Shown here: one piece after another, positions 1 to 64,000 of the stretch
Numbering within the stretch: the stretch's first letter is position 1
Layout of the letters: every line of letters starts with the position of its first letter
Translations under genes and position numbers: made by a program
Source: Adlercreutzia hattorii
GTDB taxonomy: Bacteria > Actinomycetota > Coriobacteriia > Coriobacteriales > Eggerthellaceae
Assembly (NCBI RefSeq): GCF_011405655.1
Contig: NZ_AP022829.1
Location: 915,001 to 979,000 of the forward strand
Reading direction: 5' to 3'
DNA length: 64,000 nt
Notes under the pieces: generated by a model
Told to the model about the DNA's origin: nothing
Databases searched by the model: none
The model's input: only the letters and a program-made list of their open reading frames with translations

Positions 1-1
1 G

Positions 2-1411
2 GCTCTCGAGCTGCTGCTCATCGCGCTGACGTTGGTGTTTCTTGCGGTGTCGCTGTCCTTGTACCTGTTCGGAGCATTTACCGCCGCGCAGCACGGCGCG
101 GGAAATCCTCTGGGAATCACCTCGTTGGTGGCGTTGTTCGTGTGCCTGGCGCCTACCACCATCGGCGCGCTGCTGTCCGCTATCGGCATTGCCGGCATGA
201 GCCGACTGAATGCAGCCAATGTGCTGGCCACCAGCGGACGTGCCGTCGAGGCGGCGGGTGATGTAGATGTGCTCCTGCTCGACAAAACGGGCACTATCAC
301 GCTCGGCAACCGTCAGGCTGCGGCCTTTCTGCCCGTTGGCGGCGTTAGCGAGCGCGAACTTGCCGATGCGGCTCAGCTGGCAAGCCTGGCCGACGAGACG
401 CCCGAGGGACGCAGTGTGGTGGTGCTCGCCAAGGAGCGCTTCGGCATCCGCGAGCGCGAGTTGGCGCAGTCCGGTTTTGCGGTAGTTCCTTTTACGGCCC
501 AAACGCGCATGAGCGGTGTGGATTTCGAGGGTCACGAGATTCGCAAGGGTGCGGCCGACGCCGTGCGGGCTTACGTGGAAGCGCGCGGGGGCGTCTTTGG
601 CGCGGAGGCGGCCGCCGTGGCCGAGGAGGTGTCTCGATCGGGCGGGACGCCTTTGGTGGTGGCGCGCGATGCGCGCGTGCTCGGCGTCATTCACTTGAAG
701 GACATCATCAAGTCGGGCATTCGCGACAACTTCGCCGACTTGCGCGCCATGGGCATTAAAACAGTGATGGTCACGGGCGATAACCCCCTCACGGCCGCTG
801 CCATCGCCGCTGAGGCGGGGCTTGACGACTTTATTGCCGAGGCCACGCCCGAAGCGAAGCTTGCGGCCATCCGTCGCTACCAGGCCGAGGGGCATCTGGT
901 CGCCATGACAGGCGACGGCACCAACGACGCTCCGGCGCTGGCCCAAGCCGATGTGGCCGTGGCCATGAACTCCGGCACTCAGGCGGCCAAGGAGGCCGGC
1001 AACATGGTGGACCTGGATTCCTCGCCCACCAAGCTCATCGAAATCGTGCGCATCGGCAAGCAGCTGCTCATGACCCGCGGCAGCCTCACCACGTTTTCGA
1101 TCGCCAACGACCTGGCAAAGTACTTCGCGGTCATCCCGGCGCTGCTCGTGCCCCTTTATCCGGGTTTGGAGGTGCTCAACATCATGCATCTGGCCACACC
1201 CGCCTCGGCGATGCTTGCGGCCATCATATACAACGCTCTTATCATCGTCGCGCTCATTCCGCTTGCGTTGCGCGGGGTGAAGTGTCGCGAGGCGTCGCCG
1301 CACCGTCTGCTCGCGCGCAATTTGGCAGTGTACGGCTTGGGCGGCGTGATCGTTCCCTTTGCGGCCATCAAGGCGCTCGATGCGCTCATGGTGTTTGTCG
1401 GCGTTGCGTAA
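2..1411 (+). CDS. kdpB: KdpB, K+-transporting P-type ATPase B subunit (5'-truncated)
   Basis: This is the catalytic ATPase subunit of the high-affinity KdpFABC potassium uptake complex in the inner membrane. The frame is open from base 2, so only the last ~470 residues are present and the start lies upstream of the window. The phosphorylation motif DKTGTIT (the Asp codon is at 281) and the hinge motif [10 protein letters not shown] (from 911) are intact. The hydrophobic C-terminal helices are present to the stop. The pairing with kdpC, kdpD and kdpE downstream confirms the assignment. kdpA is presumably just upstream, outside the window. Confidence 0.97.
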
Positions 1412-1491
1412 AGGCATCCGGGCCGCAACATGGCGCCGGCCTTCGTTTGAACCGTTGTGAAGGCAATTTTCGAGAACAGGAAGAACGCATT

Positions 1492-2103
1492 ATGAGTGGA
1501 AAGATGGTGACGCGGTGCTTCGCGAGTGCCCTGGCGTTGTTTATCGCGGCAAGTGTGCTGTGCGGGATCGTTTACCCCTGGGCTGTGACGGGGCTGTCGG
1601 CTATAGCGTTCCCGTACCAGGCGACAGGCTCTATTATCGAGGTCGACGGGGTGAAGTACGGCAGCGAGTTGGTGGGACAGCCCTTTAAGAGCGACACCCA
1701 TTTGTGGGGTCGGCCCACGGTGGTCGACGCCAGCTCCTTCTCCGATGCGGAGGGGCAGCCGCTTTTGTGGTACAGCCCCGAGAACCTCAGTCCCGCGAGC
1801 GACGAGTTTGCCGCGCGAGTGGACGAACGCATACAGCAGGTGCGGGCGGCCCATCCCGACCGTGCCGCGCAGCCCGTTCCAAGTGATTTGGTGACGGTGT
1901 CGGGATCGGGCTTCGATCCGCATATCTCGCCGGCCGCTGCCGATTACCAGGTGGAACGTATCGCTGCGGCAACGGGACGGCCCGAGAGAGAGGTGCGTGC
2001 CATTATTGCTCAGTGCACCGAGTACCCCCTGTTGGGCATTATCGGCGAAGCGCGGGTGAATGTGCTGAAGGTGAACCTCATGCTCGACGGCGTGCTGGAG
2101 TAA
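1492..2103 (+). CDS. kdpC: KdpC, K+-transporting ATPase C subunit
   Basis: This is the small accessory subunit of the Kdp potassium pump, thought to stabilise the complex and help ATP binding. The 203-residue product has one N-terminal membrane helix (about residues 8-32), then the KdpC-typical GSELVGQPF segment and the PSDLVTVSGSGFDPHIS segment. I chose the ATG at 1492, 80 bases after kdpB, because it follows a purine-rich AGGAAGAA ribosome site and gives the normal family length. The open frame extends upstream to 1282, but that part overlaps kdpB and is not KdpC-like. Confidence 0.96.
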   Translation: MSGKMVTRCFASALALFIAASVLCGIVYPWAVTGLSAIAFPYQATGSIIEVDGVKYGSELVGQPFKSDTHLWGRPTVVDASSFSDAEGQPLLWYSPENLSPASDEFAARVDERIQQVRAAHPDRAAQPVPSDLVTVSGSGFDPHISPAAADYQVERIAAATGRPEREVRAIIAQCTEYPLLGIIGEARVNVLKVNLMLDGVLE

Positions 2104-2224
2104 GTGGAGCTTGGCGCGCTTGGAGAAAACCTGAGGGAAACGGATAGCGAATGAGATGCGGCTGAGGAGTGAGGCGTGCTAGGATGCAGGGGCGCTGTCG
2201 GGACGACGCGAAAGGGCAAGTGAC

Positions 2225-5056
2225 GTGGCGGAAGTTCGAGAGAGATGGGAGATCGGCGGCGGCCGCGGCGACCCCGATGCCATCCTACAGCGAATCCGGG
2301 AGGAAGAGGAAGCGGGTGAGGCGGAGCGCTTCGAGGGGCGCGGCCGGCTCAAGGTGTTCTTCGGGTACGCCGCCGGCGTGGGAAAGACCTTCGCCATGCT
2401 CACCGAGGCTCATCATGTCCAAGATGAGGGCGTCGATGTGGCAGTGGGCTACGTTGAGCCGCACACGCGTGCCGACACCCTTGCCTTGCTCGATGGCCTG
2501 GAAGTGCTGCCCGTGAAATCGGTGAAGCACCGAAACGTCGCTTTGCGCGAATTCGACCTCGACGCCGCCCTGAAGCGCCGTCCCCAAGTTGTGCTGGTAG
2601 ACGAGCTGGCGCATACCAATGCGCCGGGGTGCCGCCATCGCAAGCGCTATCAAGATGTCGAAGAGCTGCTCCGTGCGGGTATCGATGTGTACACGACGGT
2701 GAATGTGCAGCATCTCGAGGGGCTTAACGACAAGATTGCCTCCGTGACGGCTGTGGCGCCCTCCGAGCGGATCCCCGACCGCGTTTTCGACGCGGCCGAT
2801 TCGGTCGAAGTCGTCGATTTGGAGCCTGCTGACCTCATCAAGCGCCTGCGTTCGGGCAAAATCTACGCGCCCGAGCGGATCGGGTCGGCGCTTTCGCACT
2901 TTTTCTCGCGATCGAATTTGGCGGCGCTGCGCGAAATTGCCCTGCGTCGCGCTGCCGACCGCCTCACGCGCGCCTCTGCGGCTACGGTGCCGCATGCGGC
3001 TGGCGGCGAAGACGTTTTGGTGCTGGTGACCGCCGATGCGGCGGCGCCGCGAGTTATTCGCGCGGCAGCGGGTATGGCCGAGGCGTTTGGCGGCTCGTGC
3101 ACGGCGCTTGTGGTCGAATCGGGCGGCGAGGGCGTGGAGGGGCGATCGAAAGGCGATGCGGCCCTTGCCCGCTCGATCGCCCTTGCGGAGGAGATGGGTG
3201 CGCACATCGTCACGTTGACGGGGGACGATCCGGTGCAGCCCGTGGCCCTTTACGCCGCAGCGGCGGGTATTCGCCGTATCGTGGTGCCCTCGATGCCCGG
3301 TCGCATCGGCCTGCTCGGATGCGGGGACGTGGCGTCGCGGTTGATGCGGGCCGCTCCCGAGGCCATGGTGACGGCCGTCCCCGCGGTGGACGCCCCCTCG
3401 GTGCTCGAGCGCTTGCGCACCCATGCGAGCTTTCGCCTCACGGCCTCCGATGTTTTTCGAGCGCTTCTCGCGATAGCCGTTGCGACGGCGCTGGGGGAAG
3501 TGGCGTGGCTGGCAAGCCCTACGCCCTCGATCATCCTCATGACCTATCTGCTGGTCGCGCTGCTGCTCGCCACGCGCGCGGATGGTTTTCTGTATGCCGT
3601 GCTTGTGGCGCTGGGCAGTGTCGTGGCCTACAACTTCTTCTTCACGGCGCCGCGCTACACCTTCCATGCCTATAGCCTATCGGCCCCCATCATCTTCGCG
3701 TTTCTGCTGATAGGAACATTGGGGGCCTCATCTTTGGCCATCCGACTGAAGCGTCAGGCGACCACGGCGGCGCGACGGGCCTATCGTACCGAGGTGCTTT
3801 TGGAGAGCAGTCGGGAGTTCCAGGCGGTCGTGAGCCTCGGCGCTTGTTTGGAGACGGCGGCGGCCCAAGTGGTGAAGATTCTCGATCGGCCGGTGGTGAT
3901 GTACCAGGTCGACGGGGCGGCGCATGGCGGCCTCCTTCCGCCGCGGGTCTTCGATGTCCCCGGCAGCGGCGGGGGAGACGCCGAGAAGCTGGATCTCGCG
4001 GCTCCGGGCGAGATGGCTGTTGCGTCGTGGGTCGCCGCCAATGGCGAGGCCGCCGGCGCGACGACGGATACCTTGCGCGAGGCGCGCTGCCTGTACCTTC
4101 CCATTCGTTCGAAGGATCGCGTGTTCGGTGTGGCGGGATTGGTGATGGAGCAAGGCGATGACGACTTCGGCTCCTTCGAGCGCAATCTGCTCGTAGCGCT
4201 GCTTGACGAATGCGGTCAGGAGGCGGAGGCTCTGGCGCTGGCGAGCGAGCGGAAGAACCTCGCCGTCAAGGCCGAGAAAGAGGCGCTGCGCTCGAATCTG
4301 CTGCGTGCCATTTCCCATGATTTGCGAACGCCGCTCACGAGCATCTCGGGCGACGCCGATATGTTGCTCGCCTCGGGGGACGTCCTGGACGAGGCGCAGA
4401 GGAAGCGTTTGACGTCGGATATCCATGAGGACGCGAATTGGCTGATCAATCTGGTGGAAAATTTACTGTCGGTGACGCGGCTCGACGACGGCGACGTCGA
4501 AGTGTCGCGCGCCCCCGAACTGGTTTCCGACGTGCTGGCCGATGCGCTGCGCCATGTCAGTCGCTTTGTGAGCGAGCATCGGCTGACGGTGGAGATCGAG
4601 GATGAGTTTCTCCTGGCTCAGATGGACGGACGTTTGATTGTGCAGGTGGTGGTGAACCTTTTGAACAACGCCATCGCCTACACGCCCGCGGGGTCGTCCA
4701 TTCGCCTCACCGCGCATCGCGAGCGCAGCGCTTCCGGCGATAGGGTGGTTGTCGCGGTGGCCGATGACGGTCCGGGCATCCCTCTCGCCGAGCAAGCGCG
4801 CGTGTTCGATCTGTTCTACCACGGGGGACGGGTGGGCACAGGCTGCGAGGACGGCGAAGGGGGCGATGCGCGTCGAGGAATGGGGCTGGGTCTTTCGCTT
4901 TGCCGCTCTATCTTAAGGGCGCACGGCAGTGATATCGTGTTGCGCGATGCCTATCCGCACGGTTGCGTGTTCTCGTTCGCTCTTCCCGCGGCAGAGCTGC
5001 GCGAAGAGGCTCCGGTTGGCGTCGTCGAGGAAGGGAGTGCGGACGTTGAGCGATAG
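2225..5056 (+). CDS. kdpD: KdpD, osmosensitive K+-channel sensor histidine kinase
   Basis: This is the membrane sensor kinase that controls kdp expression in response to K+ limitation. The product has 943 residues. In order it has the KdpD domain with a Walker-A-like GYAAGVGKT (residues 47-55), a Usp-like domain, a four-helix DUF4118 membrane block (about 408-512), a GAF-like region, a HisKA domain with ISHDLRTPLTS (phosphoacceptor His698) and a HATPase with DDGPGIP. The GTG start at 2225 gives the full KdpD N terminus. It sits 121 bases after kdpC and overlaps kdpE by 11 bases, so kdpDE are translationally coupled. Confidence 0.96.
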   Translation: MAEVRERWEIGGGRGDPDAILQRIREEEEAGEAERFEGRGRLKVFFGYAAGVGKTFAMLTEAHHVQDEGVDVAVGYVEPHTRADTLALLDGLEVLPVKSVKHRNVALREFDLDAALKRRPQVVLVDELAHTNAPGCRHRKRYQDVEELLRAGIDVYTTVNVQHLEGLNDKIASVTAVAPSERIPDRVFDAADSVEVVDLEPADLIKRLRSGKIYAPERIGSALSHFFSRSNLAALREIALRRAADRLTRASAATVPHAAGGEDVLVLVTADAAAPRVIRAAAGMAEAFGGSCTALVVESGGEGVEGRSKGDAALARSIALAEEMGAHIVTLTGDDPVQPVALYAAAAGIRRIVVPSMPGRIGLLGCGDVASRLMRAAPEAMVTAVPAVDAPSVLERLRTHASFRLTASDVFRALLAIAVATALGEVAWLASPTPSIILMTYLLVALLLATRADGFLYAVLVALGSVVAYNFFFTAPRYTFHAYSLSAPIIFAFLLIGTLGASSLAIRLKRQATTAARRAYRTEVLLESSREFQAVVSLGACLETAAAQVVKILDRPVVMYQVDGAAHGGLLPPRVFDVPGSGGGDAEKLDLAAPGEMAVASWVAANGEAAGATTDTLREARCLYLPIRSKDRVFGVAGLVMEQGDDDFGSFERNLLVALLDECGQEAEALALASERKNLAVKAEKEALRSNLLRAISHDLRTPLTSISGDADMLLASGDVLDEAQRKRLTSDIHEDANWLINLVENLLSVTRLDDGDVEVSRAPELVSDVLADALRHVSRFVSEHRLTVEIEDEFLLAQMDGRLIVQVVVNLLNNAIAYTPAGSSIRLTAHRERSASGDRVVVAVADDGPGIPLAEQARVFDLFYHGGRVGTGCEDGEGGDARRGMGLGLSLCRSILRAHGSDIVLRDAYPHGCVFSFALPAAELREEAPVGVVEEGSADVER

Positions 5057-5756
5057 AAACGAGGGCGTTATCCTCGTTGTGGAGGATGACCCGGCGGTGC
5101 GCAATCTGGTTACGTGTGCCCTTGACGTGCACGGCTATCGTTCGCGCGAGGCATCCACGGCTACGGCGGCTCTCGCTGACCTTACGTGCGCGAGGGATGT
5201 CAACCTCGTCATTTTGGATTTGGGACTGCCCGATCGCGACGGGACGGAGGTCATCGGAGCGGTGCGCGGATGGTCGCGCGTGCCGATCATCGTTCTGTCG
5301 GCGCGCCAGGAGGATGCCGATAAGGTGACGGCTCTTGATGCGGGGGCCGATGATTACCTGACAAAGCCCTTCTCAGTTGCGGAGCTGCTTGCCCGAGTGC
5401 GCGTGGCGCTGCGTCGCGTCGCCTTCGACGAGACCGAGGAAGAGGCGGGGGAGACGTATCGCAATGGCGATCTCGCCATCGACTTCGATGCCAAGGTTGT
5501 CGTGAGGGGCGACGACGAGATTCATCTGACTCCCATCGAGTACAAGCTTCTGGTGCTTTTGGCCCACAATACCGGCAAGGTACTCACCCACAACTACATT
5601 CTGAAGGAGGTGTGGGGCGCCGCCCTGGCGAGCGACTTGCCCAGCCTGCGCGTGTTCATGGCCACCTTGCGCAAAAAGATCGAGCCCGATCCTGCCAGCC
5701 CGGTCTATCTCCAAACCCACGTTGGCATCGGCTACCGCATGCTGCGTGTGGAATAG
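5046..5756 (+). CDS. kdpE: KdpE, OmpR-family response regulator
   Basis: This is the cytoplasmic partner of KdpD; once phosphorylated it activates the kdp promoter. The product has 236 residues: a receiver domain with acidic pocket EDD, phosphoacceptor Asp58 in VILDLGLP and the conserved LTKPF lysine, then an OmpR-type winged helix containing LTPIEYKLL. The open frame extends upstream inside kdpD. I place the start at the TTG at 5046, preceded by GGAAGGGAG, because translation from there begins right before the receiver domain (MSDRNEGVILVVEDD). Confidence 0.95.
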   Translation: MSDRNEGVILVVEDDPAVRNLVTCALDVHGYRSREASTATAALADLTCARDVNLVILDLGLPDRDGTEVIGAVRGWSRVPIIVLSARQEDADKVTALDAGADDYLTKPFSVAELLARVRVALRRVAFDETEEEAGETYRNGDLAIDFDAKVVVRGDDEIHLTPIEYKLLVLLAHNTGKVLTHNYILKEVWGAALASDLPSLRVFMATLRKKIEPDPASPVYLQTHVGIGYRMLRVE

Positions 5757-5838
5757 GTTTTCGCTTCTGCCCCATGTTGTCATATACATTGGCGAGCGTT
5801 TGTGTCATACTTCGGGAAACGGAATCGAAGGGGGCGCG

Positions 5839-6924
5839 TTGTTCGGGGAGCTGGTGACAGCCTATCTGTTCTTGGCCGGGGTCGGCGCGGGCGGCGTGGC
5901 CGCGGCGTCTGTGGCCGACCTGCTCTTCGTGCGCGAGCCCTTCGGCGCGGATGTGGTGCCTGACTTCGCTGAGAAGCGCCCGGCTGAGCGCCTGGTTGCC
6001 GGTGTGCTGGCCCTCTCGTGCGGGGCGCTGGCCCTGGGCGCCGGCTGCCTCGCCGCCGACCTCGGACGTGCCGACCGCGTGCTGTCGCTGTTTTTGGCAC
6101 CGCCCGTCACGCTCATGAATCTGGGCGCTTGGGCCGTGGCGCTGCTGACGGCGGTGGCGGCAGCGCTTGCCCTGGCGCGGTTTCTGTACGTGCCCTGGTT
6201 GCGTCGGTGCGCGATGGTGGTCGCGGAGATCGTCGCCTGCGGGCTGGCCGTGGTCGTGGCGGTTTACGCCGGGCTGCTGCTGCAGACGCTTTCCGGGGTG
6301 CGGCTGTGGTCGTCGCCCTGGGTACCGGCGCTCTTCGCACTGTCGGCCGCCTCCTGCGGCTGCGCCCTGCTCATGGCCGGGGCGCTTTTCGTGGAAGGCG
6401 ACGGGAGCGTTCGGAAGGCGGTGCGCAGTGCCGCCCGCGTCGATGTGGTCGTCATCGTGGCGGAGGCGGTGGCGGCCGCGGGGCTTCTCGCCTTCGCGCT
6501 GGGAAGCGATCACGCGGGTGTGCGAGCCTCGGCGACGAGCCTCATGCACGGCCCGGCGGCGCTGCCCTGGTGGGCGGCTTTCGTGGCCTGCGGTCTTGCG
6601 GCGGCGCTCGCCGTGGAAGTCGGCTGCCTTGTTCGCGGGCACGGGCGCTCGCGCTCGGCTGCGAAGGCGGTCGCGAAGGCGTATCCCGCTGCGGCCCTGG
6701 CTCTTGCGGCTGCCCTCGTGCTCGTGGGTGCTCTGGGCCTGCGCGCCGCGGTGGTGGAGGCCGGTGCCCAGCGTCCCTTGGAGCTGCAGGAAGCGGAAGC
6801 CCCCGCTTCCGTACCTTCCGAAAACGAGGAGGCGGCGGGCTTGCGTTCCGCGCCTTCCGCAGAGGAAAGCGGGGGAGAAGGCTCCGCAACGGAAAGAGAG
6901 GACGTGATCCTGTGGTCAAACTAG
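5839..6924 (+). CDS. NrfD/PsrC-like polytopic membrane protein
   Basis: This resembles NrfD-family quinone-interacting membrane subunits of respiratory complexes. The 361-residue product has about eight or nine membrane helices, the glycine-rich first helix FLAGVGAGG, the ADLGR motif after helix two and a loop containing GVRLWSSPWVP, all typical of NrfD. The TTG at 5839 follows AAGGGGG and starts exactly at the first helix. After the last helix there is a ~50-residue Glu/Ala/Ser-rich tail. No iron-sulfur or catalytic subunit is next to it; the stop overlaps the start of a GntR regulator. Its redox partner is therefore unknown. Confidence 0.8.
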   Translation: MFGELVTAYLFLAGVGAGGVAAASVADLLFVREPFGADVVPDFAEKRPAERLVAGVLALSCGALALGAGCLAADLGRADRVLSLFLAPPVTLMNLGAWAVALLTAVAAALALARFLYVPWLRRCAMVVAEIVACGLAVVVAVYAGLLLQTLSGVRLWSSPWVPALFALSAASCGCALLMAGALFVEGDGSVRKAVRSAARVDVVVIVAEAVAAAGLLAFALGSDHAGVRASATSLMHGPAALPWWAAFVACGLAAALAVEVGCLVRGHGRSRSAAKAVAKAYPAAALALAAALVLVGALGLRAAVVEAGAQRPLELQEAEAPASVPSENEEAAGLRSAPSAEESGGEGSATEREDVILWSN

Positions 6925-7454
6925 GCAAGACGATACCTGCCGGGGATTTGTTCGAGCTGGACGCCGCCAGCTCCATTCCCGTCTGGCTTCAGCTGAAGAA
7001 CCGCTTCATCTACCTCATCACCTCGGGGTTCTACCTGCCGGGCGACCAGCTGCCCACGGTGCGGGGCCTGGCCGCCGAGGTGGAGGTGAACTACAACACC
7101 GTGAGCAAGGTGTACCAGAGCCTGGAGGAGGACGGCTACATCGTGTCGAAGCGGCGGCTCGGGGCGTTCGTGGCCGATGTGTCCGACAAGCCCGGCGTCT
7201 CGGCCGAGGTGACGGCGGAGATCGTCACGGCAGAGTACCTCAAGCGCTGCCAGGAGCTCGGCATGTCGCTGGAGGATATCGACGCGCAGTTCACAGCGGC
7301 GCTCGTGGCCGCCAAGGCCAAGCGCGAGAAGGATGGCACAAGCGAAGGAGCAGCCCATGACCCGCAAGAAGCACGGCGCGGACGCCTCGTCAAGTTCCCC
7401 GAGCCCGCAGGAGAGGGCGCCGCAGACGGGCGCGCGGCTGGAAACGGGGCGTAA
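6912..7454 (+). CDS. GntR-family (YtrA-like) transcriptional regulator
   Basis: The product has 180 residues. Residues 10-87 form a GntR winged helix with the signature PIPVW-like start (SSIPVWLQLK), GDQLPTVRGLA and NTVSKVYQSLEEDG. The C-terminal part is short and lacks a FadR or UTRA effector domain, as in the YtrA subgroup, which often regulates membrane transport operons. The GTG at 6912 overlaps the end of the NrfD gene by 13 bases after a GAGAGGA site. The 3' end overlaps the slipin gene by 98 bases, so the last ~33 residues (Gly/Ala/Glu-rich) may be dispensable read-through. Likely autoregulates this cassette (inference). Confidence 0.88.
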   Translation: MVKLGKTIPAGDLFELDAASSIPVWLQLKNRFIYLITSGFYLPGDQLPTVRGLAAEVEVNYNTVSKVYQSLEEDGYIVSKRRLGAFVADVSDKPGVSAEVTAEIVTAEYLKRCQELGMSLEDIDAQFTAALVAAKAKREKDGTSEGAAHDPQEARRGRLVKFPEPAGEGAADGRAAGNGA

Positions 7455-8304
7455 CCGCACCTCTCGCAACGGCGCCGTGGCGTTCACCATCATCGTGTTC
7501 GCCGCCGTTTGCGCGCTGGTGCTCGCCTGCGCCCAGGCCCTCGCGGGCGGCATCGGCCTCGCGGCCCTCGTGATCGCCGTGGTGGTCGGCATCCTGGCCG
7601 CCTCGTCGGTGCACATCGTCATGGAATGGGAGCGCGCCGTGGTCATGCGCTTCGGCCGGTTCAACCGCGTGGCCGGGCCGGGGCTCGTGTTCACGTGGCC
7701 CGTTATCGAGTTCTACACGGTGCGCATCGACCAGCGCGTGGCGGCCACCTACTTCGGCGCCGAGGAGACGCTCACGTCCGACTTGGTGCCCGTGAACGTG
7801 GATGCCGTGGTGTTCTGGATGGTGTTCTCCCCGAAGAAGGCCGCCACGGAAGTGGAGGACTACGTGAGCGCCGTGGCGTGGATGGCCCAGGCCACGCTGC
7901 GGGCGGCCATCGGCCGTGCGAGCCTGGCCGAGGTGGCCTGTCGGCGCGATCAGCTGGATGCCGAGCTGAAAGAGGTGCTGGAGGCGAAGCTGGACGGCTG
8001 GGGGATCGACGTCATAGACGTGGAGGTGCGCGACATCGTGGTGCCCCGCGAGCTGCAGCCGGCGATGGCCGCCGGTGCCATCGCGGCCCGCGAGCGCGAC
8101 GCCCGCATGACCCTGGCCGAGGCGGAGGCGGATATCTCCGACATGCTGAAGGACGCGAGCGCCAGCTATGCCGGAGACCCCGAGGCTATGAGGTTGCGCA
8201 CCATGCATCTGGCCTACGAGTCCGTGAAGCAATCTGGCGGCACGCTCGTCATCCCCAGCGCCTTCAGCGAGGGCTTTGTGCCCGAAGGCGGGGAGAAGGC
8301 CTAG
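7357..8304 (+). CDS. Slipin / SPFH (band 7) membrane protein
   Basis: SPFH proteins oligomerise on membranes and form microdomain scaffolds. The 315-residue product has a basic Ser/Pro-rich N terminus, two adjacent membrane helices (about residues 32-75), then an SPFH domain with ERAVVMRFGRF, PGLVFTWPVIE and DVEVRDIVVP, and an Ala/Glu-rich helical tail, as in slipin/stomatin p18-type proteins. I chose the ATG at 7357, which has AAGGAG six bases ahead; an in-frame ATG at 7333 lacks a site. The gene overlaps the gntR 3' end by 98 bases in another frame, an unusually long overlap. Confidence 0.88.
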   Translation: MTRKKHGADASSSSPSPQERAPQTGARLETGRNRTSRNGAVAFTIIVFAAVCALVLACAQALAGGIGLAALVIAVVVGILAASSVHIVMEWERAVVMRFGRFNRVAGPGLVFTWPVIEFYTVRIDQRVAATYFGAEETLTSDLVPVNVDAVVFWMVFSPKKAATEVEDYVSAVAWMAQATLRAAIGRASLAEVACRRDQLDAELKEVLEAKLDGWGIDVIDVEVRDIVVPRELQPAMAAGAIAARERDARMTLAEAEADISDMLKDASASYAGDPEAMRLRTMHLAYESVKQSGGTLVIPSAFSEGFVPEGGEKA

Positions 8305-8319
8305 CGACCGACGACGCAT

Positions 8320-8334
8320 CTGTGCTACAATGGG
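8320..8334 (+). promoter_or_regulatory. Candidate promoter for the plus-strand structured RNA
   Basis: TGTGCTACAATGGG contains a good -10 (TACAAT, 8326-8331) in the same GTGCTAnnATGG context seen before enolase (53710) and the amidohydrolase (17963). The -35 is weak. It would start transcription near 8338. Confidence 0.5.
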
Positions 8335-8337
8335 CCT

Positions 8338-8450
8338 CGCCTAGAGAACTTGGCCCCGAAGGGCCGGGACGCCCGAAGACGTCCCGGTAGCGAGGGTGCC
8401 TAGTCCTCGCTGTTGTTGGATGACCCGTCACTATGTGGCGGGTCCCCGCT
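8338..8450 (+). ncRNA. Candidate antisense RNA made of four consecutive hairpins
   Basis: No plus-strand ORF fits here. Four stems follow one another: 8352-8356/8361-8365, 8365-8371/8380-8386, 8389-8395/8405-8411 and 8422-8431/8435-8444. The last is a 10-pair stem with a three-base loop, followed by CCCCGCTTTCT, and could terminate the transcript. The RNA would be antisense to the last ~50 bases of the small hydrophobic ORF on the minus strand, which is the layout of Fst/TxpA-type type I toxin-antitoxin loci. Boundaries are approximate; no expression evidence exists. Confidence 0.5.
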
Positions 8451-8525
8451 TTCTAGGGCCAAAAGTGCAACCCCAAGAGTGGCGGCTCCAATCAAAGTCT
8501 GGACTAAGGCCAGGAAAATGCTCAT
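8400..8525 (-). CDS. 41-residue hydrophobic peptide, candidate type I toxin
   Basis: This short minus-strand ORF starts with ATG at 8525. The start is four bases after GGAGGTGAT, a perfect match to the anti-Shine-Dalgarno sequence. The peptide begins MSIFLALVQTLIGAATLG, has one membrane helix (about residues 3-24) and ends in a polar, acidic Ser/Asn tail. Size, single helix and polar tail resemble Firmicutes holin-like/TxpA/Fst toxins; this is analogy, not a homology hit. A possible promoter TTGATT-16-TATTAT lies upstream on the minus strand near 8606-8634. The 3' part is covered by the opposing hairpin RNA. Confidence 0.6.
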   Translation of the reverse strand: MSIFLALVQTLIGAATLGVALLALESGDPPHSDGSSNNSED

Positions 8526-8959
8526 CTGCATCACCTCCCTCCCGTTATCTAGAATTGGTGTTAGGGGAGATGTATGCAGAGAGCCCCAGCTCCCCGCTTA
8601 ATTCATAATAATACAAACAAATATTCTATAATCAAGACTTGACTTTGCAAAATGGTGCAATTTTCTGCCATGAAAATGGTTTGCATGAAATGATCTCTGA
8701 TCCGGTGTTTTGAATCAAGGACAAATTTTGTCATAGATTGTCCTACATTTTCTCTTGACAACATATGACAAAGTATGACAGACTGGCAGCATCAGAATCC
8801 GGCCGATTCTAAAGACATGTACGGTATCCCATCAAACTGTTGCGCGATTACCGGGTTCGCCCATGGGGGATGGGAAAGAGGAGGAAAGCGCAAGACGATT
8901 CTGCGGATCAGCTCTCTGTCTGAATTGCGCGTTCCTCTCACTCGAAAGAGGAGGAGAGA
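8526..8959. promoter_or_regulatory. AT-rich regulatory region before the molybdoenzyme operon
   Basis: No large gene is visible. From 8600 to 8790 the DNA is far richer in A/T than the rest of the window. It holds a perfect palindrome GACAAATTTTGTC (8720-8732) and an inverted pair TGTCATAGATTGTC (8729-8742) / GACAAAGTATGACA (8767-8780) with 12 of 14 bases matching. TGACA also recurs as a direct repeat at 8756, 8766 and 8776, roughly one helical turn apart. A TTGACA box lies at 8755-8760, but no convincing -10 sits 16-18 bases on. A small hairpin AGAATC/GATTCT is at 8794-8810. The last ~100 bases are leader to the gene at 8960. Confidence 0.5.
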
Positions 8960-11413
8960 ATGTCTGGAAGCGAAAAGCGTTCCAATCTCACTCGCAGAGG
9001 TCTCCTGAAGGCTACTGGGGCGACTGTGGGAGCGGCGGCGCTTATCGGCGGCGGTGTCTTACGGGCGCTTGGTCCTGATGAGGGGGCTTTTGCCGAGGAG
9101 CCTGAGGACCAAACAAAATGTCGTGTAGGCTGCTGCTGGACCTGTGTTTACTGTCAATATGAAGCACACGTTAGAGATGGAAAGATTGTAAAGCTTTCTC
9201 CGATTGAGGGCGGAAGCCCTCGGGGTTCTCGTATGTGCCTTCGAGGTCGTTCAAGGATGCGTGCTGTTTACAACCCCAATCGAATTCTTTATCCGATGAA
9301 GCGAGCTGGCGAGCGAGGGGAAGGCAATTGGGAACGAATCAGTTGGGATGAGGCAATATCTACTATTGCGTCAAAATGGAAATCGTATAGGGAGGAATTC
9401 GGTCCACGCTCTATTGCATACTATTGGGGTTCTGGGAATTGCGCCGCGCTTGGTTCGGGCAACTTTGGAGGTCTTTTAGGACGGCTTGCAAATGTTCTCG
9501 AGATGACCATGGTGGATTACTGCACAGATATGGCCCTTGGATATGGCATGGCGCGGGTTGCGGGGGACGGGATGTTCCGAAATGGAGCCTCGCTCATAGG
9601 CAATGCCGATAAAGTTGTCATGTGGGGGTGCAACTTTGTCGATGCTTGGTGGCAGCATTGGTGGCCCCTTGCTGATGCAATGGAAAAGGGAAGTACGAGG
9701 CTTATCGTAGTTGACCCCAACTACTCCACCACTGCGTCTAAGGCGAATATGTGGGTGTCTAATCGTCCCGGTTCGGACCCCGCTCTGCTCCTTGGGATAA
9801 TGAATTACATCGTCGAAAACGATTTGCACAATAAGGAGTTTTTGCTAAATCATTCGAATGCATCTTTTTTGATACGTCAGGATACAAAAAAAATCCTTCG
9901 TGCAAGCGACCTCGGCATTCTTTCTAAGGAGAAAGGAGACTCCTCTGTCGAAAATGTGTCGGAAATCCTCGATTCTCCTATTGTCTGGGATGAGCAATCG
10001 CAGACAACAGTTGCCTATGATGCCGCTGTCAGCCCGGCTCTCTCCGGAGAGAGGCTGGTGCATGGGATACCAGTGAAAACAGCCTTCGACATGCTTTGCG
10101 ATGAGCTCGGAAAGTACTCGCTTGAAAGAACCTCGGAACTGACTGAAGTTTCAGTTGACGATATCCGAAAGCTCGCAATCGAGGAATCCGAAGGAGAGAT
10201 CTGGAACATCGCAGGATATGCAAGTCAGGCTTACGATAATGGTGCCGAGTTCGGGCAGGCGCTTGCTACGCTGGCTATTTTGACGGGCACGGTAGGGCGT
10301 GCTGGCTCTTGTGTTGGAGGTTCTTGGTACTCTTTCAACACTAATCCTGCGTTCATGGCTCCGACAGGCACGTTTGTTAATACTGTTCCCGTTCTTTCTA
10401 TGACTGACATTATGGACTCCGGGCAATATGCTGGGGAAGACTACCCGATCAAGTCTCTATTTGTAGCTGCTGCGAATCCTATGTCGAGCGGTGGAAGCTC
10501 AAATGAGATATTGGAATGGTGGAATAAGATTGACTTTATCGTTGTGTCTGATCTGCAATATAGCGATAGTGTGAAATATGCCGATATAGTGTTGCCTTGT
10601 GCGCATGCGCTTGAAGTCGAGGATGTGCTAAAGGGTAGTTATTATCCGTATGTTGGAATAACCGAAAAGGCGGTCGAGTCGCCTGCAGAGGCAAAAAGCG
10701 ATTCTGATATTGCCCGGTTAATATCGGTCGAAATGGGCGTTGGAGAGTATTTTGAAAAGACCGATGAAGAGTACTTGAGGGAATTGGTTGACGAGTCCGA
10801 GCTCGGTCTTGAACGGGGCATCACTCTCGATAGGCTTCGGGTTGAAAAAGATATCTGTTACGACGAAACAGATATCAAATTCTATGGCGGAGTATTTCCA
10901 ACAGAAACGGGCAGGGCAAATATCTATTGCGAAACGGTTGTGCCGCGTATCGATTGGGGTCAAGAGCTCGATCCTGATTTTGGACATGTTCCAACGTTCT
11001 CTCTCCCCAACGAAGCGTGGCCCAGGGGTGAGGTCGCGAAAAAATATCCTTTTACTTTGATGTCGCACCGGCTACGAACACGCTGGCACACTGGCGAGTT
11101 CGAAAATGAATGGATGCGTGAGATCGCGCCCGAGCCCATTGTGAAGATTAATCCATCAGATGCAATAGCCCGCAGCATTGAAGACAATTCTTATGTCGAG
11201 CTGTTCAACGAACGAGGACATGCCGTCGTTCGTGCGATTTACGCAGACGATATTCGTCCAGGGGTGCTGATTTACCCGAAAGGCTGGCAGCAGTGTGAAT
11301 TCAAGGAAGGCGGGTTCTCGGAAATGACCTCAGCTCATTGCAATCCGTTTACCGTAAACACATCGTTTATGGATGTGGCGGCAGACATTCGACCGTGGGG
11401 GCAGGGAGAGTAA
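8960..11413 (+). CDS. Tat-exported molybdopterin oxidoreductase, catalytic subunit
   Basis: This is the catalytic subunit of a DMSO-reductase-superfamily enzyme (817 residues), exported folded with Mo-bisMGD. A twin-arginine signal (NLTRRGLLKATG, residues 9-20) precedes a hydrophobic stretch and an AFA-type cleavage region. A [4Fe-4S] motif follows (Cys54, Cys58/59, Cys62/65, Cys93 in MCLRG), then the molybdopterin and C-terminal dinucleotide-binding domains. GAGGAGAG precedes the ATG. It heads an operon with a ferredoxin-type and an NrfD-type subunit. GC is about 44% in the stretch 10441-10560, against about 67% in the NrfD gene, suggesting recent transfer. The substrate cannot be read from sequence. 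Confidence 0.93.
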   Translation: MSGSEKRSNLTRRGLLKATGATVGAAALIGGGVLRALGPDEGAFAEEPEDQTKCRVGCCWTCVYCQYEAHVRDGKIVKLSPIEGGSPRGSRMCLRGRSRMRAVYNPNRILYPMKRAGERGEGNWERISWDEAISTIASKWKSYREEFGPRSIAYYWGSGNCAALGSGNFGGLLGRLANVLEMTMVDYCTDMALGYGMARVAGDGMFRNGASLIGNADKVVMWGCNFVDAWWQHWWPLADAMEKGSTRLIVVDPNYSTTASKANMWVSNRPGSDPALLLGIMNYIVENDLHNKEFLLNHSNASFLIRQDTKKILRASDLGILSKEKGDSSVENVSEILDSPIVWDEQSQTTVAYDAAVSPALSGERLVHGIPVKTAFDMLCDELGKYSLERTSELTEVSVDDIRKLAIEESEGEIWNIAGYASQAYDNGAEFGQALATLAILTGTVGRAGSCVGGSWYSFNTNPAFMAPTGTFVNTVPVLSMTDIMDSGQYAGEDYPIKSLFVAAANPMSSGGSSNEILEWWNKIDFIVVSDLQYSDSVKYADIVLPCAHALEVEDVLKGSYYPYVGITEKAVESPAEAKSDSDIARLISVEMGVGEYFEKTDEEYLRELVDESELGLERGITLDRLRVEKDICYDETDIKFYGGVFPTETGRANIYCETVVPRIDWGQELDPDFGHVPTFSLPNEAWPRGEVAKKYPFTLMSHRLRTRWHTGEFENEWMREIAPEPIVKINPSDAIARSIEDNSYVELFNERGHAVVRAIYADDIRPGVLIYPKGWQQCEFKEGGFSEMTSAHCNPFTVNTSFMDVAADIRPWGQGE

Positions 11414-11415
11414 AA

Positions 11416-12045
11416 ATGAGTGGATCGAGATACGGCTTTGCCATAGATACAATAAGGTGCGTCGGGTGCCATACCTGTTCTATAGCATGCAAAATTGAGA
11501 ATAATTTACCAGACGATGTGATCTGGAACCGCGTTTTGACAAATGGTGGCGCCTCCATGGATACAGCGAGTGGAACGTTTCCTAATCTCAGCAAGGAGTA
11601 TGTAACCGTTGCGTGTCAACATTGCGAGAATCCTGCATGTGTGAAGGTCTGCCCTGTCGGTGCAACGTTTAAAGATCCGGATACCGGTGCGGTAAGGCAA
11701 GATTATGATAAATGCATTGGATGTCGTATGTGCATAGCTGCTTGTCCTTATACGGGGGTTCGTTCTTTCAATTGGGATGAGCCGACTCATTCAATAGGAT
11801 TTGCCGTTGGAGACACAGATGCGCCTGAACACCAGAAGCATACGGTGGAAAAATGCACAATGTGCTGGCATAGGCTTGCCCGTGGAGAAGAGCCGACTTG
11901 CGTAGAGGCATGCTTGGCAAAGGCTAGGCATTGGGGCGATTTGGACGATCCGAATTCGGAAATTTCCAAGCTTATAGCTTCGCGCGAGTACAAGCAGCTG
12001 CTTCCTGAAGAGGGAACGAAGCCGTCGGTGTATTACCTGGTGTAG
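11416..12045 (+). CDS. Four-cluster ferredoxin-type electron-transfer subunit (DmsB/NrfC-like)
   Basis: This subunit passes electrons between the membrane NrfD subunit and the molybdenum subunit. The 209-residue protein has four Cys groups: CVGCHTCSIAC (residues 15-25), CQHCENPACVKVCP, CIGCRMCIAACPY and CTMCW...CVEAC, enough for four [4Fe-4S] clusters. It has no signal peptide, so it would be co-exported with the Tat-tagged catalytic subunit. The ATG at 11416, two bases after the catalytic-subunit stop and with GGGAGAG upstream, is preferred to upstream in-frame starts inside that gene. Codon use is as AT-rich as in the preceding gene. Confidence 0.93.
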   Translation: MSGSRYGFAIDTIRCVGCHTCSIACKIENNLPDDVIWNRVLTNGGASMDTASGTFPNLSKEYVTVACQHCENPACVKVCPVGATFKDPDTGAVRQDYDKCIGCRMCIAACPYTGVRSFNWDEPTHSIGFAVGDTDAPEHQKHTVEKCTMCWHRLARGEEPTCVEACLAKARHWGDLDDPNSEISKLIASREYKQLLPEEGTKPSVYYLV

Positions 12046-12071
12046 GGCGCTTTCCCTCGTCATGCGATATC

Positions 12072-12099
12072 GCGGGCGGGGCGTGGTTGCGCCGCCCGC
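12072..12099 (+). other. GC-rich hairpin between iron-sulfur and NrfD subunit genes
   Basis: An 8-base stem, GCGGGCGG (12072-12079) and CCGCCCGC (12092-12099), lies between the two genes, with no T-run after it. It may tune expression of the third gene or stabilise mRNA, rather than terminate. It also marks where base composition switches from AT-richer to GC-rich. Confidence 0.45.
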
Positions 12100-12118
12100 C
12101 TACTTCTAGGAGATTCTC

Positions 12119-13408
12119 ATGTCTGATTTCTCTACTGGGGCCATCGTCGATGATGACCTCGACCTTAGTGCGGCCAAGGGCCGCTCAAAAAGCCATGAGG
12201 CGGTCGCTGCTAAGACGGCCGCATGGGGCGGCAAGGGGCTGAACGCCGCCATCGGCGTCTCGGCCGTCATCATGGTTGCCGGCATCGTGCTGTGGGGTGT
12301 GCAGCTCTCGGGCGGCATGGTGCAGACCGGCATGCGCAATCTGAGCTCGTGGGGCCTCTACATCACGTCGTTCATGTTCTTCGTGGGCCTGTCGGCCGGC
12401 GGCCTCATCATCTCGTCGGTGCCCAAGGCCTTTGGCATCGCGGGCTTCGGCGGCATCTCCAAGGTGGCCGTCATGAGCTCCATCGCCTGCACCGTGGCCG
12501 CCATCGGCATGGTGGTGGTAGACCTCGGCCAGCCGGCGCGCCTGTGGGAGCTGTTCGCCTACTCCAACCTAGGCAGCCCGCTCATGTGGGACATCGTGGT
12601 GCTCGGAACCTACCTCATCCTGTCCTGCGTGTACCTGTGGGCCCAGGTGCGGGCCGACGCGGGCAAGGTGTCCCACACCGCCCTGCGCGTGATCTCGATC
12701 GTGGCGCTCGTCACCGCCGTGCTCGTGCACTCGGTGACCGCCTGGATCTTCGGGCTTCAGCAAGGCCGCGAGATGTGGCACACGGCCCTGCTCGCCCCCT
12801 GGTTCGTGTCCTCGGCGCTTGTGTGCGGCACGGCGCTCGTGATGGTGGTCGCCATCGCGCTGCGCCGCGCGGGATACCTCTCGCTCGACCAGGCCTACCT
12901 GGTGAAGCTCGCCAAGCTGCTCGGCGCCTTCGTCGTGGTGGACCTGTACTTCTTCGGCTGCGACCTGCTCACCGAGGCGTTCCCCGGCGGCTCGGGCGCG
13001 GAGGTGGTCGCCATGCTGACGGCCGGCCCGCTCGTCCCTTACTTCTGGACGGAGGTCGTCGGCTGCGCCCTCTGCGCCGTCATTTGCTTCACGCCGGCGC
13101 TGCGCACCAACGCCCTGCTGGTCGCCGGCTCGCTGCTCGCGATCCTCGGCATCTTCTGCAAGCGCGTGCAGCTGCTCGTCGGCGGCTTCCAGATCGCCAA
13201 CCTGGACTACGCCGGCCCGCTAACCCCCATGCAGCACACGGCGTGGGATTCCGGCCTCTCCGGCATCTACGGCGGCATGGTCTACTGGCCGACGCCGCTG
13301 GAGCTCGGCGTGACCCTCGGCGTCGTGGCCCTGGGCGTGCTGGTGTTCCTGCTGGGCATTAAGCTCCTGCCCCTTCGCCCGAAAGACGACGAGGCGCCTT
13401 CCGAGTAA
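12119..13408 (+). CDS. NrfD-family quinol-interacting membrane subunit
   Basis: This is the membrane anchor and quinol-oxidising subunit of the molybdoenzyme complex. The 429 residues contain a ~40-residue cytoplasmic lead, then about nine or ten helices. NrfD features include FFVGLSAGGLI, DLGQPARLWELF and WDIVVLGTY. TAGGAG precedes the ATG at 12119. Unlike the two genes before it, base composition here is strongly GC-rich and typical of the window. The operon therefore looks like a join of an acquired AB pair to a resident NrfD gene (inference). Confidence 0.9.
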   Translation: MSDFSTGAIVDDDLDLSAAKGRSKSHEAVAAKTAAWGGKGLNAAIGVSAVIMVAGIVLWGVQLSGGMVQTGMRNLSSWGLYITSFMFFVGLSAGGLIISSVPKAFGIAGFGGISKVAVMSSIACTVAAIGMVVVDLGQPARLWELFAYSNLGSPLMWDIVVLGTYLILSCVYLWAQVRADAGKVSHTALRVISIVALVTAVLVHSVTAWIFGLQQGREMWHTALLAPWFVSSALVCGTALVMVVAIALRRAGYLSLDQAYLVKLAKLLGAFVVVDLYFFGCDLLTEAFPGGSGAEVVAMLTAGPLVPYFWTEVVGCALCAVICFTPALRTNALLVAGSLLAILGIFCKRVQLLVGGFQIANLDYAGPLTPMQHTAWDSGLSGIYGGMVYWPTPLELGVTLGVVALGVLVFLLGIKLLPLRPKDDEAPSE

Positions 13409-13428
13409 CCGTCCCTCTTATGTGCAGG

Positions 13429-13454
13429 CCCGCGCCGCCCCTTCCCGGCGCGGG
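13429..13454 (+). terminator. Possible terminator after the molybdoenzyme operon
   Basis: A 9-base perfect stem, CCCGCGCCG (13429-13437) and CGGCGCGGG (13446-13454), follows the NrfD stop by 20 bases. It is followed by TCCCTTTGG rather than a clean T-run, so termination efficiency is uncertain. Confidence 0.5.
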
Positions 13455-13553
13455 TCCCTTTGGTGAGATAGACGTGGCGCATTCGCGAGTGTGGTTTCGG
13501 AGGGGATGCTCCACAAAGGAAGTCTCAGAAAATAAAAGTGAAGCGTGGGAGCG

Positions 13554-13696
13554 AAATTTTCGAGTTGTTAGGTGTCGTTGCACGCGCCATTGGCCGTATC
13601 GGTTGGGAGAAAACTCTACGACCTGGGGTTTTGCTTCCGCGCTTTCCCTGTGGGCTCTCCGAGCGCGCAAGCAAACCCCTAACAACTCGAAAATCT
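13554..13696. repeat. Inverted-repeat element 1 (REPIN/MITE-like)
   Basis: A 17-base perfect terminal inverted repeat, ATTTTCGAGTTGTTAGG (13556-13572) and its complement (13678-13694), bounds a ~140-bp noncoding segment between the NrfD gene and the haem protein gene. The arm core TTTCGAGTTGTTAG recurs in element 2 at 32.9 kb. No target-site duplication is evident. It accounts for most of the 343-bp gap 13409-13751. Confidence 0.75.
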
Positions 13697-13751
13697 TGGT
13701 CCAATAATGGCTTGAAAATTGTCTGGCTCAGCGAAAGGGAGGAGATTCGCA

Positions 13752-14153
13752 ATGCTGAAGAAGTTGGTCGCCACCGCTGTCTTGGCGGCGCTCGTGGGCG
13801 CGGTGGCGATGGTCGGCTTTGCGGCTGCGCCCTCGACGGCTATCCAGCCCATCGCCGCTGATTCGCCGTGTCCGGCCGCGGGGTGCGCGTCGGACGCGTG
13901 CCATGGGTTCGAGGCGGTGCCCGAGCCCGACGGGGCTCACGAGATGGTGTGCCCCGAGGCCGGTTGCGCGTCGACGGAGTGCCATGGGTGGGGCTCGCTG
14001 ATCGAGCGCTACCATCAGGCCTCCGACATGTCGTTGAACGTGTGGATACTTATGCCGGTGGCCCTCGTGCTGGGGCTGTGGCTGCTCGTGCGCCGCATGG
14101 GCCGCGGCGCTCGTAGGACTGCCGGCGAAGAGGAGGCCTGCTATGAAGCGTAG
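13752..14153 (+). CDS. Small exported protein with two CX4CH motifs, membrane-anchored
   Basis: The 133-residue product has a signal peptide (residues 1-26), a short exported domain and one C-terminal membrane helix (about 96-114) with a basic cytoplasmic tail. The exported part carries a duplicated unit CPxAGCASxxCHG, giving Cys45-x4-Cys50-His51 and Cys72-x4-Cys77-His78. CX4CH is a known but rare c-type haem attachment motif (for example in tetrahaem cytochromes c3), so a dihaem mini-cytochrome is plausible; a metal-binding protein is the alternative. ATG 13752 follows AGGGAGGAG. It overlaps the next gene by 11 bases, so the two are probably one unit. Confidence 0.65.
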   Translation: MLKKLVATAVLAALVGAVAMVGFAAAPSTAIQPIAADSPCPAAGCASDACHGFEAVPEPDGAHEMVCPEAGCASTECHGWGSLIERYHQASDMSLNVWILMPVALVLGLWLLVRRMGRGARRTAGEEEACYEA

Positions 14154-14583
14154 CCATGCGCTGTTCGACATCGCCGTGCTCGCCGTGTACCTGCTGGCGG
14201 CCAACCCGGCCCTCACGGGCATCCCGCTGCACGAGTTCCTTGGGCTCGGCGCCTTCATCATGGTCGCGGCCCATGTGGTCGAGAGCGGGGAAGGTCTGGG
14301 CGGCCGCGGGCGCGTGGGCCAGCTCGTTCTGAACGCCGTGCTGCTCCTGGCGCTTGCTGTGTGCGTCGTGTCCGGCGTCATGGTGTCGGGGACGGTGCTG
14401 CCCTCCCTGGGGCTGTACGCCTCGGGCTACCACTTTTGGGATCCGCTTCACGCGGTGGCGGCCAAGGTGCTCTTGGCGGCCCTGCTCGTGCATCTGGTCG
14501 TGCGCGCTCCCGCCGCGCTGGCGGTTCTACGGCAACGCAGGGGTCTTCGCGCTGCGGAAAGCGATTGCCTGATGGGCCGCTGA
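14143..14583 (+). CDS. Cytochrome b-like membrane protein (DUF4405-like)
   Basis: The 146-residue protein has four predicted membrane helices. His30 and His44, and His103 and His117, are each 14 residues apart, the spacing of bis-histidine haem b ligands facing each other across one helix face; His97 is an extra candidate. This matches the DUF4405/small cytochrome b style. The start overlaps the preceding CX4CH protein gene by 11 bases. Together they could form a minimal quinol-to-periplasm electron conduit (inference). The C terminus is basic and cytoplasmic. Confidence 0.7.
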   Translation: MKRSHALFDIAVLAVYLLAANPALTGIPLHEFLGLGAFIMVAAHVVESGEGLGGRGRVGQLVLNAVLLLALAVCVVSGVMVSGTVLPSLGLYASGYHFWDPLHAVAAKVLLAALLVHLVVRAPAALAVLRQRRGLRAAESDCLMGR

Positions 14584-14688
14584 TCCAAGTTAGTCTTCCA
14601 CCCCGCTTTTCTTCGCTATACTGTGCCGCAGAGAAATCGACGGCGTGTTTGCGATAGGCGATGCCGGACGGCGGAAAGGAGCGGGACT

Positions 14689-15198
14689 GTGGCTTTTGGA
14701 AAAGAAGAGGTGTGCGCGTATCTGGACAGTCGCGGGGTTGTCTACGATCGAGTCGATCACGAGGCGGTCTTCACCATGGAGGCGATGGACGCGCTCTCAT
14801 TGCCCTTCGCCAATGTGGTGGTGAAGAACCTCTTTTTGCGCGACGACAAGAAGCGCAACTACTATCTGGTCGTCATGCCCGAGGATAAGCCGGCGAATCT
14901 GAAGGCTTTGCGGGCGGCTCTCGGAGCGCGGCCCTTGCGTTTTGCCTCGGAAGAGGACTTGCAGGGAATTCTCGGTCTGCGCGGTGGGGCGGTCTCTCCT
15001 TTCGGCGTGCTGAACGATACGGAAGGGAAAGTGCAGGTGGTGTTGGATGCGGCTTTGCGCGATTGGCCGGCCGTGGGCGTGCATCCCAACGACAACACGG
15101 CCACGCTGCGCGTTCCTCTGTCCGACTTGCTGGCGCTGTTCGAAGATCGCGCCGTGCCCTATCGGTTCGTCGCCACAAGCGAGGCTTCTGCGCAGTAG
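14689..15198 (+). CDS. YbaK/ProX-like aminoacyl-tRNA deacylase
   Basis: This resembles free-standing homologues of the prolyl-tRNA synthetase editing domain (ProX/PrdX), which hydrolyse mischarged Ala- or Cys-tRNA(Pro). The 169-residue product includes VVKNLFLRDDKKRNYYLVVMP, with the conserved substrate-binding lysine of the KNLFL segment, and GGAVSPFGVLND, both typical. The GTG at 14689 with AAGGAG upstream starts at the domain; the longer frame back to 14623 adds an Arg-rich, unlike segment. It stands alone between the cytochrome b gene and the chaperone gene. Confidence 0.87.
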   Translation: MAFGKEEVCAYLDSRGVVYDRVDHEAVFTMEAMDALSLPFANVVVKNLFLRDDKKRNYYLVVMPEDKPANLKALRAALGARPLRFASEEDLQGILGLRGGAVSPFGVLNDTEGKVQVVLDAALRDWPAVGVHPNDNTATLRVPLSDLLALFEDRAVPYRFVATSEASAQ

Positions 15199-15313
15199 GG
15201 CGCTCGGCGTCAGCCATGGAGTTGCGACGCTGGTCGCGAAGCTACGCCGACAACGGGGCCGCACAATGCTATGCTTCTCGTTGATAAAACCCATCCGCAA
15301 AGGAGGAACTTCC

Positions 15314-16105
15314 ATGACCGTATCCGCAAACATTTGGCAGGCGCGCGCGGCGATGTGCGAGCTGTTGGCGCTGTCGTTCCGCTACCCGGAGGACAAGGTG
15401 CTCGCCGAGGCCATCGCCTCGGGGGAGTGGGGCGAGGCCGCCGACGAGATCGCCGGCGCGCTCGGGATCGACTGGACGGCCGCCGCGGCCCCCGGTGCCG
15501 CTGAGGCCGCTGCGCTGCCCGATCCGGACGACATCCAGAAGGAGCTGCGCCCCGAGGCTACGCGCCTGTTCGTGGGCGCTCCCGAGGCGGCGTGCAGCCC
15601 GTACGAGGGCGTGTGGCGTGCGAAGGCCGAGGGCGTGCAGCCGCTGCTGTTCGTGAACCCGCACTCCATGGCTGTGGAGCGCTTCTGCAAGGCCTGCGGA
15701 TTGGGCCGTCCCGAGGGCACCAACGAGCCCTTGGACGCCGTGTGGACCGAGCTGGAGCTTCTGGAGTACCTGGCCCTGCGCGCGGCGGCCGACGCCATGG
15801 ACGCAGCGGCCGAGGCCGATGTGGAAGCTGGCGGCGACGGCGCGCCTACCGAAGAGCAGGCCGCGCAGTACAAGGAGGTCGGCGACGAGATTGACGAATT
15901 CGACGCGGAGGACGACGGTCCCGAGCCCGGCGACGTGGTGGCCTCGGCCGATTTGCCCGGCGGCTCTCCGGAGGCGGCCTGGGACGAGTTCATGGCCGAG
16001 CACGCGAAGGTGTGGATGCCCCAGTTCGCCGAGGCCTGCGAGAAGGATTCCCGCGTGCCGTTCTACAAGCAGGCCGCCAGCCTGCTTGGCGCCTTCATCA
16101 AGTAG
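15314..16105 (+). CDS. TorD/DmsD-family molybdoenzyme maturation chaperone
   Basis: TorD-type proteins bind Tat signal peptides of molybdoenzymes and hold them until cofactor insertion. The 263-residue, all-helical product has the family core LFVGAPEAACSPYEGVW and a C-terminal helix region; a ~60-residue acidic Glu/Asp/Ala-rich insertion (about 165-225) separates the two halves and is unusual. AAGGAGG precedes the ATG at 15314. It is not next to the oxidoreductase genes it might serve (nearest at 8960), so its client is uncertain. Confidence 0.85.
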   Translation: MTVSANIWQARAAMCELLALSFRYPEDKVLAEAIASGEWGEAADEIAGALGIDWTAAAAPGAAEAAALPDPDDIQKELRPEATRLFVGAPEAACSPYEGVWRAKAEGVQPLLFVNPHSMAVERFCKACGLGRPEGTNEPLDAVWTELELLEYLALRAAADAMDAAAEADVEAGGDGAPTEEQAAQYKEVGDEIDEFDAEDDGPEPGDVVASADLPGGSPEAAWDEFMAEHAKVWMPQFAEACEKDSRVPFYKQAASLLGAFIK

Positions 16106-16129
16106 CGTCAGCGCGGTTGCGCGCGTCGG

Positions 16130-17080
16130 TCAGTTTCGAGGGGGTTCGCTCTGCGGGCTCCCTTCATTTTGCGCGAGGGCGTCTTGGGGCGGATAGGCTT
16201 TGTTGAACTGGGCCCAGACGCCGGAATACAGAATGGCGTCCATGAGATGCGCGTCTTGCACCAGCGGCAAACGCTCGTAGGGCGCGGCCGCGTCGGCGGC
16301 AGCGAGGGACAGCGTGGCGCGCATGGCCTCGGCATCGGAGCCGAGCGTCACGAAGGGATTGTAGCTGCCCGAAGCGGCGTCGTCGTTGAAATCGACAGCG
16401 GCATCCATCAGGTAGATGAAGCGCCCGAGGCCGCGCCCCAGCTCTTCCATTGCTTCGGTCCAGAATCCCTGGTTGTGGGCGAACAGCCGCCCGAGCATGC
16501 GCCCGAACTCGCGGGCTGCGGCATCGGGGTCGAACGCGAGGGCGGTATCGGTTGCGTCTGCGCTAAGAGGAGAGACGCAAGCGGTTTCAGTGCTGTCCGA
16601 AAGTGCCGGTGTGTTGTTGCGTTCAGCGCCTTCGATAGCCCGAATCGCCGCCATGGCTCGCTCAATCTCGGCGCACTGCTCGGGGATGCGCGCCCGGGCC
16701 CGCTCGTAGGCGCCGGCGAGCAGGCGCTCGGCCGCCCGTGCCGCAAGATCGCCGTCGTCGGCCACGTCGTCGAGCACCTTGTGGTAGGCGAGTGCCACGG
16801 AGAGGTCGGCGGCATAGTCGGTCCACGCCGAGCGCGCCCATGCCCGCGGGGCGGCCGGTGCCGGGTGCATCACGCAATGGCTCGTGCCCTGCGTCTCGGC
16901 AGGCTCATGCAGGGAGTTGCACAGCAGCACGAAGAAGGTGAGGTCGTAGGTCAGGCACGCCCGCGACAGCTGCCCGTACCGGTCTCGCAGCGCGAGGCAC
17001 AGCCCGCAGTACACCGCCCGGTAGCGCTCTTTCTCCTCCTCGGAAAGTGCTCCCGCATCCGCCACCACGAACCCGAACAT
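16130..17080 (-). CDS. DUF5685-family protein
   Basis: The 316-residue protein begins MFGFVVADAG and carries the family hallmark YRAVYCGLCLALRDRYG...LTYDLTF (residues 20-50). No function is established. Two acidic clusters stand out: DDVADDGD (104-111) in a helix, and DAAVDFNDD (226-234). They resemble the two Asp-rich metal/diphosphate sites of helical isoprenoid synthases, but this is only pattern similarity. Start ATG 17080 is 11 bases after the menG stop, so it is co-transcribed with menG. An unstructured Thr/Ser/Ala-rich insert lies at about 150-185. Confidence 0.8.
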   Translation of the reverse strand: MFGFVVADAGALSEEEKERYRAVYCGLCLALRDRYGQLSRACLTYDLTFFVLLCNSLHEPAETQGTSHCVMHPAPAAPRAWARSAWTDYAADLSVALAYHKVLDDVADDGDLAARAAERLLAGAYERARARIPEQCAEIERAMAAIRAIEGAERNNTPALSDSTETACVSPLSADATDTALAFDPDAAAREFGRMLGRLFAHNQGFWTEAMEELGRGLGRFIYLMDAAVDFNDDAASGSYNPFVTLGSDAEAMRATLSLAAADAAAPYERLPLVQDAHLMDAILYSGVWAQFNKAYPPQDALAQNEGSPQSEPPRN

Positions 17081-17091
17081 GGGCTGCCCGT

Positions 17092-17835
17092 TTACTCCGG
17101 CTTCTTCGCGACATGCACGGCCGCGATGCCGCCGGTGTAGTTCTTCCAGGTGACGTCGGTAAAGCCGGCCTCGCGCATCATCTCCGCCAGGCCTTCCTGG
17201 TCGGGGAAGGCGCGGATCGATTTCGCCAAGTACACGAAGCCGTCCTTGTCGCCGGTGAGCAGGCCGCCCCAAAACGGGATGAGGTGGCGCAGGTAGAAGT
17301 GGTACAGCGCCCGCCACGCGCCGTTGGGCGGCGTGGAGAACTCCAGGCACACGAGCGAGCCGCCCGGCTTCAATACGCGGAACATCTCGGAAAGTGCCCG
17401 GGGCCGGTCGGGCATGTTACGGATGCCGTAGGCCATGGTGATGACGTCGTAGGAGGCGTCCGCGTAGGGGATGTCCTGGGCGTCCACGACCTCGAAATCG
17501 ATGGGCACGCCGGCGCCGTCCCCTTCGTCGATGTGCATGCGCGCCACGTCCAGCATCTCGGGTACCAAATCGGTGCACTGGATATGGCTCGGGTGCTTGG
17601 TGCGGGCCACGGTGAAGGTGACGTCTCCGGTGCCCCCCGCGATGTCCAGCACGTCGTGGCTCTCATCGATGGGGGCCTGGCGCATCATGCCCGCGAGCCA
17701 CAGCTTGTAGGCGCCGAAGCTGGAGAGGGCGTTGAACCGCTCGTATTTCCGGGCGATATGCGAGAAGATGTCGCGCACGCGCTCGCTGGAAAGCTCGGCC
17801 GGGGCCTCGAGCCCGGTGGCGGTGTCGATGGTCAT
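17092..17835 (-). CDS. menG: Demethylmenaquinone methyltransferase (MenG/UbiE)
   Basis: This SAM-dependent enzyme performs the last step of menaquinone synthesis, C-methylation of demethylmenaquinone at the membrane. The 247-residue product has motif I VLDIAGGTGD (62-71), AYGIRNMPDRPRALSEM and FRVLKPGG, the UbiE/COQ5 signatures. The ATG at 17835 follows GGGAG; the frame runs 35 codons further upstream but without family similarity. It is the first gene of a minus-strand pair with DUF5685, divergent from the gene at 18014. Menaquinone fits the respiratory enzymes of this window. Confidence 0.93.
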   Translation of the reverse strand: MTIDTATGLEAPAELSSERVRDIFSHIARKYERFNALSSFGAYKLWLAGMMRQAPIDESHDVLDIAGGTGDVTFTVARTKHPSHIQCTDLVPEMLDVARMHIDEGDGAGVPIDFEVVDAQDIPYADASYDVITMAYGIRNMPDRPRALSEMFRVLKPGGSLVCLEFSTPPNGAWRALYHFYLRHLIPFWGGLLTGDKDGFVYLAKSIRAFPDQEGLAEMMREAGFTDVTWKNYTGGIAAVHVAKKPE

Positions 17836-17960
17836 AGGCGTAAAACTCCCTCGTGCGGCGCGCCGATCCCGCAAGATCGCGCCCTTCGTATCGTCGTTTG
17901 GCCCCAGTATAGGGCACTCGCCCGCAAATCGAGGGCGCATATCCCTAGGCGGCGCGGCGC

Positions 17961-17973
17961 CGTGCTATCATGG
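17961..17973 (+). promoter_or_regulatory. Candidate promoter of the amidohydrolase-like gene
   Basis: CGTGCTATCATGG gives a -10 TATCAT (17966-17971) in the GTGCTAnnATGG context shared with other promoters in the window. It is 43 bases before the start at 18014, in the divergent region from menG. Confidence 0.5.
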
Positions 17974-18013
17974 GTGGCTAATTGAACACGCCCCTCATGA
18001 ATTGGGAGGTACC

Positions 18014-19375
18014 ATGCTTCTGTGTGCCCAGTATATCCTGCCGGTTTCTTCCGAGCCCATCATCGATGGCGCGGTCCTCGTGCGCGACGGCGTCATTCGC
18101 GACATCGGGAAGGCCGAGCAATTGCGCCTGCGCTACCCCGAGGAAGAGGTCGTCGACCAGGGTCTGGCCGCCATCATGCCCGGCCTGGTTGACCTGCACA
18201 CCCGCCTCGAGCAGTCGGTGCTGCGCGGCGTGGTGAACGACGCACCCTATGTGCAGTGGCTCGCGGAAGTGGCCCAGAAAAGCGGGCGCATGGAAGCTTC
18301 CGACTGGTTCGACTCCGCTATTCTGGGCGGCCTGGACGCTCTCTCCAGCGGCATCACCACGGTGGCCGACATCACGCTGACCGGCGCCTCCTGCACGGCC
18401 GTGAACAAGCTCGGCCTGCGCTCGGTGATCTACCGCCAGGTGGGCGCCATGGACAAGAACCGCATCGACGCGGCCATGCAGTTCGCCCAGAAGGACATCC
18501 TGCACTGGCGCGAGGAGGTCGACTCCGACCGCGTCGCCATCGGCATTGCCGCGGCGCCCCTGTTCACCAACCACCCGGCCATGCTTTCCGCTATCTCGAA
18601 ATTCGCCCAGAAGGAGGATCTGCCCGTGGCCCTGTGGCTCGCCGGCAGCCGTGAGGAGTCCGATTTCGTGCGCTACGGCTCGTCGCCCTTCCAAGTGCAC
18701 GGCGGCGATGTGAAGCGCGGTTACGTGGAGATTCCGCCCTGGCTGCCCACGGGTGTGAGCCCGGTGCGCTACGCGCTGAACTGGAACGCCTTCGACGCCG
18801 ACAACGTCATGATCGTCGGCGCGGTCTACGTGGACGACGAGGATCTGAAGAAACTGCGCTCCCATGACGTGGCCGTTTGCGTGTGCCCGCGCGCCTCGGC
18901 CCAGCTGGGCATGGGCGTCGCGCCCCTGGACGAGTACATCCGCGCCGGCCTGCGCGTGGGCCTCGGCACCGACTCGCCGGCGGCGACGGAATCCACCGAC
19001 ATGCTCTCGGAGATGCGTTTGGGCATGCTGCTGCAGCGCGCCGTGAACCCCGGGCGCTTCCTCGACTCCCATACGATGCTCGAGGTGGCCACGCTCGGCG
19101 GCGCGCGGGCACTCGGCATTGCTGATAAGGTGGGGTCGCTGGAGATCGGCAAATGTGCCGACATGATCGCCGTGGATCTGTCCAGCTCGCATCAGTCCTT
19201 CACGACCGATCCGGTGGCCGCCGTGGTGAACACCTGCACCACGGCCGACGTGCTCATGACCATGGTCGACGGCAACGTTCTGTACGAGAAGAACCGCTGG
19301 CACGTGAAGGTGGAAGTGGCGAAGAGCATCGCGCGGGTCATCGAGATCCGCTCCAAGCTGCGCCCCGAGGCCTAG
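18014..19375 (+). CDS. Amidohydrolase-superfamily protein lacking most metal ligands
   Basis: The 453-residue protein aligns in layout with TRZ/ATZ/MtaD-type deaminases (composite beta sandwich plus TIM barrel). The usual metal and catalytic residues are largely gone. The HxH site reads LHTRLE (His62 kept, Arg64 instead of His); the HxxE region reads ALWLAGSREE (Trp208, Gly211); the next ligand site reads VGAVYV (Gly269); the following His segment reads VCVCPRAS. Only Asp320 in LGTDSPA is intact. It is therefore probably a pseudo-enzyme or has a changed reaction. GGGAGG precedes ATG 18014. It is divergent from menG. Confidence 0.82.
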   Translation: MLLCAQYILPVSSEPIIDGAVLVRDGVIRDIGKAEQLRLRYPEEEVVDQGLAAIMPGLVDLHTRLEQSVLRGVVNDAPYVQWLAEVAQKSGRMEASDWFDSAILGGLDALSSGITTVADITLTGASCTAVNKLGLRSVIYRQVGAMDKNRIDAAMQFAQKDILHWREEVDSDRVAIGIAAAPLFTNHPAMLSAISKFAQKEDLPVALWLAGSREESDFVRYGSSPFQVHGGDVKRGYVEIPPWLPTGVSPVRYALNWNAFDADNVMIVGAVYVDDEDLKKLRSHDVAVCVCPRASAQLGMGVAPLDEYIRAGLRVGLGTDSPAATESTDMLSEMRLGMLLQRAVNPGRFLDSHTMLEVATLGGARALGIADKVGSLEIGKCADMIAVDLSSSHQSFTTDPVAAVVNTCTTADVLMTMVDGNVLYEKNRWHVKVEVAKSIARVIEIRSKLRPEA

Positions 19376-19424
19376 CGGGCGCAATCGCTGAGCGGGGTGC
19401 TCGGCGCAGTTGTGAATTCGTGGA

Positions 19425-19465
19425 GGGCGCGCCGCGGCAGGCATTTTCGCTGGCGCGGCGCGCCC
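19425..19465 (+). terminator. Strong GC hairpin after the amidohydrolase-like gene
   Basis: A 12-base perfect stem, GGGCGCGCCGCG (19425-19436) and its complement (19454-19465), lies 50 bases past the stop. The following bases CGCTTCTGC hold only a short pyrimidine run. A TATACT -10 candidate for the next gene follows at 19492. Confidence 0.55.
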
Positions 19466-19526
19466 GCTTCTGCGATAATGCCATATTTGCGTATACTTGA
19501 AGTTGGGAACCTGAGGAGTACCCGCG

Positions 19527-19739
19527 ATGTCGAGCAAGAAGAACAAGACCGGCGCGAAGAATCCCACGCGCAAGCAGCAGGCCGAGCGCATCAAGCAGGC
19601 CGAGGAGCGCGAGCGTCGCGCCAAGGAGGCCGCCGAGGCCAAGGCGCGCACCAAGAAGATCTTCACCGTGGTCGTGTGCGTCATCCTCGTGCTCGCCTTG
19701 GGCATTCCCACTATGGCGTTGACCGTGCTCTCGCTGTAG
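19527..19739 (+). CDS. Small basic single-pass membrane protein (70 aa)
   Basis: I do not recognise the family. Residues 1-44 are Lys/Arg/Ala/Glu-rich and probably form a charged helix or coiled coil; residues 45-66 form one membrane helix (FTVVVCVILVLALG). GAGGAG lies nine to ten bases before the ATG. It sits just upstream of tatA, 22 bases apart, and could be transcribed with tatAC from a promoter near 19492. A role with Tat is only suggested by position. Confidence 0.7.
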   Translation: MSSKKNKTGAKNPTRKQQAERIKQAEERERRAKEAAEAKARTKKIFTVVVCVILVLALGIPTMALTVLSL

Positions 19740-19761
19740 AGCTGTTGAAAGGATATCAGTC

Positions 19762-20442
19762 GTGTTTGGAATCGGCGGATTCGAGCTTTTCCTCATTCTG
19801 CTGTTCGGGTTCCTCATCTTCGGGCCCGATAAGCTGCCGGCCATGGCGAAGACCCTCGGCAAGGCTATCGCGAAGTTCCGCAACGCCCAAGAGGAGATGA
19901 GCGGGGTGCTGAAGGGGGAAATGGTGTTCGACAAGGACGCCGAGGATCCCTTCAAGAATCCGCTCGACGCCCTGGACGAGGCGGCGGCCAAGGCCAAGAA
20001 GGGCGCCGAGGGTGCCAAGAAGGCCGCGAGCGCTGTGTCGAAGAAGGCGAGCGAGGCTACCAAGAAGAGCACGTCCACCGCCGCTGCCGGCGCCGCCGCG
20101 GCCGCTGCCGCCAAAGCCGAGCAGGTCGACGGGGGGAATGCAGCCGATAAGGCCGATGCCGCCCCGGCGAAGCCCGAGAGCTTCGCCGAGCGCAAGGCTC
20201 GCTACGACCGCGAGCGCGCCGAGCGCAAGGCCGCCGAGGAGGCGGAGCTGAAGAAGAAGGAAGAAGAGGAGCGCAAGGCCGCAGCTGAGAAGCGCAAGGC
20301 CGAAGCGGCCAAGAAGCGCGAGGAAGCGGCCGCCAAGCGGAAGGCCGAGGCGGAGGCCAAGAAGGCCGCCGAGGAGGCCAAGGCCGTGACCGAGGCCGCC
20401 GATGCCGCCTCCGCCGCTGCCGACGAGAAGAAGGAGGCGTAA
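19762..20442 (+). CDS. tatA: TatA/TatB-type Sec-independent translocase subunit with long charged tail
   Basis: This is a pore or receptor component of twin-arginine export. Residues 1-20 (MFGIGGFELFLILLFGFLIF) form the short membrane helix, then the hallmark FGPDKLP hinge and an amphipathic helix. The rest, to residue 226, is a repetitive Lys/Ala/Glu-rich tail, much longer than the usual 60-90-residue TatA. The GTG at 19762 follows GAAAGGA. tatC follows two bases after the stop. Whether it acts as TatA, TatB or both is not decidable here; no second copy is in the window. Confidence 0.88.
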   Translation: MFGIGGFELFLILLFGFLIFGPDKLPAMAKTLGKAIAKFRNAQEEMSGVLKGEMVFDKDAEDPFKNPLDALDEAAAKAKKGAEGAKKAASAVSKKASEATKKSTSTAAAGAAAAAAAKAEQVDGGNAADKADAAPAKPESFAERKARYDRERAERKAAEEAELKKKEEEERKAAAEKRKAEAAKKREEAAAKRKAEAEAKKAAEEAKAVTEAADAASAAADEKKEA

Positions 20443-20444
20443 CG

Positions 20445-21224
20445 ATGCCTATCGGACCGGCACGCATGCCGCTATTCGACCATCTCGGCGAGCTGCGCAT
20501 GCGCCTTGTGCGCATCGTCGCCTGCCTCGCCGTGGCCGTGGTCGTGTTCTACATGGCCACCCCTACCATGGGCCAGTTCCTCCTCATGCCCATCGCGGAG
20601 TTTCTGCCCAACGTTGACGGCATGGCCTCGCTTCAGGCCATCGACCCCTTCGAGGCGTTCTCCGTGCGCTTCCAAATCTCGCTGTGGGCGGGCATCGTGG
20701 CCACGTCCCCCGTCATCCTGTGGCAGCTGCTCGCGTTCTTCCTGCCGGCGCTGAAGCCCAGCGAGCGCAAGTGGTTCATGCCCACCTTCGCCGCCGCCGT
20801 GGCCCTGTTCATCATCGGCACGGTGTTCTGCTACCTCATCATCTTGAACCCGGCGTTCCAGTGGCTCACCGACCAGGCCATGGGCCTCGGCTATGTGGCG
20901 CCGCGCATGAGCTCCTACATCGACATCATCATCAAGTTCGAGCTCGGCTTCGGCTTCGCCTTCGAGCTGCCGCTCATCGTGTTCTACCTCGTCATCTTCG
21001 ACGTCATCCCCTATAAGAAGCTGCGCGGCAGCTGGCGGACGGTCTACGTGGTGCTCATGGTCATCTGCGCCGTGGTCACCCCCGACGCCTCGCCGGTCAC
21101 CATGCTGCTCATGTTCGCCGCCATGATCGCGCTTTACGAGGGCAGCCTGCTTATCGCGCGCGTGGTGCTGGGCCGTCGCATCAAGCGCCAGAACGAGCGC
21201 TTGGCGGCGGAAGAGGACGAGTAA
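20445..21224 (+). CDS. tatC: TatC, twin-arginine translocase receptor subunit
   Basis: TatC binds twin-arginine signal peptides and docks TatA in the cytoplasmic membrane. The 259-residue protein has six membrane helices, the N-terminal MPLFDHLGELRMRL motif, SPVILWQLLAFFLPALKPSERKW and the C-terminal FVVTPDASP-like segment (AVVTPDASP). It is co-transcribed with tatA and hypA. The Tat-tagged molybdoenzyme at 8960 is one likely substrate. Confidence 0.95.
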   Translation: MPIGPARMPLFDHLGELRMRLVRIVACLAVAVVVFYMATPTMGQFLLMPIAEFLPNVDGMASLQAIDPFEAFSVRFQISLWAGIVATSPVILWQLLAFFLPALKPSERKWFMPTFAAAVALFIIGTVFCYLIILNPAFQWLTDQAMGLGYVAPRMSSYIDIIIKFELGFGFAFELPLIVFYLVIFDVIPYKKLRGSWRTVYVVLMVICAVVTPDASPVTMLLMFAAMIALYEGSLLIARVVLGRRIKRQNERLAAEEDE

Positions 21225-21581
21225 GTGCACGAGCTGGGACTGATGACCGGCGTCATGGACGCCGCCGTGGAGGCGGCCCGCGAGGCCGGCGCGACGCGGC
21301 TTCTGGGCGTGAGGGTCTCCATCGGCGAGGCCACGGAGGCGGTGGAGGACGCCCTCGTGTTCGCCTTCGAGGCCCTGGCCGAGGCCGACCCGTTCACCCA
21401 GGGCGCCACGCTGGATCTGACGATGATCCGCCCGCGCAGCGTCTGCTTGGAATGCGGCCACGAGTTCGAGCACGACCTCTACAACCGCTTCTGCCCCGTC
21501 TGCGACTCGTTCGCCACCGAGCTTCTGGCCGGACGCGAGCTGCAGATCGACTCCATCGAGGTGGATCTGCCGGAAAACTGA
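21225..21581 (+). CDS. hypA: HypA-like hydrogenase nickel-incorporation protein
   Basis: HypA delivers nickel to [NiFe]-hydrogenases. The 118-residue product starts MHELGL, the N-terminal His2/Glu3 nickel site, and has a zinc domain with Cys74-x2-Cys77 and Cys90-x2-Cys93. The GTG at 21225 begins directly after the tatC stop. No other hyp or hydrogenase gene is in the window. A nickel role for another enzyme is possible, for example the TIGR00300 enzyme at 57510, but that is speculative. Confidence 0.88.
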   Translation: MHELGLMTGVMDAAVEAAREAGATRLLGVRVSIGEATEAVEDALVFAFEALAEADPFTQGATLDLTMIRPRSVCLECGHEFEHDLYNRFCPVCDSFATELLAGRELQIDSIEVDLPEN

Positions 21582-21630
21582 CGGCTGCGGGCGTCGCCAG
21601 ACTGACGCACGCCGGCAATCGGCCCGAAAC

Positions 21631-21664
21631 AAAGCGCTGCCATACTCGTGGCAGCGCTTTTGCT
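21631..21664 (+). terminator. Terminator of the tatAC-hypA operon
   Basis: A 12-base perfect stem AAAGCGCTGCCA / TGGCAGCGCTTT (21631-21642, 21649-21660) with a six-base loop ends in TTTTG. It lies only 16 bases before the nadE start, so it may also attenuate nadE. Confidence 0.85.
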
Positions 21665-21679
21665 ATAGAAAGGACGTCT

Positions 21680-22516
21680 ATGAACCCCCAGCAGATGTAC
21701 GAGGCCTGCACCGACGCTTTGGGCGCCTTCGTGCGCAGCGCCGGCTTCACCGATGTGGTCATCGGGCTGTCCGGCGGCATGGATTCCACACTCGTGGCCG
21801 TCATGGCCGCCGACGCGCTGGAAGCCGACCACGTCCACGGGGTCATGCTGCCTGGCCCCTATTCTAGCGAGTCGTCCATCGACGACGCCGAGGCGCTGGC
21901 CTTAGCCCTCGGCATCTCCAACATCACCGTGCCCATCTGCGAGCCCTTCGAGGCCTTCGAGGCCGTGCTCGCCCGGGCCTGTGGCGGCGCGCTTTCGGGC
22001 CTTGCCGCGGAGAACACCCAGGCCCGCTGCCGTATGGTGTGCCTCATGGCGCTCTCGAACGCCCACGGCTGGCTCATGCTGAACACGGGCAACAAGTCCG
22101 AAGCGGCCATGGGCTACTCCACTCTTTACGGCGACACGGCCGGGGCCTTCGCGCCTTTGGGCGGCGTGTACAAGACCGACGTCTTCGCCATGGCCCGCTG
22201 GCGCAACCGCCGGGCTGTGGAAGAGGGCGGTACTGGCCCCATTCCCGTGAACGTGTTCGTGAAGCCGCCGAGCGCGGAACTCGCGCCCGATCAGGAGGAC
22301 GAGAAGTCCCTCGGCGTCGATTACGCCACGCTGGATCGAATTCTCGTCGCCTATGTGGAAGAGGGGAAGGATGCGGCGGCTATCGTCGCCGAGAGCGGCC
22401 TGAGCCGCGATTTGGTGGATTACGTCATCGCCCGTACCGACGCCAACGCCTTCAAGCGTGCGTTGGAGCCTCCGTACCCTGACGCGCCGTTCTACGGCGA
22501 TCCCGCGTCTCGTTAG
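21680..22516 (+). CDS. nadE: NH3-dependent NAD+ synthetase
   Basis: The enzyme amidates nicotinate adenine dinucleotide to NAD+ with ATP and ammonia. The 278-residue product has the PP-loop SGGMDSTLVA (31-40) and the NTGNKSEAAMGYSTLYGD motif. It lacks a glutaminase domain, so it is the ammonia-dependent form. The ATG at 21680 follows GAAAGGA; upstream in-frame sequence overlaps hypA. A 14-base direct repeat (22496-22509 and 22534-22547) straddles the 3' end. Confidence 0.95.
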   Translation: MNPQQMYEACTDALGAFVRSAGFTDVVIGLSGGMDSTLVAVMAADALEADHVHGVMLPGPYSSESSIDDAEALALALGISNITVPICEPFEAFEAVLARACGGALSGLAAENTQARCRMVCLMALSNAHGWLMLNTGNKSEAAMGYSTLYGDTAGAFAPLGGVYKTDVFAMARWRNRRAVEEGGTGPIPVNVFVKPPSAELAPDQEDEKSLGVDYATLDRILVAYVEEGKDAAAIVAESGLSRDLVDYVIARTDANAFKRALEPPYPDAPFYGDPASR

Positions 22517-22653
22517 TGAAGCTGCGTCCCGCTGGCGATCCCGCGTCCTGCTGGCGAACGAGCCCCGTCTGGGGTCGGCGTTGTTCAACAGGCTCGTTTC
22601 ATACACTCCGCGGTGTATGGCGCGTGGGCGTCCGGTCGTTTACCATAGCGGTC

Positions 22654-23889
22654 ATGGATAAGATCTTTCGAAATACCCCGAAGTTTACGGCCACCGACTG
22701 GCTCATCGACGCCGTCATCGCGGCGGGGGCCTTCGGGTTCTGCTGCCTGCAGCTCACCGTGGCCGTTAACCTGCTCATCCCCGACGAGTTCATGCGCCGG
22801 CTCATGGGCATCCAGGCTATGGTGCCCTCGGGCCTCTCGCTTCTGGCCATCGCGCTCACCACGCTGCCGCTCGTGCTGCGGCGCAAGTGCCCCTGGGCCG
22901 TGTTCGTGTGGTGCCTGGTCAGCTGGGGTCTGCTTCAAGCGGAGCTGAACGGCATCGCCCTGTCCGTGGCGGGCCCCCTCATTGCGCTGTTCACGCTGGC
23001 GTCTGCGCGCTCGCGGGCCGAGGCGGCCATCGCGTGCGCGGTCATGTGCCTGGTGCTGCTGTTCGCACCGGCGCCCCCGGAGCAGTCGCGCATCTTGACG
23101 CAGCTCACCGTGTTCCAGAACATGGCGCTGGCCCTGGCGGCCGCGTTCGCTGGCTACGCTCTGCACGAGCACCAGGAGCGCACCCGCGCCATCGAGGAGC
23201 GGGCGGTTGCCGCCGAGCGCAGCCGCGACGCCGAGGCGCGCCGTCGGGTGGAGGCCGAGCGCGTCTCCATCGCCCGGGAGGTGCACGACATCACGGCCCA
23301 TTCGCTGTCGGCTGTGAGTATCCAGGCCGCGGCCGCCGAGCGCCTGGTCGATCGCGATCCCGCCGCCGCCAAGGAGGCCATCGCCGAGGTGCGTCGCACC
23401 GCCAAGGGCGCTCTGGAGGAAATCCGCGCCATGATCGGCGTGTTGCGCGCGGGGGAGGGGCCGGCCGAGACGACGCCCACCCAGGGCACCGATCGCATGG
23501 GCGATTTGGTGTCCTATTTGGAAGGTGCCGATATCGAGGTCACGCTGGACGAGACCGCCTACGACCGCGCCTGCGTGCCGGCGTTCATCGACGTGGCCCT
23601 CTTCGGCATCGCGCGTGAGGCGGCCACGAATATCGTGCGCCACGCCGGGGCGCGCCGTGCGACGCTGGCACTGTCCACGAAACGGGAGGGCTTCGCCGAG
23701 CTTATCGTCGACGACGACGGGAAGGGGCTCGCTGCCCCGGCCGCCGCGGCCGGTCACCACGGCCTGCTCGGCATGCGCGAGCGCGCGCGGCTTCTGCAGG
23801 GTACGTTCTCCGCGTCCCCAAGTCCGCTCGGCGGCGTGCGCATTGCCGTGAGCGTTCCCCTCAGCCAGAAGGAGGAGACCCATGAGTGA
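22654..23889 (+). CDS. NarL-type (HisKA_3) sensor histidine kinase
   Basis: The 411-residue protein has an N-terminal membrane block of about five or six helices (residues 20-180), a linker coiled coil, a HisKA_3 dimerisation domain with EVHDITAHSLS (phosphoacceptor His211) and a HATPase domain ending GVRIAVSVPL. No extracellular sensing domain is visible, so the signal may act in the membrane, as in DesK-like kinases. I chose the ATG at 22654; the longer frame back to 22516 is not membrane-like. It overlaps its regulator by eight bases. Confidence 0.9.
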   Translation: MDKIFRNTPKFTATDWLIDAVIAAGAFGFCCLQLTVAVNLLIPDEFMRRLMGIQAMVPSGLSLLAIALTTLPLVLRRKCPWAVFVWCLVSWGLLQAELNGIALSVAGPLIALFTLASARSRAEAAIACAVMCLVLLFAPAPPEQSRILTQLTVFQNMALALAAAFAGYALHEHQERTRAIEERAVAAERSRDAEARRRVEAERVSIAREVHDITAHSLSAVSIQAAAAERLVDRDPAAAKEAIAEVRRTAKGALEEIRAMIGVLRAGEGPAETTPTQGTDRMGDLVSYLEGADIEVTLDETAYDRACVPAFIDVALFGIAREAATNIVRHAGARRATLALSTKREGFAELIVDDDGKGLAAPAAAAGHHGLLGMRERARLLQGTFSASPSPLGGVRIAVSVPLSQKEETHE

Positions 23890-24583
23890 GGCCGATCCCA
23901 TCCGCGTGCTCGTTGTGGACGACCAGGATCTCGTGCGCGGCGGCTTCAAGGCCATTCTCGGCACCTACGAGGGCATCGAGATCGTCGGCGAGGCCCGAAA
24001 CGGGGCCGATGCGGTACAGGAGGCGCAGCGCCTTCGGCCCGACGTGGTGCTCATGGACATTCGCATGCCCGAAATGAACGGCATCGAGGCCACCCGCGCC
24101 ATTACGGGCAACCCGCTGCTCGCAAAAACCCGGGTGCTCGTGCTCACCACCTTCGACGTGGACGAGTACGTTTACGATGCTCTGGGCGCCGGGGCGAGCG
24201 GCTTTTTGCTGAAGGACGCCGACCCCGACGAGATCGTGGCGGCCGTCCGCGTCGTGGCCCGAGGCGACGCGCTCATTCAGCCCTCGGTGATGCGCCGGCT
24301 GGTGGAGACCTTCGTGGCCGCGCGTCCGCGGGGCGGCTGGGGCGCCGCCGATGTGGCCGAGACTCGCCGCGCCGCGCTGACGAGCCTCACCGACCGCGAG
24401 CGCGAGATCCTCGTGCTGGTGGCCCGGGGCCTTTCCAACGACGAGATCGCCGAAGAGCTGTTCATCTCGCCGGCCACGGTGAAGACGCATCTGGCCCGCG
24501 TCATGGCTAAGACTGATGCTCACGACCGCGCCCAGCTCGTCGTCTTCGCCTACGAGACGGGTTTGGTGACGCCTGCCCCCTAG
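23882..24583 (+). CDS. NarL/LuxR-type response regulator
   Basis: The 233-residue partner of the preceding kinase has a receiver domain with phosphoacceptor Asp59 in VVLMDIRMP and the KDADPDEI segment. A linker follows, then a LuxR HTH with LTDREREILVLVARGLSNDEIAEELFISPATVKTH. The gene overlaps the kinase gene, so the two are coupled. Target genes are unknown; none next to it is obviously regulated by the pair. Confidence 0.94.
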   Translation: MSEADPIRVLVVDDQDLVRGGFKAILGTYEGIEIVGEARNGADAVQEAQRLRPDVVLMDIRMPEMNGIEATRAITGNPLLAKTRVLVLTTFDVDEYVYDALGAGASGFLLKDADPDEIVAAVRVVARGDALIQPSVMRRLVETFVAARPRGGWGAADVAETRRAALTSLTDREREILVLVARGLSNDEIAEELFISPATVKTHLARVMAKTDAHDRAQLVVFAYETGLVTPAP

Positions 24584-24649
24584 GGAGACTGTTCACCTGC
24601 ACAAATTCCAACTTGAAAAGTAATCCCTGATCAAGATTATAATCACAGG

Positions 24650-24679
24650 AAACTTGAGTGAAAAAAACTCAAGTTTTTC
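24650..24679 (+). terminator. Terminator after the response regulator
   Basis: A stem AAACTTGAGT / ACTCAAGTTT (24650-24659, 24667-24676) with an A-rich loop ends in a run of five T. It separates the two-component operon from groESL. Confidence 0.88.
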
Positions 24680-24690
24680 TCCGTCCCCTC

Positions 24691-24718
24691 TTGCATTCCT
24701 TCCCGTAGCTGTTATGAT
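24691..24718 (+). promoter_or_regulatory. groESL promoter
   Basis: TTGCAT (24691-24696) and TATGAT (24713-24718) are separated by 16 bases, a good vegetative-type promoter. The start point would fall within or next to the CIRCE element. Confidence 0.65.
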
Positions 24719-24728
24719 GCGTAACTGT

Positions 24729-24755
24729 TTAGCACTCGTTGCTACCGAGTGCTAG
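24729..24755 (+). promoter_or_regulatory. CIRCE operator (HrcA binding site)
   Basis: TTAGCACTC-N9-GAGTGCTAG matches the CIRCE consensus with one change in the last base. HrcA represses groESL from this site and releases under heat or folding stress. hrcA itself is not in the window. Confidence 0.95.
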
Positions 24756-24830
24756 CACTTAACCTAACCGAGTGGTTAAATTGGAAGTTGCGCGAAGGCG
24801 CTACAACAACCATTGAAAGGACGGCAAGCT

Positions 24831-25118
24831 ATGAATTTGAAGCCTCTGGGCGACCGCGTCATCCTGAAGCAGGACGAGGCCGAGGTTACCACCGCGTCCG
24901 GCCTGTTCCTGGCCTCCGATGCCAAGGAGAAGCCCCAGACCGGTACCATCATCGCCGTGGGCGAGGGCAAGATGGACAAGGACGGCAAGCTGCTTCCTAT
25001 GCCTGTTAAGGTCGGCGACAAGGTCATCTACGGCAAGTTCGGCGGCACTGAGGTGACGCTGGACGGCGAGAACGTGCTGATTCTGCGCGCCGACGACATT
25101 TACGCCGTAGTTGAATAA
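24831..25118 (+). CDS. groES: GroES co-chaperonin
   Basis: This is the 10-kDa lid of the GroEL folding chamber (95 residues). It starts MNLKPLGDRVILK and has the mobile-loop region (ASGLFLASDAKEKPQ) and the conserved GDKVIYGKFGGTEV. The ATG at 24831 follows GAAAGGAC; an in-frame ATG 18 bases upstream lacks similarity. It forms an operon with groEL 49 bases downstream, under CIRCE control. Confidence 0.97.
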   Translation: MNLKPLGDRVILKQDEAEVTTASGLFLASDAKEKPQTGTIIAVGEGKMDKDGKLLPMPVKVGDKVIYGKFGGTEVTLDGENVLILRADDIYAVVE

Positions 25119-25152
25119 CTGAGAAGATAAACCGAGAAGATAGATCCACTGA

Positions 25153-26802
<1,650 letters not shown>

Positions 26803-26857
26803 GCCCAAGCAGGAAAAACTTGCGCGCGGCCTAACCGCGTAACCTACTAACTCGCAG

Positions 26858-26890
26858 AAGGGCGCCTCATCAGGGGCGCCCTTCCTGTTG
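26858..26890 (+). terminator. groESL terminator
   Basis: A 9-base stem AAGGGCGCC / GGCGCCCTT (26858-26866, 26875-26883) is followed by CCTGTTG, 55 bases after the groEL stop. Confidence 0.85.
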
Positions 26891-26919
26891 CGCGCGAACA
26901 TTTTCGCCCATTACTTGTA

Positions 26920-27049
26920 AATTGTGCTTTTTTGGAACACTTGACTTGGAAAATGTGCTTATTTGTTTTCGGAAAACCCCCATTTTGACCTGGTAAAACT
27001 CAAGAAATACCAGGTCAAACCCCTATTCAAAAAAGCACATTTTCCAAGT
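26920..27049. repeat. AT-rich nested palindrome between groEL and xpt
   Basis: The outer arms 26944-26965 and 27028-27049 match in 21 of 22 bases (ACTTGGAAAATGTGCTTATTTG and its near-complement). Inside lies a perfect 12-base stem TTTGACCTGGTA / TACCAGGTCAAA. A third, degenerate copy of the outer arm stands as a direct repeat at 26924-26943. The segment is far richer in A/T than its surroundings, has no ORF and does not match a purine riboswitch. It fills the 372-bp gap 26803-27174 together with the groEL terminator. Confidence 0.75.
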
Positions 27050-27174
27050 TCTCAACCGCCAATTTCCCGTCCGCTCTATTTCATGGGCGTTTTCGGCAGT
27101 CGTTCCCAAGAGGGGCGCGATCTCCTAAGATAGTGCGATACGCGAAAATGGCCCCGAAGCCCAAGGAGGTTTCT

Positions 27175-27753
27175 GTGGAATTGTTGGAAGAGCGCATTCG
27201 CCGCGATGGCGTGGTGAAGGCGGGCGGTGTGCTGAAGGTGGACGCCTTCTTGAACCACCAGATGGACATTGAGCTGTTCTCCCAGATGGCCGAGGAATGG
27301 AAGCGGCTTTTCGCGGGCAAGCCCATTAACAAGATCCTCACCATCGAGGCCTCGGGCATCGGCATCGCCGCCGTGGTGGCGCATCATTTCGGCGTGCCCG
27401 TGGTGTTCGCGAAGAAGACCCAGTCCATCAACCTGGATGGCACGATGTATTCCACGCGCATCCAGTCCTTCACCCACAACCGCATCTACGACGTCATCGT
27501 CTCCACCCGTTTTCTCGGGCCCGACGACCATGTGCTCATCATCGACGACTTCCTCGCCAACGGCTGCGCCCTACGCGGCCTGCTCGAGATCTGCGAGAGT
27601 GCCGGGGCCACTGTGGAGGGCATCGGCATCGCCATTGAGAAAGGTTTCCAGCCCGGTGGCGACGAGCTGCGCGAGGCAGGTTACGACCTGCAGTCGCTCG
27701 CCATCGTCGAGGCCATGGATCCCGCTACCGGCGCCATCGAGTTCCGCTCATGA
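27175..27753 (+). CDS. xpt: Xanthine phosphoribosyltransferase
   Basis: This salvages xanthine to XMP using PRPP in the cytoplasm. The 192-residue product has the family length, the PRPP-binding [14 protein letters not shown] and the [11 protein letters not shown] segment of Xpt. GTG 27175 follows AAGGAGG; the upstream frame from 27133 is not similar. It overlaps the purine permease gene by four bases (ATGA), giving a xanthine uptake-and-salvage unit. No purine riboswitch is visible upstream. Confidence 0.95.
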
Positions 27754-29165
27754 GCCGCAAGAGAAACGTGGAAAGCGAGGGCGGCGTGGTTTTCATCGAC
27801 CCGAAGATGAAGGCGCTCTCGTCCCTTGATGGCGAGATCGGCTGGCTTGCGGCCTTCCCCTACGGCCTGCAGCACGTGCTGGCCATGTTCGTGGCGAACC
27901 TCGCGCCCATCGCGATCATTGCGGCAGCGGCCGGCCTTCCCGAAGATTTGCGGGCCACGCTCATTCAGAACGCCATGTTCATCGCCGGCATCGGCACCTT
28001 CGTGCAGCTGTTCCCGCTGTGGCGGGTGGGCAGCGGGCTTCCCATCGTCATGGGCATCAGCTTCACCTTCGTCTCCGTGGCCTGCACCATTGCGGCGACC
28101 CAGGGCTACGGGGCGCTCGTGGGAGCGGTCATCGTGGGCGGCCTCATCGAGGGGCTGCTGGGTTTGTTCGCCCGCTGGTGGCGGCGTATCATCACACCCA
28201 TCGTGGCGGCCGTGGTGGTGACCTCTATCGGGTTCTCGCTGCTCGGCGTGGGGGCGGCCTCCTTCGGCGGCGGCTCCGGCGCGGAGGATTTCGGCAGCGC
28301 CACGAACCTCATCCTCGGCACCGTCTCGCTTCTGGCGTGCCTTGTGTTCCAGGGCCTCGCCAAGGGCGCCACTAAACAGCTTTCGGTGCTCTTCGGCCTT
28401 GTCGTGGGGTATCTGGTGGCCATTCCGCTGGGCAAAGTGGACTTCTCCGGCTTCGCTTCGGCGCAGCTCTTCTCGCTGCCGGGCGTGCTGCCTGTGACGC
28501 CGGAGTTCAACCTCGGCGCCATCATCACCGTCACGCTCATCTTCCTCGTCTCCGCCACCGAGACCGTGGGCGACTGCTCGGCGCTCACGGCCGCCGCGCT
28601 GCGCCGCAACCCCACGGACAAGGAGCTCTCCGGCGCCGTGACGGCCGATGGCCTCGTTAGCTCGCTCGCCGGCGTGTTCGGCTGCTCGCCGGTCACCTCG
28701 TTCTCGCAGAACGTCGGCCTCATCGCCATGACCGGCGTGGTGAACCGTCGCGCCATCGCCACGGGAGCGGTCGTGCTCGTGCTCGCCGGCTTCGTGCCCG
28801 TGGTGAGCCTCGTGTTCGCATCGCTGCCCGAGGCGGTGCTCGGCGGCTGCACCATCATGATGTTCGGCAACATCATCGTCAGCGGCTTCCAGATGATCGC
28901 CAATGCCGGCTTCTCCCAGCGCAACATCACCATCGCCGCGCTGTCGCTGGCCGTCGGCATCGGGTTTACGCAGATGGGCGACATCTTCGCCATCTTCCCG
29001 GAGCTCGTGCAGAGCGTCTTTGCCGACAACTGCGTGGCCGTGGTCTTCGTCGTGGCCATTCTGGCGAGCTTGCTTTTGCCCAAAGATCAGAAGGTGGAGG
29101 GCCCGCTGATCGTGGAGGAGGGCAACGATTCGGTGGATATCGCCACAGACGCGTTAGAATCTTAG
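27750..29165 (+). CDS. Nucleobase:cation symporter-2 family xanthine/uracil permease
   Basis: The 471-residue membrane protein has about 12-14 helices and NCS2 features: the N-terminal [13 protein letters not shown], the [19 protein letters not shown] segment and the core [17 protein letters not shown]. Coupling to xpt by a four-base overlap points to xanthine as substrate (PbuX-like). The C terminus is a polar acidic tail. Confidence 0.93.
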
Positions 29166-29169
29166 ATCC

Positions 29170-30132
29170 ATGGAAACCATCGCGCACATAGCCGAACACG
29201 TGCTGGAGCATTCTCTGGCCGACACCCTGTACCTCATCCCGTTTCTGTTCGTCACCTACCTGGCCATGGAGTGGCTCGAGCACAAGACCGGCGGCAAGAC
29301 CCAGGAGGCCATCCGCCACGCCGGTGCGGCCGGGCCCATCGTCGGCGCGTTTCTGGGCGTGGTGCCCCAGTGCGGCTTCTCGGCCGTGGCGGCCACGCTG
29401 TACGCGGGGCGCGTGATCACGCTGGGGACGCTCTTTGCCGTGTTTCTCTCCACCTCCGACGAGATGCTGCCCATCTTCCTGGCCGAGGCGGTGCCCGGCA
29501 ATACCATCTTGTCCATCATGGGGGCGAAGGTAGTCATCGGCATGGTCATGGGCTTCATCGTGGATGCCGTGCTGCGCCTGGCGCGCCGCGACAAGGAGCG
29601 CCTGCGCATCCATGAGCTGTGCGAGCAGGACCAGTGCGGCTGCAACCACGACTGCCATACCTGCGAGCAGGCTCCCGAACGCGCCTACGAGCACCACGAC
29701 GACGTGGAGCACACCCACGAGCACGGGCACGGTTGGAAGGGCATCCTGAAGAGCGCCACGAAGCACACGGTGCAGGTGACGTTGTTCATCTTCCTCATCA
29801 CCATTGCGCTGAACGTCGTCCTGGAAACGGTGGGGGAGGACGCGCTCGCCCAGTTCCTCGGCGACAACCCGAATTTCTCGGTGTTCGCGACCGCGCTTGT
29901 GGGCCTCATTCCGAATTGCGCCGCCAGCGTGGTCATCGCCCAGCTGTACGTGGAGGGCGTGCTGGGGGCCGGCGCCATGCTGGCCGGGCTTCTGGTGAGC
30001 GCCGGCGTGGGACTGCTCGTGCTCGCCCGGGCCAACCGCCCCTGGAAGCAGAATGTCGCCATCATTGTCGTGCTGTATGCCACGGGCGTGTTCTGGGGCC
30101 TCATTTGCAACGGGCTGGGCGTCGTGTTCTAG
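29170..30132 (+). CDS. Putative manganese/metal exporter (DUF2899-like permease)
   Basis: The 320-residue protein has two homologous halves of membrane helices. Each carries a Pro-x-Cys motif: VVPQCGFSAVAATLYAGRVITLG in the first and LIPNCAASVVIAQLYVEGVL in the second. Between them lies a metal-ligand-rich cytoplasmic loop with Cys/His clusters (CGCNHDCHTC, EHHDDVEHTHEHGHGH-like). This layout matches proteins annotated as putative manganese transporters. It begins five bases after the permease stop and may share its transcript. Confidence 0.82.
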   Translation: METIAHIAEHVLEHSLADTLYLIPFLFVTYLAMEWLEHKTGGKTQEAIRHAGAAGPIVGAFLGVVPQCGFSAVAATLYAGRVITLGTLFAVFLSTSDEMLPIFLAEAVPGNTILSIMGAKVVIGMVMGFIVDAVLRLARRDKERLRIHELCEQDQCGCNHDCHTCEQAPERAYEHHDDVEHTHEHGHGWKGILKSATKHTVQVTLFIFLITIALNVVLETVGEDALAQFLGDNPNFSVFATALVGLIPNCAASVVIAQLYVEGVLGAGAMLAGLLVSAGVGLLVLARANRPWKQNVAIIVVLYATGVFWGLICNGLGVVF

Positions 30133-30309
30133 CGATCCCGTTGACGTCCGCTCGGCGGGGCCGTGCTGCGCCGGGGATCGCGAAGTGGTTTTCGGCCTCG
30201 TTGCCGTTTTGTTAAATCTGACGGCCCGTCAAAATTGTCCTTGCGCCGCCTTCTCGTTAGTACTACGCTCGCAACGTTAACTTTTCTGGTCATCAATGGG
30301 AAGAAGGCG

Positions 30310-31020
30310 ATGGGGTTGGCAGGCCGCGGCGAAGTCATCGAGCGACTTCTTGCCGCCCATGAGGCATGGTTCGACATCGATCGCGACCACCGTTTTGCCG
30401 GACGCACCTTCCCAGGTTACGCCGAGTTCCATTCCTGCGCCTCCCAGTACGTGCTCGTCAAGCGCGCGAAGCTGTGGGAGGCTGCCAGTCACGAGCACCT
30501 GTTCTTCTGGGACACGCCTCGTCTCACGGCTGCCGAGCTGGACGACCTGGTCGGCTGCATCACCGGCGAGGGGCTCTCCCTCGTGCAGCCCGCACCCGAT
30601 CATATGACGACCTATCTGTCGCTCGCCATCGTCGCCGACGCCGTGGACGATCTCGCGTGGGAGCGCGTGCGCCGCACCCGCTTCCGCAAGAACTTCTCGC
30701 TCGGCTGGCGGGGATGGGCCGATTTGCGCCTGGCGGTGGCCGACCTGTCGCGTGGGCGCGTGACGACCAATTCACAGGGAAAACCGCTGGGAAAAACGCT
30801 CCAGGCCAATGCGTTCATCGACGACGGCGCTGCTGTTTGCGCTGCTGGTTGCGGCGGCGCGCGCGATGCTGCGCGTAACACCGCGCGCGGCGCTGTCCGC
30901 GATGGGCATCGGCTTGACGCGTCCGCCCCAGCGTTTCCGGAAGGAAGGGAGGGCCGAGCCTGCGATGGCGCGCGCCCTCTCTTTGAGGCCCAGGGCGAGA
31001 AGAGAGGAAGTAAGCTATGA
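30310..31020 (+). CDS. Protein of unknown function upstream of cstA (DUF8052-like)
   Basis: The 236-residue product has a well-composed N-terminal domain (residues 1-165) with several aromatic/His patterns (HEAWFDIDRDHRF, YAEFHSCASQYV, HEHLFFWDT) and no membrane helix. I think it belongs to a conserved family seen next to transporters, but cannot name a function. ATG 30310 follows GGGAAGAAGG. From about 30810 the codon pattern switches: the +1 frame has much higher GC at third positions and encodes a hydrophobic stretch (ALLFALLVAAARAML), so a frameshift or frame overlap is possible. The stop overlaps cstA by four bases. Confidence 0.65.
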   Translation: MGLAGRGEVIERLLAAHEAWFDIDRDHRFAGRTFPGYAEFHSCASQYVLVKRAKLWEAASHEHLFFWDTPRLTAAELDDLVGCITGEGLSLVQPAPDHMTTYLSLAIVADAVDDLAWERVRRTRFRKNFSLGWRGWADLRLAVADLSRGRVTTNSQGKPLGKTLQANAFIDDGAAVCAAGCGGARDAARNTARGAVRDGHRLDASAPAFPEGREGRACDGARPLFEAQGEKRGSKL

Positions 31021-32768
31021 ATGCCCTGATCATCCTTTTGGTAGCCATCGCGGTTCTCGTGTGCGGCTACGTCTTCTACGGCGGCTGGCTCGCCAAGCAG
31101 TGGGGCATCGACCCCAACCGCCCCACGCCGGCCCACGAGTTCGAGGACGGCAAGGACTACGTGCCCGCCGCGCCCTACGTGGTGCTCGGCCACCATTTCT
31201 CGTCCATCGCCGGCGCCGGCCCCATCAACGGCCCCATCCAGGCGGCCATCTTCGGCTGGGTGCCGGTGCTTCTGTGGGTGCTCATCGGCGGCATCTTCTT
31301 CGGCGCCATGCACGATTTCGGCGCGCTGTTCGCCTCCATTCGCCACAAGGGGCAGACGCTCGCGACGGTCATTGCCGAGAACATCGACGACACGGCCAAG
31401 AAGCTGTTCTGCATCTTCTCGTACCTGACGCTCATTTTGGTGGTGGCCGCCTTCGCCTCCATCGTGGCGAGCACCTTTGCTGTGGCACCGGTGCCCACTG
31501 ACGACGCCGCCAAGGCCGTGGCAGTCGAGACGGGGAATTTGGCCAACATGCGCACGGCCATGATCTCGGTGCTGTTCATCGTGGTAGCCGTCATCTACGG
31601 CGTTATCACCCGTGGTCGCAAGATCCCCGCGGCCGCGAACATCGTCTCAGCTCTGGCCATCATCGTGGTCGTCGTGGCCCTCGGCTACAATCTGCCGGTG
31701 ATCGCGCTGGACAACACCACCTGGATGATCCTTGTGGGCCTGTATATCCTCGTGGCCTCCGTGGCCCCGGTGTGGATCCTTCTGCAGCCGCGCGACTACC
31801 TGTCGAGCTATCTGCTCTACGGCATGATCGCCCTGGCGCTTGTCGGTATCATCGGCGCCGGCGTCATGGGCAACGCCGCCTCGCTGGACATTCCCGCATT
31901 CACCGGCTTTTCCGCTGCGGCTGGCACATCCAAGGTGGCTGCCTCGGGCTTTCTGTTCCCGGCGCTGTTCATCACCATCGCCTGCGGCGCCATCTCCGGC
32001 TTCCACAGCCTCGTGGCCTCGGGCACTACCTCCAAGCAGCTCGACCGCGAGGCCGAGGCGCAGCCCATCGCCTACGGCGGCATGCTGCTCGAGTGCTTGG
32101 TGGCGGTCATCTCGCTGTGCGCGGTGGCCTTCGTGTTCTCGGGCTACATGGACGGCACCTACGCCTCGCCGACCCAGGTCTTCGCCGCGGGCCTCTCCCA
32201 GATGCTCGCCTGCGTGCCCGGGCTCGCCGGCGCGGAGTCGGTCGCCTACGCTCTGCTTGTCTTGGCGGTGTCGGTGTTCTGCCTGACCTCGCTCGACACC
32301 GCGACGCGCCTGGGCCGCTACATGTTCCAGGAGCTTTTCACGCCCCACGGCATGGAGGCAAGCGACCTTACCGGTTGGCGCGCGGTGCTCGTGAACCCCT
32401 GGGTCGCCACCATCATCACGGTGGTGCTCGGCGTGGGGCTGGGCATGACCGGCTACCAGCTCGTGTGGCCGCTGTTCGGCGCCGCCAACCAGCTGCTGGC
32501 CGCGCTCGGGTTGCTCGCTGTGTGCGCGTGGCTGGGTAACGCCGGCCGCAACAACAAGATGTTCTACTTCCCCATGGCGTTCATGATGGTGGTGACGCTG
32601 ACCTCGCTGGCGCTGACGGTGTGGGCCAAGATCGGCCTTCTGGCGGCCGGCACGATGGATGCCGCCACGGTGCTGCAGCTGGTCATCGGCGTGCTGCTCA
32701 TGGTGTTCGCCGTCATCTTGGCCGTCAAGGGCTGCAAGACCATCTTCGGAAAGAAGCGGGTCGCGTAG
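31017..32768 (+). CDS. cstA: Carbon starvation protein CstA-family transporter
   Basis: CstA-family proteins import pyruvate or peptides across the inner membrane. The 583-residue product has about 16 helices and the CstA signatures GHHFSSIAGAGPINGPIQA and GAMHDFGALF near the N terminus, and SGTTSKQLDRE in the middle. GAGAGGAAG precedes ATG 31017. The stop codon lies inside a 15-bp tandem repeat (32757-32813) that would add only in-frame copies of the same end. It may be translationally coupled to the preceding unknown gene. Confidence 0.92.
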   Translation: MNALIILLVAIAVLVCGYVFYGGWLAKQWGIDPNRPTPAHEFEDGKDYVPAAPYVVLGHHFSSIAGAGPINGPIQAAIFGWVPVLLWVLIGGIFFGAMHDFGALFASIRHKGQTLATVIAENIDDTAKKLFCIFSYLTLILVVAAFASIVASTFAVAPVPTDDAAKAVAVETGNLANMRTAMISVLFIVVAVIYGVITRGRKIPAAANIVSALAIIVVVVALGYNLPVIALDNTTWMILVGLYILVASVAPVWILLQPRDYLSSYLLYGMIALALVGIIGAGVMGNAASLDIPAFTGFSAAAGTSKVAASGFLFPALFITIACGAISGFHSLVASGTTSKQLDREAEAQPIAYGGMLLECLVAVISLCAVAFVFSGYMDGTYASPTQVFAAGLSQMLACVPGLAGAESVAYALLVLAVSVFCLTSLDTATRLGRYMFQELFTPHGMEASDLTGWRAVLVNPWVATIITVVLGVGLGMTGYQLVWPLFGAANQLLAALGLLAVCAWLGNAGRNNKMFYFPMAFMMVVTLTSLALTVWAKIGLLAAGTMDAATVLQLVIGVLLMVFAVILAVKGCKTIFGKKRVA

Positions 32769-32813
32769 AATCGGGTCGCGTAGAATCGGGTCGCGTAGAA
32801 TCGGGTCGCGTAG
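32757..32813. repeat. 15-bp tandem repeat across the cstA stop codon
   Basis: Unit CGGGTCGCGTAGAAT is repeated 3.8 times without mismatch. Each copy contains the cstA terminal codons GTC GCG TAG in frame, so the stop codon is present four times. Slippage expansion of the gene end is the simplest explanation. Confidence 0.95.
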
Positions 32814-32884
32814 CTGCAAGCATCCTGCTGCTGGTCTCTTCGCATTGCTGCCCCAGAACGGGCACCCGGGAATCCTGGGGGCTC

Positions 32885-33090
32885 GTTTCGGGGCATAATT
32901 TCGAGTTGTTAGACATAAGGGAGCGCGCTAACAGGTCTGTCGATCGGTTTGGCGACTGCGCATCTCGAGGCAACTGGGCAAAAGGCCAGGTCGCAACCTT
33001 GTCACTGCTCTGCAGCAGGATCATGCTACGGCGGAACGATCATTTTGCTCGACAGTGAGAGTCTAACAACTCGAAATTCTTGCCCGAAAC
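32885..33090. repeat. Inverted-repeat element 2 (REPIN/MITE-like)
   Basis: Terminal arms 32885-32914 and 33061-33090 are inverted copies matching in about 27 of 30 bases (outer GTTTCGGG, inner AATTTCGAGTTGTTAGAC). They enclose 146 bp without an ORF. The inner core is shared with element 1 at 13.55 kb and, more loosely, element 4 at 55.2 kb. It occupies most of the gap between cstA and the HD-domain gene. Confidence 0.78.
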
Positions 33091-33214
33091 AAGGACTTGG
33101 ATTGTTCGAGCACTAAAGTGGGCATAGGGAATTTTGTTTCGCACCCCATAGCGCAAGGGGGTGCATCCCCGTTATAGTGTCAGGAAGCGACAAGCAAGAC
33201 GAGAGGAGACGCCC

Positions 33215-33817
33215 ATGACCGCACTTTCCGCCGGCATGACCCGCGAGCAAGCGGCTGAACTGCTCGCTGCCCACAACAAGGATCCGTTCCATATCGAGCA
33301 CGGCGAGACCGTCGAGCAGACCATGCGCTACTTCGCCCGCGAGTACGATCCGGAAAACGAGGAGTTCTGGGGCATCGTGGGCCTTCTGCACGACTTGGAT
33401 TGGGAAGAGCACGACGACGAGCCGGAGAAGCACACGCTGTACGCCGCGCCGCTCATCGAGGAGGCGGGTGGTACGCCGGAGCTCATCCGCGCTATTCAGT
33501 CGCACACCTCCGACTACAACACCGATCTGCCCAAGCCGGAGCTTCAGATGGAGAAGATCCTGTTCGCCACCGAGGAGCTGACGGGCCTCATCGGGGCGGC
33601 CATCGTCATGCGGCCGAGCAAGTCGGTCATGGACTTCAACGTGAAGTCGCTCAAGAAGAAGTACAAGGACAAGCGCTTCGCCGCCGGCGTGAGCCGCGAG
33701 GTCATCGCCTCGGGCGCCGATATGCTCGGTTGGGAGCTGGACGAGCTGTTCGCCCGCACCATCGAGGCCATGCAGTCCTTCGCCCCCGACCGCGACACGT
33801 TCGTCGAGCCGGAGTAG
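33215..33817 (+). CDS. HD-domain hydrolase-like protein
   Basis: The 200-residue protein has an HD-type core: an N-terminal helix, FHIEHGETVEQTMRYFAREY, GIVGLLHDLDWEEH (His59-Asp60) and IRAIQSHTSDYN. Homologues are annotated as hydrolases or phosphohydrolases, with unknown substrate. ATG 33215 follows GAGAGGAG; an upstream in-frame start at 33161 lacks a ribosome site. It is a single-gene unit flanked by element 2 and a downstream hairpin. Confidence 0.82.
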   Translation: MTALSAGMTREQAAELLAAHNKDPFHIEHGETVEQTMRYFAREYDPENEEFWGIVGLLHDLDWEEHDDEPEKHTLYAAPLIEEAGGTPELIRAIQSHTSDYNTDLPKPELQMEKILFATEELTGLIGAAIVMRPSKSVMDFNVKSLKKKYKDKRFAAGVSREVIASGADMLGWELDELFARTIEAMQSFAPDRDTFVEPE

Positions 33818-33933
33818 GGGCCTTCTGAGGAAGGTCGTTGGCTTTCGCCGGACGCCTTCTATGGTAAAGAACAGGCGAGCCGCCGCGGCTACGGCGGGCC
33901 GCCTCGCAATGCTTTCGAATAATTGTGTTGTGG

Positions 33934-33967
33934 GGCCGCTTCCGCTGTCAGACGGGGGCGGCTTTTT
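33934..33967 (+). terminator. Terminator-like hairpin before uspA
   Basis: GGCCGCTTCCG pairs with CGGGGGCGGCT (with two G-U pairs) and is followed by TTTTTC. It lies 117 bases after the HD-gene stop and 130 before uspA; the intervening 33818-33933 has no recognisable feature. Confidence 0.65.
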
Positions 33968-34096
33968 CTATTGCAACAACTTTGCAAAGAATCGGTGGCG
34001 GCAGGCTGGCGGGTCTACAATGGAAAGCGGACTTGATTCGGTTACCTGTTGCCCGACGGGGTGCCGGGGCCGATGCGCGAAGCAGAAAGGATGCCC

Positions 34097-34528
34097 ATGT
34101 GGTGCAAGAAGATCCTCGTCGCCTATGACGGCAGTGCCCCCTCCCATCGAGCGCTGGAGGTGATGCGCGAGATTGCCGCCCAGAACCCGGCGGTAGAAGT
34201 GGTGCTCGTGCACGTCATGCGCCTGTTCTCGTCGGGCTCGGCCGCCGCCGGCATGGACACCGTCATGGTGGACGACGCCATGGCCATTCGCGAGGAGCTG
34301 GAGGCCATCGCCGCCGATATGGTGAACCCGACTGAGGTGCGCGTGCTCAAGGGCACGTCCCCGGCCGACCTCATCGTGAACTGCGCGAAGGAGGAGGGCT
34401 GCGACCTCATCATCATGGGCAGTCGCGGCCAAGGCGGCGTGAAGGGCTTTTTGGGTTCCGTGAGCTATGCCGTCACCAAGGAGTCGCCCATGACGGTGCT
34501 CATCGCGAAAGAAGGCGACTGCCGCTAA
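34097..34528 (+). CDS. Universal stress protein (UspA family)
   Basis: The 143-residue protein is a single Usp domain: N-terminal KKILVAYDGSAPSHRAL, and the ATP-binding pattern MGSRGQGGVKGFLGSVSYAVT followed by PMTVLIAK. Nucleotide-binding Usps act as stress-responsive signalling proteins. I chose the ATG at 34097, seven bases after AAAGG, rather than 34091. Its stop shares a base with the start of an MFS transporter gene, so the two are co-translated. Confidence 0.92.
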   Translation: MWCKKILVAYDGSAPSHRALEVMREIAAQNPAVEVVLVHVMRLFSSGSAAAGMDTVMVDDAMAIREELEAIAADMVNPTEVRVLKGTSPADLIVNCAKEEGCDLIIMGSRGQGGVKGFLGSVSYAVTKESPMTVLIAKEGDCR

Positions 34529-35919
34529 TGGCCTCATCTGCTGCCAAGGTTGCTATTCCTTCGCGTTGCGAAAGGCCCGCGCCTGCGCCCGCACCGCTCT
34601 GGACGCGCAACTTCATCGCTGGCACCTTCCTGAACTTCTTCATCGCCGGCAACTACTTCATGCTCATGGTGGTCATGACCGCCTATGCGCTTACCGTGTA
34701 CCAGGCGCCGGCCGCCGTGGCTGCCTTCTGCGCCAGCGCCTTCATCGTGGGCACGCTGTTCTCGCGTTTCGCCGCCGCGCCGATGATGGAGCGCTTCGGA
34801 CGGCTGCCGCTGCTTATCGTCGGGTGCATCGCCGAGGTGGCGCTTTCGGCGTTGTACCTGCTGAACGAGCCGGTGGGCGCGCTCATCGGCGTGCGTCTGG
34901 CCCACGGGTTCTCCTACGGCGTGTGCTCCACCACCATCGCTACGGTCATTACCAGCGTGGTGCCGCCCGAGCGCAAGGGCGAGGGCATCGGGTACTTTAT
35001 GCTGTCCATCACCCTTGGCAGCGCCATCGGGCCCTTTGCGGGCATTTTCCTGGCGAACAACTTCGGCTATCCGGTGGTGTTCGTTGTGGCGAGCGTGCTC
35101 GTGGCTCTTTCCATTCCGGCGGCGCTGCTTCTGCGCCCCGCATCTTCCACGAAGGTGAAGGGGAGCGAAGCGGCCGCCGAGGCCGAGGTGGAAGCGGCCG
35201 CCGATGCCGTGGCCGGTGCGGTGGCGGAGGCCCCGGACGAGGAGGCGCGCGAAGATGCCGCCGCCAACCGCGACGAGGCGCTGGCGGCCTCTACCCGCGT
35301 GCCCTCCACTCATTTGGAAGAGAAGGTCGCCGCCAAGGTGGAGCATTCGCCGCTCGCCCGTTTCGTGGAAGCCGGCGTACTGCCCATCTCGGTGGTGTGC
35401 GGCCTTCTGTTCTTCGGCTATTCCAGCCTGCTCACGTTCCTCACGCCCTACGCCACTGAGATCGGCCTGGCCCGGGCCGCCAGCGTGTTCTTCGTCGTGT
35501 ACGCGCTGGCCATGTTCGTCACGCGCCCCTTCACCGGCCGCGCCTTCGACCGCGTGGGGCCTCATCCCGTCATGGTGCCGGCGTTCGTGTCCTTCGCGCT
35601 CGGCATGGTGGTGCTCGCCTTCGCGGCCAACGACTGGATGATCCTGGGGGCTGCGGCCCTGCTCGGCTTCGGCGTGGGCACCGTGCAGTCGTGCGGGTTG
35701 GCTATGGCCGTGCGCGTGACGAGCGATGCGCGCCTGTCGGTCGCCAACGCCACCTTCTACATGCTGCTCGACGTGGGCGTGGGTGTGGGCCCTATCTTGC
35801 TCGGCATCGTGGCGCCGCTCATAGGGTACGCGAATCTGTACCTCTGCATGGCCGTCGTAGGCGCGCTCGCCCTGGCCCTGTTCCTCGTTGTCGCCAAAAC
35901 AGAGAAGGGCGCGCGGTAG
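34528..35919 (+). CDS. MFS transporter with acidic central loop
   Basis: The 463-residue protein has 12 predicted helices and MFS signatures, for example RFAAAPMMERFGRLPLL between helices 2 and 3. The central cytoplasmic loop is a ~75-residue Ala/Glu/Asp-rich stretch (about 205-285), longer than usual. N-terminal residues 1-28 are Pro/Ala-rich. The start codon overlaps the uspA stop by one base. The substrate is unknown; staphylopine- or drug-efflux-like carriers have similar layout. Confidence 0.88.
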   Translation: MASSAAKVAIPSRCERPAPAPAPLWTRNFIAGTFLNFFIAGNYFMLMVVMTAYALTVYQAPAAVAAFCASAFIVGTLFSRFAAAPMMERFGRLPLLIVGCIAEVALSALYLLNEPVGALIGVRLAHGFSYGVCSTTIATVITSVVPPERKGEGIGYFMLSITLGSAIGPFAGIFLANNFGYPVVFVVASVLVALSIPAALLLRPASSTKVKGSEAAAEAEVEAAADAVAGAVAEAPDEEAREDAAANRDEALAASTRVPSTHLEEKVAAKVEHSPLARFVEAGVLPISVVCGLLFFGYSSLLTFLTPYATEIGLARAASVFFVVYALAMFVTRPFTGRAFDRVGPHPVMVPAFVSFALGMVVLAFAANDWMILGAAALLGFGVGTVQSCGLAMAVRVTSDARLSVANATFYMLLDVGVGVGPILLGIVAPLIGYANLYLCMAVVGALALALFLVVAKTEKGAR

Positions 35920-35966
35920 GGGAGGGTTCTCGCGGTTGCGTCTCCGTCTCTCAGCAGGCAATGAAA

Positions 35967-35990
35967 AAGCCGCTCCGGAGAGCGGCTTGC
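35967..35990 (+). terminator. Terminator after the MFS gene
   Basis: Stem AAGCCGCTC / GAGCGGCTT (35967-35975, 35980-35988) with a four-base loop, preceded by AAAA and followed by GCTTG. It may work in both directions, since the tRNA genes converge on it from the other strand. Confidence 0.8.
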
Positions 35991-36002
35991 TTGTGCGGAA
36001 AA

Positions 36003-36076
36003 TGGCTGGGGTACTAGGATTCGAACCTAGGTAGCTGGTACCAAAAACCAGAGTCCTGCCGTTGGACGATACCCCA
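36003..36076 (-). tRNA. tRNA-Gln (TTG)
   Basis: The minus-strand sequence folds as a full cloverleaf. The acceptor TGGGGTA pairs with TACCCCA, the T-arm carries GGTTCGAATCC, and the anticodon stem CTGGT/ACCAG holds the loop TTTTGGT, giving anticodon TTG. The CCA end is encoded. Confidence 0.96.
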
Positions 36077-36096
36077 GTGCCGTATCGAACGAAAAG

Positions 36097-36172
36097 TGGT
36101 GGGCCCTGCGGGGATCGAACCCGCGACCTTGGGATTAAAAGTCCCCTGCTCTACCGACTGAGCTAAAGGCCC
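36097..36172 (-). tRNA. tRNA-Lys (TTT)
   Basis: Cloverleaf on the minus strand: acceptor GGGCCTT, D-arm AGCTCAGTCGGTAGAGC, anticodon loop CTTTTAA with anticodon TTT, T-arm CGGGTTCGATCCCCG and encoded CCA. It lies 20 bases upstream of tRNA-Gln and probably shares its transcript. Confidence 0.97.
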
Positions 36173-36252
36173 ACTTCTTTACGCAATCGCATAGTCTAAC
36201 GCTCCGTGCGATTTCGGTCAATGAGCAATTGGCCCACGGGGCATCCCCGTTT

Positions 36253-36387
36253 TTGTGCAAAACACGGCAGATCTCGTAATTGGAGGTGTTGGATGAGGGG
36301 TTTGTGAAAAGTATGACCTGGGAAAACGTGTCTTCATTCTTGAAGAACGTGCGTTCCGCACTACGAGAACTACTGTGTTTTGCACAA
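36253..36387. repeat. Inverted-repeat element 3 (REPIN/MITE-like)
   Basis: Arms 36253-36283 and 36356-36387 are inverted copies starting TTGTGCAAAACAC and sharing TCTCGTA, with about 26 of 31 bases matching. They enclose ~70 bp without a credible ORF. The remainder of the gap to gshA (36388-36618) shows no clear feature beyond the gshA ribosome site. Confidence 0.65.
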
Positions 36388-36618
36388 TTGGAGGCATCGG
36401 AGGCCCAGAGCGTCGACGTGCCGGTGTGCCGCGGTGTCGGCGCGTCGGTGCGACAAAGCGCCGGGATGCAGGGTTGCAGAATAGTAGCGATGCGATGGTG
36501 TTTCGCGAGAGAGAAGTCGCAACTGGTAAACTTAACCGTGAACATCAGGGATAGCGGGGCCGCATGGCCGCCGCTTCAGGGCGTCGCGTCGACGCCCGAC
36601 GCATTTCGGGAGGCAACC

Positions 36619-37911
36619 ATGCTGCACGCCCACGATGAATCAGTTCGCGCCCACTTGCTGGAGGGCGGCTTCGGCCTGGAGAAAGAGTCGCTGCGCATCG
36701 ACGGCGGCGGCTTTCTCGCCCATACGCCGGCCGACTTCGCCGACGACGTGCACATCGTGCGCGATTTCTCCGAGAACCAGGTGGAAGTGAACACGCCGGT
36801 GTGCGCCACGCCGGCCGAGGCGATCCAATCGCTGGAGCACTACAACGGCCTCGTGCAGCGGGCCATCGCGAATTTGCCCGAGCGCGAGCTTTTGTGGCCC
36901 TTCTCGAACCCGCCCTATATCCTGAACGAGAAGGACATCCCCATCGCCCAGTACTTCGGCGACGATGCCGGCAAGACGGAATACCGCGAGTACCTCTCCG
37001 ACCGCTACGGCCGCTACAAGATGGCCTTTTCCGGCATTCACCTGAACTACTCTTTCGGCGAGGCGCTGCTGCGTGCCGACTACGAGCTCGCCCGCGCGGA
37101 GAGTCCCGACGCCCCCGCCATTTTCGAGGCCTACCGCGACCAGTTCTACGTGCGCCTGGCCGAGAACTGCGTGGCCTACAGTTGGATTCTCACCGCGGTC
37201 ATGGCCGCGAGCCCGGTGTGCGACTCCTCCTTCGTGGAGAAGGGCCGCATCGGCGGCGACCTCTTCCAGGGCCTGGCCACCGTACGCTGTTCGGAGCTCG
37301 GTTACTGGAACTTCTTCGCGCCCATTCTCGATTATACGAGTGCGGCGGCCTACGCCGATTCCATCCAGTCCTACATCGACAGCGGCATGATTCGCTACCC
37401 CTCCGAGCTCTATTACCCCATCCGGCTGAAAAACTTCGGCCCCTACAGCCTGGAGGGCTTAAAAGAGGGCATCAGCCACATCGAGCTGCGCATGGTGGAC
37501 TTGAACCCGCTCGTCCGTTCCGGTATCGACGAGCGCGACGTGCTGTTCAGCCAGCTGTTTTTGGTATGGGCCGCCGCCCAAGCGCCGGCGAACCTCACGG
37601 TGAAGGACCAGGTGCAGGCCGTGCAAAACTTCAAGAACGCCGCCCACTACGATTTGAAGACCGTGAAGATCGTCATGCCCGACGGCACCGCCTGCTCGGT
37701 GGTGAAGGCTGCCAAGCGTATCATCGATGCCATGGAAGCGTTCTTCGATGACTTCGGCACCTCGGTCCACGAATGCCTGGCCTTCCAGCGCCTGAAGTTC
37801 GAGGACCCTCACACTCGCTACGCCTGGAAGATCCGCGAGGAATACGGCCAGGGCTTCGTAGCCCGCGGCCTGCAACTGGCCCGCAAGCTCCAGAAAGGGT
37901 ACGTGGAGTAG
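36619..37911 (+). CDS. gshA: Glutamate-cysteine ligase (GshA-like)
   Basis: This would make gamma-glutamylcysteine from glutamate and cysteine with ATP. The 430-residue product resembles the class-I-type GshA domain: GGFGLEKESLRID, DFSENQVEVNTP, LWPFSNPP, FSGIHLNYSF and ELRMVDLNPL. It matches the ligase half of bifunctional GshAB; no ATP-grasp glutathione synthetase domain follows. GGGAGG lies before ATG 36619; the longer frame from 36280 crosses repeat element 3 and is not similar. Whether the cell makes glutathione or stops at gamma-Glu-Cys cannot be told here. Confidence 0.9.
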   Translation: MLHAHDESVRAHLLEGGFGLEKESLRIDGGGFLAHTPADFADDVHIVRDFSENQVEVNTPVCATPAEAIQSLEHYNGLVQRAIANLPERELLWPFSNPPYILNEKDIPIAQYFGDDAGKTEYREYLSDRYGRYKMAFSGIHLNYSFGEALLRADYELARAESPDAPAIFEAYRDQFYVRLAENCVAYSWILTAVMAASPVCDSSFVEKGRIGGDLFQGLATVRCSELGYWNFFAPILDYTSAAAYADSIQSYIDSGMIRYPSELYYPIRLKNFGPYSLEGLKEGISHIELRMVDLNPLVRSGIDERDVLFSQLFLVWAAAQAPANLTVKDQVQAVQNFKNAAHYDLKTVKIVMPDGTACSVVKAAKRIIDAMEAFFDDFGTSVHECLAFQRLKFEDPHTRYAWKIREEYGQGFVARGLQLARKLQKGYVE

Positions 37912-37920
37912 GGAAGGACC

Positions 37921-38487
37921 CTATCCGAAGATGGCTTTCAAGGCCATGTCACGGGTGGCTTTCATGTTGATCTTGCAGCCGCGGAGCATGATGTCGCCGA
38001 TGCCGTAGATGAAGATGCCCAAGTACTGCTTGGCCGCATCGATGTCCATATCGGCCGAAACGGCGCCGATTGCCTTTCCATGCTCCAGCGCAGTTGCGAA
38101 TATGGCGCAGGTCTCGTCGTACTGGGCCTGGGCGCTCTCGGTGATGGCCGGAATCTGCCCCGACGTCGATTCGACGGTGGCAACGAACCGGGCCCGCTGC
38201 TCATCGTTGCGCAAATTGCTGGTGATGCTCGCAATGAGGGCCGCGAAGGCCTGCTTGAACTCGGCGGGCTCCGTGCAGCCGAGCGCTTCGTCGGCGCTCA
38301 CGTTGATGAGCGGGTCGATCATCTCGTAGGTGGCCAGCAGCAGGTCCTCTTTGGAAGAGAAGTGGTAGTAGAGGGCCGGCCTCGTGATGCCGAGCTCTTC
38401 GGCGATGGCTCCCATGGAGGTGTGGTTGTAGCCCTTCTCCGCGAAGGCCCGATAGGCGATTTCCAGTATTTGATCTCGTGTTGACAT
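37921..38487 (-). CDS. TetR-family transcriptional regulator
   Basis: The 188-residue protein has an N-terminal TetR HTH (RDQILEIAYRAFAEKGY...TSMGAIAEELGITRPALYYHFSSKEDL) and a helical ligand-binding domain. The ATG at 38487 follows GAGGAAAA. It is divergent from the deiminase gene across a 220-bp region with several palindromes, so it most likely controls that cluster and itself. The ligand is presumably a guanidino or ureido compound, or a polyamine (inference). Confidence 0.92.
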   Translation of the reverse strand: MSTRDQILEIAYRAFAEKGYNHTSMGAIAEELGITRPALYYHFSSKEDLLLATYEMIDPLINVSADEALGCTEPAEFKQAFAALIASITSNLRNDEQRARFVATVESTSGQIPAITESAQAQYDETCAIFATALEHGKAIGAVSADMDIDAAKQYLGIFIYGIGDIMLRGCKINMKATRDMALKAIFG

Positions 38488-38563
38488 GGGGTTTTCCTCG
38501 CTCTGCAACCAATAGACTCGTTCGCTCGAAGCTTTTTCGATCGCCTATATATTACCTGAAATC

Positions 38564-38658
38564 TTTACAGCGTGTAAAAAAACTTACACATTGTAAAAAA
38601 ATCCATTGACTTTGAGCGGGAAGGTCACTATAGTTTGCCTTACTTACAGTAAGTAAGG
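38564..38658 (+). promoter_or_regulatory. Divergent promoter/operator region of the deiminase cluster
   Basis: For the deiminase gene, TTGACT (38606-38611) and TATAGT (38629-38634) are 17 bases apart. Just downstream is a perfect 21-base palindrome with half-sites CCTTACTTAC and GTAAGTAAGG around one A (38638-38658), well placed to block transcription. Two further palindromes, TTTACA-GCG-TGTAAA (38564-38578) and TTACA-CAT-TGTAA (38584-38596), lie towards tetR. Half-sites are related (TTACA/TTAC), suggesting one TetR protein binds all three. Confidence 0.75.
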
Positions 38659-38707
38659 AACAAGAGGGGCGTTCGCAAGAGCGCGGGCAGGACGAAAGGA
38701 GCAGCAA

Positions 38708-40009
38708 GTGGAAATTGAGAAGTTCCGATTCCCGGGAGAGTTCGAACCGCAGACCGACGTGTTCATCAACTGGCTTCCCGACTATTGCGCCGGTGAGGAC
38801 GGCGACAAGGGTCGTGAGGTGCTCGTCGAGGTGGTGAAGAATCTGCTGGGTCACGTGAACGTTCATGTGAACTGCGGCTGCGAGACCTCCCTTGAGGCCT
38901 GCAAGCAGATGCTGGCCGATGCGGGTGTGGATGTGTCCGACCCCGATACCGAGGGTCAGCGCAACACCGCCGCTGACAACGGGGATGAGAAGTTCAGCCC
39001 CTTCATCCGCTTCACCCAGTTCGACGACTGGAGCGTGTCCATCCGCGACAACGGCCCCGATGTCATGATCGACGACGAGGGCAACACGCTGGCTGTGAAC
39101 ATGCGCTGGAGCAACTACTCCAACAACGACAAGATGGAGCCTGCCCAGCAGCTGGCCCGTCGCTGCGGGGCACAGATGGCCATCGACCTGGATGTGTTCG
39201 ATGCCATTAACTCCGATATGGTGTCCGAAGGCGGCAATCGCGAGTTCAATGGCGCCGGAGTGATGATCGCCGTGGAGGACACCGAGGTCAACAAGCGCAA
39301 TCCCGAGTACACCAAACAAGAGATCGAGCAGGAGTACAAGCGCGTGTGGAACCTGGACAAGATCATCTGGATCCCGCAGCCGCTGCTCGAAGACGACGAC
39401 ATACGCAAGGGGCCCATCGACGAGCTGGCCGACGGCACGCTCGTATGGCCCGGCTCCTTCGCCGCCCATGCCGACGAGTACTGCCGCTTCGTGGGCGAGG
39501 ACACGGTGCTTCTGGCCGAGGTGACCGACGAGGAGGCCGCCGAGAGTCCTGTCAGCGCCGAGAACAAGCGCCGCATCGACGCCGCCTACGAGATCCTCAA
39601 GAACGAGACGCTGCCCGACGGCCGCCCGCTGAAGATCGTGCGCATGCCCTTCCCGGAGCATCTCATCTTTCGCGGCAGCCAGGACAACCCCACGGTCATG
39701 GGCTGGAAGCAGTTCTTCGACGAGAACGGCGGCGTGGCCTTCGACGGTACCCCGTGGCCCGAGGGCGACTACTGCTTCGTCAACTCCTGCAGCTACTGCA
39801 ACTTCCTCGTGTGCAACGACGTGGTGTTGGGCCAGCGCTACTGGCACGAGGGCATGGATCCGAAGATCAAGGAGAAGGACGAGCGCGCCAAGGCGGTGCT
39901 CGAGAGCGTGTTCCCCGGCCGCGAGGTCGTCATGCTGGACACGTACTGCCTGAACCTGTTCGGCGGCGGCGTGCACTGCTGGACCAAGAACGTGGCAATG
40001 CCCCAATAA
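38708..40009 (+). CDS. Agmatine deiminase / peptidylarginine-deiminase-like guanidino hydrolase
   Basis: This family hydrolyses a guanidino group to a ureido group plus ammonia, for example agmatine to N-carbamoylputrescine. The 433-residue protein keeps SIRDNGPDVM (Asp114), AAHADEYCRFV (His254) and the C-terminal GGGVHCWT nucleophile Cys424. It is ~65 residues longer than typical AguA. It also lacks the usual GFNAWGG and EGGSIHVDGEG wording (here MRWSNY and SEGGNREFNGAG), so the substrate may not be agmatine. GTG 38708 follows GAAAGGAG. A carbamoyltransferase gene follows at once, matching an agmatine-deiminase-type pathway. Confidence 0.82.
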   Translation: MEIEKFRFPGEFEPQTDVFINWLPDYCAGEDGDKGREVLVEVVKNLLGHVNVHVNCGCETSLEACKQMLADAGVDVSDPDTEGQRNTAADNGDEKFSPFIRFTQFDDWSVSIRDNGPDVMIDDEGNTLAVNMRWSNYSNNDKMEPAQQLARRCGAQMAIDLDVFDAINSDMVSEGGNREFNGAGVMIAVEDTEVNKRNPEYTKQEIEQEYKRVWNLDKIIWIPQPLLEDDDIRKGPIDELADGTLVWPGSFAAHADEYCRFVGEDTVLLAEVTDEEAAESPVSAENKRRIDAAYEILKNETLPDGRPLKIVRMPFPEHLIFRGSQDNPTVMGWKQFFDENGGVAFDGTPWPEGDYCFVNSCSYCNFLVCNDVVLGQRYWHEGMDPKIKEKDERAKAVLESVFPGREVVMLDTYCLNLFGGGVHCWTKNVAMPQ

Positions 40010-40054
40010 CGTGAGTTCGCAAGGGAAGAAAACAAGAGGAAAGGAATCTCACCC

Positions 40055-41137
40055 ATGCTTAACAACTTCGTAGGAAAGGACATCATCAACATCGGCGACA
40101 TGACCCCCGACCAGTTCCAGTACCTGCTGGATCTGTCCAAGATGCTGAAGGCCGAGAAGATGACCGGCGTCGATCACGCCCGCTTCCACAACAAGAACGT
40201 GGTGGCCCACTTCGAGTGGGAGTCGACCCGCACCCGCTGCGCCTTCGAGACCTCCTGCCATGACCTGGGCCTGGGCTTCACCTACCTGTCCAACTCGCAC
40301 TTCGGCAACAAGGAGACGGTGAAGGACTCCATCCGCGTGTTCAGCGAGATGTACGACGCCATCGTGCTGCGCGCCCAGCGCGAGGAGGCCTACGTGCGCG
40401 AGGTGGCCGACATCGCCACCATTCCAGTCATCAACGCCTGCTGCGAGGGCGACCATCCCACCCAGATGCTGGCCGACGCCCTCACCATGCAGGAGCTTTT
40501 GGGCAACCTGAAGGGCCGCAAGCTGGCCTTCGTGGGCAACTGCGCCACCACCGCCATGTGGTACGGCCGCCTGTGCGCGCTTCTGGGCATGGACTTCTAC
40601 GCCGTGGGCCCCGACGACGAGCGCTACCAGCTGTGCGACTCCTTCAAGGAGAACATCGAGGACCTGTTCGACAAGTGGGCACCGAACAACGAGATCGTGC
40701 TCACCTCCGACAAGGAGAAGCTGAAGGGCATGGACGTGGTGACCACCGAGTGCTGGATCTACCAGAACCCCGACGTGCACGACGAGGACCTGGCCGCCAC
40801 CGGCGACTGGACGAGCTTGGAGTACTCTTACGACGCGTGGCTGCGCCACTCCGACATCATGGAGCCCTACCGCGTGACGAGCGACCTGATGGAAGATTAC
40901 GTGAAGAACCCCGACTGCCTGGTCATGCATATGCTGCCGGCCTACCACAACGCCGACATGAAGCTGATGCAGAAGTTCCTGGCCGAGGCCAAGAACGAGC
41001 GCGACCGCCGCATCCTCACCGAGGGCATCTGCATCTCCGACGAGTGCTTCGAGAAGCACGCCAGCGAGATCTTCCGCGAGGCCGGCAACCGCCAGCCCAC
41101 CATCAAGGCCTGCCTGGCCGCTGTTCTGGGCATCTAG
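40055..41137 (+). CDS. Ornithine/putrescine carbamoyltransferase-like enzyme with altered substrate loops
   Basis: This family transfers a carbamoyl group between carbamoyl phosphate and an amine; in catabolic operons it runs backwards on citrulline or carbamoylputrescine. The 360-residue product keeps the carbamoyl-phosphate site STRTR (57-61) and HPTQ (134-137). The ornithine-type HCLP motif reads HMLP (292-295), losing the active-site Cys. The SMG substrate loop (TDxWxSMG in ornithine enzymes) is replaced by TTECWIYQNPD (230-240). So the amine is probably neither ornithine nor a standard putrescine. No carbamate kinase gene is present nearby. GGAAAGGAA precedes ATG 40055. Confidence 0.85.
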   Translation: MLNNFVGKDIINIGDMTPDQFQYLLDLSKMLKAEKMTGVDHARFHNKNVVAHFEWESTRTRCAFETSCHDLGLGFTYLSNSHFGNKETVKDSIRVFSEMYDAIVLRAQREEAYVREVADIATIPVINACCEGDHPTQMLADALTMQELLGNLKGRKLAFVGNCATTAMWYGRLCALLGMDFYAVGPDDERYQLCDSFKENIEDLFDKWAPNNEIVLTSDKEKLKGMDVVTTECWIYQNPDVHDEDLAATGDWTSLEYSYDAWLRHSDIMEPYRVTSDLMEDYVKNPDCLVMHMLPAYHNADMKLMQKFLAEAKNERDRRILTEGICISDECFEKHASEIFREAGNRQPTIKACLAAVLGI

Positions 41138-41199
41138 TCGTCGACTCACCACGGGCGGGCGGCCCGCGCGGCTGCCCGCCGTTCCCGTAAGGAGAAAGC

Positions 41200-42498
41200 A
41201 TGTCTACTGAAGTAGCAAAGAAAAGCGGAAGCGGCTACGCCTGGCTCGTCATGGTCGGCTTTGGCATGGTCATGTGCGCCACTATCGGCGCCATCACCGT
41301 CATGGGCGGCCTGTTCTACTATCCGGTGTGCGAGGAGCTGGGCTTCGATCTGTCATCGTTCACCCTGTACGTGACGCTATCCATGGTGTTCATGGCGCTG
41401 GGCATGCCCATCTGCGGCAAGATCATGGCATCGGGCAAAATCAAGCTGTCGGTGCTCATGACCGTGGCCGTGCTGCTGGAGCTCGTTCCCTTCGCCTGCA
41501 TGTCCATGTTCACCGAGATGTGGATGTGGTTTGTGGCGGCTGTGCCCATCGGCTTCGGCCTGTCGGCCACCAGCACCGTGACCGCTGCGCCCACCCTGGG
41601 CAACTGGTTCCACAAGAAGACCGGTTTCGCCATTGGCATGATCTTCACCATCCAGAGTATCTTTGTGGCGGTGGCGAGCCCCATTTTCAGCAACATGATC
41701 GAGATGCTCGGTTGGCGCATGAGCTACGTGGTGCTGGCCATCATCGCCGCGGTCATGGCCCTGCCCTTCACCATCTTCGTCATTCGCTATCGTCCCGAGG
41801 ACAAGGGCATGCTGCCCTACGGCTACGACCCGAACGCCGTTGAGGAAGAGGGTGGCGCGGTCGCCGAGACCGGCGTGCCCTACAAACTGGCCCTGCGCTC
41901 GGTGCCCTTCGTGATGGCCGTCCTCGTGGTCATGATGTCCATGACCATCTCGAACATGAACGTGGTGTTCCCCACCTATGCCGAGGTAGTTGGCCTTGGC
42001 GCCATTGTGGGCGGCTTCATGGTGACGGCGGCAAGCCTTGCCGATATCGCTCTCAATCCCATCCTGGGCACCACGGCCGACAAGTTCGGCCCCACCAAGT
42101 CGTTCATCGGCTGGACCGTGGTCACCATGGTGTCGTTCGTCATCCTGTACTTCAGCGTGAACAGCCCCATTCTGGCCATCGTGGGCGCGGGCATCAACGA
42201 TGTCATGTACGCGCTCTGCGGCGTGGGCCTAGCCACCTTCACCATGGCCTGGTTCGGCAAGAAGGACTATGAGCGCATCTTCTCCACGGTCATGATGTTC
42301 GGCTATCTTGTTGCCAGCCTGGGCGTGCCCATCATGATGAAGATCTACGAGGTTACCGGTGCCTTCGAGAACGTGTTCGTCTTCGGGTTCATCGTCTGCG
42401 CCATCATCATCGTATGCCTGCTGGTGGGCGAGAAGCAGTCCGCGAAGCTGCCCCAGGAAACCGTCGAGGTTGCCGCCGAGGCCGCCCCGCAGGAGTAA
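41200..42498 (+). CDS. OFA-type MFS transporter (deiminase cluster)
   Basis: The 432-residue protein has 12 helices and the OFA (oxalate/formate antiporter-like) MFS style: YAWLVMVGFGMVMCATIG, then GNWFHKKTGFAIGM between helices 4 and 5. It lies 62 bases after the carbamoyltransferase gene, probably in one operon, and may exchange the guanidino substrate for its product (inference). A strong terminator follows. The MFS gene at 43564 is a close paralogue, sharing RYRPEDKGxLPYGY and FPTYAEVVGLGAxVGG. Confidence 0.9.
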   Translation: MSTEVAKKSGSGYAWLVMVGFGMVMCATIGAITVMGGLFYYPVCEELGFDLSSFTLYVTLSMVFMALGMPICGKIMASGKIKLSVLMTVAVLLELVPFACMSMFTEMWMWFVAAVPIGFGLSATSTVTAAPTLGNWFHKKTGFAIGMIFTIQSIFVAVASPIFSNMIEMLGWRMSYVVLAIIAAVMALPFTIFVIRYRPEDKGMLPYGYDPNAVEEEGGAVAETGVPYKLALRSVPFVMAVLVVMMSMTISNMNVVFPTYAEVVGLGAIVGGFMVTAASLADIALNPILGTTADKFGPTKSFIGWTVVTMVSFVILYFSVNSPILAIVGAGINDVMYALCGVGLATFTMAWFGKKDYERIFSTVMMFGYLVASLGVPIMMKIYEVTGAFENVFVFGFIVCAIIIVCLLVGEKQSAKLPQETVEVAAEAAPQE

Positions 42499-42503
42499 GC
42501 CCC

Positions 42504-42539
42504 AAAGCCACCTGCCCTTGTGCCGGGCAGGTGGCTTTT
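42504..42539 (+). terminator. Terminator of the deiminase operon
   Basis: A 14-base perfect stem AAAGCCACCTGCCC / GGGCAGGTGGCTTT (42504-42517, 42525-42538) with a seven-base loop ends in TTTTC. Confidence 0.92.
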
Positions 42540-42570
42540 CGCGTTTTCCGATTCTCGAGAAAAGGAGAGG

Positions 42571-43512
42571 ATGAGGGGAATGACCTATCGCTACCATCCC
42601 GAGCTCCAGGAGCTCGTAGACGACCCCGCGGGCTTCCCGCCTGCGGAGAAGTTCGTGGGAACCCTTGAGGAAATGCGCGCGTTCGCCGACCCCCTCTACG
42701 CCGAGATGCGGGACTTGCCGCTGGCGGAGGGGGTCGTGGCGCGTGATGTGGAGATTGAGACGGCCGACGGCTATCCCATGCGGGCCCGCTGGTACCGGAA
42801 GGAGGGGTCGGACGCGCGCTCGGCGGTGATGTACGTCCACGGGGGCGGCATGATCCTCATGGGCATCGACGAGATGGACGCGGATATCTCGCGCTATGTG
42901 GCCCTAAGCGGCGTGCCGTTTCTGTCCATCGGCTACCGCCTGGCGCCCGAGCATCCGCGCCCCCAGGCCGAGGATGCCCTCGACGGGTACCTGTGGCTCA
43001 TCGGCCATGCGGACGAGCTGGGCATCGATGCGCACCGCGTTGCCATCATGGGCGACAGCGGCGGCGCGGGCATTGCGGCGGGGGCCGCTATCCTCGCGCG
43101 CGACAGAGGCGTGCCGCTGGCCAAGCAGATTCTCATCTACCCCATGCTGGACGACCGAACCGTGGCCTGCGACGATGAGCTTGACGGCCTTGCACACGTG
43201 TGGTTCGCGGAGAACAACAAGATGGCCTGGGAGGCCGTGCTGGGCGAGCGCCGGGGAACCGATGAAGTGCTGCCCTGCGAGGCCCCGGCGCGCAACGAGA
43301 GCTTCGAGGGCCTGGCGCCGGCTTTCCTGGAGGTGGGCGAGCTCGACCTGTTCCGCGACGAAACCATCGAGTACGCGAAGCGCCTGATGGCGGCTCACGT
43401 TCCCGTCGAGCTCCATGTGCTCACGGGCCTCACGCACACCTTCGACACGTTCCCGCTGCCCATTGCCGACAAGGCCTTCGAGTACCGGTCCTATGTAATC
43501 TCGCAGCTGTGA
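42571..43512 (+). CDS. Alpha/beta hydrolase (HSL-type esterase)
   Basis: The 313-residue cytosolic protein has the hormone-sensitive-lipase oxyanion motif YVHGGGMIL and the nucleophile elbow GDSGGAG. It also has an acid region near ELDLFRDE and the C-terminal catalytic histidine in GLTHTFDT. It hydrolyses an ester or amide; the substrate is unknown. Two starts compete: ATG 42571 directly after AAAGGAGAGG and ATG 42580, nine bases further. It begins 32 bases after the terminator of the deiminase operon and is followed by an MFS paralogue. Confidence 0.87.
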   Translation: MRGMTYRYHPELQELVDDPAGFPPAEKFVGTLEEMRAFADPLYAEMRDLPLAEGVVARDVEIETADGYPMRARWYRKEGSDARSAVMYVHGGGMILMGIDEMDADISRYVALSGVPFLSIGYRLAPEHPRPQAEDALDGYLWLIGHADELGIDAHRVAIMGDSGGAGIAAGAAILARDRGVPLAKQILIYPMLDDRTVACDDELDGLAHVWFAENNKMAWEAVLGERRGTDEVLPCEAPARNESFEGLAPAFLEVGELDLFRDETIEYAKRLMAAHVPVELHVLTGLTHTFDTFPLPIADKAFEYRSYVISQL

Positions 43513-43563
43513 GAGATCGACTTTGGAAACGAATCTTCGAGCTTAGAAACGGAGTTGGATGCA

Positions 43564-44835
43564 ATGACATCTGCGAAAACCGTTGAACAGGGGAATAAGC
43601 CCCACTATGCATGGCTTGTGATGATTGCCTATGGTCTGATGATGAGCGGCACCATCGGCTCGTTCTCGGTGGTGGGCGCGCAGTGGTTCTATCCTGTCAG
43701 CACGGACATCGGCTGCGAACTCTCTACCCTGACGCTCTATACCACCATAGAAATGGTGTGCATGGGCCTGGCCATGCCCCTGGTGGGCAATTTGCTCACG
43801 CGCGTGAAACTGCCGGTCATCCTGATCGCGGCCGTGGCCATGGAGGTGCTGGCCACTGTGGCCATGGCCTTCTACGATGAGCCCTGGATGTGGTATGTCT
43901 CCGGTGTGTTCGTCGGTCTCGGGCTGGCGGCCACCAGCACCGTTACCGTCACGCCCACCATGGGTAATTGGTTCGCGAAGAAGACCGGCTTCGCCATCGG
44001 CGTGGTGTGGGCCATCCAGGCGCTGTACTGCGCCGTGGCAAGCCCTTTGTTCGCCACCATTATCGAGGCCATTGGCTGGCGCTCCTCATATTTCGTGCTC
44101 GCCGCGGCATCCGCATGCCTGGCGCTGCCTGCCATCGTCTTCGTTATCCGCTATCGCCCTGAAGATAAGGGGCTTCTGCCTTACGGGTACGAGGAAGCGG
44201 CTGGGCGCGCTAAAACCCTGGCTCCCAGCACCGCGCCCGGCGTGCCGGCAGCCGCAGCGTTCCGCAGCGTGCCGTTCCTCCTCTGCGTGGGCGTGGTGAT
44301 GCTGTGCCAAGGGACGGCCTGTATGAACGCCATTTTTCCAACCTACGCCGAAGTGGTGGGACTTGGCGCGGTGGTGGGCGGACTGATGGTGTCCTCGGCG
44401 AGCCTCTGCGACATTGTCTTTAACCCCCTGGCGGGTGCCACCAGCGATAAATTCGGCTCGACGCGCGCCATGGTGCTGTGGACGGGCATCACCATGGTGT
44501 CATTCGTGGTGCTGTACTTCAGCAGCGAGTCGGTGGTAGGCTCGTGCGTAGGCGCTGGTTTGAACGACGCCATGTACGCCATCACCGGCGTGGGCTATTC
44601 CACCTTCGCGCTCTCCATCTTCGGCATGAGGGACTTCGAGAAGATCTTCTCGCGCATCACCAGCTGCGGCTACCTGGTTGCTAGCCTGGGCATTCCGCTG
44701 ATGATGTCCATCTACGAGGCCACCGGCGTGTTCCAGAATGTGTTCGTGTTCGGCTTCATCGTCGATATCGTCATCATCGCCCTGGTCATCCTCGCGAAGA
44801 AAAGCAGCCGCACCCTGCGCTGGTTGAGCGAGTAG
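43564..44835 (+). CDS. OFA-type MFS transporter, paralogue of the gene at 41200
   Basis: The 423-residue protein has 12 helices, GNWFAKKTGFAIGV between helices 4 and 5, and long stretches in common with the other MFS protein, so it is a duplicate. ATG 43564 lies nine bases after GGAG; TTG 43555 is an alternative. It probably forms a unit with the esterase gene 51 bases upstream, an esterase-plus-transporter pair for some small ester or amide (inference). Confidence 0.9.
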   Translation: MTSAKTVEQGNKPHYAWLVMIAYGLMMSGTIGSFSVVGAQWFYPVSTDIGCELSTLTLYTTIEMVCMGLAMPLVGNLLTRVKLPVILIAAVAMEVLATVAMAFYDEPWMWYVSGVFVGLGLAATSTVTVTPTMGNWFAKKTGFAIGVVWAIQALYCAVASPLFATIIEAIGWRSSYFVLAAASACLALPAIVFVIRYRPEDKGLLPYGYEEAAGRAKTLAPSTAPGVPAAAAFRSVPFLLCVGVVMLCQGTACMNAIFPTYAEVVGLGAVVGGLMVSSASLCDIVFNPLAGATSDKFGSTRAMVLWTGITMVSFVVLYFSSESVVGSCVGAGLNDAMYAITGVGYSTFALSIFGMRDFEKIFSRITSCGYLVASLGIPLMMSIYEATGVFQNVFVFGFIVDIVIIALVILAKKSSRTLRWLSE

Positions 44836-44921
44836 CCGTCGACCATCTTTTCGTGTAGGGGTGCGCGCCTGGGTTCCCTGTTGTCTCATCTGGGCGCGCC
44901 GCCCCCTTGTTTTATCTGCCA

Positions 44922-44966
44922 AGGTGCGCCTCCCGCTTGCATCGAGGGGCGCACCTGTGCTAGCAT
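44922..44966 (+). promoter_or_regulatory. Hairpin and candidate promoter upstream of the alpha operon
   Basis: A 9-base stem AGGTGCGCC / GGCGCACCT (44922-44930, 44948-44956) surrounds TTGCAT (44937-44942), which with TAGCAT (44961-44966) forms a promoter of 18-base spacing. The remaining leader to infA (44967-45199) becomes T-rich near 45090-45170 and could hold a second promoter (TACTAT near 45162); I see no gene in it. Confidence 0.45.
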
Positions 44967-45199
44967 ACCCAATTGCCGACAAGGCGGCCGCGCGAGGCAG
45001 CGCGAACAATACCTGGCGGCTCCGGTTGATCTCCGAGAGCTGCGCGGCTCGACCGCAGGCCTGACAAGCAGGTCATTTTCAAAGCCAAATCCGCTTTTTG
45101 GTTTTTTACGCCCTTGTGCGATTTTTTCTTCAAAACATCTTGCCTTTTTGGTACTATCTTGCGTTGCTGCTTTATCAGTCCGTTTTGGAGGAGCAACTT

Positions 45200-45418
45200 T
45201 TGGCTAAGGAAGATGTAATCGAACTCGAGGGCACGGTACTCGAAGCCCTGCCCAACGCGATGTTCAAGGTGGAGCTCGAGAATGGCCACACCATCCTCGC
45301 CCACATTTCCGGCAAGATGCGCATGCACTACATCAAGATCCTGCCCGGCGACCGCGTGACCGTGGAGCTGTCGGTGTACGACTTGAACCGCGGCCGCATC
45401 ACCTACCGCTTCAAGTAA
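45200..45418 (+). CDS. infA: Translation initiation factor IF-1
   Basis: The 72-residue OB-fold protein binds the ribosomal A site during initiation. [20 protein letters not shown] and the C-terminal [12 protein letters not shown] are canonical. The TTG at 45200 follows GGAGGAG and gives exactly the family length; the open frame back to 45098 is leader. It heads the alpha operon. Upstream is an MFS gene instead of the usual secY-adk-map genes. Confidence 0.97.
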
Positions 45419-45550
45419 TCCCCTTAGGGCCTGCATAGGGCGCCCCCGCGCGAAGACCCGGATCCTTCGCGCGCGGTCACAGCTGAGAAAACACTCGCCA
45501 GCGGCTGGGCGTGCACGTATAGAACGATCCGCATACCGAAAGGAAACGAC

Positions 45551-45664
45551 ATGAAGGTACGTCCCTCGGTCAAGAAGATGTGCGACAAGTGCAAGATCAT
45601 CCGACGCCATGGCAAGATCCTCGTCATCTGCGAGAATCCGCGCCATAAGCAGCGTCAGGGCTAG
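45551..45664 (+). CDS. rpmJ: Ribosomal protein L36 (bL36)
   Basis: This 37-residue protein is shorter than common ORF cut-offs. It starts [19 protein letters not shown] and carries the zinc-ligand pattern CDKC...C...H of the C+ form of L36. GAAAGGAA precedes the ATG. It lies between infA and rpsM, as in most bacteria. Confidence 0.97.
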
Positions 45665-45686
45665 GAAGAAAGGACTTTAGAACAAC

Positions 45687-46055
45687 ATGGCACGTCTCGT
45701 TGGTGTCGATCTTCCCCGCAATAAGCGCATTGAGATCGCCTTGACCTACATTTACGGCATTGGCCTCACTACGGCCAAAGAGATCATCGCCGCTACCGGC
45801 GTCGATCCCGACATTCGCGTGAAGGACCTTTCCGAGGAAGACCTCGCGAAGCTGCGCGATTACATCCAGCAGAACCTCAAGGTCGAAGGTGACCTGCATC
45901 GCGAGGTTTCTCAGAACGTGAAGCGCCTGATGGAGATCGGCTGCTATCGCGGTCTGCGTCATCGTCGCGGCCTGCCCGTTCGCGGCCAGCGCACGCACAC
46001 GAATGCCCGTACCCGCAAGGGTCCGCGCAAGCAAATCGGCGGCAAGAAGAAGTAG
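45687..46055 (+). CDS. rpsM: Ribosomal protein S13 (uS13)
   Basis: This 122-residue small-subunit head protein contacts tRNA and the large subunit. Canonical segments are [26 protein letters not shown] and the basic tail [20 protein letters not shown]. It lies 22 bases after rpmJ in the alpha operon, with GAAAGGAC ahead of the ATG. Confidence 0.98.
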
Positions 46056-46070
46056 TGAGGTAAGCAAACC

Positions 46071-46469
46071 GTGGCTAAGAAGCAAGTACGTACTACGCGC
46101 ATCAAGCGCTCTGAGCGTAAGAACATTGCCGTGGGCGCCGCTCACATCAAGTCTACGTTCAACAACACCATTGTCTCCATCACCGATCCCCAGGGCAACG
46201 TGATCTCCTGGCAGTCCGCGGGCACCGTGGGCTTCAAGGGCTCCCGCAAGTCCACGCCGTTCGCCGCGCAGATGGCCGCCGAGGCCGCCGCGAAGACGGC
46301 CATGGAGCACGGGCTGAAGAAGGTTGCCGTCTACGTGAAGGGCCCGGGTTCCGGTCGCGAGACCGCCATCCGCTCCCTGCAGGCTGCCGGCCTCGAAGTG
46401 GCCAGCATCCAGGACTGCACCCCCATCCCGCACAACGGCTGCCGCCCCAAGAAGCGTCGCCGCGTGTAA
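46071..46469 (+). CDS. rpsK: Ribosomal protein S11 (uS11)
   Basis: The 132-residue platform protein of the 30S subunit has the signatures [35 protein letters not shown] and the C-terminal [11 protein letters not shown]. Its GTG start at 46071 follows GTGAGGTAAG, 16 bases past the rpsM stop. Confidence 0.98.
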
Positions 46470-46487
46470 CTGAAAGGATCGTACATT

Positions 46488-47084
46488 ATGGCAATCAACA
46501 GAACTCCGGTTCTCAAGCGCTGCCGTCAGCTGGGCATCGATCCTGTGGTGCTCGGTTACTCCAGCAAGAAGGAATCCATCCGCCAGCCCAAGCGTCGCCG
46601 CAAGGAGAGCGAGTACGCTATGCAGCTGCGCGAGAAGCAGAAGGCCAAGTTCATCTACGGTGTGCTCGAGAAGCAGTTCCGTGGGTACTTCAAGCGCGCC
46701 AAGTCCATGGAGGGTCAGACCGGTGAGAACCTGATGACCATCCTGGAGACCCGTCTCGACAACGTGGTCTTCCGTCTGGGCTTCGCCCGCACCCGCAAGG
46801 AAGCCCGCCAGATGGTGACCCACGGCCACATCTGCGTGAACGGCCGCCGCGTAGACATCCCGTCCTTCCGCGTGCGTCCCGGCGAGCTCGTCTCGGTGGC
46901 CCCCAAGGCCAAGGAGCTTCTCGTGGTGAAGAGCGCTCTGGTCTCCAACGAGCGCGTTCAGGTCCCGGCATGGCTGGAGATCGACATCGAGAAGCTGCAG
47001 GGCAGCGTGCTGTCCCTCCCGACGCGCGACCAGATTGATCTGGACATCAACGAGCAGCTCATCGTCGAACTGTACTCGAAATAA
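46488..47084 (+). CDS. rpsD: Ribosomal protein S4 (uS4)
   Basis: S4 starts 30S assembly and, in many bacteria, represses the alpha operon at the translational level. The 198-residue product has the S4 N-terminal domain and an S4 RNA-binding domain ([38 protein letters not shown]). The zinc-binding cysteines of some S4 forms are absent, so this is the C-minus type. ATG 46488 follows GAAAGGAT. Confidence 0.98.
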
Positions 47085-47113
47085 TCGCGACTTTTTTAGG
47101 AGGCTACCCATAC

Positions 47114-48064
47114 ATGACAGAGTTCATGAGGCCTACCGTTACCACGGAGGAAGTCAACGACACCGTTGCCCGCTACATCGTCGAGCCGCTCGAGCGCGGC
47201 TATGGCAACACGCTGGGCAACTCCATGCGTCGCGTGCTGCTCTCCTCGCTGGACGGGGCTAAGGCCACCGCCATCCAGATCGAGGGCGTCCAGCACGAGT
47301 TCACTACCGCGGAAGGCGTCATCGAGGACATCGCCGACATCGTGCTGAACGTGAAGGGCCTGGTGTTCTCCCAGGTGTCCGACGAGGCCGACGAGGCGAC
47401 CGCCCACGTGTTCGCCGAGGGCCCCTGCACGGTGACCGGCGCCGATCTGGAGGTGCCTGGCCAGTTCAACCTGGTGAACCCCGATCACGTCATCGCCACG
47501 GTGGCCGATGGCGGCCAGCTGGACATGACCATCCGCATCGGTGTCGGCCGCGGCTACGTGTCCGCCGAGCGCAACAAGCGCACGGAGGACCCCATCGGCA
47601 TCATCCATGTGGACTCGCTGTTCTCGCCGGTGCGCCGTTGCACGATGAACGTGACGGACACCCGCGTGGGCCAGCGCACCGACTACGACAAGCTGGTTCT
47701 CGAGGTGGAGACCGACGGCTCGCTTGCTCCCACTGAGGCAGTGTGCCGCGCGGCCAACATCATCAACCAGTACATGGGCGCGTTTTTGGCTTTGGCTTCC
47801 ACCGGCGAAGAGGAAGAGGGCGAGGCTCCCTCCATCTTCGCGCCGGAGGGTCAGGAGTCCAACGCCGAGCTTGACAAGCAGATCGAGGATCTGGACCTTT
47901 CCGTCCGCTCCTACAACTGCCTGAAGCGCGCGGGCATCCATTCCGTGCGCCAGCTCGTCGAGTTCTCCGAGAACGACCTGCTCAACATTCGGAACTTTGG
48001 TGCGAAGTCCATCGAGGAAGTGAAGGACAAGCTCATTTCCATGGACCTCAATTTGAAGCTTTAG
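47114..48064 (+). CDS. rpoA: RNA polymerase alpha subunit
   Basis: The 316-residue subunit nucleates RNA polymerase assembly. The N-terminal domain has PLERGYGNTLGNSMRRVLLSS. The C-terminal domain, which binds UP elements and activators, has LDLSVRSYNCLKRAGIHSVRQL and ENDLLNIRNFGAKSIEEV. TTAGGAGG precedes the ATG at 47114. It is followed by rplQ 13 bases on, the classical order. Confidence 0.98.
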   Translation: MTEFMRPTVTTEEVNDTVARYIVEPLERGYGNTLGNSMRRVLLSSLDGAKATAIQIEGVQHEFTTAEGVIEDIADIVLNVKGLVFSQVSDEADEATAHVFAEGPCTVTGADLEVPGQFNLVNPDHVIATVADGGQLDMTIRIGVGRGYVSAERNKRTEDPIGIIHVDSLFSPVRRCTMNVTDTRVGQRTDYDKLVLEVETDGSLAPTEAVCRAANIINQYMGAFLALASTGEEEEGEAPSIFAPEGQESNAELDKQIEDLDLSVRSYNCLKRAGIHSVRQLVEFSENDLLNIRNFGAKSIEEVKDKLISMDLNLKL

Positions 48065-48077
48065 GAGACAAAGAGTT

Positions 48078-48839
48078 ATGAGACACAACAAGAAGGGTCG
48101 CAAGCTCGGCACCGACTATAGCCACACTAAGGCTATGAAGCGCAGCTTGGTGTCCGCCCTGTTCCTGAACGACCGCATCAAGACGGTGGAGTCCCGTGCC
48201 AAGGAGATCCGCCCGCAGGTCGACAAGGTGATCACCTGGGCCAAGCGCGGCGACCTGCATTCCCGCCGTCTGGCCATCGCCTACCTGAACGACAAGGAGC
48301 TCGTCCGCGAGATCTTCGAGAAGGTCGCCCAGGGCATGTTCCAGGATCGTCCCGGCGGCTACACCCGCATCATGAAGCTCGGGCCTCGCAAGGGCGACAA
48401 CGCCCCTATGGTCATCATGGAGCTCGTGACCGAGCCCTGCGTGCCCAAGGCCGAGCGCAAGGCCGCTGCCGAGAAGAAGGCCGCTGCCAAGAAGGCTGCC
48501 CCGAAGAAGGTCGCCAAGAAGGCCGACAAGTCCGAGGAGCTCGCCGAGGATCTGGGCTTCGAGGCCGACGGCACCGTCGAGCAGATCGAGGCTGTAGACG
48601 CCGCCGAGGCCGTTGCCGAGAACGGCGCCGAGATGACCGATGCCGAGAAGGTCGAGGCCGTCGAGGAGAAGAAGGCCGAAGAGGCCGAGGCGTTCCGCGA
48701 GACCGAGGAGACCGCCGGTGATCCCGCCGAGGCCGCCAAGGAGGAAGCCGAGAAGGCCGAGGCCGAGGCTGCCAAGGAGGTCGAGACCTCCGAGGTGGAG
48801 AAGGCTGAGGAAGAGAAGGCCGACGTCAAGAGCGAGTAA
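48078..48839 (+). CDS. rplQ: Ribosomal protein L17 with long acidic/Lys-Ala-rich extension
   Basis: The first ~118 residues are a normal L17 (MRHNKKGRKLGTDYSHTKAMKRSL, ending in an RKGDNAPMVIMELV-type segment). Residues 119-253 are a repetitive Lys/Ala/Glu tail, basic at first and then strongly acidic, with no recognisable domain. L17 is usually 115-180 residues, so the tail more than doubles the core. The composition resembles the TatA tail of this genome. The gene ends the alpha operon. Confidence 0.95.
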   Translation: MRHNKKGRKLGTDYSHTKAMKRSLVSALFLNDRIKTVESRAKEIRPQVDKVITWAKRGDLHSRRLAIAYLNDKELVREIFEKVAQGMFQDRPGGYTRIMKLGPRKGDNAPMVIMELVTEPCVPKAERKAAAEKKAAAKKAAPKKVAKKADKSEELAEDLGFEADGTVEQIEAVDAAEAVAENGAEMTDAEKVEAVEEKKAEEAEAFRETEETAGDPAEAAKEEAEKAEAEAAKEVETSEVEKAEEEKADVKSE

Positions 48840-48917
48840 TCGTTCGACTGGGAACTTCGGGTGCGCCGCGCGCCCGCCAGCCGCAAAAGCGGAGCGTGGA
48901 AGCATCGTTCTATACCG

Positions 48918-48980
48918 GAGAAGCCGCCCTCGGGCGGCTTCTCTGCGTTTCCTCCCGTAGGGGGCGACCTCGGTCGCCCC
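48918..48980 (+). terminator. Two tandem hairpins after rplQ
   Basis: The first stem is GAGAAGCCGCCC / GGGCGGCTTCTC (48918-48929, 48932-48943) followed by TGCGTTTCC. The second, 17 bases later, is GGGGCGACC / GGTCGCCCC (48961-48969, 48972-48980) followed by TTG. The first is the probable alpha-operon terminator. The rest of the 337-bp gap to 49176 shows no gene. Confidence 0.8.
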
Positions 48981-49176
48981 TTGCCGCAAGCGCGGTATGA
49001 CTTGCGGCGCGGGTCTCATGACGGCAAGGCAACGCGCGTCCAACCTCTGAATTACTATCGGCTCGCTCAAGTTTACCTTGCTGCTGAGGCCCATAGAATA
49101 CTCCTTGCAAGGGCAACCGATCTTGCTCCTGCAGTGTAAGTACATGGGTATCGCACCGATTGAAAGGAGCCGGATC

Positions 49177-49401
49177 ATGGCTGACAAGGATACGCTGATG
49201 GAGGAGTTCGTTGCGACCGAGGCCGCCAAGGCCGAAGATGCCGCCAAGGATCTCGAGCGCGTCGAGCAGCAGGTTGTGGCCGAGGCCACCATGTCCACCG
49301 AGTACGATGACGCGCTGGGCAACGAGCAGGCTGCCGCCGAGGATGCGGAGACTGCCTTTGAGTTCGAGCAGGCTGAGATTGCGGCTGAGCAATCGCTCTA
49401 A
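49177..49401 (+). CDS. Small acidic Ala/Glu-rich protein (74 aa)
   Basis: I do not recognise this protein. It is soluble, strongly acidic, and probably helical (MADKDTLMEEFVATEAAKAE...). ATG 49177 follows GAAAGGAG at good spacing, so translation is likely; the open frame extends to 49078 without a site. It is a single-gene unit between the rplQ and EcfT terminators. Its composition resembles the L17 and TatA tails, but no sequence repeat links them. Confidence 0.65.
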   Translation: MADKDTLMEEFVATEAAKAEDAAKDLERVEQQVVAEATMSTEYDDALGNEQAAAEDAETAFEFEQAEIAAEQSL

Positions 49402-49528
49402 CATCTGCATGCGGGCCGTGCGGCTCGCCGATTCGAGGCCGGTTCGCTAACTCGCCGGCTTCATGATGACTCCACCAAGCCTGGGCTCTTCCTTAACAGG
49501 AGCCCGCGGGATGGCTTGACGGAATTGA

Positions 49529-49566
49529 AAGAAGGCGCCCCCTTGAGCATGGGGGCGCCTTCTTTT
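49529..49566 (+). terminator. Strong terminator upstream of ecfT
   Basis: A 14-base perfect stem AAGAAGGCGCCCCC / GGGGGCGCCTTCTT (49529-49542, 49551-49564) ends in TT. It isolates the ecfT gene from upstream transcription. Confidence 0.9.
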
Positions 49567-49619
49567 GCGCCTCTGCACAAAACACGAGCGCTCACCGGTG
49601 TCTGGCCGATGGGGGAGGG

Positions 49620-50501
49620 ATGGCATCCGTGACGATGGGGGTTCTGTGGGATACTGGCGACATGGAAAAAGCCTCGATATATTCTGTCGCATCCGAGAAG
49701 GGGGACGCCGGTGCTGCTCGCGCAGACGCTGCGAAACGCGCAGGCGGTGCGAGATGCGGCGCCGGCGAAGCTCGCCGTGCCACGCGCATCGGTGCGAAAG
49801 GGACACTGCGCACCGTGGACGCCCGTGTGAAGATCGGGCTGCTCGTGGCCTATTCCGTGGCGCTTTTCTGCACGGAAAACCTTCTGGGTCTGGGTGTGGC
49901 GGCTGCGCTGCTGGCGGCCGTGGCCTCCGTCGGGGACGTCCCCGTTGCCCGTCTGCTGCGCGAAGGGGCCTTCGCCTACCTCCTTGTCGGCTTCCTGCTC
50001 GTCTACAATGTTGCAGCCTCTGGGTGGCTTGCGGGAATCGCGGTGGCCCTCCGGTTGCTTCTGCTGGTATGGGCGAGTCTTTTGCTCACGGCGCTTTCCA
50101 CGCCTGCAGAGCTTTCCGAGGCGCTGCGCCGGCTGCTCTCCCCCCTGGGCTGTCTGGGGCTGCCCGTACGCGACTTCACGATGTCGCTTTCCATCGCCCT
50201 GCGGTTCATGCCGCTGCTTTCCGAGGAGCTGAGGGCCGTGAGGGCTGCCCAGGCCTCGCGGGGAGCTGCCTTCGAGGGCGCAGGGCTCGTGCGGCGCCTG
50301 CGAGCCTATGGGGGCCTCATGGTGCCGCTGTTCGTGGGGCTTTTCCGTCGGGCCGATCGCCTGGCATCCGCTATGGAGGCGCGCTGCTACGGAGCTTCCG
50401 GCGTGCCGACGTCGCTTGACGGGCGCCGTTTCGCCTTTGGCGACGGGGCGGCCCTCCTCGTCGGCGTTGTCGCCTGCGCTGCCTTCGCGCTTATTCCCTA
50501 G
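49620..50501 (+). CDS. ecfT: Energy-coupling factor transporter transmembrane protein EcfT
   Basis: EcfT links the vitamin/metal-binding S component to the two EcfA ATPases. The 293-residue product has a ~65-residue non-conserved N terminus, then VDARVKIGLLVAYSVALF, five to six helices, and the coupling-helix region SIALRFMPLLSEELRAVRAAQASRGA plus RADRLASAMEARCYG. The start is uncertain: ATG 49620 abuts GGGGGAGGG, GTG 49629 is better spaced, ATG 49662 is also possible. No EcfA or S gene is next to it. The 3' end overlaps the convergent EamA gene by four bases. Confidence 0.87.
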   Translation: MASVTMGVLWDTGDMEKASIYSVASEKGDAGAARADAAKRAGGARCGAGEARRATRIGAKGTLRTVDARVKIGLLVAYSVALFCTENLLGLGVAAALLAAVASVGDVPVARLLREGAFAYLLVGFLLVYNVAASGWLAGIAVALRLLLLVWASLLLTALSTPAELSEALRRLLSPLGCLGLPVRDFTMSLSIALRFMPLLSEELRAVRAAQASRGAAFEGAGLVRRLRAYGGLMVPLFVGLFRRADRLASAMEARCYGASGVPTSLDGRRFAFGDGAALLVGVVACAAFALIP

Positions 50502-51484
50502 GAGCTTGCGACAAGGTCGCTGTCGTCCTCGTCGACTATCGGAATGCTGCGCGACTTAGGGGCATCGGACGATTCGCTCGTCTTCGGGTGCTTCTCGCGC
50601 TTTGCCCGTGTCGGTGCCAGCTCGCTTATCAGGATGGCGGCGAAAATGAGGACGAAACCGACCGCCATGCGCCCGGTGACCACCTCGCCGTAGAACAGCA
50701 CGCTGGCCAGCACGCCGAAAACCGATTCCAGGGACAGCAGAAGCGACCCCTGGGCCGGCGACACGTGGACGAGCCCCACGTTCTGGAAGAGGTAGCACAG
50801 CCCCGAGGCGAACACCACGAGGTAGAACAGGTTGAAGGCGAATTCCGGCGTGAGGGCCGCCAGGTTCGGCGCCGGCTCGGTGAGAGCGCCGACGACAAGT
50901 CCCGCAATGCCGCCGAAGAGGAACTGGTACACGGTGAGCGCGAGCACGTCGAAGCGCTTCGAATAGCGCGCGATGGCGATGATCTGCGCCGCGAAGAAGA
51001 CGGCGCACAGAAGCGTCATGGCATCGCCGAACTCGAAGGCGAGCGAGCCGGCGGTGAGCGACACGAGCCCGATGCCCGTGATGCAGAGAGCGGCGGCGCC
51101 CACGTTGGCGAAGGTGGGGCGCTTGCCGGCGACGGCCCACAGCATGAAGGGAACAATGACGCAGTAAGTGGCCGTAAGGAAGGCGTTCTTGCCCGGCGTG
51201 GTGTCGGCGAGCCCCACCGTCTGCACCCAGAACGCGAGGAAGGTCACGACGGCCAGCACGAGCCCCGCCTTAAGGCACGGCCCGTTCAGCGCGCCCTTAA
51301 GCGACCGATGGAACACAGCGGCCATGAGCAGTCCCGTCAGGAAGAAGCGCACGCCGATGAGCTGGGCCGGGGGCAGCACGTCGACGGCGTCCTTCATCAC
51401 CACGAAGGCGAACCCCCAAATAATGGTGGCCGCCAGCAGCATGAGCTTGTACACGAAGCCCGGGATATGTCTCTTCTCAGTCAC
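50498..51484 (-). CDS. EamA/DMT-family transporter
   Basis: The 328-residue protein has ten predicted helices in two EamA repeats (LMLLAATIIWGFAFVVMKDA... and GDAMTLLCAVFFAAQIIAIA...), with PAQGSLLLSLESVFGVL near the end of the second repeat. Such carriers export amino acids or other metabolites. A ~45-residue hydrophilic C-terminal tail follows. The start is GTG 51484. The gene is convergent with ecfT and divergent from the oleate hydratase gene. Confidence 0.9.
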   Translation of the reverse strand: MTEKRHIPGFVYKLMLLAATIIWGFAFVVMKDAVDVLPPAQLIGVRFFLTGLLMAAVFHRSLKGALNGPCLKAGLVLAVVTFLAFWVQTVGLADTTPGKNAFLTATYCVIVPFMLWAVAGKRPTFANVGAAALCITGIGLVSLTAGSLAFEFGDAMTLLCAVFFAAQIIAIARYSKRFDVLALTVYQFLFGGIAGLVVGALTEPAPNLAALTPEFAFNLFYLVVFASGLCYLFQNVGLVHVSPAQGSLLLSLESVFGVLASVLFYGEVVTGRMAVGFVLIFAAILISELAPTRAKREKHPKTSESSDAPKSRSIPIVDEDDSDLVASS

Positions 51485-51633
51485 AGCGAGCCATTATAGT
51501 ACGGCCTTTCGCGTTTCGCCAGGTTACTGCCAGCTAACGGGGGCGCAACGGAATCTTGTTGACGGATGCGGGCGCGCGGAGCGGCCGCATGATGGAAGGT
51601 AAGCATTGAACCCGACCAGAGAGGACGTGCGCT

Positions 51634-53559
51634 ATGTACTATTCCAGCGGCAACTACGAGGCCTTCGCCCATCCGCTTCCGCCCGAGGGCGTGGAAAACA
51701 AGCAGGCCTACATTATCGGCAGCGGCCTGGCAGGCCTGGCGGCGGCGTGCTTTCTCGTGCGCGACGGACGGATGCCCGGCGAGAAGATCCACATCCTGGA
51801 GCGCGACCCGCGTGCCGGCGGCGGCTGCGACGGCTGGGATTACCCGGGGCTGGGCTACACCATGCGCGGCGGCCGCGAGATGGACAACCACTTCGAGGTG
51901 ATGTGGGATCTGTTCCGCGACATTCCCTCCATCGAGGATCCGTCGGTATCGGTGCTCGACTACTACTATTGGTTGAACAAGCGCGATCCGAACTACTCGC
52001 TGTGCCGCGCCACGCAGGATCGCGGCCAGGACGCCCATACTGACAACAAGTTCAACCTGTCCGACAAAGCCTGCATGGAAATCATGAACCTGTTCTTCAC
52101 CCCGGAAGAGGAGCTGCAGGACAAGGTCATCACCGAGTACTTCTCCGATGAGGTGCTGAACTCGAACTTCTGGCTGTACTGGCGCACCATGTTCGCCTTT
52201 GAGAATTGGCACTCGGCCCTTGAGATGAAGCGCTACGTCACCCGCTTCGTGCACCATTTGGGCGGCCTGCCCGACTTCTCGGCTCTGCGCTTCACCCGGT
52301 ACAACCAGTACGAGTCCATGATCCTGCCCATGGTGAACTATCTTGAGTCCCACGGCGTCGACTTCCAGTTCAACACCCACGTGACTGATGTGCGCTTCAG
52401 CTGCGATGACGCTAAGGACGATGACCGGAAGCTGGCTACGGAGATTCGGCTGGTGCGCGAGGACGGCCCGGCGGCGGTGGACGCGGCCGAGGGCGTGCAG
52501 CCCGACGGCAAGACGGCCCCGGCGGTCGACCTCGCGCGCGAGGAGACCATTCCGCTCACGGAAAACGACCTCGTCTTCATCACGCCCGGCAGCCTGGTGG
52601 CCCACTCCTCCTTCGGCAGCCAGGACGCCCCCGCCCGTTTCGCCCCCGAGCTCACTCCCGGCGATGGCTGGGATCTGTGGAAGAGGATCGCGGCCCAGTC
52701 GCCGGAGTTCGGCCGTCCCGAGAAGTTCTGCGGCGACCCGGAGAAGAGCAACTGGGAAAGCGCCACGGTGACCACGCTGGACGAGAAGATCCTGCCTTAT
52801 ATCGAGGCCATCTGCAAGCGCGACCCGCTTTCCGGCGGCGTTGTCACGGGCGGCATCGTGTCGGTGAAGGACTCCAGCTGGCTGCTCTCCTGGACCATCA
52901 ACCGCCAGCCGCAGTTCCGCGCCCAGCCCGAGGGGCAGGTGTGCGTGTGGCTCTACGGCCTGTTCACCGACGTGCCCGGCGACTACGTGAAGAAGCCCAT
53001 GCGCGATTGCACCGGCAAGGAAATCTGCGAGGAGTGGCTGTACCACCTGGGCGTGCCCGAGGAGCAAATCGAGGAGCTGGCCGAGCATTCCGCGAACACG
53101 GTGCCCTGCATGATGCCCTACATCACGGCCTTCTTCATGCCCCGCGCCGATGGCGACCGTCCGCTCGTCGTGCCTGAGGGCGCCGTGAACTTCGCCTTCA
53201 TTGGCCAGTTCGCCGAGACGCCGCGCGACACCATCTTCACCACTGAGTACTCCATGCGCACTGGCATGGAGGCGGTATATACGCTGCTCGACATCGACCG
53301 CGGCGTGCCTGAGGTGTGGGGCAGCGTGTTCGACCTGCGCGTGCTGCTGAACGCGACGGTGCTTCTGCGCGACGGCAAGCCGGCAACAGACATGAACATG
53401 AACGTGCTGGAGAAGCTTCTGCTGTCGCGCGGCCTGAAGGAGATCGAGCATACCGACATCTACGGCCTTCTGAAGGAGTTCGGCGTCATTCCGACCACCG
53501 ATGAGAACCGCGATGTGCCCGTGCCCGCCACGGGTGCCGTGTGGCCGGGCATCCATTAA
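51634..53559 (+). CDS. ohyA: Oleate hydratase (myosin-cross-reactive antigen family)
   Basis: This FAD-dependent enzyme adds water to cis-double bonds of unsaturated fatty acids such as oleate, giving hydroxy fatty acids, and detoxifies host or dietary lipids. The 641-residue product has the FAD-binding IIGSGLAGLAAA (27-38), ERDPRAGGGCDGWDY and the family motif RGGREMDNHFE, and matches the family length. It is flanked by its own promoter-side gap and a strong hairpin. ATG 51634 follows GAGAGGAC. Confidence 0.95.
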   Translation: MYYSSGNYEAFAHPLPPEGVENKQAYIIGSGLAGLAAACFLVRDGRMPGEKIHILERDPRAGGGCDGWDYPGLGYTMRGGREMDNHFEVMWDLFRDIPSIEDPSVSVLDYYYWLNKRDPNYSLCRATQDRGQDAHTDNKFNLSDKACMEIMNLFFTPEEELQDKVITEYFSDEVLNSNFWLYWRTMFAFENWHSALEMKRYVTRFVHHLGGLPDFSALRFTRYNQYESMILPMVNYLESHGVDFQFNTHVTDVRFSCDDAKDDDRKLATEIRLVREDGPAAVDAAEGVQPDGKTAPAVDLAREETIPLTENDLVFITPGSLVAHSSFGSQDAPARFAPELTPGDGWDLWKRIAAQSPEFGRPEKFCGDPEKSNWESATVTTLDEKILPYIEAICKRDPLSGGVVTGGIVSVKDSSWLLSWTINRQPQFRAQPEGQVCVWLYGLFTDVPGDYVKKPMRDCTGKEICEEWLYHLGVPEEQIEELAEHSANTVPCMMPYITAFFMPRADGDRPLVVPEGAVNFAFIGQFAETPRDTIFTTEYSMRTGMEAVYTLLDIDRGVPEVWGSVFDLRVLLNATVLLRDGKPATDMNMNVLEKLLLSRGLKEIEHTDIYGLLKEFGVIPTTDENRDVPVPATGAVWPGIH

Positions 53560-53659
53560 CCCGCCTCTGCGCCGTTGTTGGGGCTCTGTCTGAGGGCGAG
53601 AGCCGTCGTCCTTGTTGGTTGCGGTGCCCGATTGGGCCCGGCAGCGACCCCTGTTTTAT

Positions 53660-53692
53660 GCGCCCCGTGCGGAATGAACCCGCGCGGGGCGC
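53660..53692 (+). terminator. Terminator-like hairpin between oleate hydratase and enolase
   Basis: Stem GCGCCCCGTGCGG / CCGCGCGGGGCGC (53660-53672, 53680-53692), 13 pairs with one G-T, loop of seven. It lacks a T-run. The enolase promoter follows at once. Confidence 0.65.
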
Positions 53693-53722
53693 TTGCGCTT
53701 GCGTCGTTCGTGCTATGATGGT
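53693..53722 (+). promoter_or_regulatory. Enolase promoter
   Basis: TGCTATGATGG holds a -10 TATGAT (53714-53719) in the GTGCTAnnATGG context; TTGCGC (53693) is a weak -35 at 15-base spacing. Confidence 0.55.
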
Positions 53723-53724
53723 GA

Positions 53725-55059
<1,335 letters not shown>

Positions 55060-55122
55060 AGGGCCGAGCAGGGGCTCGCAGTCCACAAGGTTCGCCTTGG
55101 AAGGCGAGCGCACAAACGACTA

Positions 55123-55160
55123 AAGAAGGGCCGCTTCATAACGAGGCGGCCCTTCTTCTG
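55123..55160 (+). terminator. Enolase terminator
   Basis: A 12-base perfect stem AAGAAGGGCCGC / GCGGCCCTTCTT (55123-55134, 55146-55157) is followed by CTGTTTC. Confidence 0.9.
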
Positions 55161-55196
55161 TTTCGCGGCAGCCAGCTGGGATCGCTTTTGCCTGTT

Positions 55197-55411
55197 CTCG
55201 GTCGACGAACCCCTCTGTTTCTGCACGAAATCTCGAGTTATAAGCGTCCGGAATCCGCAGAAGGGCTCGCGGCTGAGAACGGCTTTTACAAAACGCCTGG
55301 TCAAAGCGTTGCGCTTGGTAAGGGAGTTCCCGGCATCGGGTTGCGGGCGTGCCCCCAGAGACGCTGATAACTCAAGATCTCATGCAGAAAACGGGTAGTT
55401 CGTTGACCGAG
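55197..55411. repeat. Inverted-repeat element 4 (REPIN/MITE-like)
   Basis: Arms of 52 bp (55197-55248 and 55360-55411) are inverted copies with roughly 80% identity. They share blocks CTCGGTC, ACGAAC, TTTCTGCA, ATCT and GAGTTAT. They enclose 111 bp without an ORF. A solo arm with the same blocks occurs at 58729. The core GTTTC...TCGAGTTAT relates it to elements 1 and 2. It fills the 55060-55473 gap beyond the enolase terminator. Confidence 0.85.
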
Positions 55412-55473
55412 ATTTCTTCAGAACGGCCTTGGGGAGCCCAAAAGCACGCCGGCGGCGTCTTCGCGTTGCTATG

Positions 55474-55914
55474 CTATGCGGAGCGGGTGCCCGGTTGCGG
55501 GTCGCGGGAGAGGAAGGAGATATGCAGATACATGTTCATTCCCTCCGCGATTTTCTGAAGGACGCGTATCGAAGGGTTGCGGATTCCGCGTTCTATGCGG
55601 CTGATTTCGGTCTGAGCTATGCCACATCGTTCGGCCAATTCCTTTTGCGTGAGATTTTGGCTTTGCCGGGCCTCGATCATAGCGCGCATGAGAGCAGCTT
55701 CGGGCTGAAGCTCGTGGCTAGCCTCAGCGAATTCAGGGTCGAGGAGCCCTGAAACCCCGAAGGAGCGGTAGCAGAAAAGCCGTATTTGCGCAACATCGGT
55801 TGAGTTTGGCCCCAGCGGCTGCTGACCTGCTGCGAGGAGCTGATGGGGTATACTGGTTGCAGGTTGCGTTCCGCGATTCGGGGGTGGGGAAGGAGCTGTC
55901 CGTGGACACCGCAT
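55474..55914 (-). CDS. HigA-like XRE antitoxin, orphan, start uncertain
   Basis: The last ~90 residues match HigA-type antitoxins: GLLDPEFAEASHELQPEAAL, then an XRE HTH (LTQKELAERCGIAQTEISRIERG) and a C-terminal helix. No HigB-type toxin gene is next to it. The open frame begins at 55914, but that start overlaps the divergent LysR gene, has no ribosome site, and the first ~55 residues are Pro-rich and unlike the family. ATG 55689 would remove the N-terminal HigA helix. It may be a remnant of a toxin-antitoxin pair next to repeat element 4. Confidence 0.55.
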   Translation of the reverse strand: MRCPRTAPSPPPNRGTQPATSIPHQLLAAGQQPLGPNSTDVAQIRLFCYRSFGVSGLLDPEFAEASHELQPEAALMRAMIEARQSQNLTQKELAERCGIAQTEISRIERGIRNPSIRVLQKIAEGMNMYLHISFLSRDPQPGTRSA

Positions 55915-56837
55915 ATCTGCGCGAGTACATCGAATTCTCGCGCTCTCTCAATTTCGCCCAGGCGGCTGCTGATCTGTTCGTGTCGCCACCGACGCTGCGG
56001 GCCCATATTCACGCACTCGAGGAGGAGGTAGGGGCGCCTCTTACGGTCAAGCGCGTCGGTCAGTTGGAGCTATCGCCAGCCGGCCGTCTTTTTCTGAAGC
56101 GTGCTCGTGCCATAGTGAAGCTGGTAGAGGAAAGCGCGGAAGAGTGCCGGGCGCTGGCGGAAGCCTCGTCGTCCATAGTGGTGGGCACCCTCGATTACGC
56201 TCCCTTCGAGGAGTTGCTGACGCGTGCGCTGCACGCTTTCCGACGGGATCATCCTGACCGATGCCTCGAAATGCTCATGGCGTCGGGCGCTTACGCGAAC
56301 ATGGAAGCGGTGGAGAGCGGCAAGGCGGATCTTTCCATTTTCGTTCAAGTGAGGCGACGAGATGGCGGGGAAGAGGCGCTGCCCGATGAGCTGCCTGCCG
56401 GAGTGGGGGCTTTTCGCTTTAGCGAGGGCGAATGTCGTTTTTGGATGAACCGCTCCTGTCCTCTGTTTGAGTGCGATCGCGTGACGGCGGCCGACTTGGA
56501 CGGCTTCACGATGCTCTTGGGGAATTCCGCGAATATGGAACGCGCGGGCCGCGTGCTCATCGAATGGTTTGCAGGGGTCGGGGTAGCCGTGGAGCCCGAC
56601 AATCAGCCTTGCTCGAACTATCTTGACCTGTATCTGTCGGGAACGGGCGAGACGTTCGGCATTGCGCTGGGGGGAGTGCGCTCGGGTCTGCGGGCGAGCT
56701 CCGACATCAAGATATTCGCGGTCGACGATTTTACGGTGCCCTGCGATCTCTATGTGATCTACAACGAGGAGCGCATCGGGGAGAACGGGAAGCTGTTCGT
56801 CGACTGCCTGAAGGAGAGCATTTCTTCGTTGGAATAA
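55902..56837 (+). CDS. LysR-family transcriptional regulator
   Basis: The 311-residue protein has an N-terminal LysR HTH (LREYIEFSRSLNFAQAAADLFVSPPTLRAHIHALEEEVGAPL) and a two-lobed effector domain (VVGTLDYAPFEELLTRAL...). GTG 55902 follows AAGGAG; the frame upstream to 55800 is not LysR-like. It is divergent from the HigA-like gene, and the nearest possible targets are that gene or the flavoprotein remnant downstream on the other strand. Many Eggerthellaceae encode a LysR gene next to a flavoprotein reductase, so it may be the former regulator of the decayed gene (inference). Confidence 0.9.
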   Translation: MDTAYLREYIEFSRSLNFAQAAADLFVSPPTLRAHIHALEEEVGAPLTVKRVGQLELSPAGRLFLKRARAIVKLVEESAEECRALAEASSSIVVGTLDYAPFEELLTRALHAFRRDHPDRCLEMLMASGAYANMEAVESGKADLSIFVQVRRRDGGEEALPDELPAGVGAFRFSEGECRFWMNRSCPLFECDRVTAADLDGFTMLLGNSANMERAGRVLIEWFAGVGVAVEPDNQPCSNYLDLYLSGTGETFGIALGGVRSGLRASSDIKIFAVDDFTVPCDLYVIYNEERIGENGKLFVDCLKESISSLE

Positions 56838-56977
56838 TGTCTTCTGGGGGTGATGATGCCTCGGCTGGTGGCAGGGTGCGCTGGCGCCTCTGTCGGCGGT
56901 GCAACATGACGGCGCCCCGTCGGTTGGACGGGGCGCCAGGGGAGGGCTAATGATAGGTTGTGGCGAAAGATGGCTGA

Positions 56978-57505
56978 CTAGATCTCGCCGATGATAGAGC
57001 CTGCGGCCATGTACCCACCGAGGAACGATAGTCCCACATCACCGTACAGGCCGTTGAAGGGCTTGCCGGCGAGGTTGTTCTCGCCGTTCGAGCCTCCGGC
57101 GGTGTGCCAGCCAGCGTAAAGCCCGGGAATAACGGCGCCTTCGGTATCGATGACCTGCATCTTGGGGTTGATGCGCAGTCCGCACTTGGTGGCGAACAGG
57201 TTGCCGCCGAGCTTCGCTCCGTAATAGGGAGGCTCGCTGATGGGGATGAGCCACGAGGGATCGTACTTGTAGGTGGGAACAGTGTCCTCTCCGGCCTCGC
57301 AGGCGGCGTTCCAGTCCTTAACAGCCTGCACGAGCACGTCTTCGCGCAATCCGAGGGCCTCTTCCAACTCCTCGATGGTATCGCATTCCTTGACGGCGCC
57401 GGCATCGACCATCATCTGGAAGGCATTGCGCCAATCGCGCTGCCATTCGGGAACGCGGTCGATAAGAGGGTCGTCGTCGGGGATGACCTTTCCGATGTTG
57501 CGCAA
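56978..57505 (-). pseudogene. C-terminal remnant of a FAD-dependent fumarate/urocanate-reductase-like flavoprotein
   Basis: About 175 residues match the C-terminal end of flavocytochrome-type reductases: KYDPSWLIPISEPPYYGAKL, CGLRINPKMQVIDTEGAVIPGLYAGWHTAGG and LAGKPFNGLYGDVGLSFLGGYMAAGSIIGE. The FAD-binding N terminus, Tat signal and most catalytic residues are missing. Homology breaks off near 57505, right at the end of the ornithine cyclodeaminase gene; a TTG there lacks a proper site. The most likely history is a deletion that fused the remnant to its neighbour. Confidence 0.8.
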
Positions 57506-57509
57506 CCTT

Positions 57510-58646
57510 CTAACCCAAAAGCCCCAATCCTTTGGCGATGTTGGCGATGAAGTCCTGAACGTTGGTGACGATGCCGCGGCTGGCGAGGCTGCCACGATCC
57601 ACCAGCTTGTTCACGGCGAATTCGGCGATGTCCACGCAGTAGAAGTACACGGGACGTATGGTGCCGTCGGCCAGCACGCGGTAGGAGGGGGTCATGTTCC
57701 CCGTGGCGATGGTGTGCAGCATGGTGGCCATGCAGATGACGGTGGTGGCGCTGCGAATGTGGTCGCGCATAGCGTCCTGCGCCTCGTAGGCGTTGCCGTA
57801 CACGCCGGGCAGAGGGCCGTCGTCGCGGATGGATCCGGCCAGCACGTAGGGCACGCCATTGCGCACCAGCGCGTTCATGATGCCGTCGCGCACGCCCTCT
57901 TCTTCGATGAACCGCTCGATGGATCCCCAATAGCGCACGCGGTTGATGGTGTCCAGGTGGTGGTAGTGGCCGTTGGGGCGGTTCTCCTGGGTGTCGATGT
58001 CCTGACCGAGGGACGTGTGGAAGTAGGCCCCTTCCAAATCGTGGGTGGCGAGAGCATTGCCGGCGAACACCGCGTCCGCATAGCCGGCGTCGATGATTTT
58101 CGCGAAGGCCTCGCGGGAGTACCCGTTGAAGGTGAAGGCCGGCCCCATGACCCATACAATGGAGCCGTGGTCGCGGTCGTGGCGCAGAAGCTCGTAGAGC
58201 TCGTCATAGTCGCGCGAGAACGCGGTCTCGCGAGAGCGGCCCAGGCGGAAGGCGAAGTTGTCGTGGCCGCCCGGGTGCGGAGCGCCGTCCTCCGATGTGG
58301 CCAGACCGCGGAAGCCGTCGGTGTAGACGAGAATGCCCTCCTCGCCGTTTTCCGTGCGTCCGCAGGCGATGAGATCGCCGGCGCGGATGTGGCGGAACTC
58401 GCGCACGAACACGTTGCCGCCTTCCACGACGGCCACGCAATCCATGCGGGAATCGCGGGCGAGCGTCCATTGCCCTGCGATCTTCAGATACTCCGGATAA
58501 ATGGACATGGCGTGGTAGCCCTCCGGGGCCACGAAATCCTTCGGCGCGGGCACGAGCGTCACATCGGGCGCGGCGGCGAGGTGGGGGAGCGTGAAGTCGG
58601 GCGGCGTGTAGGGCGTGGGTGTAAACGGCGCGGGCGAAAACGGCAT
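57510..58646 (-). CDS. TIGR00300-type (LOR/SDH region) ornithine cyclodeaminase
   Basis: The 378-residue protein matches the family of archaeal-type ornithine cyclodeaminase and the AgrE/ArgZ C-terminal domain. It carries FAGNALATHDLEGAYFHTSLG, HYHHLDTINRVR, VPYVLAGSIRDDGPLPG, MLHTIATGNM and KLVDRGSLASRGIVTNV. Family members form proline and ammonia from ornithine; I recall the family being described as dependent on a nickel-pincer nucleotide cofactor. ATG 58646 starts just before the domain, after AAGAAGG; the frame upstream is not conserved. No lar genes for the cofactor are in the window. Confidence 0.85.
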   Translation of the reverse strand: MPFSPAPFTPTPYTPPDFTLPHLAAAPDVTLVPAPKDFVAPEGYHAMSIYPEYLKIAGQWTLARDSRMDCVAVVEGGNVFVREFRHIRAGDLIACGRTENGEEGILVYTDGFRGLATSEDGAPHPGGHDNFAFRLGRSRETAFSRDYDELYELLRHDRDHGSIVWVMGPAFTFNGYSREAFAKIIDAGYADAVFAGNALATHDLEGAYFHTSLGQDIDTQENRPNGHYHHLDTINRVRYWGSIERFIEEEGVRDGIMNALVRNGVPYVLAGSIRDDGPLPGVYGNAYEAQDAMRDHIRSATTVICMATMLHTIATGNMTPSYRVLADGTIRPVYFYCVDIAEFAVNKLVDRGSLASRGIVTNVQDFIANIAKGLGLLG

Positions 58647-58728
58647 AGTCGCCTTCTTTCTCTGGGTGGCTGAGGCCATTGTAGCGCTTCGGCCTCCGGT
58701 TCCCAAGGAATGTGAAACTCTGCAGGCA

Positions 58729-58767
58729 AGAGATCTCATGCAGAAAAGCGGTAGTTCGTCGACCGAA
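58729..58767. repeat. Solo arm of the inverted-repeat family
   Basis: AGATCTCATGCAGAAAA, GGTAGTTCGT and GACCGA repeat the right arm of element 4 (55376-55411) with only a few changes. No inverted partner is visible within 300 bp. It lies in the 280-bp gap between two divergent genes, which otherwise shows no feature except a TAGAAT box near 58914. Confidence 0.75.
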
Positions 58768-58926
58768 GTTATGCCAGCGAAGGTTCGGGTTCCAAAGTGG
58801 ATGTTTGGGCGGTTGCGGGGCCGGTTGCGGAGATGAAGGAGGACGGGGAGCGACGATTCGTCGAAGGGTTGTGAAAGCGTGATGACTTCGGCATCGAAAT
58901 TAATCCCAGAGGGCTAGAATGGGCCT

Positions 58927-60723
58927 ATGGCCACTGCTGTCGACACATCCAAGGAAACACACGCCGACGTCGCCGCCGCCGAGGTGCTGCGGCGGTTCGC
59001 CGGCTACTACAAGCCCTACAAGGCGCTCTTCTTTGCCGATCTCGTGGCCGCCTGCATCTTGGCCGGGGTCGATCTGGCCTTTCCGCAGCTGCTGAACTTC
59101 TTCACCCGCGAGTTCTTCACGGAGGCGCCCTCGGTCATCTTGGGCAGCCTCGGGCTCATCGCGCTGCTCTTCATCGCGCTGTACGCCGCGCGCACGGGCT
59201 GCCAGTGGTTCATCACTTATTGGGGTCACGTCATGGGCGCGCGCATGGAGGCCGACATGCGCCGCGATTTGTTCGAGCAGTACCAGCGCCTCTCCTTCGG
59301 CTACTACGACCGCCACAACACCGGTGTCATGATGTCGAAGATCACCACCGATCTGTTCGACATATCGGAGCTCGCGCACCACGGGCCGGAGAACCTGTTC
59401 ATCTGCACGCTCAAGATCGTCGGCTCCTTCGTGCTGCTGTTCATGATCAACGGGCCGCTCACCGCCATCATGCTTGTCGTCACCATCGTCATGGCGGCGC
59501 TGTCCTTCGCGCTGAATTACTGGCGCCGCCGCATATTCCGCGAGAACCGCGAGCGCATGGCCGGCATCAACGCGGCGGTGCAGGATTCCCTCGGCGGCAT
59601 CCGCGTCGTGAAGTCCTTCGGCGGCGAGGACGCCGAGCGCGAGAAGTTCCGCGCGGCCAACGAGGCATTTCTCGACACGAAGAACCGATCCTACAAGTTC
59701 ATGGGCGCCTTCCATGGGCTGAACTCGCTGTTCACGGGGCTTTTGTACACCATCGTCGTGGTGGGCGGCGGCTACTTCGTGGCCGCAGGAACGCTCGCCG
59801 TGACCGATTTGGCCATCTACGCCCTGTATGTGGGCATCTTCATGGCACCGGTAGAGCAGCTCATCAACTTCACCGAGACCCTGCAGAAGGGCTACGCAGG
59901 TTTCCGCCGCTTCATCGAGGTGCTGGCCGAGCGGCCCGACGTGGCCACCAAGCCCGGCGCGCCCACTTTGGCCGAGGCCTGCGGCGGCGAGGTGCGCGGC
60001 GCTGTGGATTATCGCGACGCGACGTTCTCCTACGACGGCACCCATCCGGTGCTCGACGGGCTCACGCTTTCCATCCCCGCCGGCACCTCGGTGGCGCTCG
60101 TGGGGCCCTCGGGCGGCGGCAAGACCACCACCTGCTCGCTTCTGCCGCGCTTCTACGACGTGGCCGGCGGCGCGGTGACCATCGACGGCGTGGACGTGCG
60201 CGACGTGTCATTGGCAAGCCTGCGCGACGCCATCGGCATCGTGCAGCAGGACGTGTATTTGTTCGGCGGCACGGTGGGGGAGAACATCGCCTACGGCCGC
60301 CCCGGCGCCACCCAGGCCGAAATCGAGGAGGCGGCGCGCAAGGCCAACATCCACGAGTTCATCTGCTCGCTGCCCGACGGCTACGACACGCTCGTGGGCG
60401 AGCGCGGCGCGCGGCTGTCCGGCGGCCAGAAGCAGCGCATCTCCATCGCGCGCGTGTTCCTGCGCGATCCGCGCATCCTCATTCTGGACGAGGCCACGAG
60501 CGCCCTTGACAACGAGAGCGAGCACGCCATCCAGGCGTCGCTGGCGGAGCTCTCCCGCGGGCGCACCACCATCACCATCGCGCACCGCCTGTCCACCATC
60601 CGCAACGCGAGCCTCATCGCCGTGGTGGAGGACGGCCGTGTGCTCGAGCAGGGAACCCACGAGGAGCTGCTGGCCCGCGATGGCGTCTACGCCCGCTACT
60701 ACCGCATGCAGTTCGGCGACTAG
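58927..60723 (+). CDS. ABC exporter (fused membrane and ATPase domains)
   Basis: The 598-residue protein has a six-helix type-1 exporter membrane domain and an ATPase with Walker A GPSGGGKTT (393-401), a Q-loop, the signature LSGGQKQR, Walker B ILILDEATSALD and the H-loop IAHRLSTI. It resembles MsbA/YheI-type half-transporters that work as homo- or heterodimers; no partner half-gene is next to it. A -10-like TAGAAT lies only 8-13 bases before the ATG at 58927, so the mRNA may have almost no leader. Confidence 0.93.
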   Translation: MATAVDTSKETHADVAAAEVLRRFAGYYKPYKALFFADLVAACILAGVDLAFPQLLNFFTREFFTEAPSVILGSLGLIALLFIALYAARTGCQWFITYWGHVMGARMEADMRRDLFEQYQRLSFGYYDRHNTGVMMSKITTDLFDISELAHHGPENLFICTLKIVGSFVLLFMINGPLTAIMLVVTIVMAALSFALNYWRRRIFRENRERMAGINAAVQDSLGGIRVVKSFGGEDAEREKFRAANEAFLDTKNRSYKFMGAFHGLNSLFTGLLYTIVVVGGGYFVAAGTLAVTDLAIYALYVGIFMAPVEQLINFTETLQKGYAGFRRFIEVLAERPDVATKPGAPTLAEACGGEVRGAVDYRDATFSYDGTHPVLDGLTLSIPAGTSVALVGPSGGGKTTTCSLLPRFYDVAGGAVTIDGVDVRDVSLASLRDAIGIVQQDVYLFGGTVGENIAYGRPGATQAEIEEAARKANIHEFICSLPDGYDTLVGERGARLSGGQKQRISIARVFLRDPRILILDEATSALDNESEHAIQASLAELSRGRTTITIAHRLSTIRNASLIAVVEDGRVLEQGTHEELLARDGVYARYYRMQFGD

Positions 60724-60917
60724 GAATTGCGCGAATCTTTTCGGAGAAGGCATCTGCGGCGACGGTGAAAACGTCGCTCTTTTCGACCGTAGTTATCCTG
60801 CAATAGTTATAATGATCCCCAGTGAAACGACGACGGTTGGATTCCGTGCTCGCGGTGCTGCTGTGGCGCGATGGTGCCGAGCATGGCGCGGCGGGGCGGA
60901 AGGGAAGGACCGATCCT

Positions 60918-62171
60918 GTGAGAGAAATGATTCCGTTGGAAGAGGCCCGCGCGCTCGTGTGCGGGGCCGTGGAGAAACTGCCCGTGGAAACGGTGGAGCT
61001 GCTCGATGCCGTCGGGCGTGTGGTGGCGGCCGATCAGACAAGCGACATCGATGTTGCGCCCTTCGCGCATTCGGCCATGGACGGCTTCGCCCTGCGCGCT
61101 GCCGAGATCGCCGAGGCTACCGAGGAGGCTCCTGCGACCCTGCGGGTCATTGCCGAGATCGGTGCCGGAGATGTGTTCGAGGGAACCATAGACGACGGCG
61201 AATGCGTGCGCATCATGACCGGCGCCTGCCTGCCCGCCGATGCCGACGCTGTAGTGAAGTACGAGATCGTGGGCGTCGTGGAAGGCGACGGCAAGCCGGG
61301 CTCGGTGGTGTCGTTTGCCGCCCCGACGAAGGTGGGCTCCAACATCCGCGCCGCCGGCGAGGAGGCCCATGCGGGAGACGTGGTCGTGGAAGCGGGCGAT
61401 GTGCTCACCGCCGCCGGCGTCGGCTTTTTGGCCGGTTGCGGCGTGCTGGAGGTGCCCGTCTACCGCCGTCCGCGCGTGGCCGTCATCGCCACGGGCAGCG
61501 AGCTCGTGCCGCCTTCCGAGGTGCCCGGCCCCGGCAAGATCCGCAACTCCAACAGTTACGCCATGGCCGCCTGCGCCCGCGAGGCCGGCGCCGAGGCCGT
61601 GATGCTGCCCATCGTCCAGGACACCTTCGAGGCCCTGCGCGACGCCGTGGCCGCTGCGGCCCGCGAGTACGACCTCGTCGTCACTACGGGAGGGGCTGCC
61701 AACGGCGACTTCGACTTCATCAAGCCGGTGGTGGCCGAGCTCGGCGAGCTTATGATGACCACCGTGAACATCCGCCCCGGCAAGGCCCAGACCTTCGGCA
61801 TGGTGGAGGGCACGCCCGTCTTCGGACTGCCCGGTAACCCGGCGGCGGCCTACGTGGGCTTCCAGCTGCTCATCCGCCCCGCGCTGCGCACCATGCAGGG
61901 CTATCGCTTCATGGATCATCCCGTGGTGAAGGCGCGCCTTACCGCCGACGAGAAGAACCGCGATCCGCGCCGCATCTATCTGCGGGCGAACCTGACGCGT
62001 ACCGCCGAGGGCTATGAGGTGACGCCGGCCAAGAACCAGAGCTCGGGGCTGTTCGGTCCCATCCAGAAAACCAACTGCCTGGCCGTCATGCCCGAGGGCA
62101 CTGCGCCCCAGCCCGCCGGCTCCATCGTCGACTGCCTGCTGCTCGATATTCCCGAGGAAGTCGTGCTGTAG
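60918..62171 (+). CDS. moeA: MoeA, molybdopterin molybdenumtransferase
   Basis: MoeA inserts molybdate into adenylylated molybdopterin, the last common step of Moco synthesis. The 417-residue product has VAPFAHSAMDGFAL, IMTGACLPADADAVV, GSNIRAAGEE, ATGSELV and the MPT-binding TTGGAANGDFD and GLPGNPAA. GTG 60918 follows GGAAGGA; the frame upstream to 60822 is not MoeA-like. It lies with mogA and serves the molybdoenzymes of this genome. Confidence 0.96.
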   Translation: MREMIPLEEARALVCGAVEKLPVETVELLDAVGRVVAADQTSDIDVAPFAHSAMDGFALRAAEIAEATEEAPATLRVIAEIGAGDVFEGTIDDGECVRIMTGACLPADADAVVKYEIVGVVEGDGKPGSVVSFAAPTKVGSNIRAAGEEAHAGDVVVEAGDVLTAAGVGFLAGCGVLEVPVYRRPRVAVIATGSELVPPSEVPGPGKIRNSNSYAMAACAREAGAEAVMLPIVQDTFEALRDAVAAAAREYDLVVTTGGAANGDFDFIKPVVAELGELMMTTVNIRPGKAQTFGMVEGTPVFGLPGNPAAAYVGFQLLIRPALRTMQGYRFMDHPVVKARLTADEKNRDPRRIYLRANLTRTAEGYEVTPAKNQSSGLFGPIQKTNCLAVMPEGTAPQPAGSIVDCLLLDIPEEVVL

Positions 62172-62188
62172 CGGAGGCAACCGTGCAT

Positions 62189-62311
62189 GGCGAGGCGGGG
62201 GCGCTGGTGCCGCGCGCAGTTCATTCTATGGCATGCGAAAACGCCGTGACCCCCGGCGAGAAATGCCATAGAATGCTGTTTGAGCACGGCACTTGTGCCC
62301 CCGCATCGCCC
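62189..62311 (+). other. Nested four-stem structure between moeA and mogA
   Basis: Four stems nest inside each other: P1 62189-62202/62298-62311 (13 of 14 pairs), P2 GTGCCG/CGGCAC (62207-62212, 62288-62293), P3 CATTCTATGGCAT and its perfect complement (62223-62235, 62264-62276), and P4 CGCCG/CGGCG (62243-62247, 62255-62259). The whole 123-nt stretch folds as one long branched-free rod, 39 bases before the mogA start. It could be a regulatory RNA for Moco genes or an inserted palindromic element. It does not obviously match the Moco riboswitch. Confidence 0.6.
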
Positions 62312-62350
62312 CTGGGGGTTTCAAGGGAGCTGCTAAGAAAGGAAGTAAAA

Positions 62351-62884
62351 GTGACCATCAAATTCGCTATCATCACGTGTTCCGACACCCGCACTTTGGA
62401 AACCGACGAGGCGGGGCAGAAACTGGAGCAGCTCATTGCCGAGCAGGGTTGGGAGTGCATCCGCCGCGTTGTGGAAATGGACGAGCGCCCGTTTATCGCC
62501 GGCGCACTCATCGACGCCTGCGACAACACCGATGCCGATATCGTGCTCACCTGCGGCGGCTCGGGCCTCTCGCTGCGCGACGTGACCCCCGAGGCTACCC
62601 GCGACGTGGCCGACCGCGAGGTGCCCGGCATCGCCGAGGCCATGCGCGCCCACAGCGTCGCCATCACGCCCTTCGCCATGCTCTCGCGCGCCATCTGCGC
62701 CCAGCGCGGGCACACGCTCATCATCAACCTGCCCGGCTCCACCAAGGCGGCCACCGAGAACTGGGAGGGCATCGTGGCGGCGCTGCCCCACGCCGTGAAG
62801 ATGATGGCCGGCGAGGGCCACAGCACGCAGAAGGACCTCTCGGAGAAGCTCGCCGCCGCCGCGGCCCAGGGCGAGCTCGGCTAA
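62351..62884 (+). CDS. mogA: MogA/MoaB-type molybdopterin adenylyltransferase
   Basis: This adenylylates molybdopterin, preparing it for MoeA. The 177-residue product has TCGGSGLSLRDVTPEAT, EVPGIAEAMRAHS and NLPGSTKAATENW, the family active-site segments, and the usual length. GTG 62351 follows AAAGGAAG. It probably shares a transcript with moeA, with the nested hairpin structure between them. MogA and MoaB cannot be separated with certainty by eye. Confidence 0.93.
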   Translation: MTIKFAIITCSDTRTLETDEAGQKLEQLIAEQGWECIRRVVEMDERPFIAGALIDACDNTDADIVLTCGGSGLSLRDVTPEATRDVADREVPGIAEAMRAHSVAITPFAMLSRAICAQRGHTLIINLPGSTKAATENWEGIVAALPHAVKMMAGEGHSTQKDLSEKLAAAAAQGELG

Positions 62885-63088
62885 GGCGCGAATGCGTCTC
62901 GGCGCAGAGCCAGCGGCGGCTGCGTTTTTCTTGCGGCACTTCGGAGCTGGGGCCTTCTGATTGGAAGTCTTTGTCCCCTCTCGAAAGAGCGCGCTCCCGA
63001 GCAGCGGGTCTGCGCTATACTTCACGGGGAACGTGTTCTAGATGCGGCCGCGCTCGATAGGGGCGCGGCTGTTTGAGGTGGTAGCACT

Positions 63089-64000
63089 ATGACTGATCTT
63101 CCCAATGGGTTCACGGGGTTTTCGCACCGAGATCCGAACTTCGTGTCCGCGGGCGACGCCCTGCGCGGCTCGCGGTACGACGACACGCCGTTCGCGGCGC
63201 GCAAGCAGGCCCAGGCCCGCAATCTGGCCGAGGCCTGGTCGCCGGCCGCCTCCGAGCGCGCCGGCGCGGGCGTCGCTGCCGAGGGCGGCTCCGATGCGGC
63301 CGCCCGTGGGGCATCGCGTTCGCTGTCCCAGCTGTCATCGGCGGCCAGCGACGTGCTGCGCTTCGCCGAGCAGGGCACCCAGGCCACCGGTGCCCCGCGC
63401 TTCGACCCGGACAAGCTCGCCCGCATCCCCGAGACCGATCGGCGCTGGGCCTGGGTGGAGATCGACCTGAACGCCATCCGCCACAACGCCTCGGCCGTGA
63501 AGCGGCGCCTGAATCCGGGCACCCGGCTCATGGCCGTGGTGAAGGCCGACGGCTACGGCCACGGCGCCGTGCAGTGCGCCAAGACGGCGCTGAACTCCGG
63601 GGCCGAGTACTTGGGCGTGGCCACGGTGGACGAGGCCATCGCCCTGCGCGAGGCTTACGTGAACGCCCCTATCCTCATTTTGGGCGAGCCCCCGGCCACG
63701 GCCATCCCGCTGCTTCTGGCCTACAAGATCATGCCGGCGGTCTACACTGCCGAGTTCGCCATCCGCTATGCCGAGGCCGCCGACGCCTTCGGGGTGTCCG
63801 CGCCCTTCCATCTGAAGGTGAACACGGGCATGAACCGCATCGGCGTGCGTTGGGACGAAGTGGTGGAATTCGCGCGGCAGATATCGTTTCATCGGGCGCT
63901 CGATATGGTGGGCACCTTCACCCACTTCGCCACGGCCGACTGCCCCGGCACCATCGACTTCGAGCGTCAGGTCAAGCGCTTCTACGAGGCTGTAAACGCC
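63089..64000 (+). CDS. alr: Alanine racemase (3'-truncated) with N-terminal extension
   Basis: This PLP enzyme makes D-alanine for peptidoglycan. The frame is open to the window edge (304 residues seen). Recognisable parts are WVEIDLNAIRHN (from residue 122), the PLP-lysine motif VVKADGYGHG (Lys152), KVNTGMNRIG and GTFTHFATAD. The first ~115 residues are an Ala/Arg/Ser-rich extension with no similarity to Alr, which normally starts near the WVEID segment. ATG 63089 is preceded by GAGGTGG, and no better internal start with a site is evident. A hairpin GCCGCGC/GCGCGGC lies just upstream (63047-63069). Confidence 0.9.
   Translation, partial: MTDLPNGFTGFSHRDPNFVSAGDALRGSRYDDTPFAARKQAQARNLAEAWSPAASERAGAGVAAEGGSDAAARGASRSLSQLSSAASDVLRFAEQGTQATGAPRFDPDKLARIPETDRRWAWVEIDLNAIRHNASAVKRRLNPGTRLMAVVKADGYGHGAVQCAKTALNSGAEYLGVATVDEAIALREAYVNAPILILGEPPATAIPLLLAYKIMPAVYTAEFAIRYAEAADAFGVSAPFHLKVNTGMNRIGVRWDEVVEFARQISFHRALDMVGTFTHFATADCPGTIDFERQVKRFYEAVNA

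Follow-up and report, generated by a model that had tools for sequence, protein, structure and literature searches.

The Adlercreutzia hattorii (Eggerthellaceae) locus at positions 38708 to 42498 of the window, by which we mean the whole stretch of 64,000 nucleotides analysed here (G000:C1:915001-979000, from a 2.91-Mb genome), probably belongs to a deiminase/transcarbamylase/carbamate-kinase pathway that yields ATP from a guanidino compound distinct from both agmatine and arginine. We place the probability of this sequence-based reading at about three in four, because of the retained catalysis, the gene order and the kinase link. Gene order, conservation, retained residues, separate clades, palindrome, terminator and the presence of kinases were read directly from the sequences. 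A pathway for an unusual guanidino compound had been proposed in a first-pass annotation of this DNA. The core of that idea is strengthened by the present analysis, although the part that relied on an absent carbamate kinase did not stand, as described below.

Organization of the locus and its control region

The first gene of the locus (38708 to 40009, + strand) starts with GTG behind a GGAG ribosome site and encodes a pentein deiminase of the PAD_porph family (PF04371, 164 bits), in a subfamily other than AguA. It is followed by the gene of an unknotted-type transcarbamylase of an uncharacterised subfamily (40055 to 41137, + strand, 360 residues; PF02729 (OTCace_N), 129.5 bits; PF00185 (OTCace), 69.6 bits) and, as had been recognized at first pass, by that of an OFA-type MFS transporter, OFA1 (41200 to 42498, + strand; PF07690 (MFS_1), 110.4 bits). 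Each of the three genes is preceded by a plausible ribosome site. An intrinsic terminator with a 14-bp stem and a U run (42506 to 42538, + strand; −29.6 kcal/mol, z −5.7) closes the transcription unit. Divergent from the operon lies the gene of a TetR-family regulator (37921 to 38490, − strand; PF00440 (TetR_N), 65.7 bits), which attained no NCBIfam TetR equivalog cut-off. Immediately upstream of the TetR gene, positions 36472 to 37911 encode a glutamate-cysteine ligase (PF04262).

The 217-bp region between the deiminase and TetR genes contains a sigma-70-like promoter, TTGACT-17-TATAGT (38606 to 38634, + strand), with 10 of 12 consensus matches and, over the predicted transcription start, a perfect 21-bp palindrome, CCTTACTTACAGTAAGTAAGG (38638 to 38658), whose 10-nt arms are 100% complementary. 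By an arithmetic estimate, about 0.001 perfect palindromes with 10-bp arms are expected by chance in such a region. The palindrome core occurred once in the window and in none of 100 shuffles, and it was found in one place only in the 2.9-Mb genome when up to one mismatch was allowed. This palindrome is likely the operator to which TetR would bind. An imperfect inverted repeat with 14-nt arms (86%) at 38564 to 38597, overlapping a promoter-like site towards the TetR gene, is a possible second operator. A search for the 21-bp palindrome in other TetR-type loci revealed no shared operator; the regulator itself alternates among the relatives' loci between TetR and a LuxR-type protein. Because of the promoter, the palindrome at the start site, the divergent TetR gene and the strong terminator, it is well supported that deiminase, transcarbamylase and OFA1 form one unit with a local TetR alongside, which lends support to the TetR-type control of the operon suggested earlier.

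Bile-salt, lactate and oxalate/formate MFS models all matched OFA1 below their cut-offs, the bile-salt and lactate models being the nearest in NCBIfam. The OFA family is best known for carboxylates. Past the terminator, an alpha/beta-hydrolase of the hormone-sensitive-lipase type (42571 to 43512, + strand; PF07859, 164 bits), whose membership in the system is uncertain, separates OFA1 from a second OFA-type MFS transporter, OFA2 (43555 to 44835, + strand), a 53% paralog of OFA1. In another locus, L048, the deiminase gene is immediately preceded by that of a 62% relative of OFA2.

The deiminase

Profile scores and phylogeny place the deiminase outside the known groups, AguA included. It scored 109 bits against the AguA cut-off of 381.8 (NCBIfam TIGR03380), is about 23% identical to Enterococcus faecalis AguA and belongs to a clade of 25 with 100/100 support, far from the AguA clade. 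In plasmid records only ordinary AguA-type matches were found, at no more than 26% identity. The enzyme has 433 residues compared to 365 in E. faecalis AguA, with about 20 extra residues ahead of the catalytic His. This extra length had been pointed out at first pass together with the intact catalytic residues, and both observations hold: Cys424, His254, Asp256 and the pair Arg113-Asp114 are kept and align with those of AguA.

In agmatine iminohydrolase from Medicago, the substrate is held at its terminal amine by Asp89 and Asp220 (PMC6447857). In the window enzyme their places are taken by Ser109 and Ser250, as mapped by profile-supported alignments at about 23% identity and not by structural superposition; both positions are non-acidic in the aligned rows of the extended family. 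The channel residue Trp91 of the Medicago enzyme corresponds to Ser111 in the window deiminase, other members of the clade having Tyr or Trp there, and the NGH before the catalytic pair reads AAH in the window clade.

These changes bear on the alternative of a diverged agmatine pathway, in which the substrate would be unchanged, the deiminase forming N-carbamoylputrescine and the transcarbamylase putrescine. The AlphaFold model of the deiminase (pLDDT 81) has the agmatine-deiminase pentein fold with agmatine deiminases as best and nearest solved matches, as this alternative would predict, and a study of E. lenta reports growth on agmatine and several operons of the agmatine type, one operon being agmatine-induced and a second not (PMC10234575). 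Nevertheless, at 23% identity the deiminase falls outside the AguA clade, both amine-anchoring acids have become Ser, and the host genome already has two canonical AguA/PTC/APC modules.

The transcarbamylase

By the same kinds of comparison the partner enzyme also lies outside the known groups, being neither an OTC nor a PTC. It remained below every NCBIfam cut-off (OTC, 204.6 against 280.85; PTC, 158.7 against 500; YgeW, 56.2 against 500, with 56 to 63 bits over the YgeW models). For comparison, ArgI, PyrB and YgeW of E. coli were used as references together with PTC and AguA of E. faecalis. In a maximum-likelihood tree, 23 transcarbamylases of the window type formed one clade (100/100) that excluded OTC and PTC, and its separation held whether the long branches of ATCase and YgeW were included or left out. 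The AlphaFold model (pLDDT 75) has the OTC/PTC fold. The earlier view that the operon differs from the pathways of arginine deiminase and agmatine deiminase is thus supported by the phylogeny proposed as its check, which leaves both enzymes outside the AguA and PtcA groups.

Transcarbamylases share the motifs SxRT, HPxQ and HxLP and a carbamoyl-phosphate Arg (PMC4581275). This set is intact in the window protein, with STRT at 57 to 60 (as STRTR), Arg106, HPTQ at 134 to 137 and HMLP at 292 to 295, in agreement with the first-pass statement that the carbamoyl-phosphate site is kept. The second-substrate positions, taken from structural papers (PMC4581275, PMC3282769), have in contrast all changed, an argument that, as for the deiminase, rests on alignments. 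OTCs are characterized by the lysine of FxKxSxRT and by a DxxxSMG motif (PMC4581275). The lysine (K53) is replaced by Trp55, reading FEWESTRT, and DxxxSMG by TExWxY, reading TTECWIY; Trp55, Glu232, Trp234 and Tyr236 are invariant in 17 aligned clade members. The position of OTC Asn167 and PTC Gln164 is not conserved in the clade, Glu232 is an acidic residue at the position of OTC Asp231, and the acid-rich 240s loop carries an insertion.

A pathway for an amino acid resembling arginine, for example canavanine, homoarginine or norarginine, with an OTC variant as its transcarbamylase, would be consistent with the acidity retained at Glu232 and with the higher identity to OTC (34%) than to PTC (28%). 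We consider it unlikely, with the lysine that pairs with the alpha-carboxylate in OTC being an invariant Trp (PMC3282769, PMC4581275), the SMG loop gone, Asn167 not kept and the transporter of the OFA type, not ArcD-like.

PTCs combine STRT and HCLP with a 230-loop of the form (Y/W)(G/W)(V/L/I)x and a C-terminal extension of about 20 residues (PMC3282769). The window enzyme shares STRT; it has no HCLP, no PTC 230-loop and no Gln164, and its C-terminus is OTC-like, without the extension. Taken with the deiminase data, this makes the diverged agmatine pathway very improbable. The replacement of HCLP by HMLP and the absence of DxxxSMG, both noted at first pass, are real. The weight put on the cysteine was nevertheless too high: HxLP is a family motif whose second residue varies (PMC4581275), and the clade has HMLP or HELP. 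Better evidence is provided by the change from FxK to FxW, by the 240s loop and by the amine-binding site of the deiminase.

Distribution and gene order

When one genome was scanned for each species, 62 deiminase relatives were obtained, 22 of them close (50 to 70% identity) and 40 distant. The close loci belong to Eggerthellaceae, Slackia, Senegalimassilia, Parvibacter, Collinsella aerofaciens strains and one Lactobacillus (YT155). In all 22 the transcarbamylase is adjacent to the deiminase, as read for five of them from the duplicate family loci L052, L054, L060, L062 and L063, and matching family loci agree. An OFA transporter lies downstream in 21; in the remaining one, L082, the contig ends before it. 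Family-wide, any match was present in 35 of 138 genomes and the close type in about 19, with the module located near 528.6 kb (L065) in genome G052, for example.

L067, L068 and L069 form the sister group in the deiminase tree as well as in the transcarbamylase tree, suggesting that the two genes are transmitted as a pair. These sister modules (L067 6197-12215, L068 1507-5740, L069 689-5745) show about 40% identity. They have NhaC-like or YfcC-like transporters in place of OFA, implying other cargo. In Eggerthella sinensis (L056/L095, 1-19500) a window-type module sits in an island with four transcarbamylases, several deiminases of the PAD_porph family, a carbamate kinase and APC transporters.

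The distant relatives, at 30 to 39% identity, include Methanogenium, Paenibacillus, Anaerocolumna, Chlorobiaceae and others. Only one of the 40 is paired with a transcarbamylase, that of Candidatus Izimaplasma HR2 (L111 7882-10266), which is PTC-like with an HVLP motif; this pairing is apparently separate from the window type. Five Bacillota loci (L104, L106, L109, L119, L142) have a common divergent MerR-type regulator and no transcarbamylase. Beyond these five, a search of the distant loci for neighbours that might name the substrate found no common one.

Carbamate kinases

The first-pass statement that carbamate kinase is absent holds for the window and fails for the host genome, which has four full-length carbamate kinases (339 to 365 bits). 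In five of the 22 close loci (L091, L099, L101, L102 and L103, Lactobacillus sp. YT155 included), moreover, a carbamate kinase lies directly downstream as fourth gene, so that the argument from a missing kinase no longer applies. The synteny of these kinase-linked relatives supports the step from carbamoyl phosphate to ATP. In a carbamate-kinase tree none of the four host kinases was singled out as the partner, and the module-adjacent kinases of most kinase-linked relatives are not close orthologs of these four.

In the other 17 close loci the kinase is unlinked, and carbamoyl phosphate might there serve another use. A role in nitrogen scavenging or detoxification, in which carbamoyl phosphate or ammonia would enter biosynthesis instead of yielding ATP, would agree with this and with a kinase outside the operon in A. 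hattorii. Its occurrence as fourth gene in five loci, one of them in a Lactobacillus, and the many energy-type deiminase modules of the host genome that include kinases leave such a role little probability. That genome has eight transcarbamylase-domain genes and four PAD_porph loci, and its canonical modules, ArcA with OTC and AguA with PTC and an APC antiporter, are separate.

Proposed pathway and substrate

In the ATP-yielding pathway that we favour, OFA1 and perhaps OFA2 would import the guanidino compound, possibly in exchange for a product. The pentein deiminase would convert the guanidino to a ureido group with release of ammonia, and the transcarbamylase would phosphorolyse the ureido compound to an amine and carbamoyl phosphate. 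Carbamate kinase, encoded elsewhere in the host and in the operon in some relatives, would then produce ATP, CO2 and ammonia. By occupying the 21-bp palindrome, TetR would keep the promoter blocked until the regulator binds substrate or product. The direction of the reactions, the ATP role, the transporter cargo and the binding of TetR to its operator are what we infer here.

The leading guess for the substrate is a guanidino compound without the terminal amine of agmatine, of the guanidinoacetate, guanidinopropionate, guanidinobutyrate or creatine type, because both amine anchors of the deiminase and the OTC lysine are lost and an OFA transporter is used. The acidic residue corresponding to OTC Asp231 and the acid-rich 240s loop point the other way, favouring an amine-bearing compound, so that the clues from deiminase and transcarbamylase conflict. 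Tentatively, gut Eggerthellaceae and Collinsella may make ATP from a host- or diet-derived guanidino acid by deimination followed by phosphorolysis with a transcarbamylase of new specificity. The module could then, equally tentatively, represent a third guanidine fermentation beside those of arginine and agmatine, with guanidinoacetate, creatine, guanidinopropionate and guanidinobutyrate as candidates. In the literature we found no published assay for any enzyme of either clade.

Relation to known systems

The closest parallel in logic and superfamilies is the agmatine deiminase pathway of the Enterococcus faecalis type (aguA/ptcA/aguD/arcC), which likewise combines a PAD_porph deiminase, an unknotted transcarbamylase, a transporter and carbamate kinase. 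The window enzymes differ by falling outside the AguA and PTC clades, by the loss of the amine-binding acids and, for the transcarbamylase, of the YGLY-type 230 loop, HCLP and C-terminal extension; OFA replaces the APC transporter. The arginine deiminase pathway (arcA/arcB/arcC/arcD) has the same deiminase/transcarbamylase/kinase logic and, in OTC, the nearest relative of the window transcarbamylase. Here the deiminase is of the PAD_porph and not the ArcA type, FxK has become FxW, the SMG loop is missing and the transporter is OFA. YgeW-type clusters (E. coli ygeW-yqeA) likewise look catabolic, with a transcarbamylase of uncertain substrate beside a gene of the amino-acid-kinase family. YgeW has, however, a knotted fold, and no guanidine deiminase is present there.

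Few transcarbamylase specificities are known so far, and a 2015 review of the family lists several independent clades without known function (PMC4581275). Because the window clade is accompanied by a deiminase, a transporter and, in part of its members, a kinase, its chemistry is almost fixed, the substrate excepted. Homology-based annotation is likely to label the enzymes agmatine deiminase or ornithine carbamoyltransferase and thereby to predict the wrong metabolism. Members of Eggerthella, Gordonibacter and Collinsella, all common gut genera, carry the module, which could therefore determine what becomes of a guanidino metabolite in the gut.

A further module of the host genome (L072, G000:C1:1884653-1890034) combines a PTC-like transcarbamylase, an AguA-like deiminase, an NCS1-type transporter and a carbamate kinase. 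Its transcarbamylase is 38% identical to E. faecalis PTC and has an HYLP motif, and the NCS1-type transporter suggests yet another substrate. Because of this module, the regulator swaps and the NhaC-like or YfcC-like transporters of the sister modules, we hypothesize from a handful of loci that Eggerthellaceae have multiplied the deiminase/transcarbamylase module for several compounds.
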